DNA from: Polytrichum commune
Taxonomy: Eukaryota; Streptophyta; Polytrichopsida; Polytrichales; Polytrichaceae
Assembly: GCA_950295325.1 (NCBI GenBank)
Contig: OX485806.1
Location: 13,952,001 to 14,016,000 of the forward strand
DNA length: 64,000 nucleotides
Direction: 5' to 3'
Position 1 is the first letter of the stretch. Each line of letters begins with the position of its first letter. The position numbers and the translations under genes were made by a program. Positions 1-64,000 of this stretch are shown in pieces. The notes under the pieces were generated by a model. The model searched no databases. It was not told the origin of the DNA and was given only the letters and a program-made list of their open reading frames with translations.

Positions 1-1
1 T

Positions 2-214
2 ATGTACGGTATGGAGACACCAAGTGAGACCTCTTATAGTAGCGATACGGAATACACAAGTGATAGTTCAAGTGGTAGTATAGAGTCAACGGCACGGACT
101 CCATTTAGGAGAGGGATATCCTTAAGGGCTTGTGTAGCTAAAGCGGCCGGATGGACGTTAGAAGCAAACAAAGACAAAATAGCACCCGAGCATAAGGAGG
201 TTAAAATAACATAG
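2..214 (+). CDS. Possible terminal exon of an unidentified gene, cut by the window edge
   Basis: An open frame of 70 codons starts at the window edge and ends at a TAG at 212-214. The N-terminal part is rich in Ser, Thr and acidic residues, followed by a basic stretch (TPFRRGISLRACVAKAAGWT). The composition is less biased than random AT-rich sequence, and it lies just downstream (in minus orientation) of the transposase-like gene, so it may belong to the same element or to a neighbouring copy. No family is recognised. The frame may continue upstream outside the window, so the Met at the edge need not be the start. A competing minus-strand frame covers the same bases and looks less protein-like. 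Confidence 0.25.
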   Translation: MYGMETPSETSYSSDTEYTSDSSSGSIESTARTPFRRGISLRACVAKAAGWTLEANKDKIAPEHKEVKIT

Positions 215-929
215 TTAACTTGTGCATTCTCCACATACGTATTGAAATTGTACATTGAGTTGTTAAAAGTGAAATTCCAGTTAAATCCAAGACCACTTGA
301 AGGGTGAACCTTGCACTATGGACTCATCCAAGTCCAAATCCAATACCGCGGAGGAATGTGAGCCCAAACCCACTACTCGGACTACGGACGCTTAAGGGTG
401 GGGGGTTTGGCCTCACAGCCCAACATCGTTTGGCTGAGTTGGGTGGTAATCTTACAATGTGCCACTTGGAAGCAAGACAATCTGTCTCTAACACGGATGT
501 AGTATGAGCTACACCATGAATTGTAGAACTCAACGATTCCTCTATGCGTTGACGAGTTGCTCGGGTGTTCGGACGAGGAATGGAATAGTTCACTTTGTCG
601 GGTCGATGAGAGTCACAATCAGCACCCGGTGGTAGGTTGAGTTTGCGTTTGGTGGAACCAAAGAGCTCTGACCCTTCCAATGCACAATCTCTATTGTTGA
701 AGTTTTCTGCCCCTGGATAAGACTTCATGGCATCGGCCAACATTTTTGGATCTCCACACCTGGCAGCCGCTTTGAGTTTCAAGGATGCCGAATCAGGACC
801 TTTACCATCAGACCCCCCTTTCAACCATGTGCGGTAATTTGCAATTTGCATGAAGACACGGATCATGTCGTCCACTGTAGCTTCATATAAACAAGTCATC
901 TTGCTGCCGGACTATTGGAGCCATTTGTT

Positions 930-1300
930 GTGTACAGTCTCTGTAAGGTTGCATGTTGGCATTTCCGCACGCTCTTCTATTGTCATATCCTATGAACAAC
1001 ACACAAATACAAGGATAAGACAAACATAAGATAGATTATATATCTAGGTTTGGGTCGTTCAACCCAAAATGGCTGCCACGTTTGGGTCGAACGATCCAAA
1101 CTGCTTATAAGGTTTGGGTCGTTCGACCCAAACTGCCTACAAGGTTTGGATCGAACAACCCAAACTGCCTACAAGGTTTGGGTCGAACGACCCAAACTGT
1201 TTGTTGTTTGTTATGTACAGTCTCTGCAAGGTTGCATATTGGCATTCCCGCACGCTCTTTTATTGTCATATCCTATGAACAACACAGAAAGACAAAAATA
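930..1300. repeat. Duplicated intron-exon junction of the transposase gene
   Basis: About 100 bp around the exon 2 acceptor is present twice, at roughly 930-1030 and 1206-1312, with about 85-90% identity by eye. Both copies contain the acceptor and the codons for DMTI-ERA-MP-CNL-ETVHNK. The leftmost copy continues into the rest of exon 2 and is therefore the functional one; the other is a dead partial exon. An array of palindromes lies exactly between the two copies, so the duplication and the array arose together or one provoked the other. Confidence 0.7.
1047..1199. repeat. Palindrome array, family A (GTCGNNCGAC), five units
   Basis: There are five copies of a roughly 22-bp palindrome of the type TTTGGGTCGTTCGACCCAAA, separated by spacers of about 10 bp resembling TGCCTACAAG. 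The central dinucleotide alternates between TT and AA, so the symmetry is kept while the core varies. Some units carry single changes on one arm (GATCC, CAACC). The array sits in the intron of the minus-strand transposase gene. It could be binding sites for an element-encoded protein or a hairpin-forming RNA; the sequence alone does not decide. Confidence 0.85.
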
Positions 1301-3488
1301 AGAAAAACATAGGATATATTATATTGAATAATGAAGTTTGATATGTACTTACAAGTAGCATATGACCACCCCATTGTCTGTAACGAAAGTGCCAAAATCC
1401 CAACCACTCTGAAAGGCCAAGGATGCCTTCTTCGGAGGCAGCTCCAGATGACAACCACCAAGAACGAATAACATGGTACTTGGTCTCAGCGTCGTCCATT
1501 GTTTTCGCGTCTTTGTAATCCTTGCATATTTGTTTGTGTTGAAATTGCAATGATGGTTTGATATACTTTTGGGTCACCTTATCCAAGCTTGCGGACCAAT
1601 GGAAAAAACATGTACGCTCACGTGCAACCATGGGTAGACTTGGATCACCATCCCCGTAAATCGCCTTCACCGCATTCCAATTAGCTTGAGCACTATCAGC
1701 CATAAACCCTTTGAAGTTTACGTTTGGTACATCATTATCTGCCATGACAGCATTCAAATTTTCCCAAAAGAGAATTTGCGCTGCACCATCTTCAGATTGC
1801 ATGTCACAACACGCAATAGTCAACACTTTACAGTATCGACTGTCGTACACATGGCAAGCTATGGTCGTCCAGTCCTTCAAACGTTTGACATGGTCAAACA
1901 TAATCCATGAATTATCCATATCCCCACTGACTTGCATCATCTTCACAAGATCCACACCACTACCTGGAAGGTCTACAGACATCTTGAAAACAAACACTTT
2001 GTCCTTTGACTGCCCTGGGAACCGACTACCATGGACGAATTTGAAAGCATAGTGGTCTTTGAGCGCCATAATACTATCCATAGTTCCCATTCCACTACGC
2101 AAAAAACGCTTTGATCCATATACAAAGTTACGACAATTTGGAGAGGCAAGAGTGCTGAATTTGTCCATGACGACCTCTAGGGATGAACCAACCAAGTGAT
2201 GGCCTTCGACATTTGCGGGAGATTTGAGAAGGTAATCGGCCAAGAATTGTTTGCTCGCCGCCATAACTATGACTGAATTTTTTCCTGTGGGTGTTTTCAA
2301 TACTTCATTTGCAACGCATTGGTATGCCATGTCTAATGATTCACGGCATGTGCCATTGGCCACAGGGTGATCATGTACACCAAGATGAATGCAAGCCCTG
2401 AACATTCCAACGGATGTGGAGTGAATGTATATGATTCGAGCATTACACAAAGCAATGCACACAGGTGTGGAACGACATACCTTACACTCGACAGTGGACT
2501 TAGTAGGGGGAACAACACCCATAGCAAATGGGATAGGAGTTGAACCAACCCATTCAGTGTTGTTCCGGAGGCCCCCATTGCGATTCATGTAATCACAGTA
2601 GTCATTATGACATTGGAGATGACCATCACAAGTAGAGCGCCGGAAGGACAGTCTAAAATCATTTTGGATATTCGTGGTTTTGGTGGTGCACCAAGGGTGA
2701 CCGTCGCACATCTTGTCCATGCCGTCCATTGAGCGACCATACGTATTTGGAGCTTTGAATGCCACAAGAGGCAAGAGAAATAAAACATCACCATTAAAAG
2801 AAGATGGTAAGTACTTGACTTCACGAACATCTATACTGTCAAAATCAATGGATGCAAGATCGGACTTTGATCTTCTTCTTGACTTTGTCAGCTTCAAGGC
2901 ATCAACCATAGTTAACCCTGTAGATGAAGGTGAAGGGTGTAGTGGAGGACGTTGAGAAGGTGAGATTTGGGGAACCACCTTCTTGTACATAAGACCGCAA
3001 GGGAATTTGGCTACATGTATAGGAAGTTGGGAAGGAGTAGAATGAACACTTCTAAATGGAAATGGCGATGTGTTTGAAAGATCAATAGATGCACAAATGT
3101 CATCTTCTGAATCTGATAGCACAAATACACTATTATCAAGGGGTTCCACCTTAACAGGTGTGATAGAGGGAATTTGAACTGTGGATGTACCGGATTCGTT
3201 TGTCAAAATGACAGTTGAAGCTTGCATTTGAGACTCAGAAAGTCCTATCACCCTAAACGAACCAGGTCCTAAAATCCAGATAAAACCAACATCAATTCTA
3301 TTTTTTGGAACCAAAACCGTTTCATAAACCTTTCCATCTGCAGAGTACATCTCATGCTCTAAATACATGGTTCATATCTGGAGGTTGAATCTCAAACTAA
3401 GTAAATCCTCTGAAACACTCACATGACCATCATCTTGTTGTGGCAAGATGAAGGGAACAAAAGATCCATCAGCTCTAATGGTAGCCAT

Positions 3489-4010
3489 AGAAAATCAAAA
3501 GAACATATGAACAATACATCACAAAAATATGGGGTGAATGTTGCTTTTGTATAGAGTTGTGTGAGGAAATGAATGGAAATGAAAACGTGTGATACAATAA
3601 TGGATGGAGATGAAAGCGTGTGATACATAGCATCTAATAATACAGAAATGGACATAATACAATAATAGTCAGAGACTATTTACGAGCAAGATGTACACAA
3701 AACGGCGTCAAATACTAAAAGGATTGGTAGAAATTTAAAATATATATATGTGGACTGACGCAGATGTAGAGAGAATTAAAATTGGTTGGAAAAATAAATT
3801 ATTGATCATTATGAATAGAACAAAGTAGGTGTCAGAAAATTTTGGCGGATATAACAAAAATAAACACATAATGACAAACGAGTTGAAATATCTCGTTCAT
3901 TGAACGCCAATTACAAAATGTGATCATAATATACGCCGGATTTTGTGAGATAGATACATTGGAAGAATAAATGATAGTACCTGATAGAAAACATATCATA
4001 GACACCAACG
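3489..4010. promoter_or_regulatory. Divergent intergenic region between transposase-like and methyltransferase-like genes
   Basis: These 522 bp separate the start of the minus-strand gene from the start of the plus-strand gene. The region is AT-rich with TATATATA-like stretches near 3740 and contains no family A or B palindrome. A shared bidirectional promoter is the simplest reading, by position only. Confidence 0.4.
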
Positions 4011-4344
4011 ATGGTAGACGATGTAGAGAGACCACCCGTGAGGCCGAAGAGAAGACGTAGGAAAGCTTTGTATTTCACTTCCGAGAAAAAGAGGTTAAGA
4101 CTTAGTGTGGAAAAGAATGATGCAAAAAAGGAAGGGAAAAAAAACTTGTTGAGTACGGTAGAAGAAACTATGAAGACATTGGATTTTGATGCGATGGAGG
4201 ATGATGAAGGTGCAAAGAGCAAAGAAGATGTAGACGATCGTATATCAGAGTCCGAATTGAAGACGGGTTCAAAGAAGACGACAAACAAAAAGGTAAGTCA
4301 GTTCAACGTTCACATAATTTGATAGTACATAAGTTGTAAGTTAG

Positions 4345-4920
4345 GACGGAGAACCTTGTACGTTCACTCACATGTCATGTAGTAGCAATTTATAGAGGTT
4401 ATAAATTGGAGAGGAGAAACCCTATACGTTAATGCACATGGTATATAACAGAAATTTAGGAAGGCTAGAAGTCAGGAGGAGAACGCACAGGGTTTATAAG
4501 AACAACTTAAGAGACGAGAAGTTGGGAGGCGAAACCATGTGCGTTCACGCACATGGTTTATAAGAGCAACTTAAGAGGCGAGAAGTTGGGAGGTGAAACC
4601 TTGTACGTTAACGCACAGGGTTTATAAGAACAACTTAGGAGGCAAAAAGTTGGAAGGCGAAACCCTGTGCGTTAACGCACATGGTTTATAAGAGCAACTT
4701 AGGAAGGCCAAAGTTGGGAGGAGAAACCATGTGCGTTAACGCACAGGGTTTATAAGCGCAACTTAGGAAGCCCAAAGTTGGGAGGAGAAACCCTGTGCGT
4801 TAACGCACAGGGTTTGTAAGCGCAACTTAGGAAGGCCAAAGTTGGGAGGTAAAACCCTGTGCGTTAACGCACAGGGTTTGTAAGAGCAATTTAGGAAGGC
4901 CAAAGTTGGGAGGTAAAACG
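4345..4920. repeat. Tandem array of 63-bp units with palindrome family B (TGCGTTAACGCA)
   Basis: About eight or nine head-to-tail units of about 63 bp each combine a 28-bp perfect or near-perfect palindrome (core CTGTGCGTTAACGCACAG inside AAACC...GGTTT) with a 35-bp spacer like GCGCAACTTAGGAAGGCC. The most 3' units are nearly identical, while the 5' units are diverged (GTACGTTCAC, CATACGTTAATG), so the array grew at its 3' end. It lies in the inferred intron 1 of the methyltransferase-like gene. Confidence 0.9.
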
Positions 4921-5335
4921 ACTAGGAGAGCCTAAAATTAAAACAAATATCTATTGTATGAATTTAAATCGATGTTCACAACATAGGAGCAAGAAAACTA
5001 TTCAAAACGAGGTTAGAATGCAAGAAATGACAAATATGACTATTCAAATACTCATGCAATACGTTATAGGAGCTAGAAAATGACACAAAATAGTATAAAT
5101 TGTTTTTTGCCCCGAAACCCAAAATCTACGAGGTGGCCCAAAACAAGGAAATAGATAGAAGAATGAGAAAAGAAAATCATTTCAAACCAAAACAAAATAT
5201 GAGAAGAATTTGTAGCTACGGAGATTTAGATAATATAGCATTTTATTTTATTTTTTATCCCATTAGCATTTTTTTCCAGATTTTACAAGTTTTGGCAAAT
5301 CTACGAAAACTTTTTTTTCAAATTCACGTCTCGGC

Positions 5336-5417
5336 CCTGTGCGTTAACGCACAGGGTCTACGTACTAACGCACAGGCCTTATGTGCTAACGCACAACGTG
5401 TATGCGGTAACGCATAG
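5336..5417. repeat. Cluster of family B sites and half-sites
   Basis: One complete TGCGTTAACGCA palindrome is followed by three degenerate sites (GTACTAACGCACAGG, GTGCTAACGCACAAC, GCGGTAACGCATAG) that keep the right half better than the left. This looks like decay from repeated copies. Confidence 0.75.
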
Positions 5418-5419
5418 TG

Positions 5420-5550
5420 GCTAGAAAGCTGCCAGCGCAGACCCTGTGCGTTAACGCATAGGGTCTACTTGCCTAGCCAGAGGCTTCGCAAAGTTGGGCA
5501 AGTAGACCCTGTGCGTTAACGCACAGGGTCTACGCTGGCAATTTTCTAGC
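5420..5550. repeat. Nested inverted repeat built from two family B palindromes
   Basis: Two arms of about 54 bp (5420-5473 and 5497-5550) are inverted relative to each other around a 23-bp loop with only a few mismatches. Each arm contains a complete family B palindrome, so the segment is a palindrome of palindromes and could form a long hairpin with a secondary cruciform in each arm. It lies within the inferred intron 1 of the methyltransferase-like gene. Confidence 0.85.
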
Positions 5551-5763
5551 GGCTATGCGGGGCCACGAAGAGCCATGCTAAATATGGGTGCAGGGACAAG
5601 TAGTACAAATTGCCACAACCCCAAAGCATTCAGTCTTTCTTCTCTCCTCCGTCGGACCTGAGCTCATCGCTGCAAGCTCTCTCATCAACAGGTGCAGTAC
5701 AAGGTTTGTTTGCACTTTCGTGGTGATTGGGTAATTGCGCATAATCAGGCGTAAATTGCGGAC

Positions 5764-5914
5764 AGTTTGGGTCGGCCGACCCAAACTGTGAGCATGGTTT
5801 GGGTCGAATGACCCAAACTGTCTACCTAGTTTGGGTCGGCCGACCGAAACTGTGAGTATGGTTTGGGTCGGTCGACCCAAACTGTCTACCTAGTTTGGGT
5901 CGAACGACCCAAAC
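5764..5914. repeat. Palindrome array, family A, five units
   Basis: Five palindromes of the TTTGGGTCGNNCGACCCAAA type are separated by alternating spacers GTGAGCATG and GTCTACCTA. Core dinucleotides vary between GC, AT, GT and AA. It has the same unit count and geometry as the array at 1047-1199 but different spacers. A further single family B palindrome follows at about 5952-5981. Confidence 0.85.
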
Positions 5915-8900
5915 CTCGCGTCCAACTTTGTTAGACCTGTAGTTGGACGTACAGACCCTGTGCGTTAACGTACAGGGTCTGGCCTTGTAGTTTTGGGGTG
6001 AGCGGCCACCCTAATCGTACAATATTTAAAGGTGCAAATGACTGTGTCTAGAATAATTTTTGTTGTTCTTCCCTGTGTTCGTGGTATTCTGTTGTTATTG
6101 TTGTTGCTATTGCTGTTGTTTTTGTAATGTTATTGCTAATGTGTTGCTACTTGTTTTGGAATATTTATGAAACTTATTTCATTTGTTTTAGGACCAATCA
6201 ATGGATTTGGAAAGAACGACTCCTATTTGTACTGATGATGATTCCATAATACATTCAACTTAAGATCGTCCATCTCAACAAGTTCATCATCATCAGGACA
6301 TATCGTCAAATCTTCATAATAAGAAATAAAATAAAATAAATGAATCCCTCGATAATTTTGACTCGGATGAAGATAATGAAGGTGACAATTAAACTTATCA
6401 AGAGAAAGTGTTGGAGCTTACGAACAAACGAAAGGTCAATTCCACTTCCACAATTTCTTCAATCCCTGCTGGACCTAATGCTCGCTTGCGTGTACCCTTA
6501 TGTCGCATGGTTCCTATGCCGATTGTGCGTCCTGCTTTGAAGGGTGACATTACTAAATTGGAGGCTGATTATTTTAATGGTTATCGTAATGGTGATTGTG
6601 TGTTTTATATATCGTCCACCGATTCTAAGGAAAACTTTCAATTCGTGGATGATGAGGTTCGCACTTCTTGGAGCCCAAATTGGGCTCAAGCCAATGCCCT
6701 ATTTGAATTTCAATTGGATACAGATTTGTCATTGACGTCATACAAGAACAAGATGTTTTTTATATAGGATGGCAATCACAGATTTCTTGTTTGGAAAAAT
6801 TATATTGACCGCGTATATACCGAAGATTATGAACGTCATGTCTTTGTGGATTCTATCATTTTGGCGCCCGAGCCTGACGACATTCCAAGTTTGTTGACTG
6901 CTATGTATGACATCAACAAGTAATGTTCTTACCTATTTTTTTACACTTATTTCTAGTTTATATTTTGTTTTCCAAATTATATCATCATGAATCTAATCAA
7001 TTTAATGTTTCTTTTAGGTCAACCGAAAATTCTCACGTATCCACCAATTTGGTGCATACTTTATATCGGATGCAAAGTATTGGCACCATGCCTTTGACTT
7101 CCCTCAGAAAGCAACTGGATCCAAAGAGTTATAAACGATGTGAGAAGAAGTCCGTCGAAACTTGGTATTCTTTGACACGACCAATTTTTTTGGATTACAT
7201 GTACAGTGTAAGTTCTTCTACCATTGCTAATATGTGCCTTATGTTTATTAACCTTCATTTTACATTACATCTATATGAACTTATAAATATTGACTTTTGT
7301 TTGATTTTTCAGCAAGAACTTGCTGAGGCTAGCGATATTGCTCTCAACCAGTACAATGAAAGTCATCCTCTTGAACGGACATCAGACGGAGTTTCAAAAG
7401 CAATGTCCGCAGCTGTCAACAAAAAACGTGCAATGTTATCTTCTAGTTTTACGAAATAACTAGCGATTGCCGATATCAACCTTACCTCTGCTGTCCTTTA
7501 AGAAGTTAAGCACCATTGGGGTTGATTTTCGGTGCCTGAAATGCTACAAGAGAAACTTCATCGTGTTGCTGTCAGTAATGTGGATGCAAAAATCAAAGTT
7601 GGATGGCTCAAGCTTTGGAATGGCAATAGATTTGACAAAGATGCATTGCATTTCCCGAAATCGCCCCTCTCTGATTCTGCACTTGATGATTGGTTATCAA
7701 AGTCTACATATTGGGCACAGTTGGAAAAAGAGGCTATCGAAGAGCTTCAAAGTATTCTTTCATCTCCTCTTGAGTTGCCTGCAGATGTGCCTACTCTCTC
7801 CGAGTATATCCAAACCTGGAAGTTTGCGGCTTTCAATTCAATATTCTATCGTGAATTCCAAAGCGGAAAAGTTAAAAAACACAACGGTTGGGATGAGCAA
7901 CCTAATATTGATCTTGCTATGAAACGTGTATTATACAGGTACAACCTAATCTTATTATTTTTTTGATTTTTTTTATTCCATTTGTCAAATTGCCATGGAA
8001 TATTTGACTTACAATATTTTTGTGTGTAGGTATTTTTTATATGTTTTGATTCCACATAAATGTGTTATAGGGGAACCTCGTTTTTTCCCAAATTGGCGTG
8101 ACACTGGTGCAGGAGATTCATGCATGTTCACTACTGAGATTTGTTTGGATTGGTCGCTCCCACACTATGAGGATTGTGGTTGGTATCTTGATTGTCCTAA
8201 GGATGCATGTCCGTCAAGTGAAAAGACAATCCGTCAGATAAATGATGCTAAAAATGTGGATCCTCGTAATACTGCAATTTTGCAAGCACAAATTGTATAG
8301 CTTAAACTTAGAGAGCCAGAACCAAAAGAGACAAAACGTCGTAAGAGGAAACATGTTCCTGAAACCAAAATACAAGATTAATCGGAAATTTGACAACATG
8401 AAGAATTGCTTGTTCTTTCCAATGATTTGGATAAGAATCCACTTGGAGGCGAAAGTTCAAAGTCTGGGTGCGATGTATTGGAATTCCATTACTTGAGCAC
8501 CTATAACGCTATTCATCGTGCGCCAACGAATGTTTTGAGAAAAGAGTTATTCATACTGAAGAACTTTCTCACGCTCTCTTTTGCTCGATCTACTGCTGTC
8601 AAGAACAAGTCTGAAGGGGTTGAAGTAGGCCCTCCTGAGTGGATCTAATGGCGGACATTTCTTGAAAACGTAAGTATTATTGTTTTGGTATTTTCTGTAA
8701 TGTTCTTACTTTCATTTGGATTTTATTTTGTGTCTTATATTGTGATATGTTGTGGTATTTCAGTTTAAAGACAATCGCGAATTTCATGTCATGGGAAGTC
8801 CGACTCCATTTGCCGTTGACTTGGTTTTTCTGCAATTTCCCGACGGTCTTGACTTCAACCTCTCCAATAGACCTGCTGAAATTCCTCTTTAGAATAAATA

Positions 8901-10019
8901 TGACAAGAACTGGATGGTTGCAACAATGTCCTTGTGCAAGTCCATCTTGTCTGATGATGGCGTCCTCATAGTATTTTCTGCTATCGATATGCAAACCAAG
9001 AAGGTTTTGAATTCAACCTTACACAACGGCAACATGAAAGTTCTTAGGACTTTTATTTGCCTCAATTCGTACATGGTGTTCAAGGATCCGGAGTCTCCAA
9101 CCTACACCGTAAGTATAACATATCACAATTGTTTCTATTTAATTATTTTGGTGTTATTTGCATTGTATATAGTTTTAACACAATTTATATTTTTTTGTAG
9201 ACTCCGGCATTTATGGCTCATGTCTTGGTAAGGGATTTTACTACCACAAAATCCACGAGACAACCAAACGCCACTTTTTTTGGCACTGGATTGAAAAGCA
9301 AAAACTTGCTTTTCAATTTTGTGGATGAAAAAAACATGCTTCTTCAAAAATCGGGAAGACCTTGGAGGGGGCCATATCAAAAATCGCCACGTTTTTTTCA
9401 AGATCTTATTGAATTGTTTACACCATCGAATGGACGCGTTGTTGATTTGACATGTTCCACTGGAGTTTCTATCCTAGCAACACGCGCATGTGGCAGACAT
9501 CTTCTTGGATTTGAGGGTGATAATGACATGTTTGAGCACATATTGAAACCGCTTTTGGAAAACGTTTTGAAAGAGGGGTCATCTAAGGAGAATATACAAG
9601 ATCTCACAAAAGAAGATGATAACCTCTCAGATGAGGAGATGCTTGAATTTGAGTGTGAGTAAGTTTTAATACAATAAATTTTTATTCAATTCATTCGTTT
9701 CATTCAATTCATTGGTTCATTTTTATTTCTTCACATTATTTACATGTTTCATCGATTTGATTTCAGGAATACGATTGGAAAGAGGACATGTCTCCCGTTT
9801 TGGGCACATAGACAATTCTTACGAAGTCCAAGCCGTAGCCCGCGTCTCCCATCATATGCCGAGAATGTTGCAATTGCAATGTTGAATCTCGAAGATTCGG
9901 ATCCAAATGAAGAATCTTGCTATAGTTCCAAAATCAATTCGCAATGCAAAGGTGCTCGAATATATATAGATGACGAGGCAAAAGATAGTTTCATGTCTAG
10001 TGCTACTACTGATGAATAA

Positions 10020-10286
10020 AATTTTGGACTTCATGTTGTTTATCCTTCTCAACCCTCTTATTACTAAATCCTAAAATCATCATTTTTAAGGCCACAATTC
10101 CACGGTTATAGGATATTGGTGGCCCTATTACCAAAATTTTCATCTTCCTCACTGCTCATAAGTTACCGCTCATCGCTCACCGCTCATAAGATAGCACTCC
10201 CCACTTATTAATCATGTATGGCATGAAGCATACTTGGCTTTCTCAAGGAAAATGTGTTTATATATATTTGTGTGTGTGTGATGTGG

Positions 10287-10324
<38 letters not shown>

Positions 10325-13300
10325 GTTTTTTCAAACAAATGTTTCATTTCATTGCAAAGATACACATTAAACAAAATCACGGCCACATGTAGCAAAAAAA
10401 TTAAAAAAATTAAAAATCTTAAACGGAAACATCAAGTAAGCAACGCGGTTGACTTAACACGCCCATAATCCAACAACTTGCTCCACAACATAGGCAAAAG
10501 TTGTCGATCCACCCACATTTCATTGCAACCCTTCCAGATAATATAGGGAATAAAACTTTCAAATGCTAGAAACATGAGGGTAAACTTTTTGACCTCGAAC
10601 ATGGTTAGTTGGAACAATTCATGAAAGAATTTAGTCCCCACCTCAAGAAGGATATGCCCTATCACTTCCATGAGAGATTGGAGAATGTTGCTTATCGAAA
10701 TTTTCACAACTTCTTTAAAGATGGGATCGATGAGTTGGTAAGGATCAAAAAATGTTTGTTGGTCGAGAGTTGTATGCAATGGAGACTATCCAAATGGGCA
10801 TGTCATCATCAAGGCTAAAGAAATAATCCAATCCATTCACCACAACAAGACGTCATCCGAAGAGGTTCATTGAAATGCGGGAACCAAGAAGACACATTTG
10901 TAGTCAAGCTTTCCCACATAATGATTTTTTTCTTCCATGAACTAGAATTCAGAAATGCCTCTTTTTTGGAGAGAAAGGACGAGGTGTGGACATTCATGAT
11001 GTCAAAAACCATATGGAGCCTTTAATTACAAAGTTGACCAATGTGCTTCACATCATACCCATCTCTGTCCCAAGGAAACCATTCCCCAATTGAATACTCG
11101 CAAAATACGGCACACAACTTCTTCTTTAGAGGGAGGTTGACACAATTTCAATTGAGAAAACATGGTATTCCATGATGGAGCCACATATCACCAAATCTAT
11201 GTATTTCCTTTTATTCTAAAGTTGGGCAGATGATACCACATCAAATCTCGTTTATATGTCAAGTGCAGCAAGGGTTGGAGTTGTCTCGTTCGATAATGCA
11301 ACATGGAGGTTGGAGCAAACGGGGATCATAGCCACAGTAATTCATTTGCACATTAGAGTTTCACAAACCCTCTCTAAATCATGCCCACACCGTGATGAAG
11401 TACCAAATGGAGGAAAGAAAAAACAAGTATGGATGTTGATTTTTTTCCTTCTAGGGATAATGTAGTTTTTACCAATAGCTAAGCTTCTTTGTGACTTTGG
11501 TTAGCAAGAAGGTGTCCACATCCGAGATACATGGGTGAAGACTTGTTAATGATAAAAATGTTATTCTTGATGTAGCAATATGATGATATAAGTAAGTAGG
11601 AAATAAATAAGGATTAGAAGAAAAAAAATTAGATGAAGATGAGGTAGAAGGTTTTCTAGATGAGGAACCCATGTTTATGGAATGGTTAAAAATGAAGGGC
11701 ATGGGATTAGAGACTTTGTGACCAAAGAATATTTAGGCGGAGGGGAATAATGTTTTGTGTGACCATTTTTTATTAAGTACTTTGACGCTACTTCTTGTGT
11801 GGGTTGTTTATGTGGTAAAGGAGGATAACATTAGTTTTTGTATCAACGATTGTATGTGTCCCTAGAGTATCTAGGCGATAAGCATATATAGAGTCGAGAC
11901 TAATCACACCCAACCTGGAGGTTGTATGAATCCAAAGGTAGTTTGTAAAGTTGGGTCGAGGTTCTCACTAGTACTAGTGATCTTTGGGGTTAAGTCTTGT
12001 ATCAAGGAATAAGTGATAAAGATTGTAAGCAAAAATTGGACGATAAATAATTGAATTCCTATCCACAATAGAATGGATGATTTGCATAATGATATATAAT
12101 CTTAACATAGGCTAATGGGTATTAAGGTAAGTGATTTTTGGTAGAATGTTAAGGTAATTTTATACAAGCAATAATATCTTAAGGAAGAGCTAATAGCTAA
12201 ACAACATATTAGATTCAACCAATACGATAAGATGGGAAGGTAGTCGGATTGTATTGGCAAAGTGACCCGGTAATATCAAGAAGGGCAAAAGCCTGTAATA
12301 TTAAGAAAATATAGAAAGGACGAATTTTCAGTTAGTAGATAAGGGATAGTTATGAGTACCGGTAGTAGTGACACTCTGGTAAAAACCTATTGTCAATGTC
12401 ACCTTCAACCCTCAACCTTAGACGGTGTAACCCGCTGCTGACTGGTTTACACAAACATTACCCTTATCCAAATTAGCTTGTTCTAAGTTGATATTCTTGA
12501 AGGTGGTCCAATGTACCCTACTTTAGTGCTCAACATGAGGTTGTGTTTTATTGAATCTCTAAGGAGAAGATACCCTAGGATTTCAAGTTTATGTTCTCCT
12601 AAATCATAATGTCGAGGTTAAGAGTCTTAAAAGGAAGATCATTCCTATACACATACAATACCATTCATGGTTTGAATGACTTCAAATCCTATCCATCAAT
12701 CTACTTTCAAAACATCGGGATCCTTGCCTAAGTTTCTATTACGAGGCAAGCATACTCCCTCACTAATTCCAAGCTACCTAGTTTAGATAATTCCCTTGAT
12801 GTCATGGAATCCCTATTCCCTCCATTATTCATAAGTGCATATCACTCCGATTGTCATTCAAAGGTGCTTGATTAATAATCACCCACGTTCCTAAGGGGTA
12901 TTCCAATTCTTGGTCATTACTTGCCTAAATTCCCAAGTGTCCCCCTTAGTGGCCTTAAATTCCCCTAAGTCTACATGTGGGGTAGGATAGGAGATTTGAT
13001 GGCAAGGTGGCGGCTTAGCCCACTTTAGAGCATCTCTTCTTGCTTGCCTAAGCTTAGCACTCGACAGCTTAAGTTTCCATCGAGTAGATTTCCCCTATCA
13101 ATTACCTCAAATCCGAGATTACTTTGAGGAAGGTAATTACAGTCTTTTCAACCTAGGTGTCCACTTCGATTGACGGCCCCTCGTGTCAATCTTCCACGTA
13201 TGCCTCGCCCATGTGGTTTGTTGCTAGCCACTTGGCCACTCCTCTTCTCCTTCCCTCAACAATTTACTTATTTTTGTATAATTTTGTGTAAGCTTTATAT

Positions 13301-14580
13301 GAAAACCTCAATGTTGGCCTCTTTCAAAGCTCCGATGAATGTGCATGCGAGCTCCTCTTTCCCTTAATTCACTTATCGGCCGCGAAGCAATTTTCACAAT
13401 TCCATAAGTCGTAGGTGACGTTAAGGCCGCATGTATTTACTTTAATTTGCTTGCTTCCCGAATGCTCGATTTCCTCACGACTCAAGCTAATTCTCTAACA
13501 CTCAAATTAGTTTGCACCACGGGTGCCTCACGTCTCAAATTAGTCTGAGGCTCGGACACTCATGTAAGATATTCGGAATGAAATGAAGTGTATTACGGCC
13601 CTCAACTTGGCCTCTTATATAGTCTTCCACATCTATGTTTTTGTAAGATTTCCATGATGTCAGATGTGGCTAAAATTAGCAATGTTTATAAAAAATAGTC
13701 CGAATTAAGAGTTCAAGTTCTATTTTTCTAAGTCTTCATTACTCTTAATGCCCTTCCTACTTACATATCTTTTCATATCACCTAGTTGGATTCTCATCCA
13801 TCCTAATTTCATTAATCACATGCTCCTAAAAATGGGAATGCGCCCGTGCCTCTTCACTTCTCGAACTGGTCTTCTTCCCATTCGCCTTCAACCGTCCTCC
13901 TCAGCCATGTGGACTGGGTTTTATTCTCACTAATGCCCGAGTCTGAACTAGTTTGTCTTCACTAGCTGCTCGGACCTGGAACCAGTTCATCTTCACCGCG
14001 GCCCAACCGGTTTGTCTTCCCTGATTTCTTGGGGCATGGGATCAACCCCCCATTCTCACTCGTTGCTCGAGGCCCAGACTAGCCATGTTCTCACCCGCTG
14101 CCCGAGGCCTCAAGCCAGCCCCGTTCTCACTTGTTGCTCGGAGCCTCGACTCCGCTCGCTCCCGTTGGTCTCCTTCAGCACTCTCGCCTTCCTCTGCGTT
14201 CTTTGCTGGTGCAATGTGATTCATGGTGCCTCTACACCTATAGATTGAGATATTGGACAAAAAGGGTGGTTGATGCCTACTACCACGAACGTAAAGATGG
14301 TGACGTCATCTACCGGTAGCATTATTGTCACTCATATGACATATAAAATTATATCCAGAGGGGAAAAATAGGCAACTAAGTAAGATAGGTAAGATGATTG
14401 GGTAGATGGAAAAGTGGATGAGTCTGGTAGTTACTACTGGTATCGTGTATTCATGGTAGGTCTAGAATTGATACATATGGGTAATAGTGAGAATTGATGT
14501 TGTAAGGTAGCACTACCGGTAAGGTACACCAAGTAGAGTCTAAAGAAGAACTCAAATCTGGTAAGAATGACCTATCTACT
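10020..14580. other. Gene-free stretch with microsatellite and probable decayed LINE tail
   Basis: No intact gene is visible. A TG/TA microsatellite lies at about 10260-10325. Between 10430 and 11470 the minus strand has broken frames with hydrophobic and Trp-rich segments that could be the C-terminal end of the LINE seen further right, but the match is weak. From 11480 to 13640 I see only short frames. A TATA-like CTTATATAG occurs near 13613, followed by the GC-richer repeat block described separately. Confidence 0.5.
13850..14200. repeat. GC-richer degenerate tandem repeat
   Basis: The strand carries repeated short phrases such as CTCACTCGTTGCTCGAGGCC, spaced about 45 bp apart, roughly three clear units between 14052 and 14150 and poorer ones upstream. 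The composition is much richer in C than the surroundings. Function unknown; it may be part of a long terminal repeat or of an old tandem array. Confidence 0.5.
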
Positions 14581-14589
14581 ACAGGGTAG

Positions 14590-16080
14590 GCAACTTTAAC
14601 AAGACCAGAAGGTGTTCTTCATATTTTTGAAAGGTTGTCTTTGTTGGCCCATTGCAAGTTGTAGAGATAGAGCTAGTTAGGTTGGATTCGCCAACCAAAC
14701 CAATAAGGTACATTTTGATTCCAATTATTTATCTCTAAATATGTTGCACACCATGAATTTCCCAAAATGACCACCAGACTATCTATATAAATCTTTTAAG
14801 GTCGTCGAGTAAATGTGTCATCTACATATTGGAATACAATATGATGAGATTTTTGTCAGGAAGAGAATTATGTTTTAGATCACCGTGAGCCGTGGTGGCT
14901 TTGATAACTTGGTTGAGAGCTTCAACCCCCAAGATGAAGAGATAAGGAGTGAGAGGACAACCTTGTCAATTGCCTCTCAACTCTTTCCCATAACCTTAAT
15001 TTTTGTTGATTGATGTGTATTCCACTAAGTGAAGACTTATCCAACCTAGACTCTACCATATTGGAAAAATTCCGGTTAGTACCCATGTATGTAGACTATG
15101 TGGGAACATTTGCACAAAGTTCATCCCATAATTATATTCTCTCTCTAGGAATAATAAATGCATAAGTACAAAGAATAGAAGCCAAAAGAATATGAGTCAA
15201 TTGTGTTATAAAGCTCAAATATTCATCCATGTGTGTCCTAATAAGAAATATGAAAATTATTGCCACTACATCCTGACCCATTTTGCATACTAGCCATTCC
15301 TTGCTCTTGCCAAATATGGCCAGCACAATTCCTCAAATCATTGGGACCTTCAACTTGCTTTACTCTGGCAACTTGGTACGTGCCAACATTAGCAAGCTCT
15401 TGGTGAGTTTGTGTCCTTATATGATTGTAGGAGTTGATGGTAGGGTTAAGCATTTGAGTCCATGTCATGTTGAACCTTTCAACATTCGCAACATCTAGTT
15501 CTCACAATCCATGCGTAAGTAGCCTAATTCCATCGCCCACAAAGAGCTCAATTGCAACTAAGTAATCTATTAATATAAACTCCTACGATGTGTAACTAAT
15601 CTAAGTAGCTATTAGCATTAGTGTGGGCACAAAATCATGCGTCTACAACTAAACTTCTCCATTGAGGGTGAAGAAGGATTGCTACTCCGTTCTTCCCAAC
15701 CCTAGCCATAAGAGCAATAGATGACTAACTAGAAGATGTATCTGTAAACCACTTGCTTGTTGGAGGCCATACACAAAAAAATGTTTTCTTCTAATTGGCC
15801 CCTCGCAGCCTATGCTCTTGGAGGCAAAGAACATAATCACAAGGTTTGTTTTCTTTGACATATGAACCCAACCTGAAGGCAACAATCACATCGTTGAGAC
15901 CACAAACATTGATCATCATTAGACTCTTGATCATTGGGAGGATGGGCAACCTTGTGTAGTTGCTAGATACTTCCCATCGAGGTAGACTTTCACAAAGTGA
16001 AGGAGCCGTCTTGTGACATGTCAACAATCTTTGATTTGGCCTCCCAGTTAAGTCCTCAAACCTCGAGTTCTTCATCAATT
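14590..16080 (-). mobile_element. Decayed L1-type LINE (endonuclease and reverse transcriptase fragments)
   Basis: On the minus strand, 15791-15940 encodes a segment like MINVCGLNDVIVAFRLGSYV followed by LCLQEHRLRGAN, the opening of an L1 apurinic endonuclease domain. Between about 14590 and 15060 broken frames give GCPLTPYLFILGVEALNQVI and then FQYVDDTF across a stop, the conserved blocks of LINE reverse transcriptase including the YVDD active site, followed by WNQNVPYWFGW and LQWANKDNLSK. Several frameshifts and stops are present, and the span between the two domains is far shorter than in an intact element, so a large part is deleted or scrambled. Confidence 0.7.
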
Positions 16081-16925
16081 TTTGATTGGATCTTAGCTAA
16101 ATACATTCATTGAGCTCTATGCTACCTTTTTCAAAAAGGAATTTGTTAGCATCTTCTAATATCTCATAAGATCCTTTTGTTTACATACCCATTGGTTTTG
16201 TAAAATTTTAAATTATCACCGAAATATTATTTATTGTATCATTCTCCATACTCATGTCATTCGGGTTATGTATCCAACCAATCATTAAATCCTTCATATA
16301 TTTGGTGGTTACATGGTTGCTTTGGATGCATTGCTTAAATCAATTTCAATAAAAATCTTTGTAGTTTATGCATGATAATAATACTAAAAATATGAATAAA
16401 AAATATATATGTTAGTAACGTGTCATTCACTAAAACTTAATTACTTTTGACAAATATATTTATAGTGCATTACTCATTATACTATATCCACTAATTTGCA
16501 ACTATGACATTATTGTCACTCCATAGAGCATCTACTATGATATACGGTATAACCTCTTTATATATATATTTCAATTAGATGATGCACATTTCATATATGC
16601 ACTTAATATTTCTATGTATTTGTGGTATTAAATACTCATAATGGAATACACATGGTTGTGTAGATTACCGTTACACCAAAGATGAACAAATTCGTCACTC
16701 TAATCAATACCAAGAGTAATATTCTATCTTGTAAGTAAAACTCTAGTATTTTTTTAGTTATTTATGTCATATTTACACCATGGGTTCCTTATAACATGCA
16801 TAATCCCCAAAAAACGACTCGTTCATTATCATGGTAATTCTCACTTGTTGTAGCATGACTCTACGTGCTTGAGGACATGGTTCTTAAATTGAAAGGTGTA
16901 ATTCCTAATGTCGATGATACCGTAG

Positions 16926-16956
<31 letters not shown>

Positions 16957-17473
16957 ACACCATTATTTGAAGTGGCGTCAGTTGGGTGAATCAATGGTGT
17001 TAAAAGTGTGCGGTATACATCACATGGTGATTGTCAACAATAGTGACTTTTCCACATGTTTTGGCTTTGGATATCCTTTGTTTTCTTTTCTTATGATGTC
17101 ACATATTTGCACGAGTCATACTTTAATATTAATTGACATCAACACTTCACCCACATAATATTACTTGAGCAGCTCTTTGGCTATGTTCCATGGGAGCATG
17201 TATCAAAGAAAGTACAATTCTCCTTTAACTCCGGGATTCCTATTTATGGGAAGCGATGTACTGTAAATTTTTTGACATGCAACTATAAATTATCAAAGGC
17301 TTTTAATTGTAGCTTCTTTCTTTAGAACGAGACCATCATTTGGTTGTTTAGTATTGTTATGCACACGTAAGATTAATTTGGGATGGTGCTTGGAGTGCAT
17401 CTATTGTTTGTGGGTGCTCAAATGTATATATCTGAGAGATATTGGCACAAATGAAATCTAACATGATCTTACC
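16081..17473. other. AT-rich stretch without recognisable genes
   Basis: Only short frames are seen. An (AT)n microsatellite of about 30 bp lies at 16930-16957. Nothing else stands out. Confidence 0.5.
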
Positions 17474-17622
17474 ATAGAGGGCGCTTTATTCCATCTTTAT
17501 CAGTGCCAAAATGTAGTTTCTACGTGGGATAGAAGTGGTCTTAGCCAATGCAAGCATGACATGTGGCAAAATTTGAAGGAAAATTTAAGTTTCTTTTGTT
17601 GGGAATAGAGAGGCCTTTAAGG
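17474..17622. repeat. Short inverted-repeat element, copy 1 of the GAGGGC family
   Basis: This segment shares TGTAGTTT, the block ACGTGGGATAGAAGTG and CAAAATTTGAAG with a second copy at 46123-46271. Its ends carry ATAGAGGGC and an imperfect inverted counterpart. It is a small non-autonomous element of unknown superfamily. Confidence 0.6.
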
Positions 17623-17685
17623 TAGTGTTTCCAATAGTCGGTGCCTTCAACAAGCTGCACGTGGGTTACATGGATAGGGTGGAGA

Positions 17686-17932
17686 GGTTTGAGATGACCC
17701 TCAACTACTGGGTGATAGTGGAGGGGTACCCATTTCCAAATGAAGTGGTTGGCGGTTCAATTCCCGCTATGAAATGTTCTCTCTACTTGACAGGAAAAAA
17801 CTAGCTAGGTGGGTAGGAAGCCAAGAGCCCACCCACCACAAGGTAACTAATAAACCCCACCCTGCACCAAAATAATTTTTAAGCAGGATAGGGCTAAAGG
17901 ACTCCAATTCATGTCGAATTGGTTGACATTGG
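17686..17932 (+). mobile_element. tRNA-derived SINE, family S1, full copy
   Basis: It starts with GGTTTGAGATGACCCT, then an A-box-like TGGGTGATAGTGGAGGGGT and a B-box-like GGTTCAATTCC, the internal RNA polymerase III promoter of tRNA genes. The unrelated tail holds GGAAGCCAAGAGCCCACCCA and ends near a TTGGTTGACATTGG sequence. The same order recurs in five other copies in the window. Confidence 0.75.
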
Positions 17933-18528
17933 TTATTTATATTTATTTAGGGTGGAGTAAATAATAAGTGGATCAAATAACAATAAATGCATACACTACA
18001 TGAGTATGGTTTGGTTGGATAACAAGTAGTAGGGTAAATCATGGATAAAATAAGACTTCCCTAACCCTCCGTACTAATCAATACTACAATTTTTTTAATC
18101 AATATTTTGTTCATATAGCATTGCATATTTGAGTTAATCGCAGTGTCCAATTGACGTGAGTATAGAGAAAATTCTTAGATGTTTGATTGAAAAGAAGATG
18201 TAGACCTTGTTCTTGTACAATGTCCGATTTAGGTCTAGTTCCTAGTAAATGCTTTCACCTCAATATTATATTCAAATACATCATAGATCAACAATCATTG
18301 TGAGATGCATAATTTGTACCTTCTTATAATGTTCCTCTTATCTGCGTTTTGAGTCTTTAATACATATTACTATGAGAAGTATATATTGTTTGAAAGATAT
18401 GTAGACTATTGTGTTGTATATGGCTACATGAAAATAAATTCTTTGATCATTTTGAGAAGAGTTTCGTTTTGAAGATTGTAGACATGTACAATATACCCTT
18501 GAAATGGTGGACATCAATATGACCTATG

Positions 18529-18777
18529 AAAGGTCTGAAATGACCCTAAACTACTGGGTGATAGTGGAGAGGTACCCATTTTGAATAGAGTGGTTGGCGG
18601 TTCGATTCCCGTGGTGAAATCTTCTCTCTAGTTGATGGGAAAAAAAAAACTAGGTAGGTAGGAAGCCAAGAGCCCACCCACTGCAAGGTAGGCAGTAACC
18701 CCACCCTGCATCAAGAGGATTCTTGAGCCGAGTAAGGCCAACAGACTCAAATTCACGTTGGATTGCCTGATGTTCGT
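18529..18777 (+). mobile_element. tRNA-derived SINE, family S1, full copy with perfect B box
   Basis: It has the same head and tail as the copy at 17686. The B box at 18599-18609 is GGTTCGATTCC, a perfect match to the tRNA consensus, and the A-box region reads TGGGTGATAGTGGAGAGGT. This is the best-preserved promoter of the family in the window. Confidence 0.8.
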
Positions 18778-18779
18778 AA

Positions 18780-21700
18780 TTTATATATGACCTATGAATG
18801 GCATACCATTTGAGAATATCGATTCTTCTTGTCCATGTAACATTAATAGTTATTATGCACATCATGAAACATGATATAATTTAATTGATAAAGTATTGAC
18901 GCTCTTAGTATTAAGTTATTGCGGCACATCACTCCAAATGTTAAACTATACCAATAGGTGGTATGGGTTTAATCAAATACGTAGATTCAATGGTGGAGAT
19001 AATTAAGTTTATCCTCAAAACCGTAATTTAGTTGTTACTAGGATGTTATTCATTTCCCTTGATAATAACATTACACGATGTTCGTACTTGGTGATAGACA
19101 TACAACTGTGTGACAAAGCCCACAATCCGTGCTTAAATCAAACACAACAATTTTATGAACACCTATATTTGAGTGGTATGTGATCAATATGTTAACCACT
19201 CTGGAATTAATAGTCAACAAGATTTTTATTTAAAAAAACAAAAATGGAGTGGGAGGAAGCGCTATTATAGTTCTCTAGCAACTTGGACATAAAATAATTA
19301 AGTGTAAAGGGGCTAAAACTTATAGAAAATTAATTTCATTGAGTGTCCGAAAAAAAAGAATTAGCATTCAAAGAATGCCTAAAATCACAATATTGCAAGT
19401 GACATTCACTGGAATCCAACAAAGTAACATGAAATCAAAGCAAGATTTGTTGCCAAGCAAAACCTTGACATACAAGTTAAAGTTGGATGAATGTCTAACT
19501 TATTTTAAATTGACATCCCTAATTTTAGAATATTGTTTCATGGGCTACCCAACTTACTTTCGCACTTTAATTAATTATTGAGCAGAAAGGTGCCCAAGCT
19601 GCTAGAGAGCTACGGTATATGGCCACTTAACGAGAACAAAATTGTTCACTTTAATATGGATTTTAAATATTTATATGAGCTCCAAAAATTATGAGGTAAA
19701 TAGCTACACGCACGATTTGGATTTGCTAATTATCTTGCACCAATTGTGTGCTTTGTATTCTACAAAGAAAGTGGGTGCCGAGAGGTCTTGGAATTCAAAT
19801 TAACACACGTCTACCTTATTGGTAATTTGTAAGTCTATGTGACATCCTATCACACTCACGCTCATATGGAGAACCACCATCTAAACTGAGTTTACAAGAA
19901 GAATGCCGGAGTGAATAGAGTGTATATTTGTAAAACATCCAAATTGAGTTCAAGTATATTGGGCAACACATCAAAGCCTAGATCAAAGCCTATAAAGTTG
20001 ACGATCTCCTTCACATATGGTTTGCAATTCCTCAATTAATAGTGGATTATTGTTCATTCATGATCCACGTGCTTTCTCATAAGGTAGATGTCGCTAAAAA
20101 TGCCACTCTAAGAGTTGAGTTATTAAAATATAATTATGCAAATAGAACAATTTAATCATTCTCATCAACAATTAGTATGGAACACACTGAAAAATGTTTG
20201 CTTTGAATTTTGTGTGCAACATTATAAGGGTTTGAAGTTTTTATTGGTAGATGACCCAAAACCATCGTAAAATGCTAATTTTGTGAAGGTGGAGGGCATT
20301 CTCAAATCAAATACCTATGTGCTTATTATTCAAGATATTAGGGTGGAGATATTAGATGTAATAATGGTTTAAGCATGCTCAATCTTACATTGTAAATATA
20401 GTTAAACACACAGAGGTCAAGTTAAGCGATTTTGTGAATTTGGACTTTATTTTTATTGGATACGAGAAGGCACATTATCACCTATAATGGATGACCTACC
20501 ATAGCATAACATAAAGTCTGGTAATGGATACATGGTCATCCTGTTAATGGTCGTGGTAGGCATCCAATGCTATGTAAGCGGGTAGATTAGGCACCTACTA
20601 CAACATGTGCCAACGCTCCTTGCATCCATTCATGAGGTGTTCAACTCACCCCTTAAAGAATGATACTTTTATCTCACTTCTAATGTATTGATGATTTGTT
20701 ATTTCACAAAGAGGAACAACATGCTTTGAAAGAGGGCACTCCTCAAGGAATCCATTGATACAATTTGTGTTCGGGTTTTATTTTTTATTTTTTAAATTAA
20801 GTTTTCACTTTCAATTGTTGTTTTAGAACTAAGTAGGAGAATTTTTAAAAATTAATGTAATTTTTAATGTAATTTTTTATTTTTTTATAATCCATAATCT
20901 TTAGAATTTGATTTGGAGTAGTTTCAAGATAATTTTTCTTCAAAATGGTTTACCAAATGTAAAGCAAATTCTAAAGATGATGATCCCTATGAGTGCTACA
21001 TATCATTGGCACCCCAAGCATCCATAGATAGGTCTTAAATGGTCATTTTCTTCAACTAGCCCATTTCTCCTATGATATGAAACACAAGATTAGTATAAGA
21101 ATAATAATAACTCAAAAACAATAACAATGATTCATACTAAGGTTGCTACTGAGGTGGATCATGATGTTTTCAAAAATAAAAATGAAAACTACAAACTACA
21201 TGATCCACATCCTCAGAAGTCGATTCTAAAGCTTGTAGAATCTACTTCCAAAATTGTTGGTTATCAGAAAGTGAAAGTGAAGTTGACCTTATGAAAATGT
21301 ATTTTATTTCAAAATTTGTAATGTACTAACATACAATATGATCTTGTCCAATACTTCAATTATACACACAAATCATTGCAACTTCTCAAATGAAGTAGGT
21401 TCTAGCTCAAATCCATCACTTAGTTTAGGATCTACTTCATATGTATTTCCATGGCACAAACTAGGCACACATTTTGTACTATATTTGGTTCAAAACCATT
21501 GGAGGGCTCCATGGTCTCATAATGATGTTTTGTATAATATTGAGCTTGGGTTCCTTAGTATGTATCATAGTTGAAGGGCACACCACTTCTTTTGTTTAAT
21601 TTACCATGCTTTGGCCCCCTATCAAGGTGAAGATTTTTGTGCTCATTAAATAGTCACATAAGTCCTCCCCAAATATGTTGACTATCGAACCTATAATAAA

Positions 21701-22020
21701 AGAATAGAATTAATCATATATTGAACACGCAATCCAATCTATTTTAAAACACATGTTTTTTTGGTGTAGGTTCTCGGACCCCCACCATACCACATACTGC
21801 TCAAATACATGTGTCGAATAAGGGTTGTCTACCTTACTCCGAAACAACTCCACACTCGATTTGAACATTTTTCTAGTTGCACAAGATGTGCAAACTCATT
21901 TGCTGACAATGTTACGAAGGACTTTGTGAGGACAAATTATGTCAAATTGTATATATAGTCACAACAAACACTCATGTCATGAAATACCAAACCCATAAAT
22001 AAATAAATAAATAAATAACC
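18780..22020. other. AT-rich stretch without recognisable genes
   Basis: Only short frames are present and none has family features. An (AAAT)n run lies at 21996-22016, immediately before a SINE copy. A 3.2-kb desert made of old sequence is the best description. Confidence 0.5.
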
Positions 22021-22266
22021 AACGTTAGACAATCCGACGTGAATTTGAACCCATTGGCCCTACCTAGTTCTAGAATCCCCTTGATGCAGGGTGGGGTTAA
22101 TTGCCTACCTTGCGGTGGGTGGGGTCTTGGCTTCCTACCGACCTAGCTAGTTGATTTTTCCGCCAGGCAGAGAGAAGATTTCACAGCAGGAATTGAACCG
22201 CCAACCATTCCATTCGGAACTGGGTACCTCTCCACTATCACCTGGTAGTCTAGGATCATATCAGAC
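22021..22266 (-). mobile_element. tRNA-derived SINE, family S1, full copy, reverse orientation
   Basis: This is the reverse complement of the copies at 17686 and 18529, with the B-box-like GGTTCAATTCC read on the minus strand near 22190-22200 and the tail lying to the left. An AAAT repeat abuts the tail end, as expected for an A-rich SINE 3' end read in the other direction only if the run belongs to the target; this is left open. Confidence 0.75.
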
Positions 22267-22269
22267 CAA

Positions 22270-23630
22270 ATACCAAATACTATTGAAATGATCCCAAAAT
22301 TGAGATTACAAGTAGCAAGATTGTGCCGGAGTCAATTAGAACAATATTGGTGGTTTCCCTTTCAAATGAGAGACTTTTATTCATATCAACACGTGCAGTT
22401 TAAGATGTATATTTGTGGGAATTTGGAGCCGATTGTTGTATATTGAGAGTCCCGTGCACATTCTTTGGCATGAAATAGTGGTTGTTACTCAAGATACGTG
22501 AACCTATTATGGGCACTTTTCAACTCCAAAGATAATTTGGGGATTGGGTTGGGAGTTTTCTCATCCGAAATAAATCACGAAGATTGTCATTTCAAGTTTT
22601 AGAATCGAGTCGAATTGCAAACTCGAGTTTATACGGAGGTCGAAGTGAAGATTTGGATTCCCTTGAAGTGATCCCATTGGCCTCCCGGTCGAGAACGATC
22701 GATATGTTTTCAACATGTAGTCATATCTCATCGTAATGCATGGTGTCGATTTTCAACTAAAAGCCTTCTCAAACACAACTATAAATACTAGAACCCCATC
22801 GTGGGATATCTAAAGTTATGTTTGATAGCCAAGCTTTCTTCTTTTAATTTTCTAAAAAAACAAAAAAAAACCAGAGATGTTAAGGTTGCATGTCTTTGTT
22901 TATTTATTTATTCATTTAACGTTTCACTTACATTCATTATTTTTAGATTTATTGGGATTTTTAAAATTTGATTAAACTTTTCATATGAAATTGTTGATAA
23001 CCTTTATTGTGATCTTTTGTTTTCCATTAAGGAAGCTTTGCTCTTGATATAAAACTGTTGACAACCTTTATTGCGATCTTAAGGAAGCTTTGCTCTTCAT
23101 AGAAAATTGTTGACAATGTGATCAGGTGTGTCTAGTCATGTAAATTGAATTCCATATGGAAGTGTATTGTACCGTGCATGGATTCATGGCACGAGATTTT
23201 TCTTTGACACCACTCTAGATAAATCTAGAGAATAGGTGTCCGTTCAAGAAGAGTGAGCACATAAGGCCCACACACCTTGTAACACAACATTGTTGGTCGT
23301 TGTAATACCAATTGTAGCTAGAATGGTTGACACATCATGAACACATAAACGAATCCCAGTGTAACACATATCACTTGCACTAGATAGTGTACACAAGGAG
23401 CCCCTACTTACAACCCATAGCAGGGCGACACATGCATGACATTGACTGTAGCGTTCACCAAGTCGCGAGGGCCGTTTGTTACAGAATAGATGTTGTACGT
23501 GATGAGCCATGCTGAGGTTTCCTAGCAAAGCATTCTCGTGTTACTTACCAAGTCACAAGAGTGCTCGTGTCCAACGAGGCATGACACGTCAATAAGATTC
23601 AACATGATCAACGCTACAATCTATATTTTG
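22270..23630. other. Stretch without recognisable genes
   Basis: Short frames only. The sequence at 23030-23110 contains a local duplication of a phrase around GTTGACAACCTTTATTG and AAGGAAGCTTTGCTCTT. No gene is supported. Confidence 0.45.
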
Positions 23631-23639
23631 TTGTGGTCG

Positions 23640-23875
23640 TCTCCAATGAAGACTACAAATCGGTTGCTAAACGATTGCATATTTATTTTTTTGGTTTTGC
23701 GACTGAGATTTTAGGAATTTGGGGGCGTGTAATACACCGTTGGAAAGGTCTTGAAAATACCTTCCCAAATATATTACACCCCAAAGGTGTTAAAATTGCA
23801 GTCGCTAAATGGGAAAGAAAGAATATGTAGTCCTTTAGCGATTGCACATCAGGCTGGTCAAAACAGCTGCAACCA
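23640..23875. repeat. Foldback element, family F1, copy 1
   Basis: Two arms are inverted around a centre near 23755: left arm with GATTGCATATTT, GCGACTGAGATTTTA and GGGGGCGTGTAATACACCG, right arm with the complements of these (TATATTACACCCCAAAGG, AAAATTGCAGTCGC, TAGCGATTGCACAT). The central ACCGTTGGAAAGGTCTTG is shared with the copy near 25030. No coding capacity. Confidence 0.7.
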
Positions 23876-24164
23876 ATTTCAATTGCAATTTTTTTGGGCA
23901 TAGTTTTCTACTAGTGATTGTCAACTTCAATCCTTGCCATACACCACTTGAATAGAAGTGTCCAAATAATAACAAGAGGGATGATGTAGCGTGCACAAGA
24001 CTGGAGTTAATTGTGTTAATAATGACACTTGGAATGGTTGATATAACATGAACATAGAATTGACTGTCCATCATAACGCATGTCATTTTGGTGTTTGTTC
24101 TCAACTACAAACCATGCCATAATCTTAAGTAATCCAAATAGAGGTGTCTAATTGAGGGCTAATT

Positions 24165-24470
24165 TACACTATGGACCATGAGGTCGGACCATGGAAGAGG
24201 GCCTTTTTCAATGGTCCAAGTTCATGGTCCAACTTCCATGATCCGACTTTAAAAAAAAAAGAAAAAAAAAGGTTTTGAAAGCCTTTGCCCCCCCCCCCCA
24301 CTAGGTGTAAACCGAATGTGCACCAAGAAGAATGATCGTGCACCAAAAAGTGAATGTGTTGATTTTTTTTTAATACATGCCCAAAAAGGGCAGTTTTGAA
24401 AAAAATCAAGTTTGACCATTCTCTTGCCTTCTCTTGGACTTCACTTCTCTTCACTTCTTGTTAAATGTGT
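24165..24470. repeat. Dispersed repeat related (inverted) to 39010-39220
   Basis: The reverse complement of this segment shares AAAATCAACACATTCACTTT, TTGGTGCA, TTTACACCTAGT and CAAAGGCTTT with 39050-39160. It also contains an A-rich run and a 12-C run. Its short frames are not conserved. Confidence 0.55.
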
Positions 24471-24578
24471 CGAAGACTTGGCTTGCAAATCTTCTCATAT
24501 TATTTTTTACAAAAAAATGAGCGATTTAATTTGTACATGTTCAATGTAATTTACATGTGACATGTACCTTGCGTTTTC

Positions 24579-24905
24579 ACTACACTTCATAGGATATTTA
24601 GTGTTTGATCACATTTAATGTTGTTACCACAGTACCTTGCTCAACATTAATTTTTAGTTCTTTGATAATAAGTGTTAGAAGATTTTCTAGAAGATATGTT
24701 GGAATTCTCCTTTTATCATTGTTTTTTTTTCATATCCCTACTAACACTAAATTTAAACATGTAATATCCACATATTACCATAGTTGATATTTAGTGTTTG
24801 AGTTTACATATAATGTTACTTACTTTCATGGGGTTATTGATATTTAGTGTATGTGTTCATATGTAGCGTTATAAACACTAAATATCCTATTTAGTGTAAT
24901 AGAAA
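24579..24905. mobile_element. MITE, family M1 (CACTAC ends), copy 1
   Basis: The terminal inverted repeats of about 30 bp read CACTACACTTCATAGGATAT on the left and, on the complement of the right end, TATTACACTAAATAGGATAT, both followed by TTAGTGTTT. Inside, ATTACCATAGTTGATATTTA and TTACTTACTTTCAT are shared with the copy at 44173-44497. There is no coding capacity. The CACTA-like terminus could mean a non-autonomous CACTA/CMC relative; no clean target duplication is seen. Confidence 0.7.
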
Positions 24906-25125
24906 AGTATGCGAAAAAGAACCGCAATCGTTTTCCCATTGCGGTTCTTTTGACAACCCTGATTTACAGTCGTTGAACGACAACAGATGTTTCTTTTTGT
25001 TTTTCAACTGTACGTTTCAAAATTTTTGGGGCGTGTAATATACCGTTGGAAAGGTCTTGAGAATACCTTTCCAACGGTATACTACAAGCCACCAAATTCA
25101 AAACATTTCAGTTGGTAGACCAAAA
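24905..25125. repeat. Hairpin and foldback element, family F1, copy 2
   Basis: A hairpin with arms AGAACCGCAATCG and CATTGCGGTTCT lies at 24918-24950. From 25005 to 25115, arms containing GTAATATACCGTTGGAAAGG and its complement CCTTTCCAACGGTATACTAC are separated by about 12 bp. The core is shared with copy 1 at 23640-23875. It directly abuts the M1 MITE on the left. Confidence 0.7.
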
Positions 25126-26900
25126 AAACAAACATGCACTGAAATTCTTGAGTTCTAGATGTCCCACATTGTTTGATGAAACATATGGGAGCAAGTTTAA
25201 GGGGAAGAGCATGGATGAAATGATATGTCTCATGTGCTATGATATGGTCTATGCACATAAAGGGTGGACATGCTTCTCAAGACTCATGCAGATTTTCAAA
25301 AGTGTGCCTTGTTGTGGCGCTCCCCTAATTGGAAGAGTTGTATTTAAAGACCCAGAATGCTATTTTTTTGAAAGCATCATGACAACATTTCTCTGCCATG
25401 GTACCTTGCCTTTTCTTACCATACCACCTCTCTTGCCTCTCCCAACGCAAAACCCGTTGGACCATGTCAGTGCATTTATTAGGCCTTGGAAATTGTACTC
25501 TGGGGACCTCCCCCTCCATGGTCCCTCTGCCATTTTCTCCTTTGTGTAAACCGAAGTGGTTCCTGGAAGAGTTCAGCAGCCAATCAACGCTCTTACATCG
25601 CCCTGGGCTATAGTGTAAACCGGCCATGAGAATCGAAGAGCGACCACACAAGGTCGACATAAATTATCTTACAACACATGAAGACTGTGCAGACACGGAG
25701 ATCGAATGGAGAGAGCTCTAAATTTGAGCGTTGATGGAGGGGTCATTAAACTACTGCAGTTCCAGGGCTACAGCCTTTGCTTCAGCCAGCGATCAGCACT
25801 CAAGGGGATCACCGCTTGTCGACGGTGGACCGTTTGTGGCAGATGAGTAAGGGTGCATATATTTTATAAATTCATTTTAAAATACTTGGAAAATTTTGAG
25901 GCTTTGTTGTTTTTATTTATTATGAATTCACTACTACAGTCTATCCATGCCAGTAGGGCGAATACAAACACGCCCAACTTGGCCAATTATTCCATATTAC
26001 CATTATAGCATTAGTACATTCAAACTCAACGGCAGTGCCTAGGCCTTGAGATGGAGAATGATGACGGTGGCGTTGAACAAGACGAATTTCGCATTGAGGA
26101 CGATCCAAGCGCAATCTTGGATCAATACTTGGGCGGAGAAGAGCTTGAAGAGGGGAATGTTTTCGACAATGGTTTGCCATAAAGGACCTCACGGATTAAT
26201 GTCTTTGATGATTTCCAATGAAACTGATTAAACATGTTTTGAAATATTTTAAAATGTATTTTATAATGCCGCCTCCAACCTCTAGCATGAAAATTGCAAC
26301 ACTATAGGTGAGGTGAGCAGTTTTGAACTCTTCAGAGGTAAAGGCCACTTCACACACGAGCCAAGAGCCGTACGTGACCACAAAATTGTGAGAGCCCAAA
26401 TGAAAGCGACCAAAGGCCGTCCCAAGCCACCAACAAAATCATGTAGTTGGTCACGAATCCTCAAGTGTAGTGCGAAGTCATACGTGACTGGACCCTCAAC
26501 CAAATGCTATTTCAATGAATTTCTATTCACGCGGGTCCTCACACATGATAAAATAGAGTAAATCAACGGTTGTAAGCGTTCGGGGTGCCATGATCTCCTG
26601 GATTTGTGTTAGGCCTACCTCCAAGAGGTGGTTTTTGAAAACATTCCAAGTGACCATGAAACACAATCCATTCGATGCCATGTAGGAATCCACGTGGACT
26701 TCACATCCATCTTGCATTCACATACTCCATGGATCCCTCACATACTCCATGGGTCCCTCAAGCGTAGTGTGAAGCGAACTTGGACCGGTACCGCCTTTTC
26801 CACCAATGAGAGTGCTTGAAGTGTACTGGCCACGGGCCCTCAGTCTCGTGTGTGAAGTGGCCCTAAGTTGAGAGGGTAATAAAAGGCAGGAAACCAGGCA
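25126..26900. other. Unassigned region with a 145-codon open frame
   Basis: The plus strand has an open frame at 25112-25549 containing Cys pairs (MICLMCYD, VPCCGAPL), but it starts inside the F1 foldback and its C-terminal half overlaps a dispersed repeat (the reverse complement of 25380-25470 resembles 38873-38950). I do not regard it as a gene. A doubled phrase ATACTCCATGG(A/G)TCCCTCA occurs at 26720-26760. No other structure is seen. Confidence 0.4.
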
Positions 26901-27075
26901 ACACATGAGGCAAGCATTGATGTGAATGCGGTTTCTTTTGATTGCATAGAATTGTGACAGAAATTTATGACCGCTATACTAACATGTCGATGGCCATGCA
27001 CCAAGGTTGGACCAATCACCTCATCTTGCTTAATATTGTATCTCTTCCAAAATGCTCGCTGCTCGATCTTAAGTA

Positions 27076-27356
27076 CACTGTTGTGTCAAATTAGTGTGGT
27101 CCACACTAATTCCCAATTATCCACACTATTTTATTATTATTATTCTAGTTTGAAGTGGCCCACTGTAATATCCAGTGTGAAAAATTAGTGTGGATTTTGT
27201 TGTTTGCATATTTGGATGAGAATTCAAGTAAAGGCAAGTACTAAACAATGATCAATGTTAACCAAGGCAAGTACTACAAGTTTATTAATGTGGGCCACAC
27301 TAAATTCTCACCCACATGAATTTCCAACTCACACTATTTAGACAAATAGTGTAGTG
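27076..27356. mobile_element. MITE, family M2, copy 1
   Basis: The element is about 280 bp with inverted ends (left ACACTGTTGTGTCAAATTAG, right complement CACTACACTATTTGTCTAAA), both running into TAGTGTG motifs. Internal GGCAAGTACTA and GGGCCACACTAAATTC are shared with copy 2. Comparison with the related segment at about 29385-29435 supports insertion here. No coding capacity. Confidence 0.7.
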
Positions 27357-27601
27357 ACTAAGGTTTGCTTGTTAGATTAGGAAACTCAAACGTTCGACTT
27401 CTTGATGTTTCCAACATTCCACTATGCTCTTGCTTGGTGATGAATAGAGATGATCTAAGGTACGCGGGTACGTGTTATTTGGTTACTTTTCTTAATCAAA
27501 CGCCCATATCTGATTGGTGAGTGGGTAGGTGAGACATAAAGACCATAGAAACTAAAGACAGATATCTAAAAGAGATTGGACTTAGTCTTCAAATTTTATG
27601 T

Positions 27602-27831
27602 GACTACACTGTTTTGTCTGAGTAGTGCGGGTTGCCATTTGGAGTTACGTGTTGCTATAACTCTTTATTGACATTGTTTTTTTTTTTGCTAACTAAATTA
27701 TATCATATTCTACGGTGTCATACTAACTACTTGTGTTATTTGGGAAAAAAAAATGACACTCTCGGTAAGATGTTATAGCATGCATAATACCAAATGGTAA
27801 CCCACACTAATCGGACAAAACAATGTACTCC
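27602..27831. mobile_element. MITE, family M3 (M2-like ends, different interior)
   Basis: Terminal inverted repeats of about 60 bp: left CTACACTGTTTTGTCTGAGT followed by GCGGGTTGCCATTTGG, right complement GTACATTGTTTTGTCCGATT followed by GTGGGTTACCATTTGG, each reaching a CTATAAC. A rearranged partial copy lies at 44040-44165. The outermost bases resemble those of families M1 and M2, so all three may be mobilised by the same transposase. Confidence 0.75.
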
Positions 27832-28356
27832 ACACAATTGAAAGGACTTGTGTATGTAGTAAACGATCAACAAACATGCACTTCCAATAATTGTAATCTA
27901 AATTAGAGGAGAGTCATTTTGCAATTTGGATTTCGTAGATGTTTCGCCATAAATTTGCTAATGTAACATAAATTTGAGGACGTAAGTATGGTCAACAAAA
28001 GATGGAGAACAAAGAAATATAACCGAATAACACCCGCGTAAAGAACTTCTAGTTGTTTTTCTTATCCCCCTTCATTATTATTTCTCCAATTATTTGCCAA
28101 AATAGGCTGAAGTTTAAACAAAAGGCAATATGGTACCTTGTAATGCCCCCGTCAAAAACGTGTCCCAAATTCTCAGCAAAAAATACCCTCATCCACATAT
28201 ACAAACAAAATTTCTTGAATGCACTCCTCTCAAGGCATTGCCCTATTCATACCTCATTCACAACTATGGGGGGCTAATGAAATCTTATTTTGTCGAGCTA
28301 AAATGTGGAGGTTCACATACACATTGTGTGTAGATCATCATGTCAGGCGCCCCATG

Positions 28357-28618
28357 ACTACATTATTTTGTCTACATAGTGTGGGTCACGCTAATTCCCA
28401 ATTTCCCACACTATTTATTTTATTATCATGTGAAGACTCCCACTGCAATTCCCAATGTCACAAATTAGTGTGGATTTGTTTGACTTCACATTTGGGTGAA
28501 GATTCAAGGCCAGGCAAGTATTATAAACTTACTGATGTGTACCAAGGCAAGTGCTATAAAATTACCGTGGGCCACACTAAATTCCAACCCACACTAATTA
28601 CTCAAAACAGTGTACTGG
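28357..28618. mobile_element. MITE, family M2, copy 2
   Basis: This copy shares with 27076-27356 the blocks TAGTGTGG, ATTCCCAAT, CCACACTATTTATTTTATTA, CCCACTGCAATTCCCA, GGCAAGT and GGGCCACACTAAATTC. The left end reads ACTACATTATTTTGTCTACA, the right complement CAGTACACTGTTTTGAGTAA. It is inserted in the duplicated segment at the position equivalent to 29641. Confidence 0.7.
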
Positions 28619-28879
28619 CGGATTGCCGTCGGGTTGAAGATACCGGTTTAGAGTAGCCAGGACTCAAGTGGATGATCGCATGTCAGCGGCGGATTGTGGC
28701 GGCAAACAGTTGGTGGATTCAAATGTGAAGGCAAGGCCTGTGCTGATGCGAGTGCAGTTAGACGGAGATTTGTGGATAACTATAATCGGTATATACGATG
28801 GGCATGGCCGGAGGTTGGATTGGTCACGTGATCTCGCTAATGGTATCCCTTCCAAATTTGCTCCATAATCCTCTGTTAC

Positions 28880-29150
28880 TGCCTCATGATCGATAGCAGC
28901 CTGACCACTTCGTGTTAGACCAAGGAGCTCAAGTAATCTGAGACCACTTGAACTAGGAGGACACTCAAAATGTGGAGCTCTACGCTGCTGATGTCTTCTC
29001 TCCTCTTTTACAGTCACGGCGGGGGTCCTGCGGTGCTCATCAGATCATATTTTGTAAAACTAACATGTGGAAAGTCGCGTGTAGTTTGCAAATCCTGGCC
29101 GGAGCCCCGTGATGACGCCATCGAAGTTTGCGAACATCAGCCAGCAGCAT
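28880..29150. repeat. Further partial copy of the RUP 3' end
   Basis: The order of phrases in 29420-29690 (GGAGCTCAA, TGTGGAGC, GCTGATG, CACGGCGG, CATATT, GACGCCATCGAAGTTTGCGA) recurs here. On the minus strand 29105-29130 reads FANFDGV, equivalent to SANSDGV near the end of the RUP-like protein. So part of the last WD40 blade was duplicated downstream; the copy is not functional. Confidence 0.5.
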
Positions 29151-29625
29151 GCATTCAATATATCGCATGTCAACGGTGGCAAACTGTCGATAAGTTAGCA
29201 GTCAAAGATTCAAAGGTAAATTATTAAAGAAGCACTCGAGGCAGACACTGATGCGAATGTGATTTCTTATTGGACAGAGATTTGTGACAGAAAATATCGG
29301 TACATATAATGAACATTGTCCTCGGTCGGACCGATCACCTGACCATCCCGCTTATCATTTATCCCTTCCAAAAGGCTGCACGATCTATTAAGTAGCGGCC
29401 GTCTGCGTTCGCGATGGACAGACAGCCTGACCTTTGCTTGTTAGATCAGGGAGCTCAAACCTCAGACTACTTCTTGAACATTCGGAATCTCCAATGTGGA
29501 GCCTCCATGGTGCTGATGCCCTACTCACCTCTATTCACAACTATGGCGGAGCCCTTTCGGGGCTAATCAAATCATATTAACTGTCAAACTGTAGTGTGGA
29601 AATTCACATGTTGTGTGCAGAGTCA

Positions 29626-31560
29626 TTATGTCCGGCACCCCTTGATTACTCTAAGGACGCCATCGGAGTTCGCAGACACCAATGTACAATCACCTGGTTT
29701 CGTCGTCCAGCAGACGGCACTTACTAACCTGCTATCAATCTCCTCCACATGCTCCTTTGTCGCCGCTACCTGTTGTTTAGAGCGCCAGCTCCCCTGAGAG
29801 TCCCTGTTCATCTCGTACGCTGGAGCGCGAGCTTTGGAGAAGTCGTGTATGAAAATAGGACCGGACTTTCGGCTGTCGTAAGCGAACGCTTGATTTGTTT
29901 CGGAGCCACATGCAATGAGGCCGCCTTCGGACCACACCGATAGGCCAGTGAAGTTGCGCACATTGTAATGTGCGTCAAAAGTTCGGAGGAGCGGGGTTTG
30001 AGAGGGCGACACATGTTTCTTCACCATAGGAGTATTGTCAGCCCCGCAATTGGCAATATTCCACAGCTTCACCGTGCTATCAATGGAGGACGACACCAGG
30101 CAATGGCGATTGAGGAAGCGGACATAGCTGGCGGCTCGCTGGTGGTGTCGAAGGGTGAGCAGGGGGTGGGATTGAATGCGTGTGTCATAGACATAGACAT
30201 TACTGTCTGCGCAAGCGAGCGCAAGAAGAGAAGAAGAGGCGGGACCAAATTCCGCACAACAAACCGGGCTGGCATTGGGAGACGAGATGGTGGCCACACT
30301 GTGCTCTGAGCTATTGTCCCACATGCGGACGGTGCCATCATCGGAGGCCGAAGCAATGAGGTCAGGCATGTCTTTGTTATAATCTATGCTCCATATCCTT
30401 TTCCCCCCATGCTCATCCCTTTCGGTGATGGCGAAGTTCCTCTCGACATCCCACTCGGCGACGACGCCATCATAGTCCCCGCACGCCACCACATTCTTCT
30501 TCTCCTGGTACCACTGCAAGCTGCTTAGCTTGGCAGGAGTGCAAACCTCTTGGACACAGCATCGCGCGTGGTCAGTGGATGTCCAGTGGTCACTCTCCGT
30601 CCCTCCCGACCTTTTCCGCATGCGCCGCTGCTTCAAATACTCCTTGGCCTCTTCCTCGTCATCATCTTCATCATCGTCTTGAACAGGACCAGCTGAGTCC
30701 GACAGGAGCGATTGGTAAGCATAGACGCGAATCTTACGAGCGATACCTCCGGTTGCAAAAAACTCATTCGACTTGTCGAATGCAATACTGCCGATGACAT
30801 CCGTGCACGAAAACATCTGATTCCGGCATTGCACCGATGCAATTACATCAAATTTCCAACCCCTGCATGGCCCAACCCCAGGTACATCCTCTTGGGAAGA
30901 GGATTCTTGGGAACTCATCCACTCCGAACACTGTACGCCACTATCTTTCTCATTATCATAGCGATGTGAAGCAGGACTGCGTGGAACTAGGACGTCGAGG
31001 CTCTCGTCTAAGACATGATGCTGAGTGACTAGATCTGTGACACTGTGAACTCTCGGCACGGCAACCACATCGTCCAATAAAATATCATCTACTTTCCTGC
31101 GCACTCCTGCATGATATAACTTCTCCAAGGTTGGGAATGACATCGGCCGCGGGATGCGTAGGTCGTCGCGTCCATCCTCCTGAAAAGGGCGATCCCGATC
31201 GAGCATGGGAGAGGGCAGCACCCTCTTCTGCAATTTCGTGTTCTCGGAACATCCGCAACCGCTATAGATGCTCGAGCCACTTGAATCCTTGACCCGATAC
31301 TCCCTCGACAACTCCTCCTCTGCCTGAATCGTATATGAAGATGGCTCTTTGGATGCAATTTTCCGACGCTTCCGACCAGAGTGACCAGAGTCGGAGATCA
31401 CGTACGAGGATGTCTTAAAGGAGAAACGGCAAGGCTTGCTATACTCGAGCCATACTCGGGATTCTAAGGGATTCGACAGTGCAAATCCTGGTGTTCCCAC
31501 CACATCGCCTCTCCTGTGTGCCCTGTCAAGGGATTCACCTCCTGGAGCCTGAAGGAACAC
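29626..31560 (-). CDS. RUP: RUP-type WD40 repeat protein, repressor of UV-B photomorphogenesis
   Basis: RUP proteins bind the UV-B receptor UVR8, favour its return to the inactive dimer, and work with CUL4-DDB1 in nucleus and cytoplasm. The 644-residue frame has seven WD40 blades typical of the COP1/SPA/RUP group: DVIGSIAFDKSNEFFATGGI (255-282), CTPAKLSSLQW (340-371), DEHGGKRIWSIDYNKD (382-415), SPVCCAEFGP (431-461), RAASYVRFLN (472-501), NVRNFTGLSVW (533-563) and SAVCW to the end (614-640). There is no RING domain (as in COP1) and no kinase domain (as in SPA), which points to RUP. Residues 1-235 form an extension absent from the much shorter Arabidopsis proteins, and an acidic loop (295-305) sits between blades 1 and 2. 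The body is intronless. The first codons MFLQ overlap a good acceptor (TTCCTTCAG before GCTCCAGG at 31549), so the true start may lie in an upstream exon. Confidence 0.85.
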   Translation of the reverse strand: MFLQAPGGESLDRAHRRGDVVGTPGFALSNPLESRVWLEYSKPCRFSFKTSSYVISDSGHSGRKRRKIASKEPSSYTIQAEEELSREYRVKDSSGSSIYSGCGCSENTKLQKRVLPSPMLDRDRPFQEDGRDDLRIPRPMSFPTLEKLYHAGVRRKVDDILLDDVVAVPRVHSVTDLVTQHHVLDESLDVLVPRSPASHRYDNEKDSGVQCSEWMSSQESSSQEDVPGVGPCRGWKFDVIASVQCRNQMFSCTDVIGSIAFDKSNEFFATGGIARKIRVYAYQSLLSDSAGPVQDDDEDDDEEEAKEYLKQRRMRKRSGGTESDHWTSTDHARCCVQEVCTPAKLSSLQWYQEKKNVVACGDYDGVVAEWDVERNFAITERDEHGGKRIWSIDYNKDMPDLIASASDDGTVRMWDNSSEHSVATISSPNASPVCCAEFGPASSSLLALACADSNVYVYDTRIQSHPLLTLRHHQRAASYVRFLNRHCLVSSSIDSTVKLWNIANCGADNTPMVKKHVSPSQTPLLRTFDAHYNVRNFTGLSVWSEGGLIACGSETNQAFAYDSRKSGPIFIHDFSKARAPAYEMNRDSQGSWRSKQQVAATKEHVEEIDSRLVSAVCWTTKPGDCTLVSANSDGVLRVIKGCRT

Positions 31561-33780
31561 ATAACAATCATGTAAGAGTTTCGCATCAACACATTCGAAT
31601 GCAATTCAAGGATGCTCATTGTGCAATTGCCGAATGACCTTACGCACACCTCCAATGCCGATTCTTACGCGGCGTTCCCTTCAAATGTTTGAAATTCAAG
31701 GACGGTGCCACATTACCAAATTTGTTCCGGAGGCTTGTTCACGTACAACTTTTACGACTCTCAAGATAACGTTCCGGGCCCTTCATGATCTTCACCAAAA
31801 AGTGCCTGCTGATTGATTAGTCACCTTGCCTAATATTAGCCCATATCTTTCCCCTGTTTTCCCCACGGGCTGCTAATTCTAATTTAGGGTACCTCCAGCC
31901 CGAGACAAAATTGGGTTACTTTATCATTGAAAGCGTAAAGTAGCTGGTGACTGCGTGTCGCGTGTGACATTTCATTCATCCGCTCAACTGCTTTTTCCCC
32001 GCAATAACTCCCACAGAATCAAGAAGGTTGCTATAGCAAGCATTCCGAAGTGATATCCCCAACAGCAGTGTGCTTCGGATCGCTTGAGGTAATGTGGAGC
32101 ATAAACGGTATGTTGAGAAGACTTGGAAATTATAGGTAAGTCTAGTTGCGAAAGCTATGAGGCCTCTGATGTGACTAGATGGTTTGATACTTCATTCTTG
32201 ACCGCTGTTCTCACATACTGTCTTAAACATTGTAAGCAATGGATTCTCAAACAGTAAATTTTCATGCTAAGGGAAGATTTCGTACCACGGCTCCAATTCC
32301 GACCTCCCTGCGACACGAGCTACCCAATGCTCGCGCTCCCGCCGTAGTGCAACCAGACTTCCACTCCAGAAGAAGTTCTGATCCAGCTCCGGCGCTAACA
32401 GCTGCAAACATGAAAAGTCCTTGACAGATGAGAATTCAGCTGCAGCTCACTGTCGTCGCTGCTGCTGCAGTGCGCGCAGTGCTTAGCTAGTCCACTGAAT
32501 TTTGGAGCTTCTCGAGAGTTTAAACGAGTTCCCAATGCAGCCACGTCTCAGACATACGAACTGGAATGCTGCTTCTCAAGTGACAACTGGTACAGGAAGC
32601 TCCACACAAGGACTGCGCGTATCGGCGACCTGCATATTATATCACCAATACATGTATGCTTCGTCAGTCCAGGTCGGGTGCCTTGCTCGCTCGCTCCCTC
32701 CCTCCCTGCCTCCCTCCCTCCCACTGAGCTGTACACTGGAATGGGACTGGAAAGCTCAAACGCACCAGCCAGAACGGCAACAAGCAGTAGCTCCTGACGG
32801 TTCTAGCCAGCCAAGTTCTTACTCCAGGGCGAGGAGCAACTCAATGTTGGTCCGACCCATGTGCGAAATTCCAGTTCCCGCTCATGAAGCATTCACCCTG
32901 GAAATTCAAGTCCCAGTATCCATGGAAGCAAACTACTCGACTTCTACAGATTCTCGCACTCATCGACGTCAATCAGCGAATGTACCACGCGCCTACGTCA
33001 ACCCCCAATGCAACACTCACCCACACTCCACTCAACCACTCAAGCATACACGTTGACCCACACGGTTCCAGCGCCGCACCTCTCTCACTCAGTGGCCGTC
33101 CGTGGTGGCGGGGGCGGCGGCGGCACCAGCACCAGCAGCACCAGCAACGCCGACGGCTACCAAACCAACACCAAGAACAAGAACAACGAAACCTGGTGCC
33201 TCTCTCCCCCCCTCTCTCGATCCCCCCTTGTCTTTCCTTCGTTCTTTGAGCTTGTGGACGTGATCGAGACCGGCTGTTCCAGAGGGCACGGCGACTGTTC
33301 TCCCTCTCTATCTGTCTTCAACGGAGCTGATAGCGTTGAGGAGTAACAACTTTAGCAGCGTGAGATGGCATTTGAGATGGCAGCGATGCGAGCGACGCGA
33401 TGGGAGGGGAGGATGGCGGGGTGGAATCTGGAGGGGGTGGGGGGGGGGGGGCTAGCGCGCGATTGGGGAAGGAGGGGGGGCCACGACGGGGGAGACACGG
33501 TGGCCGCCTCAACGCCTAGCACTGGCCTCGCGCGGCGTTCGGGGCCACGTTGGCCGCGGCTGCAAAAGGGAACGCTAACTCCCTCACGCGAGCCCGCCTT
33601 TTCCCCCCGCCCCTTGCTTTTACTTTCTCCCTCGCTCCTGGTACGTGACTCGCTTGCCTGAGCCTTCCCACTAACTCTTTTGTGTTATATTTGTGTGTGT
33701 GTTTGAGCGAGAGGGAGTTGTTGCACAATAATATAGAGAGAGGGCATGGTTACGTACACCAAAGGCAGTAGGAGGCCATG
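31561..33780 (-). promoter_or_regulatory. GC-rich upstream region of the RUP-like gene
   Basis: This is the region 5' of the minus-strand RUP-like gene. It is clearly GC-richer than the window between about 32280 and 33660 and may contain 5' UTR, a first exon and the promoter. It includes a CT-rich run at 32683-32722, ACGT elements (GACGTC at 32965-32970, TACGTCA at 32994-33000, CCACGT near 32540, TACGTGAC near 33641) and G-runs at 33434-33483. ACGT elements are the known binding cores of HY5-type bZIP factors, which activate RUP genes. No convincing coding exon was identified. Confidence 0.4.
33420..33500 (+). other. G-run cluster, candidate G-quadruplex
   Basis: Several runs of four to thirteen consecutive G occur within 80 bp on the plus strand, i.e. 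C-runs on the template-sense side of the RUP-like gene. Such spacing permits G-quadruplex formation on the plus strand. Confidence 0.5.
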
Positions 33781-34790
33781 ACTCTTGAATGACCATGGTA
33801 CCCCACTTTTGGGATGAGACCATAGAGAAGTTCATGGATTTGGAGGGCATAAATCTTTAGTGTAAACCTAAATTCTTATCACAAATTCCGTAATGCTTAT
33901 CTTCAAGAGTCGTCCCGAAAACCCCCCTACAATCTCGGTTAACATCATCCATAGCTTGCTATGTGAGATTCTATGTAATTTTTTTTAATCTACTGAAGGT
34001 GTTATGGGCCGTGGTCCGAAACTACCCTTGTTCAAACCTGAAGCAAAGGGGGGGGGGGTAACACTCTCGACCAATGAGAATTCAAGGATTCTCAAGAGCC
34101 ATGGTCTGATGGCCTTCGTGTAAACATGCGCTAAGATGGAGAGTGTTGAAACCAACACCCCAACCATAACCCACTCTTGTCACTTTCGTTGCAACATGTA
34201 CACTTGGTGTTTGTAGTTATCGTTTAAGCACCCTCTACCCCTATCCTACGTCTAGAATAGTTTCATAAATATTCAAGCAAAGTTTAAAGCATGTCCGAAT
34301 ACTGGAGATCGATGTCCAATGAATCTGTTTCTTTAGAAATTAAGTGACTTGAATTTATAAATCAATTACTTCAACACAAAATTGTTGAAACTAACCTAGA
34401 GGTAGGTGGTAAGTTTATTACTAGGTGGCATGTAAAAGTCAACCACTTCATTACTACGATGTTTGAATATTGAAGATCAACGTCCAAAGAACTCATTTTG
34501 TGAATTTCATTATTCCAAAACCAATCATATTTATAAACTAAAAAATGATAATTTACATTATCGAATTTAGAAGTCTATTTATTCTAATACAGTCGGTCAT
34601 CTGTATCAATGGTGAGTTTATTTCTAAATGGCATGTAGAAGTCAACCAATAGCCACATTTTATTATCCTTTCAATCCTATGAAAAGTTTTTTGACCACTA
34701 TACACCTATTTGTGTCATTAAACCCTCATTCTATCCCCCAAGATTCTCTCCGGGGGGATCACAAGTTATATACTTTTGTAAATCATGTGT

Positions 34791-35160
34791 GATCGCCCCA
34801 GGCTAGACCACATCTTCATTCAGCTGGGTCCCGCCCCTCCCACGCCTCCTTCATTGTCCAGTCTTCCTGCCCGCACCTGCGTGGGAACTTTTCCCCGTTG
34901 GGTACCAATGTGACTATACCCGATCAAAACTACAAATATTCAAATTGACATCACTTTCATCATTCCCAAGTTAATTGATGGAGTTCCTTCACATGCCAAA
35001 GAAGGTCAATGGCTCAATTGACCAAGTATTGTCACATTGGTTGCCAACGGGGAAGAGTTTCCATGCAAGTGCGGGCAGGAAGGTCGGGCAGTGAAGGAGG
35101 CGTGGGAGGGGCGGGGCCCAGCCAAAGGAAGATGTGATCTACCTTGGGGTTGTGCGGCCA
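34791..35160. mobile_element. Foldback element with 120-130 bp arms
   Basis: The left arm (34791-34913) and right arm (about 35026-35160) are inverted copies. Shared blocks include CCGCCCCTCCCACGCCTCCT, CTTCCTGCCCGCAC and TTCCCCGTTGG, with roughly 85% identity by eye; the arms are GC-rich while the 110-bp loop is AT-rich. No protein is encoded. A MITE or foldback transposon is the likely identity. Confidence 0.8.
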
Positions 35161-35927
35161 GGGGTTGATTAAAGATGGGCTATTTATCTAAATTTCTTGA
35201 ATAATTAACACCCTCTAAGTAGATAAAATGATTCTTTGAGGTATTTTTCAAGATCATATGGGTAAACTTAATTTACAATATGAATTTATTTCATAGACTC
35301 TATTTTGTTTGTAATTTGTATCATTTATCAAAATAATGGACTTTTGACTTTAATTGATGTTACTCCATAACAAAAGGACAACAATACATTAACGGGACAT
35401 GCAAATAAAATTGATTGATACCTGGTTGTAGCATTATTTTGAAGCTCTCATTGACCACCCCAAGCTTGCCAACATCTAGACTCACTGACGTTTATTCATT
35501 TAAGGCAACTTCTACATCCCATCCAAAGACATTTCTCATTCCGCAACATACATTCTTAGTTCCTCCAAATCTAATTGGCCCTACTTTATCAATAAAAATA
35601 GAATACTACCTATGTTTTTCATCACCCTATTTTACATATAATATTATATGGGTCATTTCATTTAAGCTATAGTAATTTCAAAACTTGTATAATTTTTCTC
35701 CTCTCTTGAATTAAAGGTACCCTTCAATTTTCTCACATGGATTTTGTATGTCAGTATTTCATATCAAGACTTCGTCAAACACCTCATCGTGTTGAGAATA
35801 TACTCTGTAACATTTTATAATATTTTGTGAAATCGTCCTTGCCACATGGAGGAGGCAAACTTTGCTGAAAATTGTAATAACATTTATGAAATGAATATAT
35901 TATTTTATTAAAAACACAATGGGTACT

Positions 35928-36058
35928 TGACCATCTGACTAGTTTTTCCATCAAGTAGAGAGAGAATTTCACAGCCGGGAATCGAATTGCCAACCACTCC
36001 ATTCGATTTTGGATACCTCTCCACTATCATCCAGTAGTTTAGGGTCATCTCAGACCAT
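35928..36058 (-). mobile_element. tRNA-derived SINE, family S1, head only
   Basis: The minus strand contains the head with TGATAGTGGAGAGGTATCCA and the B-box-like GGCAATTCGATTCCCGGCTG, ending after AAAAACTAGTCAGATGGTCA. The tail is missing, so it is a fragment or a truncated variant. Confidence 0.7.
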
Positions 36059-36666
36059 GAAAAAGTTAACATTTAGAATATATTTAGCACATACAGAAAT
36101 AGGCAGTGTTGTTGCATCTCGTGGACAAGTGGGATATGTTGCTTATGATTTAGACCTCTATAAGTGGTAATTTTTTGGCTTGGTCACTTGTAGGTGTTAA
36201 GAGTTGGGAGAATGAAGCAATTAACACTTAGAGTGTACCTATATACCTTTATAAGTTTCACACTACTGTTGTACATTCTACATAATGGTTTGTATAGAGC
36301 CCCCTAACAAGTATAAAGCTTGTTTCACTCGGTATGCATGTGAGATGGAAACTAAATCTACCACAACATTTTTCAAAGAGGAAGTGAAGATTTTGTTATA
36401 TGCTACAAAGGTGTGGGGGCCTTCTGAAACTAGTTTGTTTGTGTTGGTCTTAGGTCATTTCACTAACAAGAGGCTACATTGTATATCACATTTTAGTGTG
36501 GCCCACATTACTAGCAAGTTCTTGAATGTTTGAGTTTTTGGTGATCGATTCCGGTGACACTTGTTTAACTAAAGAAACTCATGCATGTATGTCGCACATG
36601 TAGTAAACAAAACCAAAAGAAGAAGAAGAAGAAGAAGAAGAAGAAGAAGAAGAAGAAGAAGAAGAT

Positions 36667-36795
36667 GGTTTGAGATGACCCTGAACCACTGGATGATAAT
36701 GGAGAGGTACCCAAACCGAATGTAGTGATTGGCGGTTCAATTCTCAGCCATGAAATTGTCTTTCATCTTGACAAAAAACTAGCCAAGTGGTCAAG
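36667..36795 (+). mobile_element. tRNA-derived SINE, family S1, head only
   Basis: The head begins GGTTTGAGATGACCCTGAAC, contains a B-box-like GGTTCAATTCTC and ends after AAAACTAGCCAAGTGGTCA. It stops at the same place as the copy at 35928-36058, so a head-only subfamily is possible. It follows directly on the (AAG)n run. Confidence 0.7.
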
Positions 36796-37393
36796 CGCTT
36801 CATGTAATCTAAAATGATAATGTATTGACACAATCATGGCACTTGATCAAATTACTTAAATTGCATCAATTTTACTTGTCAATTTGAAGCAAACATTGAT
36901 GGGCAATAAGTTCATAATTAGAATGGCCCACTCGGAGGCCACTTGGCATGGTAGGTAACATCAATTCTCAACTCACATGAAAGTGGTGTCAAAGAAGATT
37001 GTGGAGGGACCTTGAAAACATGGTGTTGGATCCATCACCAACATACTCTACACTATTTCCAAATTTCTTTAGAGAATAATGTATGTGTGCGAGAATCAAT
37101 TTGACCGTGCAAACGTTGTTGTCAAGCACAACAATGTGTCGAGATGGAAATGCTTTTCAACATCGAAATTATTTGACCGAGGTCAAGGATCCTTTGTCAA
37201 ACCACATAAATTATTTTAGCATAGTGTCAACTTCATTCCGGTCCGTCTATGTATATTTATTGGGACCGGTGTAGGAGGAAACATGGTGGGTTTGTTGTGG
37301 TGGCCATAAACCCTTGAACCCACTAAAGATCGAAGTCTCATATGTTTATGATTTTAATAATCATCCAGTGGCATGTTTGAGGAGGATGAATTT

Positions 37394-37484
37394 GAGAGCC
37401 TGCCCACTAGAAGGTAGATAGTACAGGGGATTCTTGAGCGGGGTAGGGCCAATGGACTCAAATTCACGTCAGGTTGCCCGATGT
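37394..37484 (+). mobile_element. tRNA-derived SINE, family S1, tail only
   Basis: The segment contains GAGCCTGCCCACTAGAAGGT, GGGGATTCTTGAGCGGGGTA and GACTCAAATTCACGTCAGGT, matching the 3' part of the copy at 18529-18777. A 5'-truncated insertion. Confidence 0.65.
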
Positions 37485-40400
37485 TGGTTTGTCTTTCTTT
37501 CCATGAGGATGAATTGGATATATGGATCGTGGTGTGATTTGGAAAACATTGGAGCTTGATTTCAGGAAAAACGAGATTGTATACAAGAGTTTAGGGTTTC
37601 TGGCAAACCACTTTCGGAATTGGTATACAAACATGTGATGTGAAAAATCAAGTATCATATATAGCTCAAATTTTTTATGGAAATTGTTATCATTCTTTTG
37701 GATCTTGAAATCTTGACCCCTCAACAATGCTACAAAGTTGATCAACCATTTCTATTTTGCACTCTTTGTATGATATTTGTTCACCATGTTTAAGATTTGC
37801 CTAAATAAATTATATCACAGACAAAATTCAACATCAAACCCCCCCCCCCCCAAAAAAAAAGGAGAGGTGGAGTTAGGGACGAACTCATGTTTAAGTACAA
37901 TTCGACCAAGCTCTACCAAATCCGTAGATAGAATTACACATATGGGTACAAAAATCGCAATGTTGAAATAAATATTTTTACTAGATTAACATTATTTAGA
38001 GATTATTATAAAAAGTAGCATGAAAAAAATGTTTTTTTCCATCATGTTACCATCATCAACACACACACACACCAAAATAATAATATTATTATTATTATTT
38101 TGACCACATAGATATATATAATTGTATGTAAACTTTTGATCATAGATTTTTTTTATTGCATTCATTTTGTTAAGACCTATTTCGGCCTCTCTGAATGAGC
38201 TTTTTGGACACATGTGTCTCCTGCAACACATGGGGTTAAGTTATATGCATGATATTAAGCAAAAGAACTAGGCACATAAGATAACTAATATAACAAATCA
38301 AAACGTAAAATAGCAACCTGTACTATTAACAAACACTTACAAAGACATCATTGTTTCATAGCCGTCGAAAGCATGACCGGCTTAGACTCTCTTGATCGAA
38401 ACAAGTTTTGAAGGTAGGTAGCACAATCCCTATTTACATGTTTCTCATTGTAAGGTAGACGTGCTCACTTTGGTTCCTTATCTTGATCAGACACCTATAT
38501 TTGAGTGATATGTGGTTAGGCAGGACTCCAAGAACGTATTTCAAAATAATAGAGTAGAGGCGTCCATAACTGATCACTGAAGAGATCCCACACCCTGTCT
38601 AGAGAAGTATAAGGCGGTGTAGACTTCCCCCATGTAGGAAGATAGAAATAAGGAGGACTGCATTTTTTTGGTGATTTTATTCCTTAAATTGAAATTACTG
38701 TGCATTTTTTAAACCAAATGTTGGCCCAAACATATTACCAATGTCTAGAGTCTGCCATAACCACTCATTTTAATCACTCCTTCCTCCTCACTTGGGCACT
38801 CGAACCATGGACATGTGTCATGGCACTATTCGTTTTGGCCCAATCCAAATTCAATCCTAGCATGATCGGTTTTGTGTTGGGAGAGGCAAAAAAAAGGTTT
38901 TCTTGCTCTAAATGTCAAGGGACCATGGTAGAGAAATGTTGGTTTAATATTTTTAATCGTTATTCTTTGTTGCCAAACATTTCCATAGTTACAAGGAAAG
39001 AAGGGAAGTAGAAGGGGAGAAGGTTAAACATGGAATCCCAAAATTTCCCTTTTTGGACATACAGTAAAAAAATCAACACATCCACTTTTTGGTGCAAGTC
39101 ACTTCTCTTAGTCCACGCTTGGTTGACACCTAGTCAAGGGCCCAAAGGCTTTTAAATGCACTTTTTTAGAAATCGGGCCATGAAAGTGTGACCATAGAAA
39201 AATGCCCTCTAACATGGGACAACTTCACGATTCATGATGTAAACAACTCCTTAATCAACATGTAAATATTCACTTTGATAATAAATAAGATATTCAAGTA
39301 AGATCCAAACATTATCATGAAAGCGGCTGCAACTTCAACTTAAATTTACTAGCCATCTCATACTAGTCACATGTTTTGTATCCTAAGAGAAGTCACCTAC
39401 TTGAAAAAAGCAACCATTTAAGACCCATCTACCTTACTCTCTCGTGGGCTCTTGTGGCTTCAACCCTTGGACCTTACAAGCCAATGAAAATCCTCCTCCA
39501 ACAAGGCTTTAATTGCAAGCTCTAGGTGACCATTGCAACAAGAATGTCAACACTTTGAAAGAATAAGCCTCCAAAGATCGACTCTTTGATCCCAACTCCC
39601 TTTCAAAATGTCAATTCAAGGCATAGAGCCCACCATCGAATGGCAATGAGGATGCCATTTACTCGTTGTTGTTTGTCTTTAAAACCGACATACCACTCCA
39701 AGTGTGATGGATCGCTTATACAATCCACCGTCGATATTTGTTCACACTTTGGAGCAAGGAAACTTGTAACATTTGTGTGATATTAACACTTACCGGGGTA
39801 ACATAGACAGTTTGTAATACTTACATGAATAACATTCATGTGATTTTGGAATTAAGAAAAATAACATTTACATAAATAAAGGATGAAAATACACAAGATA
39901 TGAATGTCATCTACATCATCTGTTTCATCAAGCATACCTATAAAATATTTCCTCAATAAGTATGTATGGATTGTTTAGATCATTGATTCATGATTCATGA
40001 TTGTTCATGTGCACTCGTAGTGGGTCCAATTTCACTCTTTATAGAAGTCAAATACATGATAGATCTAATTATTTTCACAACCACACTTTCATCCAAATTA
40101 ACACTTATCGAGGTGACTACATTGAAGAGGGGAACTTTTTTATAATAAATTCTTTGAACAATTAACAATTAACAATTAACACTTACTCATGTATTTTTGG
40201 GTTTTTTCTAGAGGAGCGCACTTTTTCTTTACACATGGGCTATCTTAGCACTTATTGGGGTAACACATAACAAGGGTGGATTGTAGAAGAAGAAGAAGAC
40301 TTCGGACATAACGAACTCGTATAAATGTTGTTATACGTAAAACCAATGTCCAATATGTACCACACGTGACGGTCGTATTACTTGGGCATTTCGAGGCCTA

Positions 40401-40696
40401 ATATGATTGAATGTGGTACCTGCTATATAGTAATGGTTTTGGGTATGCCTACCTTAGAGTACATGTATGGACACTATGTACCTAAGTATGCATATTGTAC
40501 TTGTCAAGTGCTTTGGACTCAGTCAGCTCATGGTTTGGCTTAACCCTGAAAGGACGTGGGGTCTCAATATACGGCCATATACATAATTTATTTGGGCTTC
40601 CTCAATGTTCATAAATCAAATTTCATATATGCATGTGCTCGAAACCTTGTTATATACATTGTCTAATGTCAAGGAGCAAATACAAATATACTCGTA

Positions 40697-40971
40697 CTCC
40701 CTCCGTCCCCAAATGATTGTCCTACTTCCCGGATATTTTTGTCCCAAAATGATTGTCCGGTTTATCTACCTAGCTAGAAATTTGAGGCTCAAAGGCAAAT
40801 ATTTTTGTGCCAAACTTTCTATATCAAGAAGTATTTTGACACGGCAACTTCTGGGGGTGTTTCAAAGTAGTTGATGCTAAGAGTCATACTTACAACTACA
40901 TGGTCAATGGTCAACGGGCCTTAATCTCGCCAAACTTAGAAACACAAACAATCATTTTGTGACGGAGGGAG
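40697..40971. mobile_element. Stowaway MITE (Tc1/mariner)
   Basis: The ends are CTCCCTCCGTCCCCAAATGA and the complement CTCCCTCCGTCACAAAATGA, the diagnostic Stowaway terminal inverted repeat, and the element is flanked by TA on both sides (40695-40696 and 40972-40973). At 275 bp it is of normal size. It is non-coding and depends on a mariner-type transposase in trans. Confidence 0.92.
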
Positions 40972-40973
40972 TA

Positions 40974-41180
40974 TTGGACATTGATGATCAAAATACAATG
41001 TATGTATTTGCATCCAAAGACACTCAAGCTACATATTTGAACTTGAATCTTTAATAACATCAAAGTGTTTAACTTATACAAATAATGCACTTGAAAAATA
41101 AGTTGATTTTAGATCAGGTCGCATTTAATTTGATTAGCGAAACATGAAAATATGTGGCTCAAATACACTTTTTTCTTCTT
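40974..41180 (+). repeat. Dispersed repeat, inverted copy at about 43140-43355
   Basis: GATGATCAAAATACAATGTA followed by TGTATTTGCATCCAA and later AATAACATCAA recur as the reverse complement at 43270-43355. The Stowaway element lies immediately outside this copy. Confidence 0.6.
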
Positions 41181-42029
41181 CTCAAAGAGGCCCAGCTAGG
41201 CCCTTAGATGCTTAGGGTTGAAGCTCGTGCACTTGCATCATGACAAGTATCAAAGGAGGAAAGTAAAATAAAATTCTACCATCTAAAGATGAAATAAAAG
41301 TTGACCAAGTTTGACTTCAAAGACCTTCGTTGACTCTACCTCATTTGGAATAAAGAAGCAATTGGCTTCAAAGGATTACTATATAGCCCCAAGTGTGCAT
41401 CACACATGACCAATGAAATTGTCAAAGTTGTGATTGGCCGAGAAATAGCCTATAGCTAAAGTTGGTTTCACACTTACACTATGGCCCGTGTCATTATCCC
41501 TTGATGAGAAGTGCACTAAGGAAGTCATATATACTATGAAAATACATGATATATAATTAGGTTTCTATTGCTTTTAATATCCATCATTTGGTTATGGAGG
41601 CCCTTGTATTATCATAGGAGACCATGACACCTTCAAACAACCGTATAAATTGATTAATTGTGTGACTCACATTATTGGGTCTACAAACCTTGAGAGATGT
41701 AGCCTCCTACTTTACACCGTCACTTTTGGGTTTACACCAAGACCACGTGGCAAAGTAACACTCTATTTCTTTTTGGTCTTGGGCCCCGCGTTCAATGGTC
41801 ATTTGGGACTTTATCGATGCCAAAAGAAATATTGGCCTTGCTTTAGGGAAGACGTGGAGTCGCATGCAACAAATTTGTTTCCACTTTAGTGATGCATCTT
41901 TCCATAGTCTATAAGAGTAAACTTACAAGTCTTGTGTTTCTACATTTTTTTTTATGAGCATGCTATCAATCATCAAAGCTTACTAACATTAGTATAAACA
42001 TGGGCTCAAACATTCAAATAAGTGTTGGT

Positions 42030-42320
42030 TTGGTATATAGGTGAATGCATGGAATTTATGATCAATATCAATAAACAATATCAAAGAGCCATATGTGGGT
42101 ATCAAATTATAATACCAATTAAATATTGATGTTTGGTGAGTCTCTCAAAGTGGGAGTATCGTTGTGTACCCAAGTTATTACTTGGATCAATATCATTCTA
42201 AACATATTGATATTAGGGCGATTTTATCTAGGTATGAAGGTTCTTACATGGTGGTATGTAAACCCAATTGATATGGTAAACAACAACGTTGTCAAATCCC
42301 CATACCCTGTCAGTATCAAA
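42030..42320 (+). repeat. Dispersed repeat, inverted copy at 48380-48665
   Basis: TATATAGGTGAATGCATGG, GAAATATTGATNTTTG-like and TGAAGGTTCTTACATGGT blocks recur in order on the opposite strand at 48380-48665. Frames are broken in both copies; identity unknown. Confidence 0.6.
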
Positions 42321-42639
42321 CAAATGTGAAATCCTTGTTATAGATAGGTGAATGACATGAAAATGGACGATACCGAACCATAAGGTTTCAACTAAATTTC
42401 ACCTTGGCCGTTCTTTCAAAATCACGATCCAAATGTATGGCATGTAGGCCTCATGTGGTCAATCTTCTTCATTGGACACTTGCATTTTGAGTGGTACTAT
42501 ATAACAAGCTTCATTGGCAAGAATGAACTCCAAAAGCATATACGTCGTAATGAGATCGGACCATGCACTAAGATTATACTAATTATCATACCGGTGCACC
42601 TTACCACCTATTGTCCACCCAATCATAGCAGGGATATCC

Positions 42640-42830
42640 AAGTGAACTGGGTATTCTCAACCAACCATGTGGGAACCTAGGAGCTTGCTGTCCGGGGAGA
42701 TAGGTGCCAACTAGCTTGTATGTGCCTATTCAAGATGTTCATTTTCAAAAGGATGCAATAGTCTTCAAGGACCTTCTAATTCGCGTAATGCATGTTTAAA
42801 AATTACATTTAGAATTACGCAACCGGGTAA
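42640..42830 (+). mobile_element. 5S-derived SINE, 5'-truncated copy (tail only)
   Basis: From GGGTATTCTCAACCAACCAT through GGAACCTAGGAGCTTGC, GTGCCAACTAGCTTGTATGT and TTTAGAATTAC, the order matches the tail of the element at 58763-59100. The 5S-like head is absent. This second copy shows that the 5S-like sequence in the DUF3326 intron belongs to a mobile family. Confidence 0.65.
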
Positions 42831-44039
42831 TCAAGTAACATTTCACTTTATTCTTTATTTACTTTTTATCTCCTAATTTGATCATTATAGATTCAATGTT
42901 TTACATGATTGGCAAGGTTTATGTGAGAAATGTAATCTTCATTTTGTCCTCAAACTTTTGCATCTCAAAGCCAAATTAGATCTAAAAACTTTGGCAATTC
43001 ACATGATTCATTGCGATTGCTAAGTGGACGAGGCAATATCAATATGATCCAACGGCCAAAATTATTTGTCATCTTATTTTATTTTATTGTGATATAGAAG
43101 GCCAAATGACAAATGTCAAATGAACTAACCCCTAAGAGACCAAGAGGGCTCTTCAATTATAAAAATATGTATTTGAGACACATAGTTCTATTATTAGACA
43201 AGTTGGTCAAAAGCAACCCTATCTATAATCAACTTCTTATTCAAATTTACTTTTTGAGTTGATCATAAACCTTGATGTTATTGAAATCGTAAGGTCAAAT
43301 ATGCAACCTAGGTGCCCTTGGATGCAAATACATACATTCTATTTTGATCATCAACATGAGGAATGAGTTTTTTTTTTCAATGAAACTCCTTGACATAAGA
43401 AAATATTTTTATTTGATAAGGATTCAAACCCATTAATTAAAAAAATCATGAACTTGATGAGACATGTATAAATTGTGTACAAGGTCGTACTTTTCCTTCA
43501 AGTGTTAAAATCAAAAGGGAAAGATCACTTATGGAGTTGGAAGTGCCCACAACAAGACCATGGAGAGAGGGCAATATCATATATGAGTGTACTCACCTCT
43601 CATCCACCCAACATAAAAACTTGACCCCCCTACACGTTTGTTGTTGATTCAACTCAAATGACCCAGAGTAGACTAATCCATGGGCTTTAAAGCTAAGTCC
43701 TGTGCCAAGTCAACTAGAGGAAATTAACCTCTAGGGAGGGCTTCAACGCAAATCAATCAATTTCCCCTCAAACTTCTTTTTGGACCACTTGTCAATCTTG
43801 CATTGGTCGAGCCCTTCTCGATTCCCATGTGGAAACTACATTCCACCACTAGGTCAGTAAAGATGAAACATAGAATCCTCTACTATAACCTCTAGATTGC
43901 ATACTATCCTACTGCAAGGCTATTTATGTTGGATGAATGAGAGGTACACTCGCTTGTGTACGATAATATCCACATACGACACCTTTTAGATGAGTCATAA
44001 TATCCCGGGGGAGAAAAATATCCGGCGATTGAAACTCTA

Positions 44040-44165
44040 CACTACATTGTCTTGTCTAGTTAGCATGGGTTACCATTGGGAGTTACGCATTGCTGTAACC
44101 TTTTATCGAGAGTATGATTTTCAACCCAAATAACATAAGTAGTTAGTATGCACACCGAATAACAT
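44040..44165. mobile_element. Partial, rearranged MITE of family M3
   Basis: The left end CACTACATTGTCTTGTCTAG and GGGTTACCATTGGGAGTTAC match 27602-27680, while CCCAAATAACATAAGTAGTT matches the complement of an internal part of that element. The right terminal repeat is missing, where M1 copy 2 follows. Confidence 0.65.
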
Positions 44166-44172
44166 GATAAAT

Positions 44173-44497
44173 AAGCTACTCCAAATATGATATTTAGTGT
44201 TTGATTAGATTTAGTGTTTTACCACCCTATTATGCTCAACACTAATTTTCAATTCTTTGATAATTAGTGTTAGACATAAATGCGCCGCCGCCGCCTTCCT
44301 TGTTGCCGCCGCCTTCCTTGTTGCCACCTCTTTCCTACTAAACACTAAATTCGTGCATGTAACTTTCACATATTACCATAGATGATATTTAGTGCTTGAG
44401 TTTACATTTAATGTTACTTACTTTCATAGGGTTAGTGATATTTAGTGTAGTGTTCGTATTTAGTGTATCTAACACTAAATATCATATTTTGTGTAGT
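44173..44497. mobile_element. MITE, family M1, copy 2
   Basis: Ends: left CTACTCCAAATATGATATTT, right complement CACTACACAAAATATGATAT, both leading into TTAGTGTT. It carries a GCCGCC trinucleotide cluster at 44283-44330 not present in copy 1. Non-coding. Confidence 0.75.
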
Positions 44498-44892
44498 GGG
44501 TCAAAAACGACAACGTTGGTAACAAGTTATCGCAACACCTACTTCCGAATGCATAACCACACTATCGAGACAAAACGGCGTAGTAACGGAAACTAGGGTT
44601 TAACTTCAAAGCGTGATAGAAAGAAGAATCGGGGTGTCAGTGCAAGGAGAGTGTTCTTATCTTCTGTCTGCCTAATCCTCTTGAGGTTTCAAAACGTGCA
44701 CACACACACACACAAACAAACAACACAATCATCACAGCTTTTTGAGAGCCCTAATGAGTGTCGAGGGGCCACCGGATTGAAAGCCTTTATGACGTGGATA
44801 AGCCTTATTGAATATCTAGGGTACCGGGGTCGATGGGGCCCTAGAACGGTTACTTTTTCCAACTAGCCCACTTCTCGTCGTCGGATATGAAA

Positions 44893-46081
44893 TATTGTTC
44901 TCCCTCTTTAGTATGACACGTTTGGGAAACACACCAAAAAATGTCGTATTATCGAGGTGTCGTCTTCTCCTTGATATGACAAATGGTGTGAAATTGTCGT
45001 ACTATCGAGGGGATACAAATGCATAACTAATACGAGCTTAAAAAGGTATACAATGAGTTTAAGCAATATGGGTTGTATGGAGTAATAACTTACTCGCCAT
45101 CCTCCAACGATTCCTGACAATGTGTGCATCCAACTCACTCCATACTTCATAACTTCACATGATAACATGTTTAATGTTGGGCACCACTTTCCTTAAGTCC
45201 TTCAATGTAGCATCATCATGTTGTGATGATACCCACTGCAAAAGTTTCTTCTTGTATTGAATTTTGAAAGATGCTATTATACCTTGATCCAAAGGTTGGA
45301 CTATGTTTGTAGCATTGGGAGGAAAGAATAACAATTTCACGTTGCTCAATTCCAAGGTTGTAAAACCACCAGACTTACCAACTTTGGTAGAGCTAACAAC
45401 ATGTGAAGATGCATTATCCAAAATCATAACCGCCTTATGATTTTGGCCTTAGAACTGATTGTTGAGCTACAAATATATCCCCCTTCATCCACGTTGTTTT
45501 ATTTGAGTGCCACCGAACATACTCATGAGGCTGCCACCTTTCAAAACATCATGGTTGCTTAGCCATAGAAATCACAAGCAACCTCAACTTTCAATCCTAG
45601 TTGAATTAACAACAAGAGCAAATATTACACGTTCTTTCTGTAACTTCTGACCCTTCACCTTCCCTTGTGCTAATGTTTTAGTAGGATGTGCTCTAAAATA
45701 TAATCCAATCTCATTCATGTTGTAAACATCTTTAGGCTCATAACCTAACAAAAATATAAGAAGGAGGCCACTCTAACCCTAACCAAGTCCATTCTACACT
45801 AGTAACCCTTTTATCATTAAGTTTCCAATGATAAGTGAAGTTCCCAAGTAGTTCCCAAGTGAAGATGGGTGCATTTTAGATATGCATAACATAGATGAAG
45901 AGAATTTTAGCATTAATTACCTCTTTAATATGACAAAACGGAGATTCTAAATGTCGTATTATCGAGTGTTGTAGTCATATAAAAGAGGGAGTTTTGAACT
46001 AAAAAGTTTGGTCGCGCAAAAATGTGTCATAATATCGAGGGTGTCGTACAAATGAGTGTTGTATTAACGAGGTTAGACTGT
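44893..46081 (-). mobile_element. Tigger/pogo-type DNA transposon, decayed, about 1.2 kb
   Basis: Both ends contain repeats of the type GTCGTATTATCGAGGTGTCG in inverted orientation, and the right end reads (complement) CAGTCTAACCTCGTTAATAC next to TA. The minus strand encodes a DDE_1 (CENP-B/Tigger) transposase remnant between them. The length is too short for an intact element, so the N-terminal HTH part is deleted. Confidence 0.7.
45060..45765 (-). pseudogene. DDE_1 (Tigger/CENP-B-like) transposase remnant
   Basis: From right to left the minus strand gives DVYNMNEIGLYFRAHPTKTL, AQGKVKGQKLQKERVIFALV, then after stops CFERWQPHEYVRWHSNKTTW, and then an open frame (45155-45427) with ILDNASSH and LFFPPNATNIVQPLDQGIIA. 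These are the conserved blocks of the DDE_1 superfamily. The first catalytic Asp, in NMDE-G, is Asn here, and there are frameshifts, so it is dead. The second Asp (LDNASSH) and the PLDQG block are intact. Confidence 0.8.
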
Positions 46082-46122
46082 ACACATATCATTACTAACT
46101 TACCCTATTCCATTTTTACAAG

Positions 46123-46271
46123 TAATAGAGGGCTTTATATTTCATCTTTACATGTGTTGGAATGTAGTTTTCACGTGGGATAGAAGTGTGGTGTGCCGAA
46201 TGTAAGCATGACACATGGCAAAATTTGAAGAGAAAATAATTATTTTGTGTCGGATGGAGAGCCCTCTATTA
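46123..46271. mobile_element. Short inverted-repeat element, copy 2 of the GAGGGC family
   Basis: Ends TAATAGAGGGCT and AGCCCTCTATTA are exact inverted repeats; the interior shares CACGTGGGATAGAAGTG with 17474-17622. Its 149 bp have no coding capacity. It lies 40 bp from the end of the Tigger-type element. Confidence 0.7.
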
Positions 46272-46280
46272 CGGTCATAT

Positions 46281-46518
46281 CATGCCCACACTAGGACCAA
46301 TGAGTGGTCCACAATAGTGGGAGGGTTTCCATCTTGACAGGAGTTCTTGTCTTGTATGCATTGGCGAAACTACAATACGTTACATCCAATGAGGTTGCAT
46401 GTGAGTGGGACAAAACCAACCACTATAAATAGTAATTTTTGGGAAGAGATGCATTTTCCCTATCAAATGGGACTCCTTCTACAGCCCAGGACCAACGATT
46501 GGTCCTAGTGTGGGCATG
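46281..46518. mobile_element. MITE, family M4
   Basis: Terminal inverted repeats CATGCCCACACTAGGACCAA (left) and the same sequence on the complement of the right end are perfect over 21 bp. The element is about 238 bp, non-coding, and lies 10 bp from the preceding MITE. Confidence 0.8.
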
Positions 46519-46519
46519 G

Positions 46520-49500
46520 TATAAGCAAATACATGATGGTGGTATTCCAAAGGAAGAGGTTGCAATTAAAAAACTTGAATGGTTTACAATTGTTTGTCGA
46601 ATACTTCATAGTACACAATTTGAGCCTCCCATAAATATGGAATCCTAGAATTAAACAACAATTATGCTCATGTGATACTTGGTCCCATGGAATGCAACCA
46701 AGGAGTTGTGTAATGTTATGCATGATTAGTATGAGATGGTTACCAAACCCAAATCAAGGTCGCAGTCACTTTCCTCATAATTTTCAAAGCTCGTGTGAAT
46801 ATCTTATTCATTATCATAGTGAAGTTACTTGTGCTCAATAAACGGTCATACAAGTCTCCCCCCCCCCCCAACAATTATACTAAGTCTTGAATGGTTATCA
46901 TATTTTGAGCACGCAATCTAGTTTTTTCTAAAGGCGTATGCTTTTGATATCCGATCTTGGAGCCAAACCAAACAATACATCACTCAAACCTACGTGTCAA
47001 ATTAAGATAAGTAATCAAATTTGGCACATCTACCTCGAGTTCAGTTTTATGATTGCATGCATGGTCTACATGATAATTTGTACAAAAGTGTCATGGTAGT
47101 TTAGCTTATCATGGGGAGTTGAAAACGCAAAGAAATGTTAAAGGTAGAAGGTTTCCACAATGTCACTTTCAACATTGAGCATAATTCAATAATTTATTAG
47201 ATTAACAAAATTTTAAATGGTTTCATTGGTATGGACAAGGGATTCCAAAGGTCCGAACCATGTCTTGTTTGGACATCGTATGCAAAAGGTATAAGCATTG
47301 GAAGTTTTACTGGTAGATGACACATAACTAACATGGGAGCTTGATGTTAAGATGGTGAGCATTCTCAAAATTAATATATACTTATTGTGCAAGAGCTTAG
47401 GGTGTTGGTTGTGAATGGGGTGGTGGTTTTGGTAACACCTATTCATATGTAATTCAACATTACAGTTGGGATAAGATAAGAGCCCATGATATAATCTAAT
47501 GAGACCCAATTGGAGTGGATTCACAAAAAAATTGGGCACCCTCATGGTACTACACCTTTTAACCTTCATATTATGGGCTAAAAGATATTGTGGGTAGAAA
47601 ATATTGTAGTCCATTGTATTTTATGTGTATGTTGAAATTTATGGTGGCTTATGGAATTATTAGATATCAATACTTGAATAATAATACTAGATTAATATTA
47701 AATTTCTTAGGTACCTTTCAAATTTTGGGTGGGTGTCTTCGAATGTAGGTGGAATTTTGGTTGGATTCAAGGTTGGTTTTTGTGTTAGGTGTTTTGTCGA
47801 TTAGATTTGCTAATGGCAGCTCTCTTTGCAGAGCGGGCAACCCAAAACTTCTCTTTGAGCATGCAAACATGCCAGTTTTTTTGGCAACGGGCATGACACA
47901 AATGTATGTCAATCGAATCCCGCGGTTGGCAGTTGCGTCGACGGCCAACAACTACATATTCAGTTTAAAGTGGGCCATTGTACTTTAAAGCTTACCAATA
48001 AAACCAATCTCAATTATTGAGTTTGCTACATTGTTGGTGGTCATCATCTAACACATTGTTGAGGTTTGCATGTTGTAGATCTATCCATCGAGGGCTCAAG
48101 TTTTGTTTTAAATGTGTAGTTTACACATCTCCACATGTCAATAAGTTAGCTCAAACTCTGAGAAAGTAAGGCTGGAGTACACGACCAAAGATTCATGGTG
48201 TATATGTAACCTCATCCCTTAGGAAGGTGAAAATGCAAGCAAAAAGAAAAAGGCTTGATAATGACCATTGTTTACAAATATCCCTTCATTCCACCGTGGA
48301 TGAATTTACATAGCCACCACAAATCCTAAGCATGTTACACTAGTGTTGGTCTGATATTGTTTTCATAGATACCATTAGCGTATCTATGAGGAGAACTTCG
48401 TTTTTTCTAATATACTCTTAGGGTGTGGATATTTGTCAGTAATTTTGTTCTCAATATTATTCGGGTCTATATACCATGCAAGAACCTTCACACCTAATGT
48501 CAATATCGTTTAGAGTATTATTGACCCAATTGATTCTCTCGTGTTGACATATCCTTCAAAAATCAATATTTCATTGGTGTTGCAATTTTGATATCCTCAT
48601 GTATGGTTTTGATGCCTTTTTGATGTTGATTGTTGATACCATGCATTCACCTATATAGCAAACCACCACTATATTGTTTTATTATTGTGGGCTACACTAA
48701 TCTTCTATAGCCCAAACTATTTCTCACAATGTGAATTAATGTGGACCACATTAATTTCCACCCCATGTTAAGTTTAGAGTAGAAATTTAACGCATGTGAT
48801 TTTTTTGGAGCTACTTCTGATGAAAGATGACTATTTGTTTAATGTAAGGTGTTGGTCAAAAGCCTCAACGAAGAGTAAAGGGAAGACCCAAGGTCTTGGA
48901 CCCACATTATTTACACCCCGTTTAGGAAATTAGAGTGGCGCACATCAATTATTTCCAAGCTAATATTCCACACTAGGTGTCGTTTATGCTAGATTCAAGT
49001 TCAAATAAACTCTCAAATCGAGCGATCCTAATGATTGCAACTATAAATTAAAACCCAAAAAATCTACATCATGGTCAAGGTCCAAGATTTGAAGTGGTGC
49101 TAATGTTGCATTACTTCCATCTTGCTAAACACTTAGGCATAGAGGACAATTCAAATTTTTACTAGAAAGAAACGACGTTTAATATGAAGGGGAGGATTGA
49201 TGTGGTCCTTCAATGTGGTCGGGAGTTTAAGTCTTTGTTGTAGTCATTCATCAATGTATGATCTAATCACCGAGCTCCGTTATTTTGAACATGCCATTGA
49301 TTTTATTTTGTCTTTAGTTCTAGATGTTTGACTTGTAGCATACCCACCCATTTGGGAGTGCTTACACGTTACACAAAATTGTATAACCTTGTGGATTTGA
49401 AATCTTTGTGGTCATAGATTTATGTATTGTAACATGTGAGTGGATTGTCTTGCATCAAACCCGATAACCCACTTGTTTAAATCTAAGTTGTTGTGGGTTC

Positions 49501-52500
49501 TTTAAAAATATCTCATCAAAGGTCACAAGCATTAAAGATAAAATTGTCCCATTCTTACCATGATGCATGCACCAAACCACCCCTAAGCAACAAGGAGAGG
49601 TGTCATTGCTAGATAAAGATGAAGATTCTTGAAGGACTAAGCCTTTCCCAAGTTGTTTGAAGTCATTGCCTATGCCTTCAACAATCACGTTAATTATGTG
49701 TGTGTCAATTTTCGAGGGGTGTGTGTGTGTTTTATATTCATATGCTTGCACCTCCCTCCCATGCCATTTATACTATCTTAGGGACCTTCCCATATACCAC
49801 CCATCTTGTCGGTTTTGATAGGTCTGGCCCTCTCCAATGTAAATGCAAATTTTTTTACCCCTCACCTATCAAATACATTGATGGGTAACATGTTGTTCTT
49901 TCCAAAATCTTGGCAAATCACAAACATCCAATGTATGTTGCATGAACCAATGGCCCTTTCTTGATTGTCATACATGTCCACAAGATTTGTATTTTTTGGG
50001 CTTTACGTGTGTGACACAAAAATTCATTTACATGGACTGAAAACTCATGGCTTTTAGGATTGTTTAAACTTATTGACTTGCAAGCATTGATGTCATATTG
50101 ACAAGTGTAACTTTAGAAGATTAAAAAAGTTAAGGTTATTTTATGGACATGTGGGAGTCACCGAAATGGAATCTTGTGGGTCCAACTTTGCAATGCCGCC
50201 AATATCCATGCATGGGCTATGTCGTGCTATTTGTAAAAAATGATGGGACATGTGATACGTGAACACAATAATCTAAAACTTGCACAAGCATAATCATGTC
50301 CAATATCCTTCTAAAGCAGGGAGGTTCTTCTTTCACACACTGAAGATATCCAGAAAATGATGGAATGCCAAAGTCAAATCATGGTTTCTCAATGAGTAGT
50401 GACTAGTGTTCTACGAATGATCTTTGTTGAATACAACTAAGTCAACTTGTGGTAGTTTCAAATTCTACATTATCCACAAGATCAAGCTAACTTCATTTGT
50501 ATATCTTGCTTCCCCCCATTTTTGGATCAAAGACCACCCTCTCTCACATTTTCACTTGTTCGTTCAACATTGCTCAAATCCTTGAGCAACAATGATTGTG
50601 GAAATGGAAGTGAGCAACATCATTGTGAAAAATGATTGCACCTTAAAATGTTAACTTGACTCCAAGTTGAGGTAACATTGTTTCTATTAGATGACCACTA
50701 TGTACAAATTTAGAACAATATGTTGATAATAATGTGACAATTTCCATCGACTCCATCTTGTTTCCATAGATTCAAATGGTTTACATGACATTGTGGTCAA
50801 ATGAGATGAAGTTATAATAATGTATGATGTGATATTACTTTTTATTGCATTCATGAAACATCCCACCTCGAAGGCCATGAGTAATGCAACTTGATATAAG
50901 GAGAATATGGTAGCACAGTTGCCAACAAAGACCAACTCTTCTTAATGAAGGCATCATATTTAGTTTGAAACATTTGCACGTTTTATGTAGAATATTAATA
51001 AGTAAATAAAAAAACCCGATGTTGCATATGACTTTATGATATGGCATGAATTTGTGCACTTCATCAGTGAGTAACATTATGCAAGGTATGCATGCTCCAT
51101 GTGGCATCAAATATTCAAGAACATTTGAGGGAATGGTTTTGACAAACTATGGTGTCATGTTGAGTTCTCAAGTAAAGATTGTCTAGAGGTTGGGGGATGA
51201 TCCAACAATGAGAGCATCGGTTGCACATTGTAGCCTTACAATGTTTAGAGTGGTTGTATTTTATTTTTCAAAATAAAAGAGAAAACAATATGAAAACTAA
51301 TGATTAGATTAACAAACACACACCTCATCATGCTTTGCAATCGTTAGTTAGTAAGTTTGATTGAAGAAATGAAAACCCTCTCACATATGAGCCAATGCAT
51401 TGTTGTGATTGACTATGCCTTGGTCAAGTGTTTGTACGAACTGCCATCATGCTATAGATGAACACGAATCACTCTCCAACTTCTCCAAGATCTCGCCATC
51501 ATATAGCTATCATCAATTTTCATCCATATGTTGTTGATGGTCATAATGCTATAAACCATGTCAACTCTTTTATTCATGAAACATCAAGTCTTGTGCTATA
51601 ATTTTGTGTTGGAGATAAATATTGTTGCTTAGAGAGGACAATCGTATGTTAGAACTTGAGCAACTATTTGGTTGAATTTCTTCTAGCAAGTGGGTAGCAA
51701 GTGCACATCCAAAAAATCATAATCACCAAAAGCCATGTTCACATGGGTCCACATCAATAGAGTTACCCAATTGTACTTGATCTAGGCTCATTCGGGTATG
51801 CATTTGTTGAATTCTTTCTTTCTTTCTTTTGGTTTCCAAGTGACATGCATTGCATTCAAAAGTGTTTAGATATATAATTTGATCACATTAGTCTCTACTC
51901 CTGATACATGTTCATAATAAATATATTGATATAGCATGTATCTTGAAAACTAGTTTTGAATAGGTGGAAATTTGATTTGGAACCAACATGTCAATCATGA
52001 ACAATATAATCTTGGACAAATCGTGAACTTATATCTCATGGTGTCCCCTATCAAAACTTGATTCATTAGCACTAGGTATTACTCCTCTCCCATGTCCAAA
52101 AGATTTAGCAAAAGGAGAAAAAACAAAGGGACCATGGTATGGCATAAGTAAAGTAATATGTGATCACAAGGTTCAAGTATTGCAATCTTATGATTGCATA
52201 AGTGCAAATAATAAGTCCTTTTGAAGATCTTTGCTCTTTATATGTGTGCCTATTCATACCATGTAAGAAGTAACATGAGTGTAGAAAGGGCTATTGTTTG
52301 AGGCATTAGTGTACATAGTAAACATAAGGGAGAGGTGTTGTTTTCTACAAGGTGTACATTTGAAAAGGCTATTAAATAATTTAAATAGAGGTAGATGTAC
52401 TAAAGGGCTCCCTAAGGTTTTGAGGAAAAAATGGGCATTTAGATGTTATTATTGCCTTAGTTTCAATGACGTGTGTTTTCAGGTTAAATTATTACAAGTT

Positions 52501-54480
52501 ACATTCTATGAATGAAAAAATGTCGAATGACTTTCTCATTGTGTAATAAAGGCCTATTTATTTCATGGTTTAAAATTTGCATATGTAGTGGAGGCATTTA
52601 TCATATTAAATTGAAATGCCAATATAAATAAATGAGTTTATTCTCTAGTCTACTATAAGTATGTATACATTTATTTTTATTCTATAAGTTTCTTGTAGAC
52701 ATGGGTTTTCTTTCATAGTCACCCACACACTTCATGTAGGTTTCAATGAAGATTCCACTCTCCTGGCTTTCAAGTTTCAAGCATCTAAGTGCTACGTACG
52801 GTGACTAATCCACTTGACAACCACCTTCCATTCTCAAGCATCCACGTGTTGCAACAACTAACCTTCTTAGGGTTGATTATTCTGTACTTGCTAGGGACAA
52901 CTATACACATGTCAATTCATGTTCACATGCAGGCGGTGCTTCCTTCTTGTGATAAACCACATTGCATAAATAAACAAATAACAATTGGAAGATTGTTGTT
53001 TTACTACTTCTAGTGTCCCCATTTCAGAAGAACTCATAGCGGGAAAAACCCCCATGTTACCTGGCATACTACCAAAATTATGTCATCCATTTTTGTTCCA
53101 CTTCACACACACCGGTGGTTTTTAAAATGGGATACTCATTACATGTGATTGAATGTGAGGCATGCAATAAAAACACATGAACTGAATATTGAAGATAACA
53201 TAAGTTCTCACTACTTCGACACCCTACTACTCAATTCTTGTAGGTTTACCATTTATTCTCAAAGGAGAGTCTTGCTTAAAGGTAGATGGTTTTAAGTGGC
53301 AAGTTTGTTATTGTTTGCTACCTTATATTACCAAGATTCGCGAGGTTCATATATTTGTGTGTTTATAAATGTCTATGGAGATGCAGTGATGCCATGATCA
53401 ATTTCATGAAGTTTTGGAGCCAATTCCAACTTGTTATGAAATACTTGAAGTGCACAAACAATTAGATGTAAGAAGGCCATATAGTTCTCCCGAATTATGT
53501 TGACCATTAAGGTTAGAATGATTAGATTATTTTGAACAAATCATGCAATTATTTTAATAACAAATAACTTTTAGACATCCCTCCTTAAAAGGACATTGAT
53601 CATTTAGTAACATAAAATGATAAAATAAGATGCAAAAATAGGTGTCAAAATAATTATGATAACCAAATCAAACCATTTAACCCTTGAATGCTTGGGTGAC
53701 CACACAGTGGTCAATTTATGGTCAAAGGGTCAAATAATCAATTTCTAAGCTTATATTAAAGATACTCCTTCCACAAGATGTTTAAGTTAGGTTACGATGC
53801 ATATTCAGATTGTTAGGATTGACCAAAAGACCTTATTTATAGATTTTACACTATTGAGAAAATTGAAATTTGATTATCTAGAATGCATTCCGAATCCTAG
53901 GGATGCTTCAATCATGTGCCTCTTGTAACTTTTTGCCTTTGCAACTTCTTACCTCCTAATGCAAGTATACTATTTCTACCATAAACACAAATTTGGATGA
54001 GATTATATGGTTACAATATATTAAGTTTCAATTTTATGTGCTTTACATTCAAAAATACATATCTAATTCAATTATAGTCCAATCAAATTAAGATTTTGAT
54101 TATAGCTTTAGCATACATTTTGCGTACTCATGTACAATCTTACTTTAGAAATTGTGCTCCTTCACGTAGACAATTTTTTTTCATATGCAACACTTTGACT
54201 TTTTGGAAATAGGCCCATGCATTTAGGGATTAAAGAGCAAAAACCTACTCACAACCAAGGTGATGAAATTCACTTAGAATAAAACAAAATGATTGGCTGT
54301 CCTTGCCTTTGGGGAGTGATTTCCAACCACCGGTGATTCATCCTCCAAAGCGAAATTCTCACTTTGACACTCACTTATGCTCAAAGTCAGGAAAAACCAG
54401 CCAATAACCAGTGGATGATCACATCCATCTACACATATCATCCACATCGACGCGTCATCCATCCACTCAGATGAGGATGG
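46520..54480. other. Eight-kilobase stretch without recognisable genes
   Basis: Open frames are all short and none shows a domain or splice structure I can support. The inverted partner of 42030-42320 lies at 48380-48665, followed by a possible degraded M2-like element (ATTGTTTTATTATTGTGGGC to about 48985). The rest appears to be aged AT-rich sequence. Confidence 0.45.
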
Positions 54481-54613
54481 AAGGAGAGCTATGGCGGGGA
54501 GTGCTCGCCGCTCTTCTCGTTGCTTCGCTCTAACTCATCTCATCAGAGCCATTTTTGATTTTGGGTTTTGTCCATTTTTCACTCTATGTCCGGACATTGT
54601 ACTTGCAGTGGTC

Positions 54614-57600
54614 ATGGCGTCTCAAATGTCGCCAATTTCCATTGCAAAAATCCATCAATTTTCAGTTCCCACGGACAACAACAGAGTGTTCGGAAGCTCC
54701 TTTGGTAGCTTCTTCTCTGGGTTAGCTACTGGGAATAGTTTGCATTTGAAGAATTCTGGATGTCGAGGCTTCCCATTGATGTTGAGCTCTCAGAGACTTA
54801 AGCGCTCAATTATCATCAAGAGTCTGGTAATGATTTTCCTGTAACCCGACATTCGACTGCTTTACTGTGCATTTCTGGGAGTTTTACAGAATTTCATTCT
54901 GGAAAAAAATTGTGATGCGAAAGTTTTAAGTGCTTTCCAGAGACATTTTCATATTTGAACTCATATGAGTCCAAGAATTTCAGAAGAACAAAAGGTCATT
55001 GAACAACGGAGATTTTCTGCCCAGTAAATTCAGTCCACATTTTATGTGGAGTGTTGCATTTTATTGTCTTATTAGCTCTCCACCCTCTTCTTTTCCTCCT
55101 CTGTTGAAGCGGAATTGAATTTTCGGGATGGAATGACATAATGCAACGTTGGATGATGTCCACCTTATGATGGGAAGCCAGTTGCAATAGAATTAAATTG
55201 AGTGCGAAGGCACTTATTACAGGTGAGAGAGTGCTTTCTCCTGCTTTTAAATCAGACGGGTTATGTGTCATAAGTAGCAATAGTCTTTGGGGACATTTCG
55301 TTGTTGAGTCGTTACAACAGCTTCCTCGATTATGGAATGTGGTCAGTGGCGAATTTATAATGTGGATATGCTAATCATCTGCTTGAATCACCTCTAACAT
55401 CCGGTCGTCCAATCCTTGATTACCTCTAGCCAGCCCTATCTCGACATCGGCATGAAGCTTGAAGGTTAATCCACACCCATCTGGAGCACACTGTCAGGAT
55501 TTCTTTGGTAAACCCTGTGCAGGGTTTAAGGGCAATGGTATGGGTAGAGGACAAAATTAGCTTGCAGGGGAAAGTACTCTTACGTAGCTGTGCATGAGAT
55601 CGTCTTGTTTTCTAAGTGTCCCATCTTACCATTTCTTGATGAACAACAGTGACATCAACTTTAGGCATAAAGGTGAACCCTGTGGAAATTCAAGGGAGGT
55701 TTTCTTTTGAGATATGCAGTGTTATCCCTGTTTTGCTCCAGATTTATGACCCTTGAGAGAAAGTCTCTTCGTCAGAAGCCTATCCTGATTTGCTTATAGT
55801 GGCTATGAAAGTGTGTTTTGGTGCATGATTGTCCTGAGATTTTGACAATGTTACAACGTTGATTTCATTTTTTCCTGCATTTGAAGGAGATTGACAGTCA
55901 TACGCTTATTACGAATGCAGGGTTCAAGTGTAGTGGGTCAAAAACCCTACACTGCAGTGATGATAGTTCCCACAGGAACAGGTGCCACCATAGGAGGATT
56001 TGCGGGCGACTCTTTGCCAGTAGCGCGGGCAATATCCTCTGTTGTTGATTGTCTTATCACACATCCGAACGTACCTTCCTCAACCTTTGCAATTTGAGGA
56101 GATTGTGATATCTAGAAGTATCTTTTGTTTCTTGATACACAAGTCTATGGGTTTGTCTATGGTTTTTTATTTTATTTTTATTCTACAATAACAGGACATT
56201 GTGCAGTTATGTAGGAATTTTGCAATGCCTATGCTGTCGTCTTAAGAGCAAGTAGCTTTCGAAAGGGGGCGGATGCCTTGTATATAAATATGCGAGTGTT
56301 TCTCAAGATTTTGAAATCAGATTATGATGTGCAGGTTCTGAATGGAGCCATGCTGTACTGGCCTATGGACAACACATTATACGTAGAAGGATATGCTCTC
56401 GATCGTTTTGCAGAAGGTGCTTGGGGTCTTCAACCAGTGCATCAAAATCGGGTATATGTTTGAATGTTAATTGACCCTTATAATCCGAGACATCAGTTTT
56501 TACAGCTAAGAGATGTTAATTACAGATCTGTGGTTCTATATATCAAATAAATTGGCATTCCATCCTCATGAATATTATTAACTCAGTGATGGGCATGCCA
56601 TTGATATTGATCATCTTCCTGTCCATTTCTTGAGCACAAGTAATTTGTCTTACGGTATTAAGGGTTTTATTTCCTGGGTTCGCATCAGGCCAAGTTTGGT
56701 TGAACTAGAACCATAACTACAGCTCTTTCTTCAGGCAATAGTATCATGTCCTATAGGACTGACACTTGATTGAAATGTTGACTGTTGACCAGGTTGGTTT
56801 GATTATGGATAAGGCCATAGAGGAAGATCTCCTTCAGAGGCACCTTCAAGTAGCAGATGCTGCACGTGCTACACTTGGGCTTCCTGTCTTGGAGTACACC
56901 GTCACAGACACGCCTTTACAGGTACCGTCTTTGCTCTCAAGATCCACATTGGTCCTCCTCTTCGAATGATTTCATGCCGGTTTAGCTTGTCTGATGTTAT
57001 TTGCATGTGTTTTATATGTGATGTGATATCTTAAAATTCATCATTCGCTCATAATTGCCTCTATCCTGTTTTCCCTCTTTGTGCTAATTATGTTCCCCTT
57101 AACCTGTTTGGTATCCCCTTCAAGAAGACACTAAACTATTCATGTTAACTAGGAAAAAAATCTACTTAAGAAAGGTTTTTTCAGGGATGCTTGTCCACCT
57201 GAGGTCGTACCCATTTAGTAAGTCTTAACAACTGGTCATGGAGGTCTTAAATTTCTACCACTTATAATTTTACTCTCACATTAAATTATAAGGTCCAGCA
57301 GGGGCAAGTGAAGTATGCAAAAGAAAGAGTATGAATAAGAGTAAGACTTTCAAGTGCTCCGTGGCTAGAAGTTAATGTATTTCTCTTGTTTGGTGGGTTC
57401 TTTCCACTTTGGTTTGTGCATCTTGTGTTGAAATATTTGGGGTCACAGTCGAATACGTGCATGTGCAAAACAAATACACCTTGTAGCCCTAATACCTCAC
57501 CATGCTCATCCTAAACGAACATCCCTTCATAAACCATCATAGCCCTACACACCTCCCTAAAAACCCACCTGAAAAGCACAAACACAACTCCCACCCGTGA

Positions 57601-59809
57601 GGGTCCAATGGCGCTGACCATTTACCACAAGACATCACCTTCGACAGGAGGCAATAGCACTTGTCTCATAGCCATGATCCTACGTAAGGATTTGTGGCTA
57701 CGACCAGGGTGAAGCATCCGTTGTTCACGCATCTCTCTCTGCATCTTTTGTTGAAATTTTTGGGTTCACAGTGGATTTTTTACAGGTAGAGAAATGGATC
57801 GATCAAAGTACAGGCACGTCGACGGGACGGCTTGGCCGTCCCGATTCTCTAATGAGGGCTGTGGAAACTCTAGTCAAGGGTGCAAGGGTGGACGCTGTCG
57901 CCGTGGTGGGAAGGTTCCCTGATGACAGTGTTGATGAATTACAGGACTACAGGCAGGGCCAGGTCAGGCAGGCCAATTAGCAGACTCAATTTGGAGATGT
58001 TTCTTTGAGCTGGATAGGCCATGTTGTTAAGGCCAGTTTTCCAGGCTGTTGGCAAACCTTGCTAATTATTGCTGCCTGATCTGTGCAGGGAGTTGACGTT
58101 TTATCAGGAGTAGAAGCTGTTATAAGTCACATGGTGGTTCGCCAATTTGAGATTCCATGTGCACATGCTCCTGCACTAGCACCTTTGCCTTTGGATGCAT
58201 CTATCTCACCTCGTTCCGCCGCAGAGGAGGCATGACTCTGTTCATCTTCAGTAAACCCAATAATTCTAATTATTTATGCTCCTCTGTGGTTTACGTTCTT
58301 GTATGATATGATTTAACAAAATTCTGATGTCAAATTTGTTTTTTAAGAATCATGTGAGCAATTAGTAGATGATATAGCAGAAGAAGATTTTTGGTTTCCA
58401 TGTTCAACTGAATTTATTCTTGTCGATCCTAAAGCAGATACCTGCTCACTCCGTTACACTAGCCACTGAAAACTTGGAAACTGAAATTGCAACAGATTGG
58501 CTACACATTTCTACCATGTGTCCTTGCTGGCCTCAGCAAGGCACCGCAGTTTGTAAGCAGAGGACAGAGGGGTGGAGCAGGGACCGTGTGGGCTAATGAT
58601 GCAGACTGCGTGGTGGTTCCCGCAAATGCATGTGGTGGAGAGGGAACTCTTGCACTTTGTCGCATGTCTGGCCGGAAGGTACTTTATCTGATGTTATGTA
58701 GACTTCTGTCTTCACCTTTGTATGTAAATTCTTATCAACTCGGGAAGTGTCGTGGTTTGTAAGGGTGGCGTGAACCCAAGGCCTTAACCATGGGTTCCCA
58801 TGGAAACTGTGAGGTTAAGCTGCCTAAGGCCGGATTATAGTGCTTGGATGGGTGACCTTCCTAGCACTTGATTTCTGGTGCACCCTACCACTGTGGTCCA
58901 TCTTGTCAAAGTGGGGGTATCTGGGTGATCAAGTTTTTTTTTTTCCAACGAACCATGGCGAACCTAGGGGCTTGCCCATTGGGGAGGTAAGGTGCAGGCT
59001 GGCTTGTCTGTTCCCGTTTAAGGTGTTCACCTTTGAAAGAAGAAAAGATATTCTTCAAGGTCCCGTTAATTCTCGTGATGTCCATTTCAGAATTGCATAC
59101 TGAATTAGACTAACTTGAAGATGATGCAACACCGTAATTCACGCCGGTGGCAACATTGGAATCATCTCTCACTCTCGTGGTTTGTTGTACATGTCAGCTG
59201 GAAGCAGCTGAGTAGAGATCCTTCAATGCATGGTGTGATCATTTAGAAGCTCTCTCTCTCTCTCTCTCGTCTGTGGTTTCCAAGTGCATTCCTTCTTTCT
59301 GAGTCTTTTTTGTGCGTGCGAGTCTCTTGCAGCCTTTGCTTATTGTAGTGGAGGAGAACGAGACGGTGCTCAATGACACACCCGAGATGCTGGGACTTGA
59401 AAATGTGGTATTCTTCTTTGAACCTTCTCCTGATTGTATTCTTTCTGTAATTCTTGTACACCTTTTAATAAAATAAGATTTTATGATATACATATCTTGC
59501 TCTTTCTAGCCAATATAGGTGTATATGTATACGATATAGGTGCTTAGGTGTACACCTATGTTCTTAGTAGAGATACTTGCAAATGTAGTTGTATGATTTT
59601 GATATGTGTTTTGGCAGGTGAGGGTGGCAAATTACTGGGAAGCTCTCGGTATCATCGCTGCTCACAAAGCAGGCATAAACCCACAAGCTTTGCGCCGAAA
59701 CGGTATTAAAAACTTACACAGGATCCAGACTCCATGTGGTAACGAAAATGGTTCTGGGTCCTTGAAGCGGCTGGAACCTGTTCCTGCGGTGATGAGCGCT
59801 GTCTGCTAG
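54614..59809 (+). CDS. Plastid-targeted DUF3326 protein, nine exons
   Basis: DUF3326 proteins are of unknown function and widespread in cyanobacteria. Exons: 54614-54826, 55921-56070, 56335-56451, 56793-56921, 57786-57962, 58089-58229, 58496-58678, 59333-59408, 59618-59809. All junctions are phase 0 except the last. The start at 54614 (MASQMSPISI) is preferred over the in-frame Met at 54491 because it opens a Ser-rich, basic, non-acidic stretch of about 70 residues typical of a plastid transit peptide. The mature part follows the family order: YTAVMIVPTGTGATIGGFAG, ITHPNVLNGAMLYWPMDNTL, WGLQPVHQNRVGLIMD, RFPDD, EAVISHMVV, FEIPCAHAPALAPLPLD, PRSAAEEIGYTFLPCVLAGL, VVVPANACGG, IVVEENETVL and AHKAGINPQAL. 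Total length is about 458 residues, near 390 after transit removal. Exon 8 is 76 nt and breaks the frame by +1 (see findings). Intron 6 is GC-AG. Confidence 0.85.
58763..59100 (+). mobile_element. 5S-rRNA-derived SINE in intron 7 of the DUF3326 gene
   Basis: Positions 58763-58885 (123 bp) align end to end with plant 5S rRNA: GGGT at the start, TGGGTTCCCAT, GAGGTTAAGCTGCCTAAGG (A box), GGATGGGTGACC (perfect C box) and GGTGCACCC at the end. An unrelated tail of about 215 bp follows, and a tail-only copy exists at 42640-42830. The combination of a 5S head with an internal pol III promoter and a common tail defines a 5S-derived SINE. No A-rich 3' end is seen. Confidence 0.75.
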
Positions 59810-60783
59810 AAGGCAGCAAAACTCATCCATCGTTAATCATACTAACACCCAAGAACTAGTGGCTTTGAAATCCATTGTGGGGTATCTTAGGTCTTAGTTA
59901 AGTACGTAGCCTTTTGTCTACTTTGTTATCCTCATCACAAGAAGAAAATGCAATGTGATTGGCACCCAAATGTGGACTTCTAATTCTTTTGTATGGGAGA
60001 AGTGGCCAGGTATGTAATCTAATTTAGTAGCTCAATAGGCTGAGGAACTAATAAAACTTAGTTACCCAGCTGTCTAGGACATTTGTACTTGATTCATCAT
60101 CACAGTAATTCAAGGTTCGGTTCCCACTGCAACTGGATACTGGAGTAACAGCTCAATAATCAGCTTGCTTGTCACCGCTTTTTTCATTTCTATCATCCTA
60201 GACTCTGGCTTCCTTTTAAAATAAAACAAAAACAGTTGTCATGAATGTAAGTTATTCGTGGCATATGTGCATCTGAATTTTGGAGTTAGACCAACTTTTT
60301 GAGGGTTGAATCCTGTCAGTGCAACCATTGTGTTGTTTTAATATGAATGCCCATTCTGGTAATATTAAGAACACAAAAAGTTAAAGAATGTATCCGCAGG
60401 TCTGTGTCTAAAGAATGCCCAGTGCAGGCCATTTGCATGCATGGCAGGGTTGGAAAACTACTTTCCACACGATTTAGAAGTGTATCGCTTTTTGAGTGCG
60501 TGGCCTGTAAAAGGAAAATGCAAGGGCTTGTGATGGAGCAAAATCATTGTGTTCATGAAGGATGGAAGACAGATGCCCAAGTTTCATATATGCATGTGAA
60601 TTATTGGTGATTTCGACCAACAACATCCTTTATAAAGAATAGCGAACCTATCAAAGAAGAAAGGCCAACACCAAAATTCATTAAACTAAAAAAGGCTATA
60701 ACAAGATATCCTTTCCCAATTTTGGGTTGGGTGGTTGGGTTAGTTTTATTGGTTCGAATTGTGTGCATGTCTTCCCTTTATAA
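59810..60783. other. 3' flank of the DUF3326 gene
   Basis: No gene seen. AATAAAAC-type polyadenylation-like signals occur near 60050. A plus frame at 60347-60610 contains several Cys but no recognised motif and no support as a gene. Confidence 0.4.
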
Positions 60784-61057
60784 GGACCGGTTCACATGGG
60801 GTCCCAAGTCTCAACATGGAGGCAAAGTCCCAACTTTTGAGACTCAAGAAACCAATATAATATTGTTAATAATCGTTTAAGTCAGATCTTGATTATTTTA
60901 TGCAAAAGTATTTGCCTCCAAAAAGTGTTGTCATGTAGGCATCCATGTCATACTTTGGGACCTAGTGTGAAGTGGTAAGTCTCAACTTCCATGCTCCCAA
61001 TGGCTAAGATTGCATGGATTGACCTCAAGTGACTTGGGACCCCATGTGAACACGCCC
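60784..61057. mobile_element. MITE, PIF/Harbinger Tourist-like
   Basis: Ends GGACCGGTTCACATGGGGTC and the complement GGGCGTGTTCACATGGGGTC form inverted repeats of about 28 bp, flanked by TAA on the left and TTA on the right. G-rich ends next to a TWA trinucleotide are typical of Tourist elements. 274 bp, non-coding. Confidence 0.7.
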
Positions 61058-61612
61058 TTAGGTATGCAAGTGTTATTTGCTTATGTTTTTGGATCGGATG
61101 CCTATATTTGATTGGTGTGTAGTTGGGTGAGGATCAAAGGCCAAACATCATAAAACCCATGTTTTCAAGGGATTGGACTACGTCTTCAAATTTAGCAATT
61201 ATTCCACACGTTCTCAAAATCTCTCATTTACAACTTTCTCTTATTTGTCGCCCCCCACTTAACATAACATCACTTAGCTAATCAGATGTGCTCCACTGCC
61301 CTCGCTTCAAAATCATCCTGAAGCAGTGAGACTCCGACGTCTTGAGTTTGTATTCTCGAATCGCCTACTGGATCCATGAACACAACTCATCAGCTGAGTA
61401 ATGTTATGAACAAACTCTCCGATTCAAATAGATCTTTTGCATCTTTGATTTGAATTGGACACCCTAGGCATGCATGTAGGGGCTAATCTTACTAACACCC
61501 ACTACTTAAAGGAAAAATGTCATCTTTGTATAGTTACCCAAAAGGATTGATGAGGTAAGCTTGTGATAGCTAAAAATATAAGACACCTGTATATGTGAGA
61601 TACGGTTGTTGC

Positions 61613-61660
61613 TCAGGGCATCTGCAGCCGGCTCGCCAACGGCTCCCGCCAACGGCGCAT
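61613..61660 (+). repeat. Candidate terminal inverted repeat of a PIF/Harbinger element
   Basis: The GC-rich GGGCATCTGCAGCCGGCTCG immediately upstream of the Myb/SANT-like gene resembles PIF/Harbinger ends of the GAGCATCTCCAAC type that I know from plants. The opposite end lies outside the window, so this is an inference. Confidence 0.35.
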
Positions 61661-63292
61661 GGCGGGCCCGGTGCGAAAACGGCCTCCCAACGGACACTGC
61701 ACAGCTCCCTCCAAACTGCCGAGGGACGCCATTGAGCTCCCGGTCTCTCCAAATTTTGCACCTGTGGAGGGAGAAGTTTTCCTCCCTTCAAACTCAGTCA
61801 ACGCCAGCATGGCAGGGTTGGAAGCGGGAAGGGTGAGGAAAGGGAAGAACTTTACAGCAGAGGAGGAGACATGCTTGTGTAGGAGTTTTTTGGCAGTGTC
61901 GCAGGATCCAGTGTGCGGAAATGGGCAACGCAACACCGCATTCTGGGAGCGCATCACTGCTCTCTTCAATCGCGTGAAGGCAAGGGGGAGTCCGTTGCGA
62001 CCTTCAAGGTCTCTAGAGACCAAGTGGGGGAGCATCAAGCATGATGTCTCGAAGTTTTGTGGTGCGTACAAGCAGGTTTTGGATTGTAGAGAGTCGGGCA
62101 CTTCACTAGAGGATGTGCTAGATCGTGCATTGGAATACTATAGAGACAGACACCCCAAGCAACAAGGATTCACCTTCCTGCATTGTTGGGCTTTGTTGAA
62201 AGAGGTGCCCAGGTGGTGGGAATCTCCTCTGGACGTCCAGAAGAGAAATCACGGTGGAGAGGGGAGTCCGGGAGGTGTGGCTATGGCAGCCCGGAGAGCG
62301 GTTGTGCACACGCAGCCTGCTGCTGTTGTCGAGGGGGATGCTGTGGAGGGTGCCAGCGCCGAAGGGGAGGGTTTTGGTAGTGTAGAGAGCGCAGCCCGGG
62401 AGTTGGTGAGGCCCAGGGGCCAGAAGGCATCGAAGCAAGACCTGGTGGAGGTTGGGCGCCGAGACTCAATCTTGAAGTCTCAGGCAAGGGCTATTGAACA
62501 AATGGCCGCCGCCAACATGCGGAAGGCGGAGGCAATGCAGGACCACTCGGCGATGGCATTGTTCAAAATGAACCTGGATGAGTTGGACCAAGGCGCCAGA
62601 GAATACTTCGAGCTTCGACGCTCCGAAGAATTGGAGAGGATAAGGCGCCGAATTGATGCGGAGAAGAGGGTGGCCGACCAGGAGAGGGTGGAGCATGATA
62701 GGCTCATGCTGGAGCGGGAGGCAGATGGGCTTCGGGGGAAACGACCGAGGACTGCACCGACGAACGCCGCTCCTGTAACCGCACAGACAGCTCCCTCGCC
62801 GAGAATTCCTGCTCATGTGCCCGAATCGACAGCTCCCTCACCGAGAATTCCGAGTCCTCCTCCGGTGGCACCTCCTTCATTGCCAGGTAAGGATTTTTGC
62901 AATCTTTAGGGGTTTACAGGCTTCAGGGATTTCTGCATTCTTGAGGTACTGGCCGCTCGGGAGACCAGCAGAATTCTTTTCTGCTGGTTTGGTTTTGTTT
63001 TTTTTTTGGATTTCTTATTCGGCTGTGCTCTTTTGCAGATGATTCCCAAGGTGACTACTGGGAGGATTCAGGGATCATCCCAAACACCCAACACCAATCT
63101 CAAGCACCAAGCATTCAATCTAATTACCAAACACATAGAAGTGTAGCCAGCTCTCACCCTCAAGGATTGTATAGTGTAGAAAACTCAAGTGCAGTGGATG
63201 GAAATCCCAATGTGATTCTAGGAGGTCAAGAATATGTGTACAGAAACTTTGGACAAGGTCTAAACCTAAATGCCCATTTCTACTCTCAATGA
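61659..63292 (+). CDS. Myb/SANT-like, NAM-associated DNA-binding protein of PIF/Harbinger type, two exons
   Basis: Exon 1 is 61659-62886, exon 2 63039-63292; the intron is GT-AG (GTAAGG, TTTTGCAG) and splits an Asp codon. Residues about 58-170 match the Myb/SANT-like fold of plant proteins often labelled NAM-associated: FTAEEETCLCRSFLAVSQDP, FWERITALFN, RSLETKWGSIKHDVSKFCG, then GFTFLHCWALLKEVPRWWE. The C-terminal half has an Arg/Glu-rich helix (RRSEELERIRRRIDAEKRVA) and Pro/Ser-rich tail. Such proteins are the ORF1 partners of PIF/Harbinger transposases, needed for nuclear import and binding of element ends; some are domesticated. The start could be the Met at 61809, since the first 50 residues arise from GC-rich sequence resembling a transposon end. 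The coding region is intact and GC-richer than its surroundings. A transposase would be expected to the right, beyond the window. Confidence 0.7.
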
Positions 63293-63359
63293 CAGTGTAT
63301 TTTATCTCAACTTTCTGCATTCTTCACTAGCCTCTGAATTTCTGCAATCTGCTATATTG

Positions 63360-63700
63360 TTGTGGCCTGTGAAAGCTGGTAGAGTCTGAAATTTGTTCAA
63401 ATGTAGTAGACTGCGAACTGTGCTAGGGTCTGAAATCTGGTGATATCATGTAGCCTGTGAAATCTGATAGACTATGAAATCTGTTGATATGTAGCCTGTA
63501 TGGCTACACTCTGAAATCTGCTGAAATCATTATAGACTCTGAAATGTGCACCCGAATGTTTTTAGACTCTGCAATCTGCAGCCGAATGGTGTAGCCTGTA
63601 ACCTTTGCTAGACTGTGAAATGTACTGAAATGTTTGATAGACTTTTTGTAGCCTGAAATCTTTACTGCACTCTATTTGTTTCATTTGCTTGATTTCATAT
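63360..63700. repeat. Degenerate short tandem phrases downstream of the Myb/SANT-like gene
   Basis: Phrases such as TAGACTCTGAAATCTG and GTAGCCTGTGAAATCTG recur about ten times in 300 bp with variable spacing. No coding potential; likely slippage or duplication within the 3' region of the element. Confidence 0.6.
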
Positions 63701-63703
63701 AGA

Positions 63704-63855
63704 CTTATGAATGACACACAAAGAACTTGATTTCATATAATCTTATCAGTGACACACAAAGAACTTGATTTCATATAATCTTATCAGTGACACACAAAGA
63801 ACTTGATTTCATATAATCTTATCAGTGACACACAAAGAACTTGATTTCACGCATA
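63704..63855. repeat. 38-bp minisatellite, about four copies
   Basis: The unit GACACACAAAGAACTTGATT followed by TCATATAATCTTATCAGT is repeated head to tail; the three right-hand units are almost identical and the left one is diverged. Confidence 0.9.
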
Positions 63856-64000
63856 AAAATGAACAAACAGTGTGATTGGCTATCACATTGATGGAAAGAA
63901 GAAACTCGAAAAGAATCTAAAATCGACATGTGAGCAGTTCATCATGTTGGTCACTAAGATTACCGTTGAGCCTTTACTCTCTTTCATGACAAAGGTCACA

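Follow-up and report, generated by a model that had tools for sequence, protein, structure and literature searches.

What is a gene resembling bacterial DNA methyltransferases doing beside a transposase-like gene in a moss genome, and is it still an enzyme? The pair lies in a 64,000-nucleotide stretch of Polytrichum commune DNA, hereafter the window (window position equals W coordinate minus 10000). The first-pass annotation had placed a large mobile-element-like unit at 4011-10019. A mobile element was indeed present, and its true extent was larger: the window copy is one Mutator-like DNA transposon insertion of 13.7 kb, which starts 3466 bp left of the window (C4:13948535) and ends at window position 10202. 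It has inverted ends and a perfect 10-bp target-site duplication. The terminal inverted repeats are about 52 bp long, and the right end matched the left at 76% over a 58-bp alignment, 6 bp of which lie outside the element. Target duplications of 10 bp were found in three insertions (ACTTATTAAT, GAAGAATGTC and TCTGTTACCT). Terminal inverted repeats and target duplications of 8-11 bp, by which Mutator-like elements are recognized, were both present. The features of the window copy are as follows.

1..408: right-hand end of an insertion of ~2.17 kb nested in the transposon; copy B7 lacks it (nothing there corresponds to W 8241-10408)
1046..1199: 32-bp repeats in tandem, containing palindrome TTTGGGTCGNNCGACCCAAA
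1266..3488, minus strand: large exon of the transposase-like (MULE-like) gene, which starts at ATG 3488 and has a single stop shortly before 3371
3489..4010: divergent intergenic region between both genes, 522 bp
4011..4292, plus strand: exon 1, at first basic and later acidic; its frame continues at 6192
4293..6191, plus strand: predicted intron 1 with palindrome arrays
4482..4919: tandem repeat of a 64-bp unit containing palindrome CCCTGTGCGTTAACGCACAGGG; more sites at 5338, 5445, 5510 and 5959
5764..5914: the TTTGGGTCG..CGACCCAAA palindrome again, in a second array
6192..6919, plus strand: exon 2, conserved N-terminal domain (IWDGNHRFLAW in B7; interrupted by TAG in the window copy)
7018..7207, plus strand: exon 3
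7313..7938, plus strand: exon 4
8030..8669, plus strand: exon 5
8764..9108, plus strand: exon 6, motif IV-like QFPDG region with one TAG; query of the genome-wide exon search
9201..9658, plus strand: exon 7, with the region of AdoMet-binding motif I (DLTCSTG ... GFEGD)
9767..10019, plus strand: exon 8, ending in stop TAA
10151..10202, minus strand: right terminal inverted repeat (GGGGAGTGCTATCTTATGAGC...)
10203..10212: target-site duplication ACTTATTAAT, whose partner lies beyond the window, next to the left end

The 522-bp divergent spacing noticed earlier was reproduced between the ATG at 3488 (minus) and the ATG at 4011 (plus). The 701-aa transposase-like frame gave no significant match in Pfam or PDB. 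A SWIM-like zinc-finger motif (CTCPDF..YCKH) lies left of the window on the strand of this gene and is present in W, B7 and C1, with 9.8 bits for Pfam SWIM against a cut-off of 19.6. The label MULE-like, given here with no Pfam transposase match, rests on the ends, the target duplication and this motif. Rfam and tRNA searches of the window found none. We concluded that a Mutator-like DNA transposon carries both a transposase-like gene and, divergent from it, a gene descended from beta-class amino-methyltransferases.

The methyltransferase-like gene (4011-10019, plus strand) was threaded as eight in-frame exons with 12 internal stops and zero net frameshift. Phase was held over 1077 codons across seven exons from the ATG at 6201, and over 1174 codons once exon 4011-4292 was joined in frame to 6192. 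Substitutions specific to the window copy (27 missense, 7 synonymous and 8 nonsense) looked neutral, with no constraint at this recent tip. All three A-type genes read end to end, the type of the window, were broken (12, 4 and 7 stops), and a full-length intact gene was found in 0 of the copies read. The window copy of the transposon is dead. Recoding of TAA/TAG as glutamine was rejected, because the relatives B7 and A3 have Q, K, W, E and S codons at the stops. Pure deamination or editing was also rejected: C>T and G>A made up only 27 of 46 changes specific to the window copy.

Reading exons 8764-9108 and 9201-9658 confirmed the order of motifs reported before, namely the motif IV-like LQFPDG, then KNWMVATMSLCKSILSDDGV, then DLTCSTGVSILATRACGR...GFEGD. 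The proposed profile check, done with HMMER and hhalign as equivalents of HHpred, returned significant amino-methyltransferase matches. PF01555 matched the window exons with an E-value of 7.3e-6 and 26.5 bits, 0.2 under the curated cut-off of 26.7, and the relatives P0001, L005 and L004 scored over it (29.5, 32.4 and 35.3 bits); A-, B- and C-type rows all matched (3/3). Profile positions 1-216 were covered in P0001 and L005, with the motif IV region preceding AdoMet motif I, which bears out the circular order of the beta class. The domain also matched phrog_67 'DNA methyltransferase' (E 1.8e-8) and DpnA structures (3.5e-5), and hhalign against amino-methyltransferases gave 96.8%, compared with 0.3% for the reversed control. 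Judged from these sequence comparisons, the match is not due to chance, and we file the protein as derived from beta-class amino-methyltransferases and not as an active member. PF01555 matches on C10 and C12 were excluded, as these contigs look phage or bacterial.

The N-terminal domain had no profile match and no significant PDB match. By eye it resembles ParB solely in the DGNHR motif; a ParB-like assignment was not supported, with hhalign (an alignment of five sequences, phage stretches L056 and L057 excluded) giving 2.3% against 3.4% for the reversed control and no match in Pfam or PDB. Structure models (mean pLDDT 35 and 37) were too poor for use. The protein database held one cluster, P0001, which is 96% identical to a B-type copy and has 63 member sequences. 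Searches of it with alignment A1 or the 1076-aa A-type protein found none; these negatives are weak because A1 missed even P0001. Viral contigs gave no match.

It had been left open whether the altered motif IV was meaningful or simple decay. Both hold: the window copy is decayed, with its 12 stops and neutral-looking substitutions, and the alteration recurs in six types of the gene, carried within a Mutator-like element as had been suspected. Motif IV reads QFPDG in A (read in 3 copies), DIPDG in B, EYPDG in C, DYPDG in D, EYPDG in E and DIPEG in F. The position of the catalytic aromatic residue was acidic in 17 of the 18 less-decayed copies read, across six types and down to 24% identity. 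The catalytic (D/N/S)PP(Y/F/W) was absent from all six type motifs, the exception being one B copy with DIPYG; older B-type copies lose motif IV. Motif I was found in A-D, the types where it was read (DLTCSTG, DLSVGTG, DLTAGTG and DMTASTG). The C-type exon had a dN/dS of 0.21 (39 synonymous and 33 non-synonymous differences), a ratio that indicates purifying selection; B-type pairs gave 0.49-0.89 with few changes and, as recent tips, showed no constraint.

The gene is also abundant. One A-type exon (query 8764..9108) matched 140 scored genome rows, 109 without a stop. The expectation that the two genes would recur together was borne out: a divergent methyltransferase-like gene lay 2.1-7.8 kb away for 56 of 64 scored transposase copies (49 A-type and 7 D-type), while random placement of the A-type rows gave a mean of 0.3 and a maximum of 3 co-occurrences in 200 trials. 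Divergent order was common to A-D, the only types in which a transposase had been identified; the E and F stretches (8.6 kb each) had no transposase match, and the E-type stretch had neither a palindrome array nor an N-terminal domain match. These results show that the gene is a standing component of a transposon family with at least six diverged types, and not a one-off capture. Separately, the B-type element on C1 carries by eye an extra protein-kinase-like stretch.

Between A and B, amino-acid identity was 24% for the methyltransferase-like gene versus about 74-81% for the transposase, which is under purifying selection (dN/dS 0.19-0.30). Seven D-type transposases were 86-89% identical to that of the window, and despite this the single D element read had an array and a methyltransferase-like gene unlike the window's.

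Palindrome arrays sit between both start regions, in the window type within predicted intron 1. The window held 10 palindrome sites at one mismatch or fewer, compared with 0.03 expected, and the core TGTGCGN4CGCACA occurred at 852 sites genome-wide, compared with 4 for the reversed control. In A, B, C, D and F, five of the six types, dyad-bearing tandem arrays lay in introns or in the space that separates the genes; the dyads of C and F were imperfect or read by eye. Perfect palindromes of at least 16 bp were in clear excess in A and D elements (7, 4 and 8; shuffled means 0.15-0.3); B elements had 1 and 2 (shuffled means 0.2 and 0.3) and type C had 0, and in both types the dyads are imperfect or spaced. 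Arrays differed between types even at 74-89% transposase similarity; A- and B-type elements share the palindrome core in otherwise different repeat units (64 vs 104 bp). All 27 B-palindrome sites had a B-type gene within 9 kb; none had an A-type gene that close, and 4 had one within 25 kb. Among the matches listed, 0 of 50 D-palindromes were within 25 kb of A or B, and only 19 of 50 within 9 kb of a D-type gene. Type-specific arrays would be expected anyway, the types being separate transposon families.

From this architecture we infer, at a probability of about one in two, that the protein is a non-catalytic DNA-binding accessory, VANC-like in action and unrelated to VANC, which would act on palindromes of its own type, most likely against silencing. 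The catalytic aromatic residue of motif IV would have been lost in favour of an acidic one, and the protein, possibly still holding AdoMet, would work as a sequence-specific DNA binder. Bound to the palindromes of its own element type, it would act on promoters of its own family. As with VANC and VANDAL, the most likely effect would be to counter host silencing or to turn the element on in some other way. The transposase could instead be the palindrome reader.

The Arabidopsis VANDAL/VANC studies describe a MULE-type transposon with an accessory gene far more variable than the transposase, and short motifs repeated in tandem upstream and within introns (PMC5735166), the motif varying with protein type (PMC5735166, PMC10398659). 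As described there, VANC has DUF1985/DUF287, whereas the moss protein is methyltransferase-derived; Pfam searches of P0001, of the N-terminal alignment and of the threaded pieces from the window matched neither domain. The moss motifs also differ in being dyads, and an anti-silencing role is here only predicted. More tentatively, the elements may represent a second, independently evolved sequence-specific anti-silencing system of plant DNA transposons. In it, a pseudo-enzyme built from a bacterial-type amino-methyltransferase, with an acidic residue at the catalytic aromatic position, would read palindromes arrayed in the intron or divergent promoter region of its own element, and elements whose transposases are almost identical would exchange this reader together with its palindrome as a cassette. 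Under that pseudo-enzyme reading, types would therefore escape host silencing and each other.

Somewhat unlikely is a transposition cofactor, which would bind internal palindromes or ends and aid integration or copy number with no silencing role. mudrB has been proposed as such a cofactor for MuDR. The gene here is the second one of a DNA transposon and accompanies most scored transposase copies; copy A3, whose transposase exon is absent, keeps most of the gene, although its exon 1 is truncated and its 3' end disrupted. The palindromes, however, are internal and not at the ends, and A-B divergence far exceeds that of the transposase.

That the protein is a functional amino-methyltransferase, unusual in its motif IV and marking the element's own DNA (4mC or 6mA), is improbable. 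The beta-class motif order, the motif I kept in A-D and the one DIPYG copy are in its favour, but D or E replaces the catalytic aromatic in all six types. Bdelloid N4CMT, a eukaryotic protein with a PF01555 domain and permuted motif order, is an active host gene with catalytic SPPY, which acts on transposons and is not carried by one; changing SPPY to APPA abolished 4mC addition (PMC8885841). SPPY was absent from the motif IV types read.

Slightly less probable still is an autoregulator or repressor of the element's two promoters, controlling copy number with the palindromes as operators. Dimeric regulators typically use inverted-repeat sites between divergent start regions, and the sites here are so placed, but many-site arrays and type turnover would fit an arms race better. 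Least probable is a functionless, Pack-MULE-like hitch-hiker, since the six types, the divergent order in A-D, the selection on the C type and the stop-free A-type exon rows oppose it, against the decayed window copy, the kinase-like stretch on C1 and the gene capture known for MULEs (PMC6446971). The main text of that survey reports inverted ends and target duplications mostly of 8-11 bp, both present in the moss element too, as well as a SWIM finger in many elements and additional motifs or ORFs, PMD, DUF and SET among them; the word methyltransferase is absent from it.

A literature search found no such element, though one may have been published. DIRS1-like elements likewise carry a methyltransferase domain of unknown function, but are tyrosine-recombinase retrotransposons with the domain within the pol region (PMC3266345), whereas the moss element is a DNA transposon with a separate gene and an altered motif IV. 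Retrotransposons of dinoflagellates and charophytes also acquired DNA methyltransferases, in their case C5-cytosine enzymes that methylate CG de novo (PMC5890265).

If the preferred reading of a non-catalytic DNA binder is true, MULE transposons have recruited sequence-specific helpers from two unrelated protein families, and the VANC strategy would therefore be a general one. The moss types would offer a natural set of protein-palindrome pairs for chromatin change at chosen places. It also becomes testable whether transposon-borne 'methyltransferases', as in DIRS, require activity at all. A bacterial-type DNA methyltransferase fold would have been reused, apparently without catalysis, at well over 100 places in one eukaryotic genome.

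The region of the window transposon contains two divergent genes, a transposase-like gene on the minus strand and a beta-class methyltransferase-like gene on the plus strand. The first-pass annotation had placed 522 bp between the two, and this spacing was borne out by the distance from ATG 3488 (-) to ATG 4011 (+).

Features of the window copy (window coordinates unless contig C4 is named)
3488 to 1266, minus strand: transposase-like frame, ATG 3488, one stop just 5' of 3371, open to 1266
4011-4292, plus strand: methyltransferase-like exon 1, ATG 4011, joins 6192-6919 in frame
6192-6919, 7018-7207, 7313-7938, 8030-8669, 8764-9108, 9201-9658, 9767-10019, plus strand: later methyltransferase-like exons, in frame
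C4:13950241 to window ~408: ~2.17-kb insertion nested in the element, absent from B7, another copy on contig C7

In the window the methyltransferase-like gene totals 1174 codons, is interrupted by 12 internal stops and has no net frameshift; no full-length intact version was found among the copies read. The transposase-like frame is preserved as 742 aa in many other copies.

From comparison of copies, the window element begins at C4:13948535, outside the window by 3466 bp on its left side, and ends at window 10202. Its termini are inverted repeats (left GAGGGAAGCTATCTTATGAGC, right GGGGAGTGCTATCTTATGAGC), 76% alike over 58 aligned bp, 6 bp of which lie outside the element, and it is directly flanked on either side by ACTTATTAAT. 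Flanks of this kind were also present on either side of B7 (GAAGAATGTC) and of a contig C1 element (TCTGTTACCT); among the diverged types A to F of the family, the former is A-type, as is the window copy, and the latter B-type. Insertions in either aside, blastn pieces of B7 and the window element were 95-98% identical. The nested 2.17-kb insertion contains a tandem repeat at W 9468-9722, where W numbering is the window coordinate plus 10000. A SWIM-like motif was found in the left part of three elements: the window copy, B7 and the C1 element. Because this motif scored 9.8 bits against a Pfam SWIM cut-off of 19.6, and the 701-aa transposase-like frame had no Pfam transposase match, the label Mutator-like is based on the ends, the duplication length and the SWIM-like motif together.

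Copy counts from the exon, D-type and transposase queries are lower bounds. For the window exon 8764-9108, 150 of 682 candidates were scored, of which 140 rows were A-type (two overlapping; 31 with a stop within the exon) and 10 were C-type. For the D-type query, 150 of 988 candidates were scored: 22 rows that matched most of it at 78-100% were assigned to D, 19 at 64-70% to E, and about 100 at 43-63% or partial were a mixture of C- and F-type. Of the 64 scored among 2720 transposase candidates, 49 had a divergent A-type exon at 2.1-7.8 kb, compared with a mean of 0.3 and a maximum of 3 in 200 trials of random placement. A D-type gene lay at 5.9-7.0 kb in a further seven, which were all seven of the 794-aa forms, and the other eight had neither type inside the distance used. 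In a C-type element, the transposase (49% identical) is likewise divergent to the methyltransferase-like gene. No transposase match was present in the E and F stretches read (one copy each), and A3, an A-type copy, lacks the transposase exon and retains most of the methyltransferase-like gene.

Judged from profile and alignment searches, this second gene is derived from a methyltransferase. The window exons scored 26.5 bits against PF01555 (E 7.3e-6; cut-off 26.7) and matched phrog_67 at 1.8e-8, and three relatives, L004, L005 and the protein cluster P0001, were above the Pfam cut-off for PF01555. A three-type profile reached DpnA structures at 3.5e-5, with weak matches to CcrM (0.61) and RsrI (0.94). 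With hhalign, phage beta-class enzymes were matched at 96.8% over 75 columns around motif I, and the reversed control gave 0.3%. The window protein aligned with P0001 over ~530 columns (24% identity, E 5e-41), indicating that homology spans the whole protein, beyond the domain alone.

The aromatic residue of motif IV stacks on the target base in active enzymes. Here it is replaced by an acid in 17 of the 18 less-decayed copies, across six types that diverge at up to three quarters of positions. Motif IV reads QFPDG in all three A-type copies read (window, B7 and A3), EYPDG in two C-type copies, and DYPDG, EYPDG and DIPEG in one copy each of D, E and F. P0001 has DIPDG, as have nine of ten less-decayed B-type copies, the tenth having DIPYG (L013/L005, G000 C1:9662153). 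Among five older, stop-ridden B copies, four showed DIPDG, EILDG, EIPNG and KIPNK respectively, and the fifth was unreadable. The motif is thus altered family-wide in the copies sampled, three for the A-type and one each for D, E and F. The DIPYG copy at C1:9662153 carries the canonical aromatic, and its nine close relatives carry DIPDG. An AdoMet loop with its glycine is retained in motif I of types A to D. Selection was seen in a C-type exon (dN/dS 0.21) and was not seen at the tips, where three A-type insertions are decaying freely; three B-type copies had too few differences to judge.

Five of the six types carry repeat arrays with dyads. TGTGCG-N4-CGCACA occurs in the window at 10 sites with at most one mismatch (7 exact; chance expectation 0.03), all at 4538-5974 in predicted intron 1, and a second palindrome, TTTGGGTCG-N2-CGACCCAAA, at 10 sites with at most three mismatches (1049-1196 and 5766-5913). 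B-type elements share the TGTGCG-N4-CGCACA core with A, inside an unrelated 104-bp repeat unit. The D-type copy read carries AAGGGTGGCCGTTAACGGCCACCCTT in a 105-bp unit between apparent exon 1 and the N-terminal exon. The C-type array extends over ~6 kb, and its units, 212 to 287 bp long, contain an imperfect dyad around GGTGCCTGTAACGGCACC. The F-type copy read has 85-bp units with GTTAGANTCTAAC, a dyad by eye, between exon matches. The E-type copy read had short simple repeats only and no N-terminal match. When counts were restricted to perfect palindromes 16 bp or longer, A had 7 and 4 and D had 8, clearly above shuffles (means 0.15-0.3); B, with 1 and 2, and C, with none, were not clearly above shuffled sequence.

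Genome-wide, TGTGCGN4CGCACA had 852 sites (reversed control 4); among 50 listed, every one had an A-type gene within 25 kb, 43 had one within 9 kb, and none was near B. All 27 sites of the B-type 18-mer (control 0) had a B-type gene no more than 9 kb away; A-type genes lay within 25 kb of four of these sites and within 9 kb of none. The D-type 18-mer had 143 sites (control 0); among 50 listed, no site had an A- or B-type gene within 25 kb, and 19 were within 9 kb of D. The other 31 were more than 9 kb from listed D-type genes, e.g. C1:10405157, C2:30654932 and C3:16474914, and are possibly short array-carrying derivatives.

In the C1 B-type element, a broken protein-kinase-like stretch (C1:9657653-9658760; by eye GSYGVVWK, HCDLSFTNIIFHF and GDWGSAT), perhaps a captured host gene, lies between the palindrome array and the methyltransferase-like gene. 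Small contigs C10 and C12, probably assembly contamination, carry DNA methylases of an ordinary bacterial or phage kind, including a ParB-methylase gene. The window also holds a long, intron-poor WD40-like gene at 29626-31605 (-), which we take to resemble a plant RUP/COP1-type regulator, a 436-aa frame at 61599-62909 (+), presumably similar to trihelix/Myb-type DNA-binding proteins, and, close to its right end (63361-63849), two tandem repeat arrays of 44-bp and 38-bp units.

Transposase identity is 86-89% between A and D and ~74-81% between A and B, compared with roughly 30% (25-42% by exon) and 24% for the second gene; the arrays differ too. Second gene and array have either evolved together very fast or been exchanged as a cassette. 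Exchange is favoured by the transposase dS of ~0.5 between A and B, and both would be compatible with array recognition by the protein. Among working models the closest is that of the Arabidopsis VANDAL anti-silencing proteins (VANC), for which published accounts describe motif arrays in VANC introns and 5' of the transposase gene, and a variable accessory protein beside a conserved transposase (PMC5735166; PMC10398659). VANC domains were not found in the methyltransferase-like protein, so it is not itself a VANC. By this comparison, the array and the pseudo-enzyme would act together in anti-silencing of the transposon.
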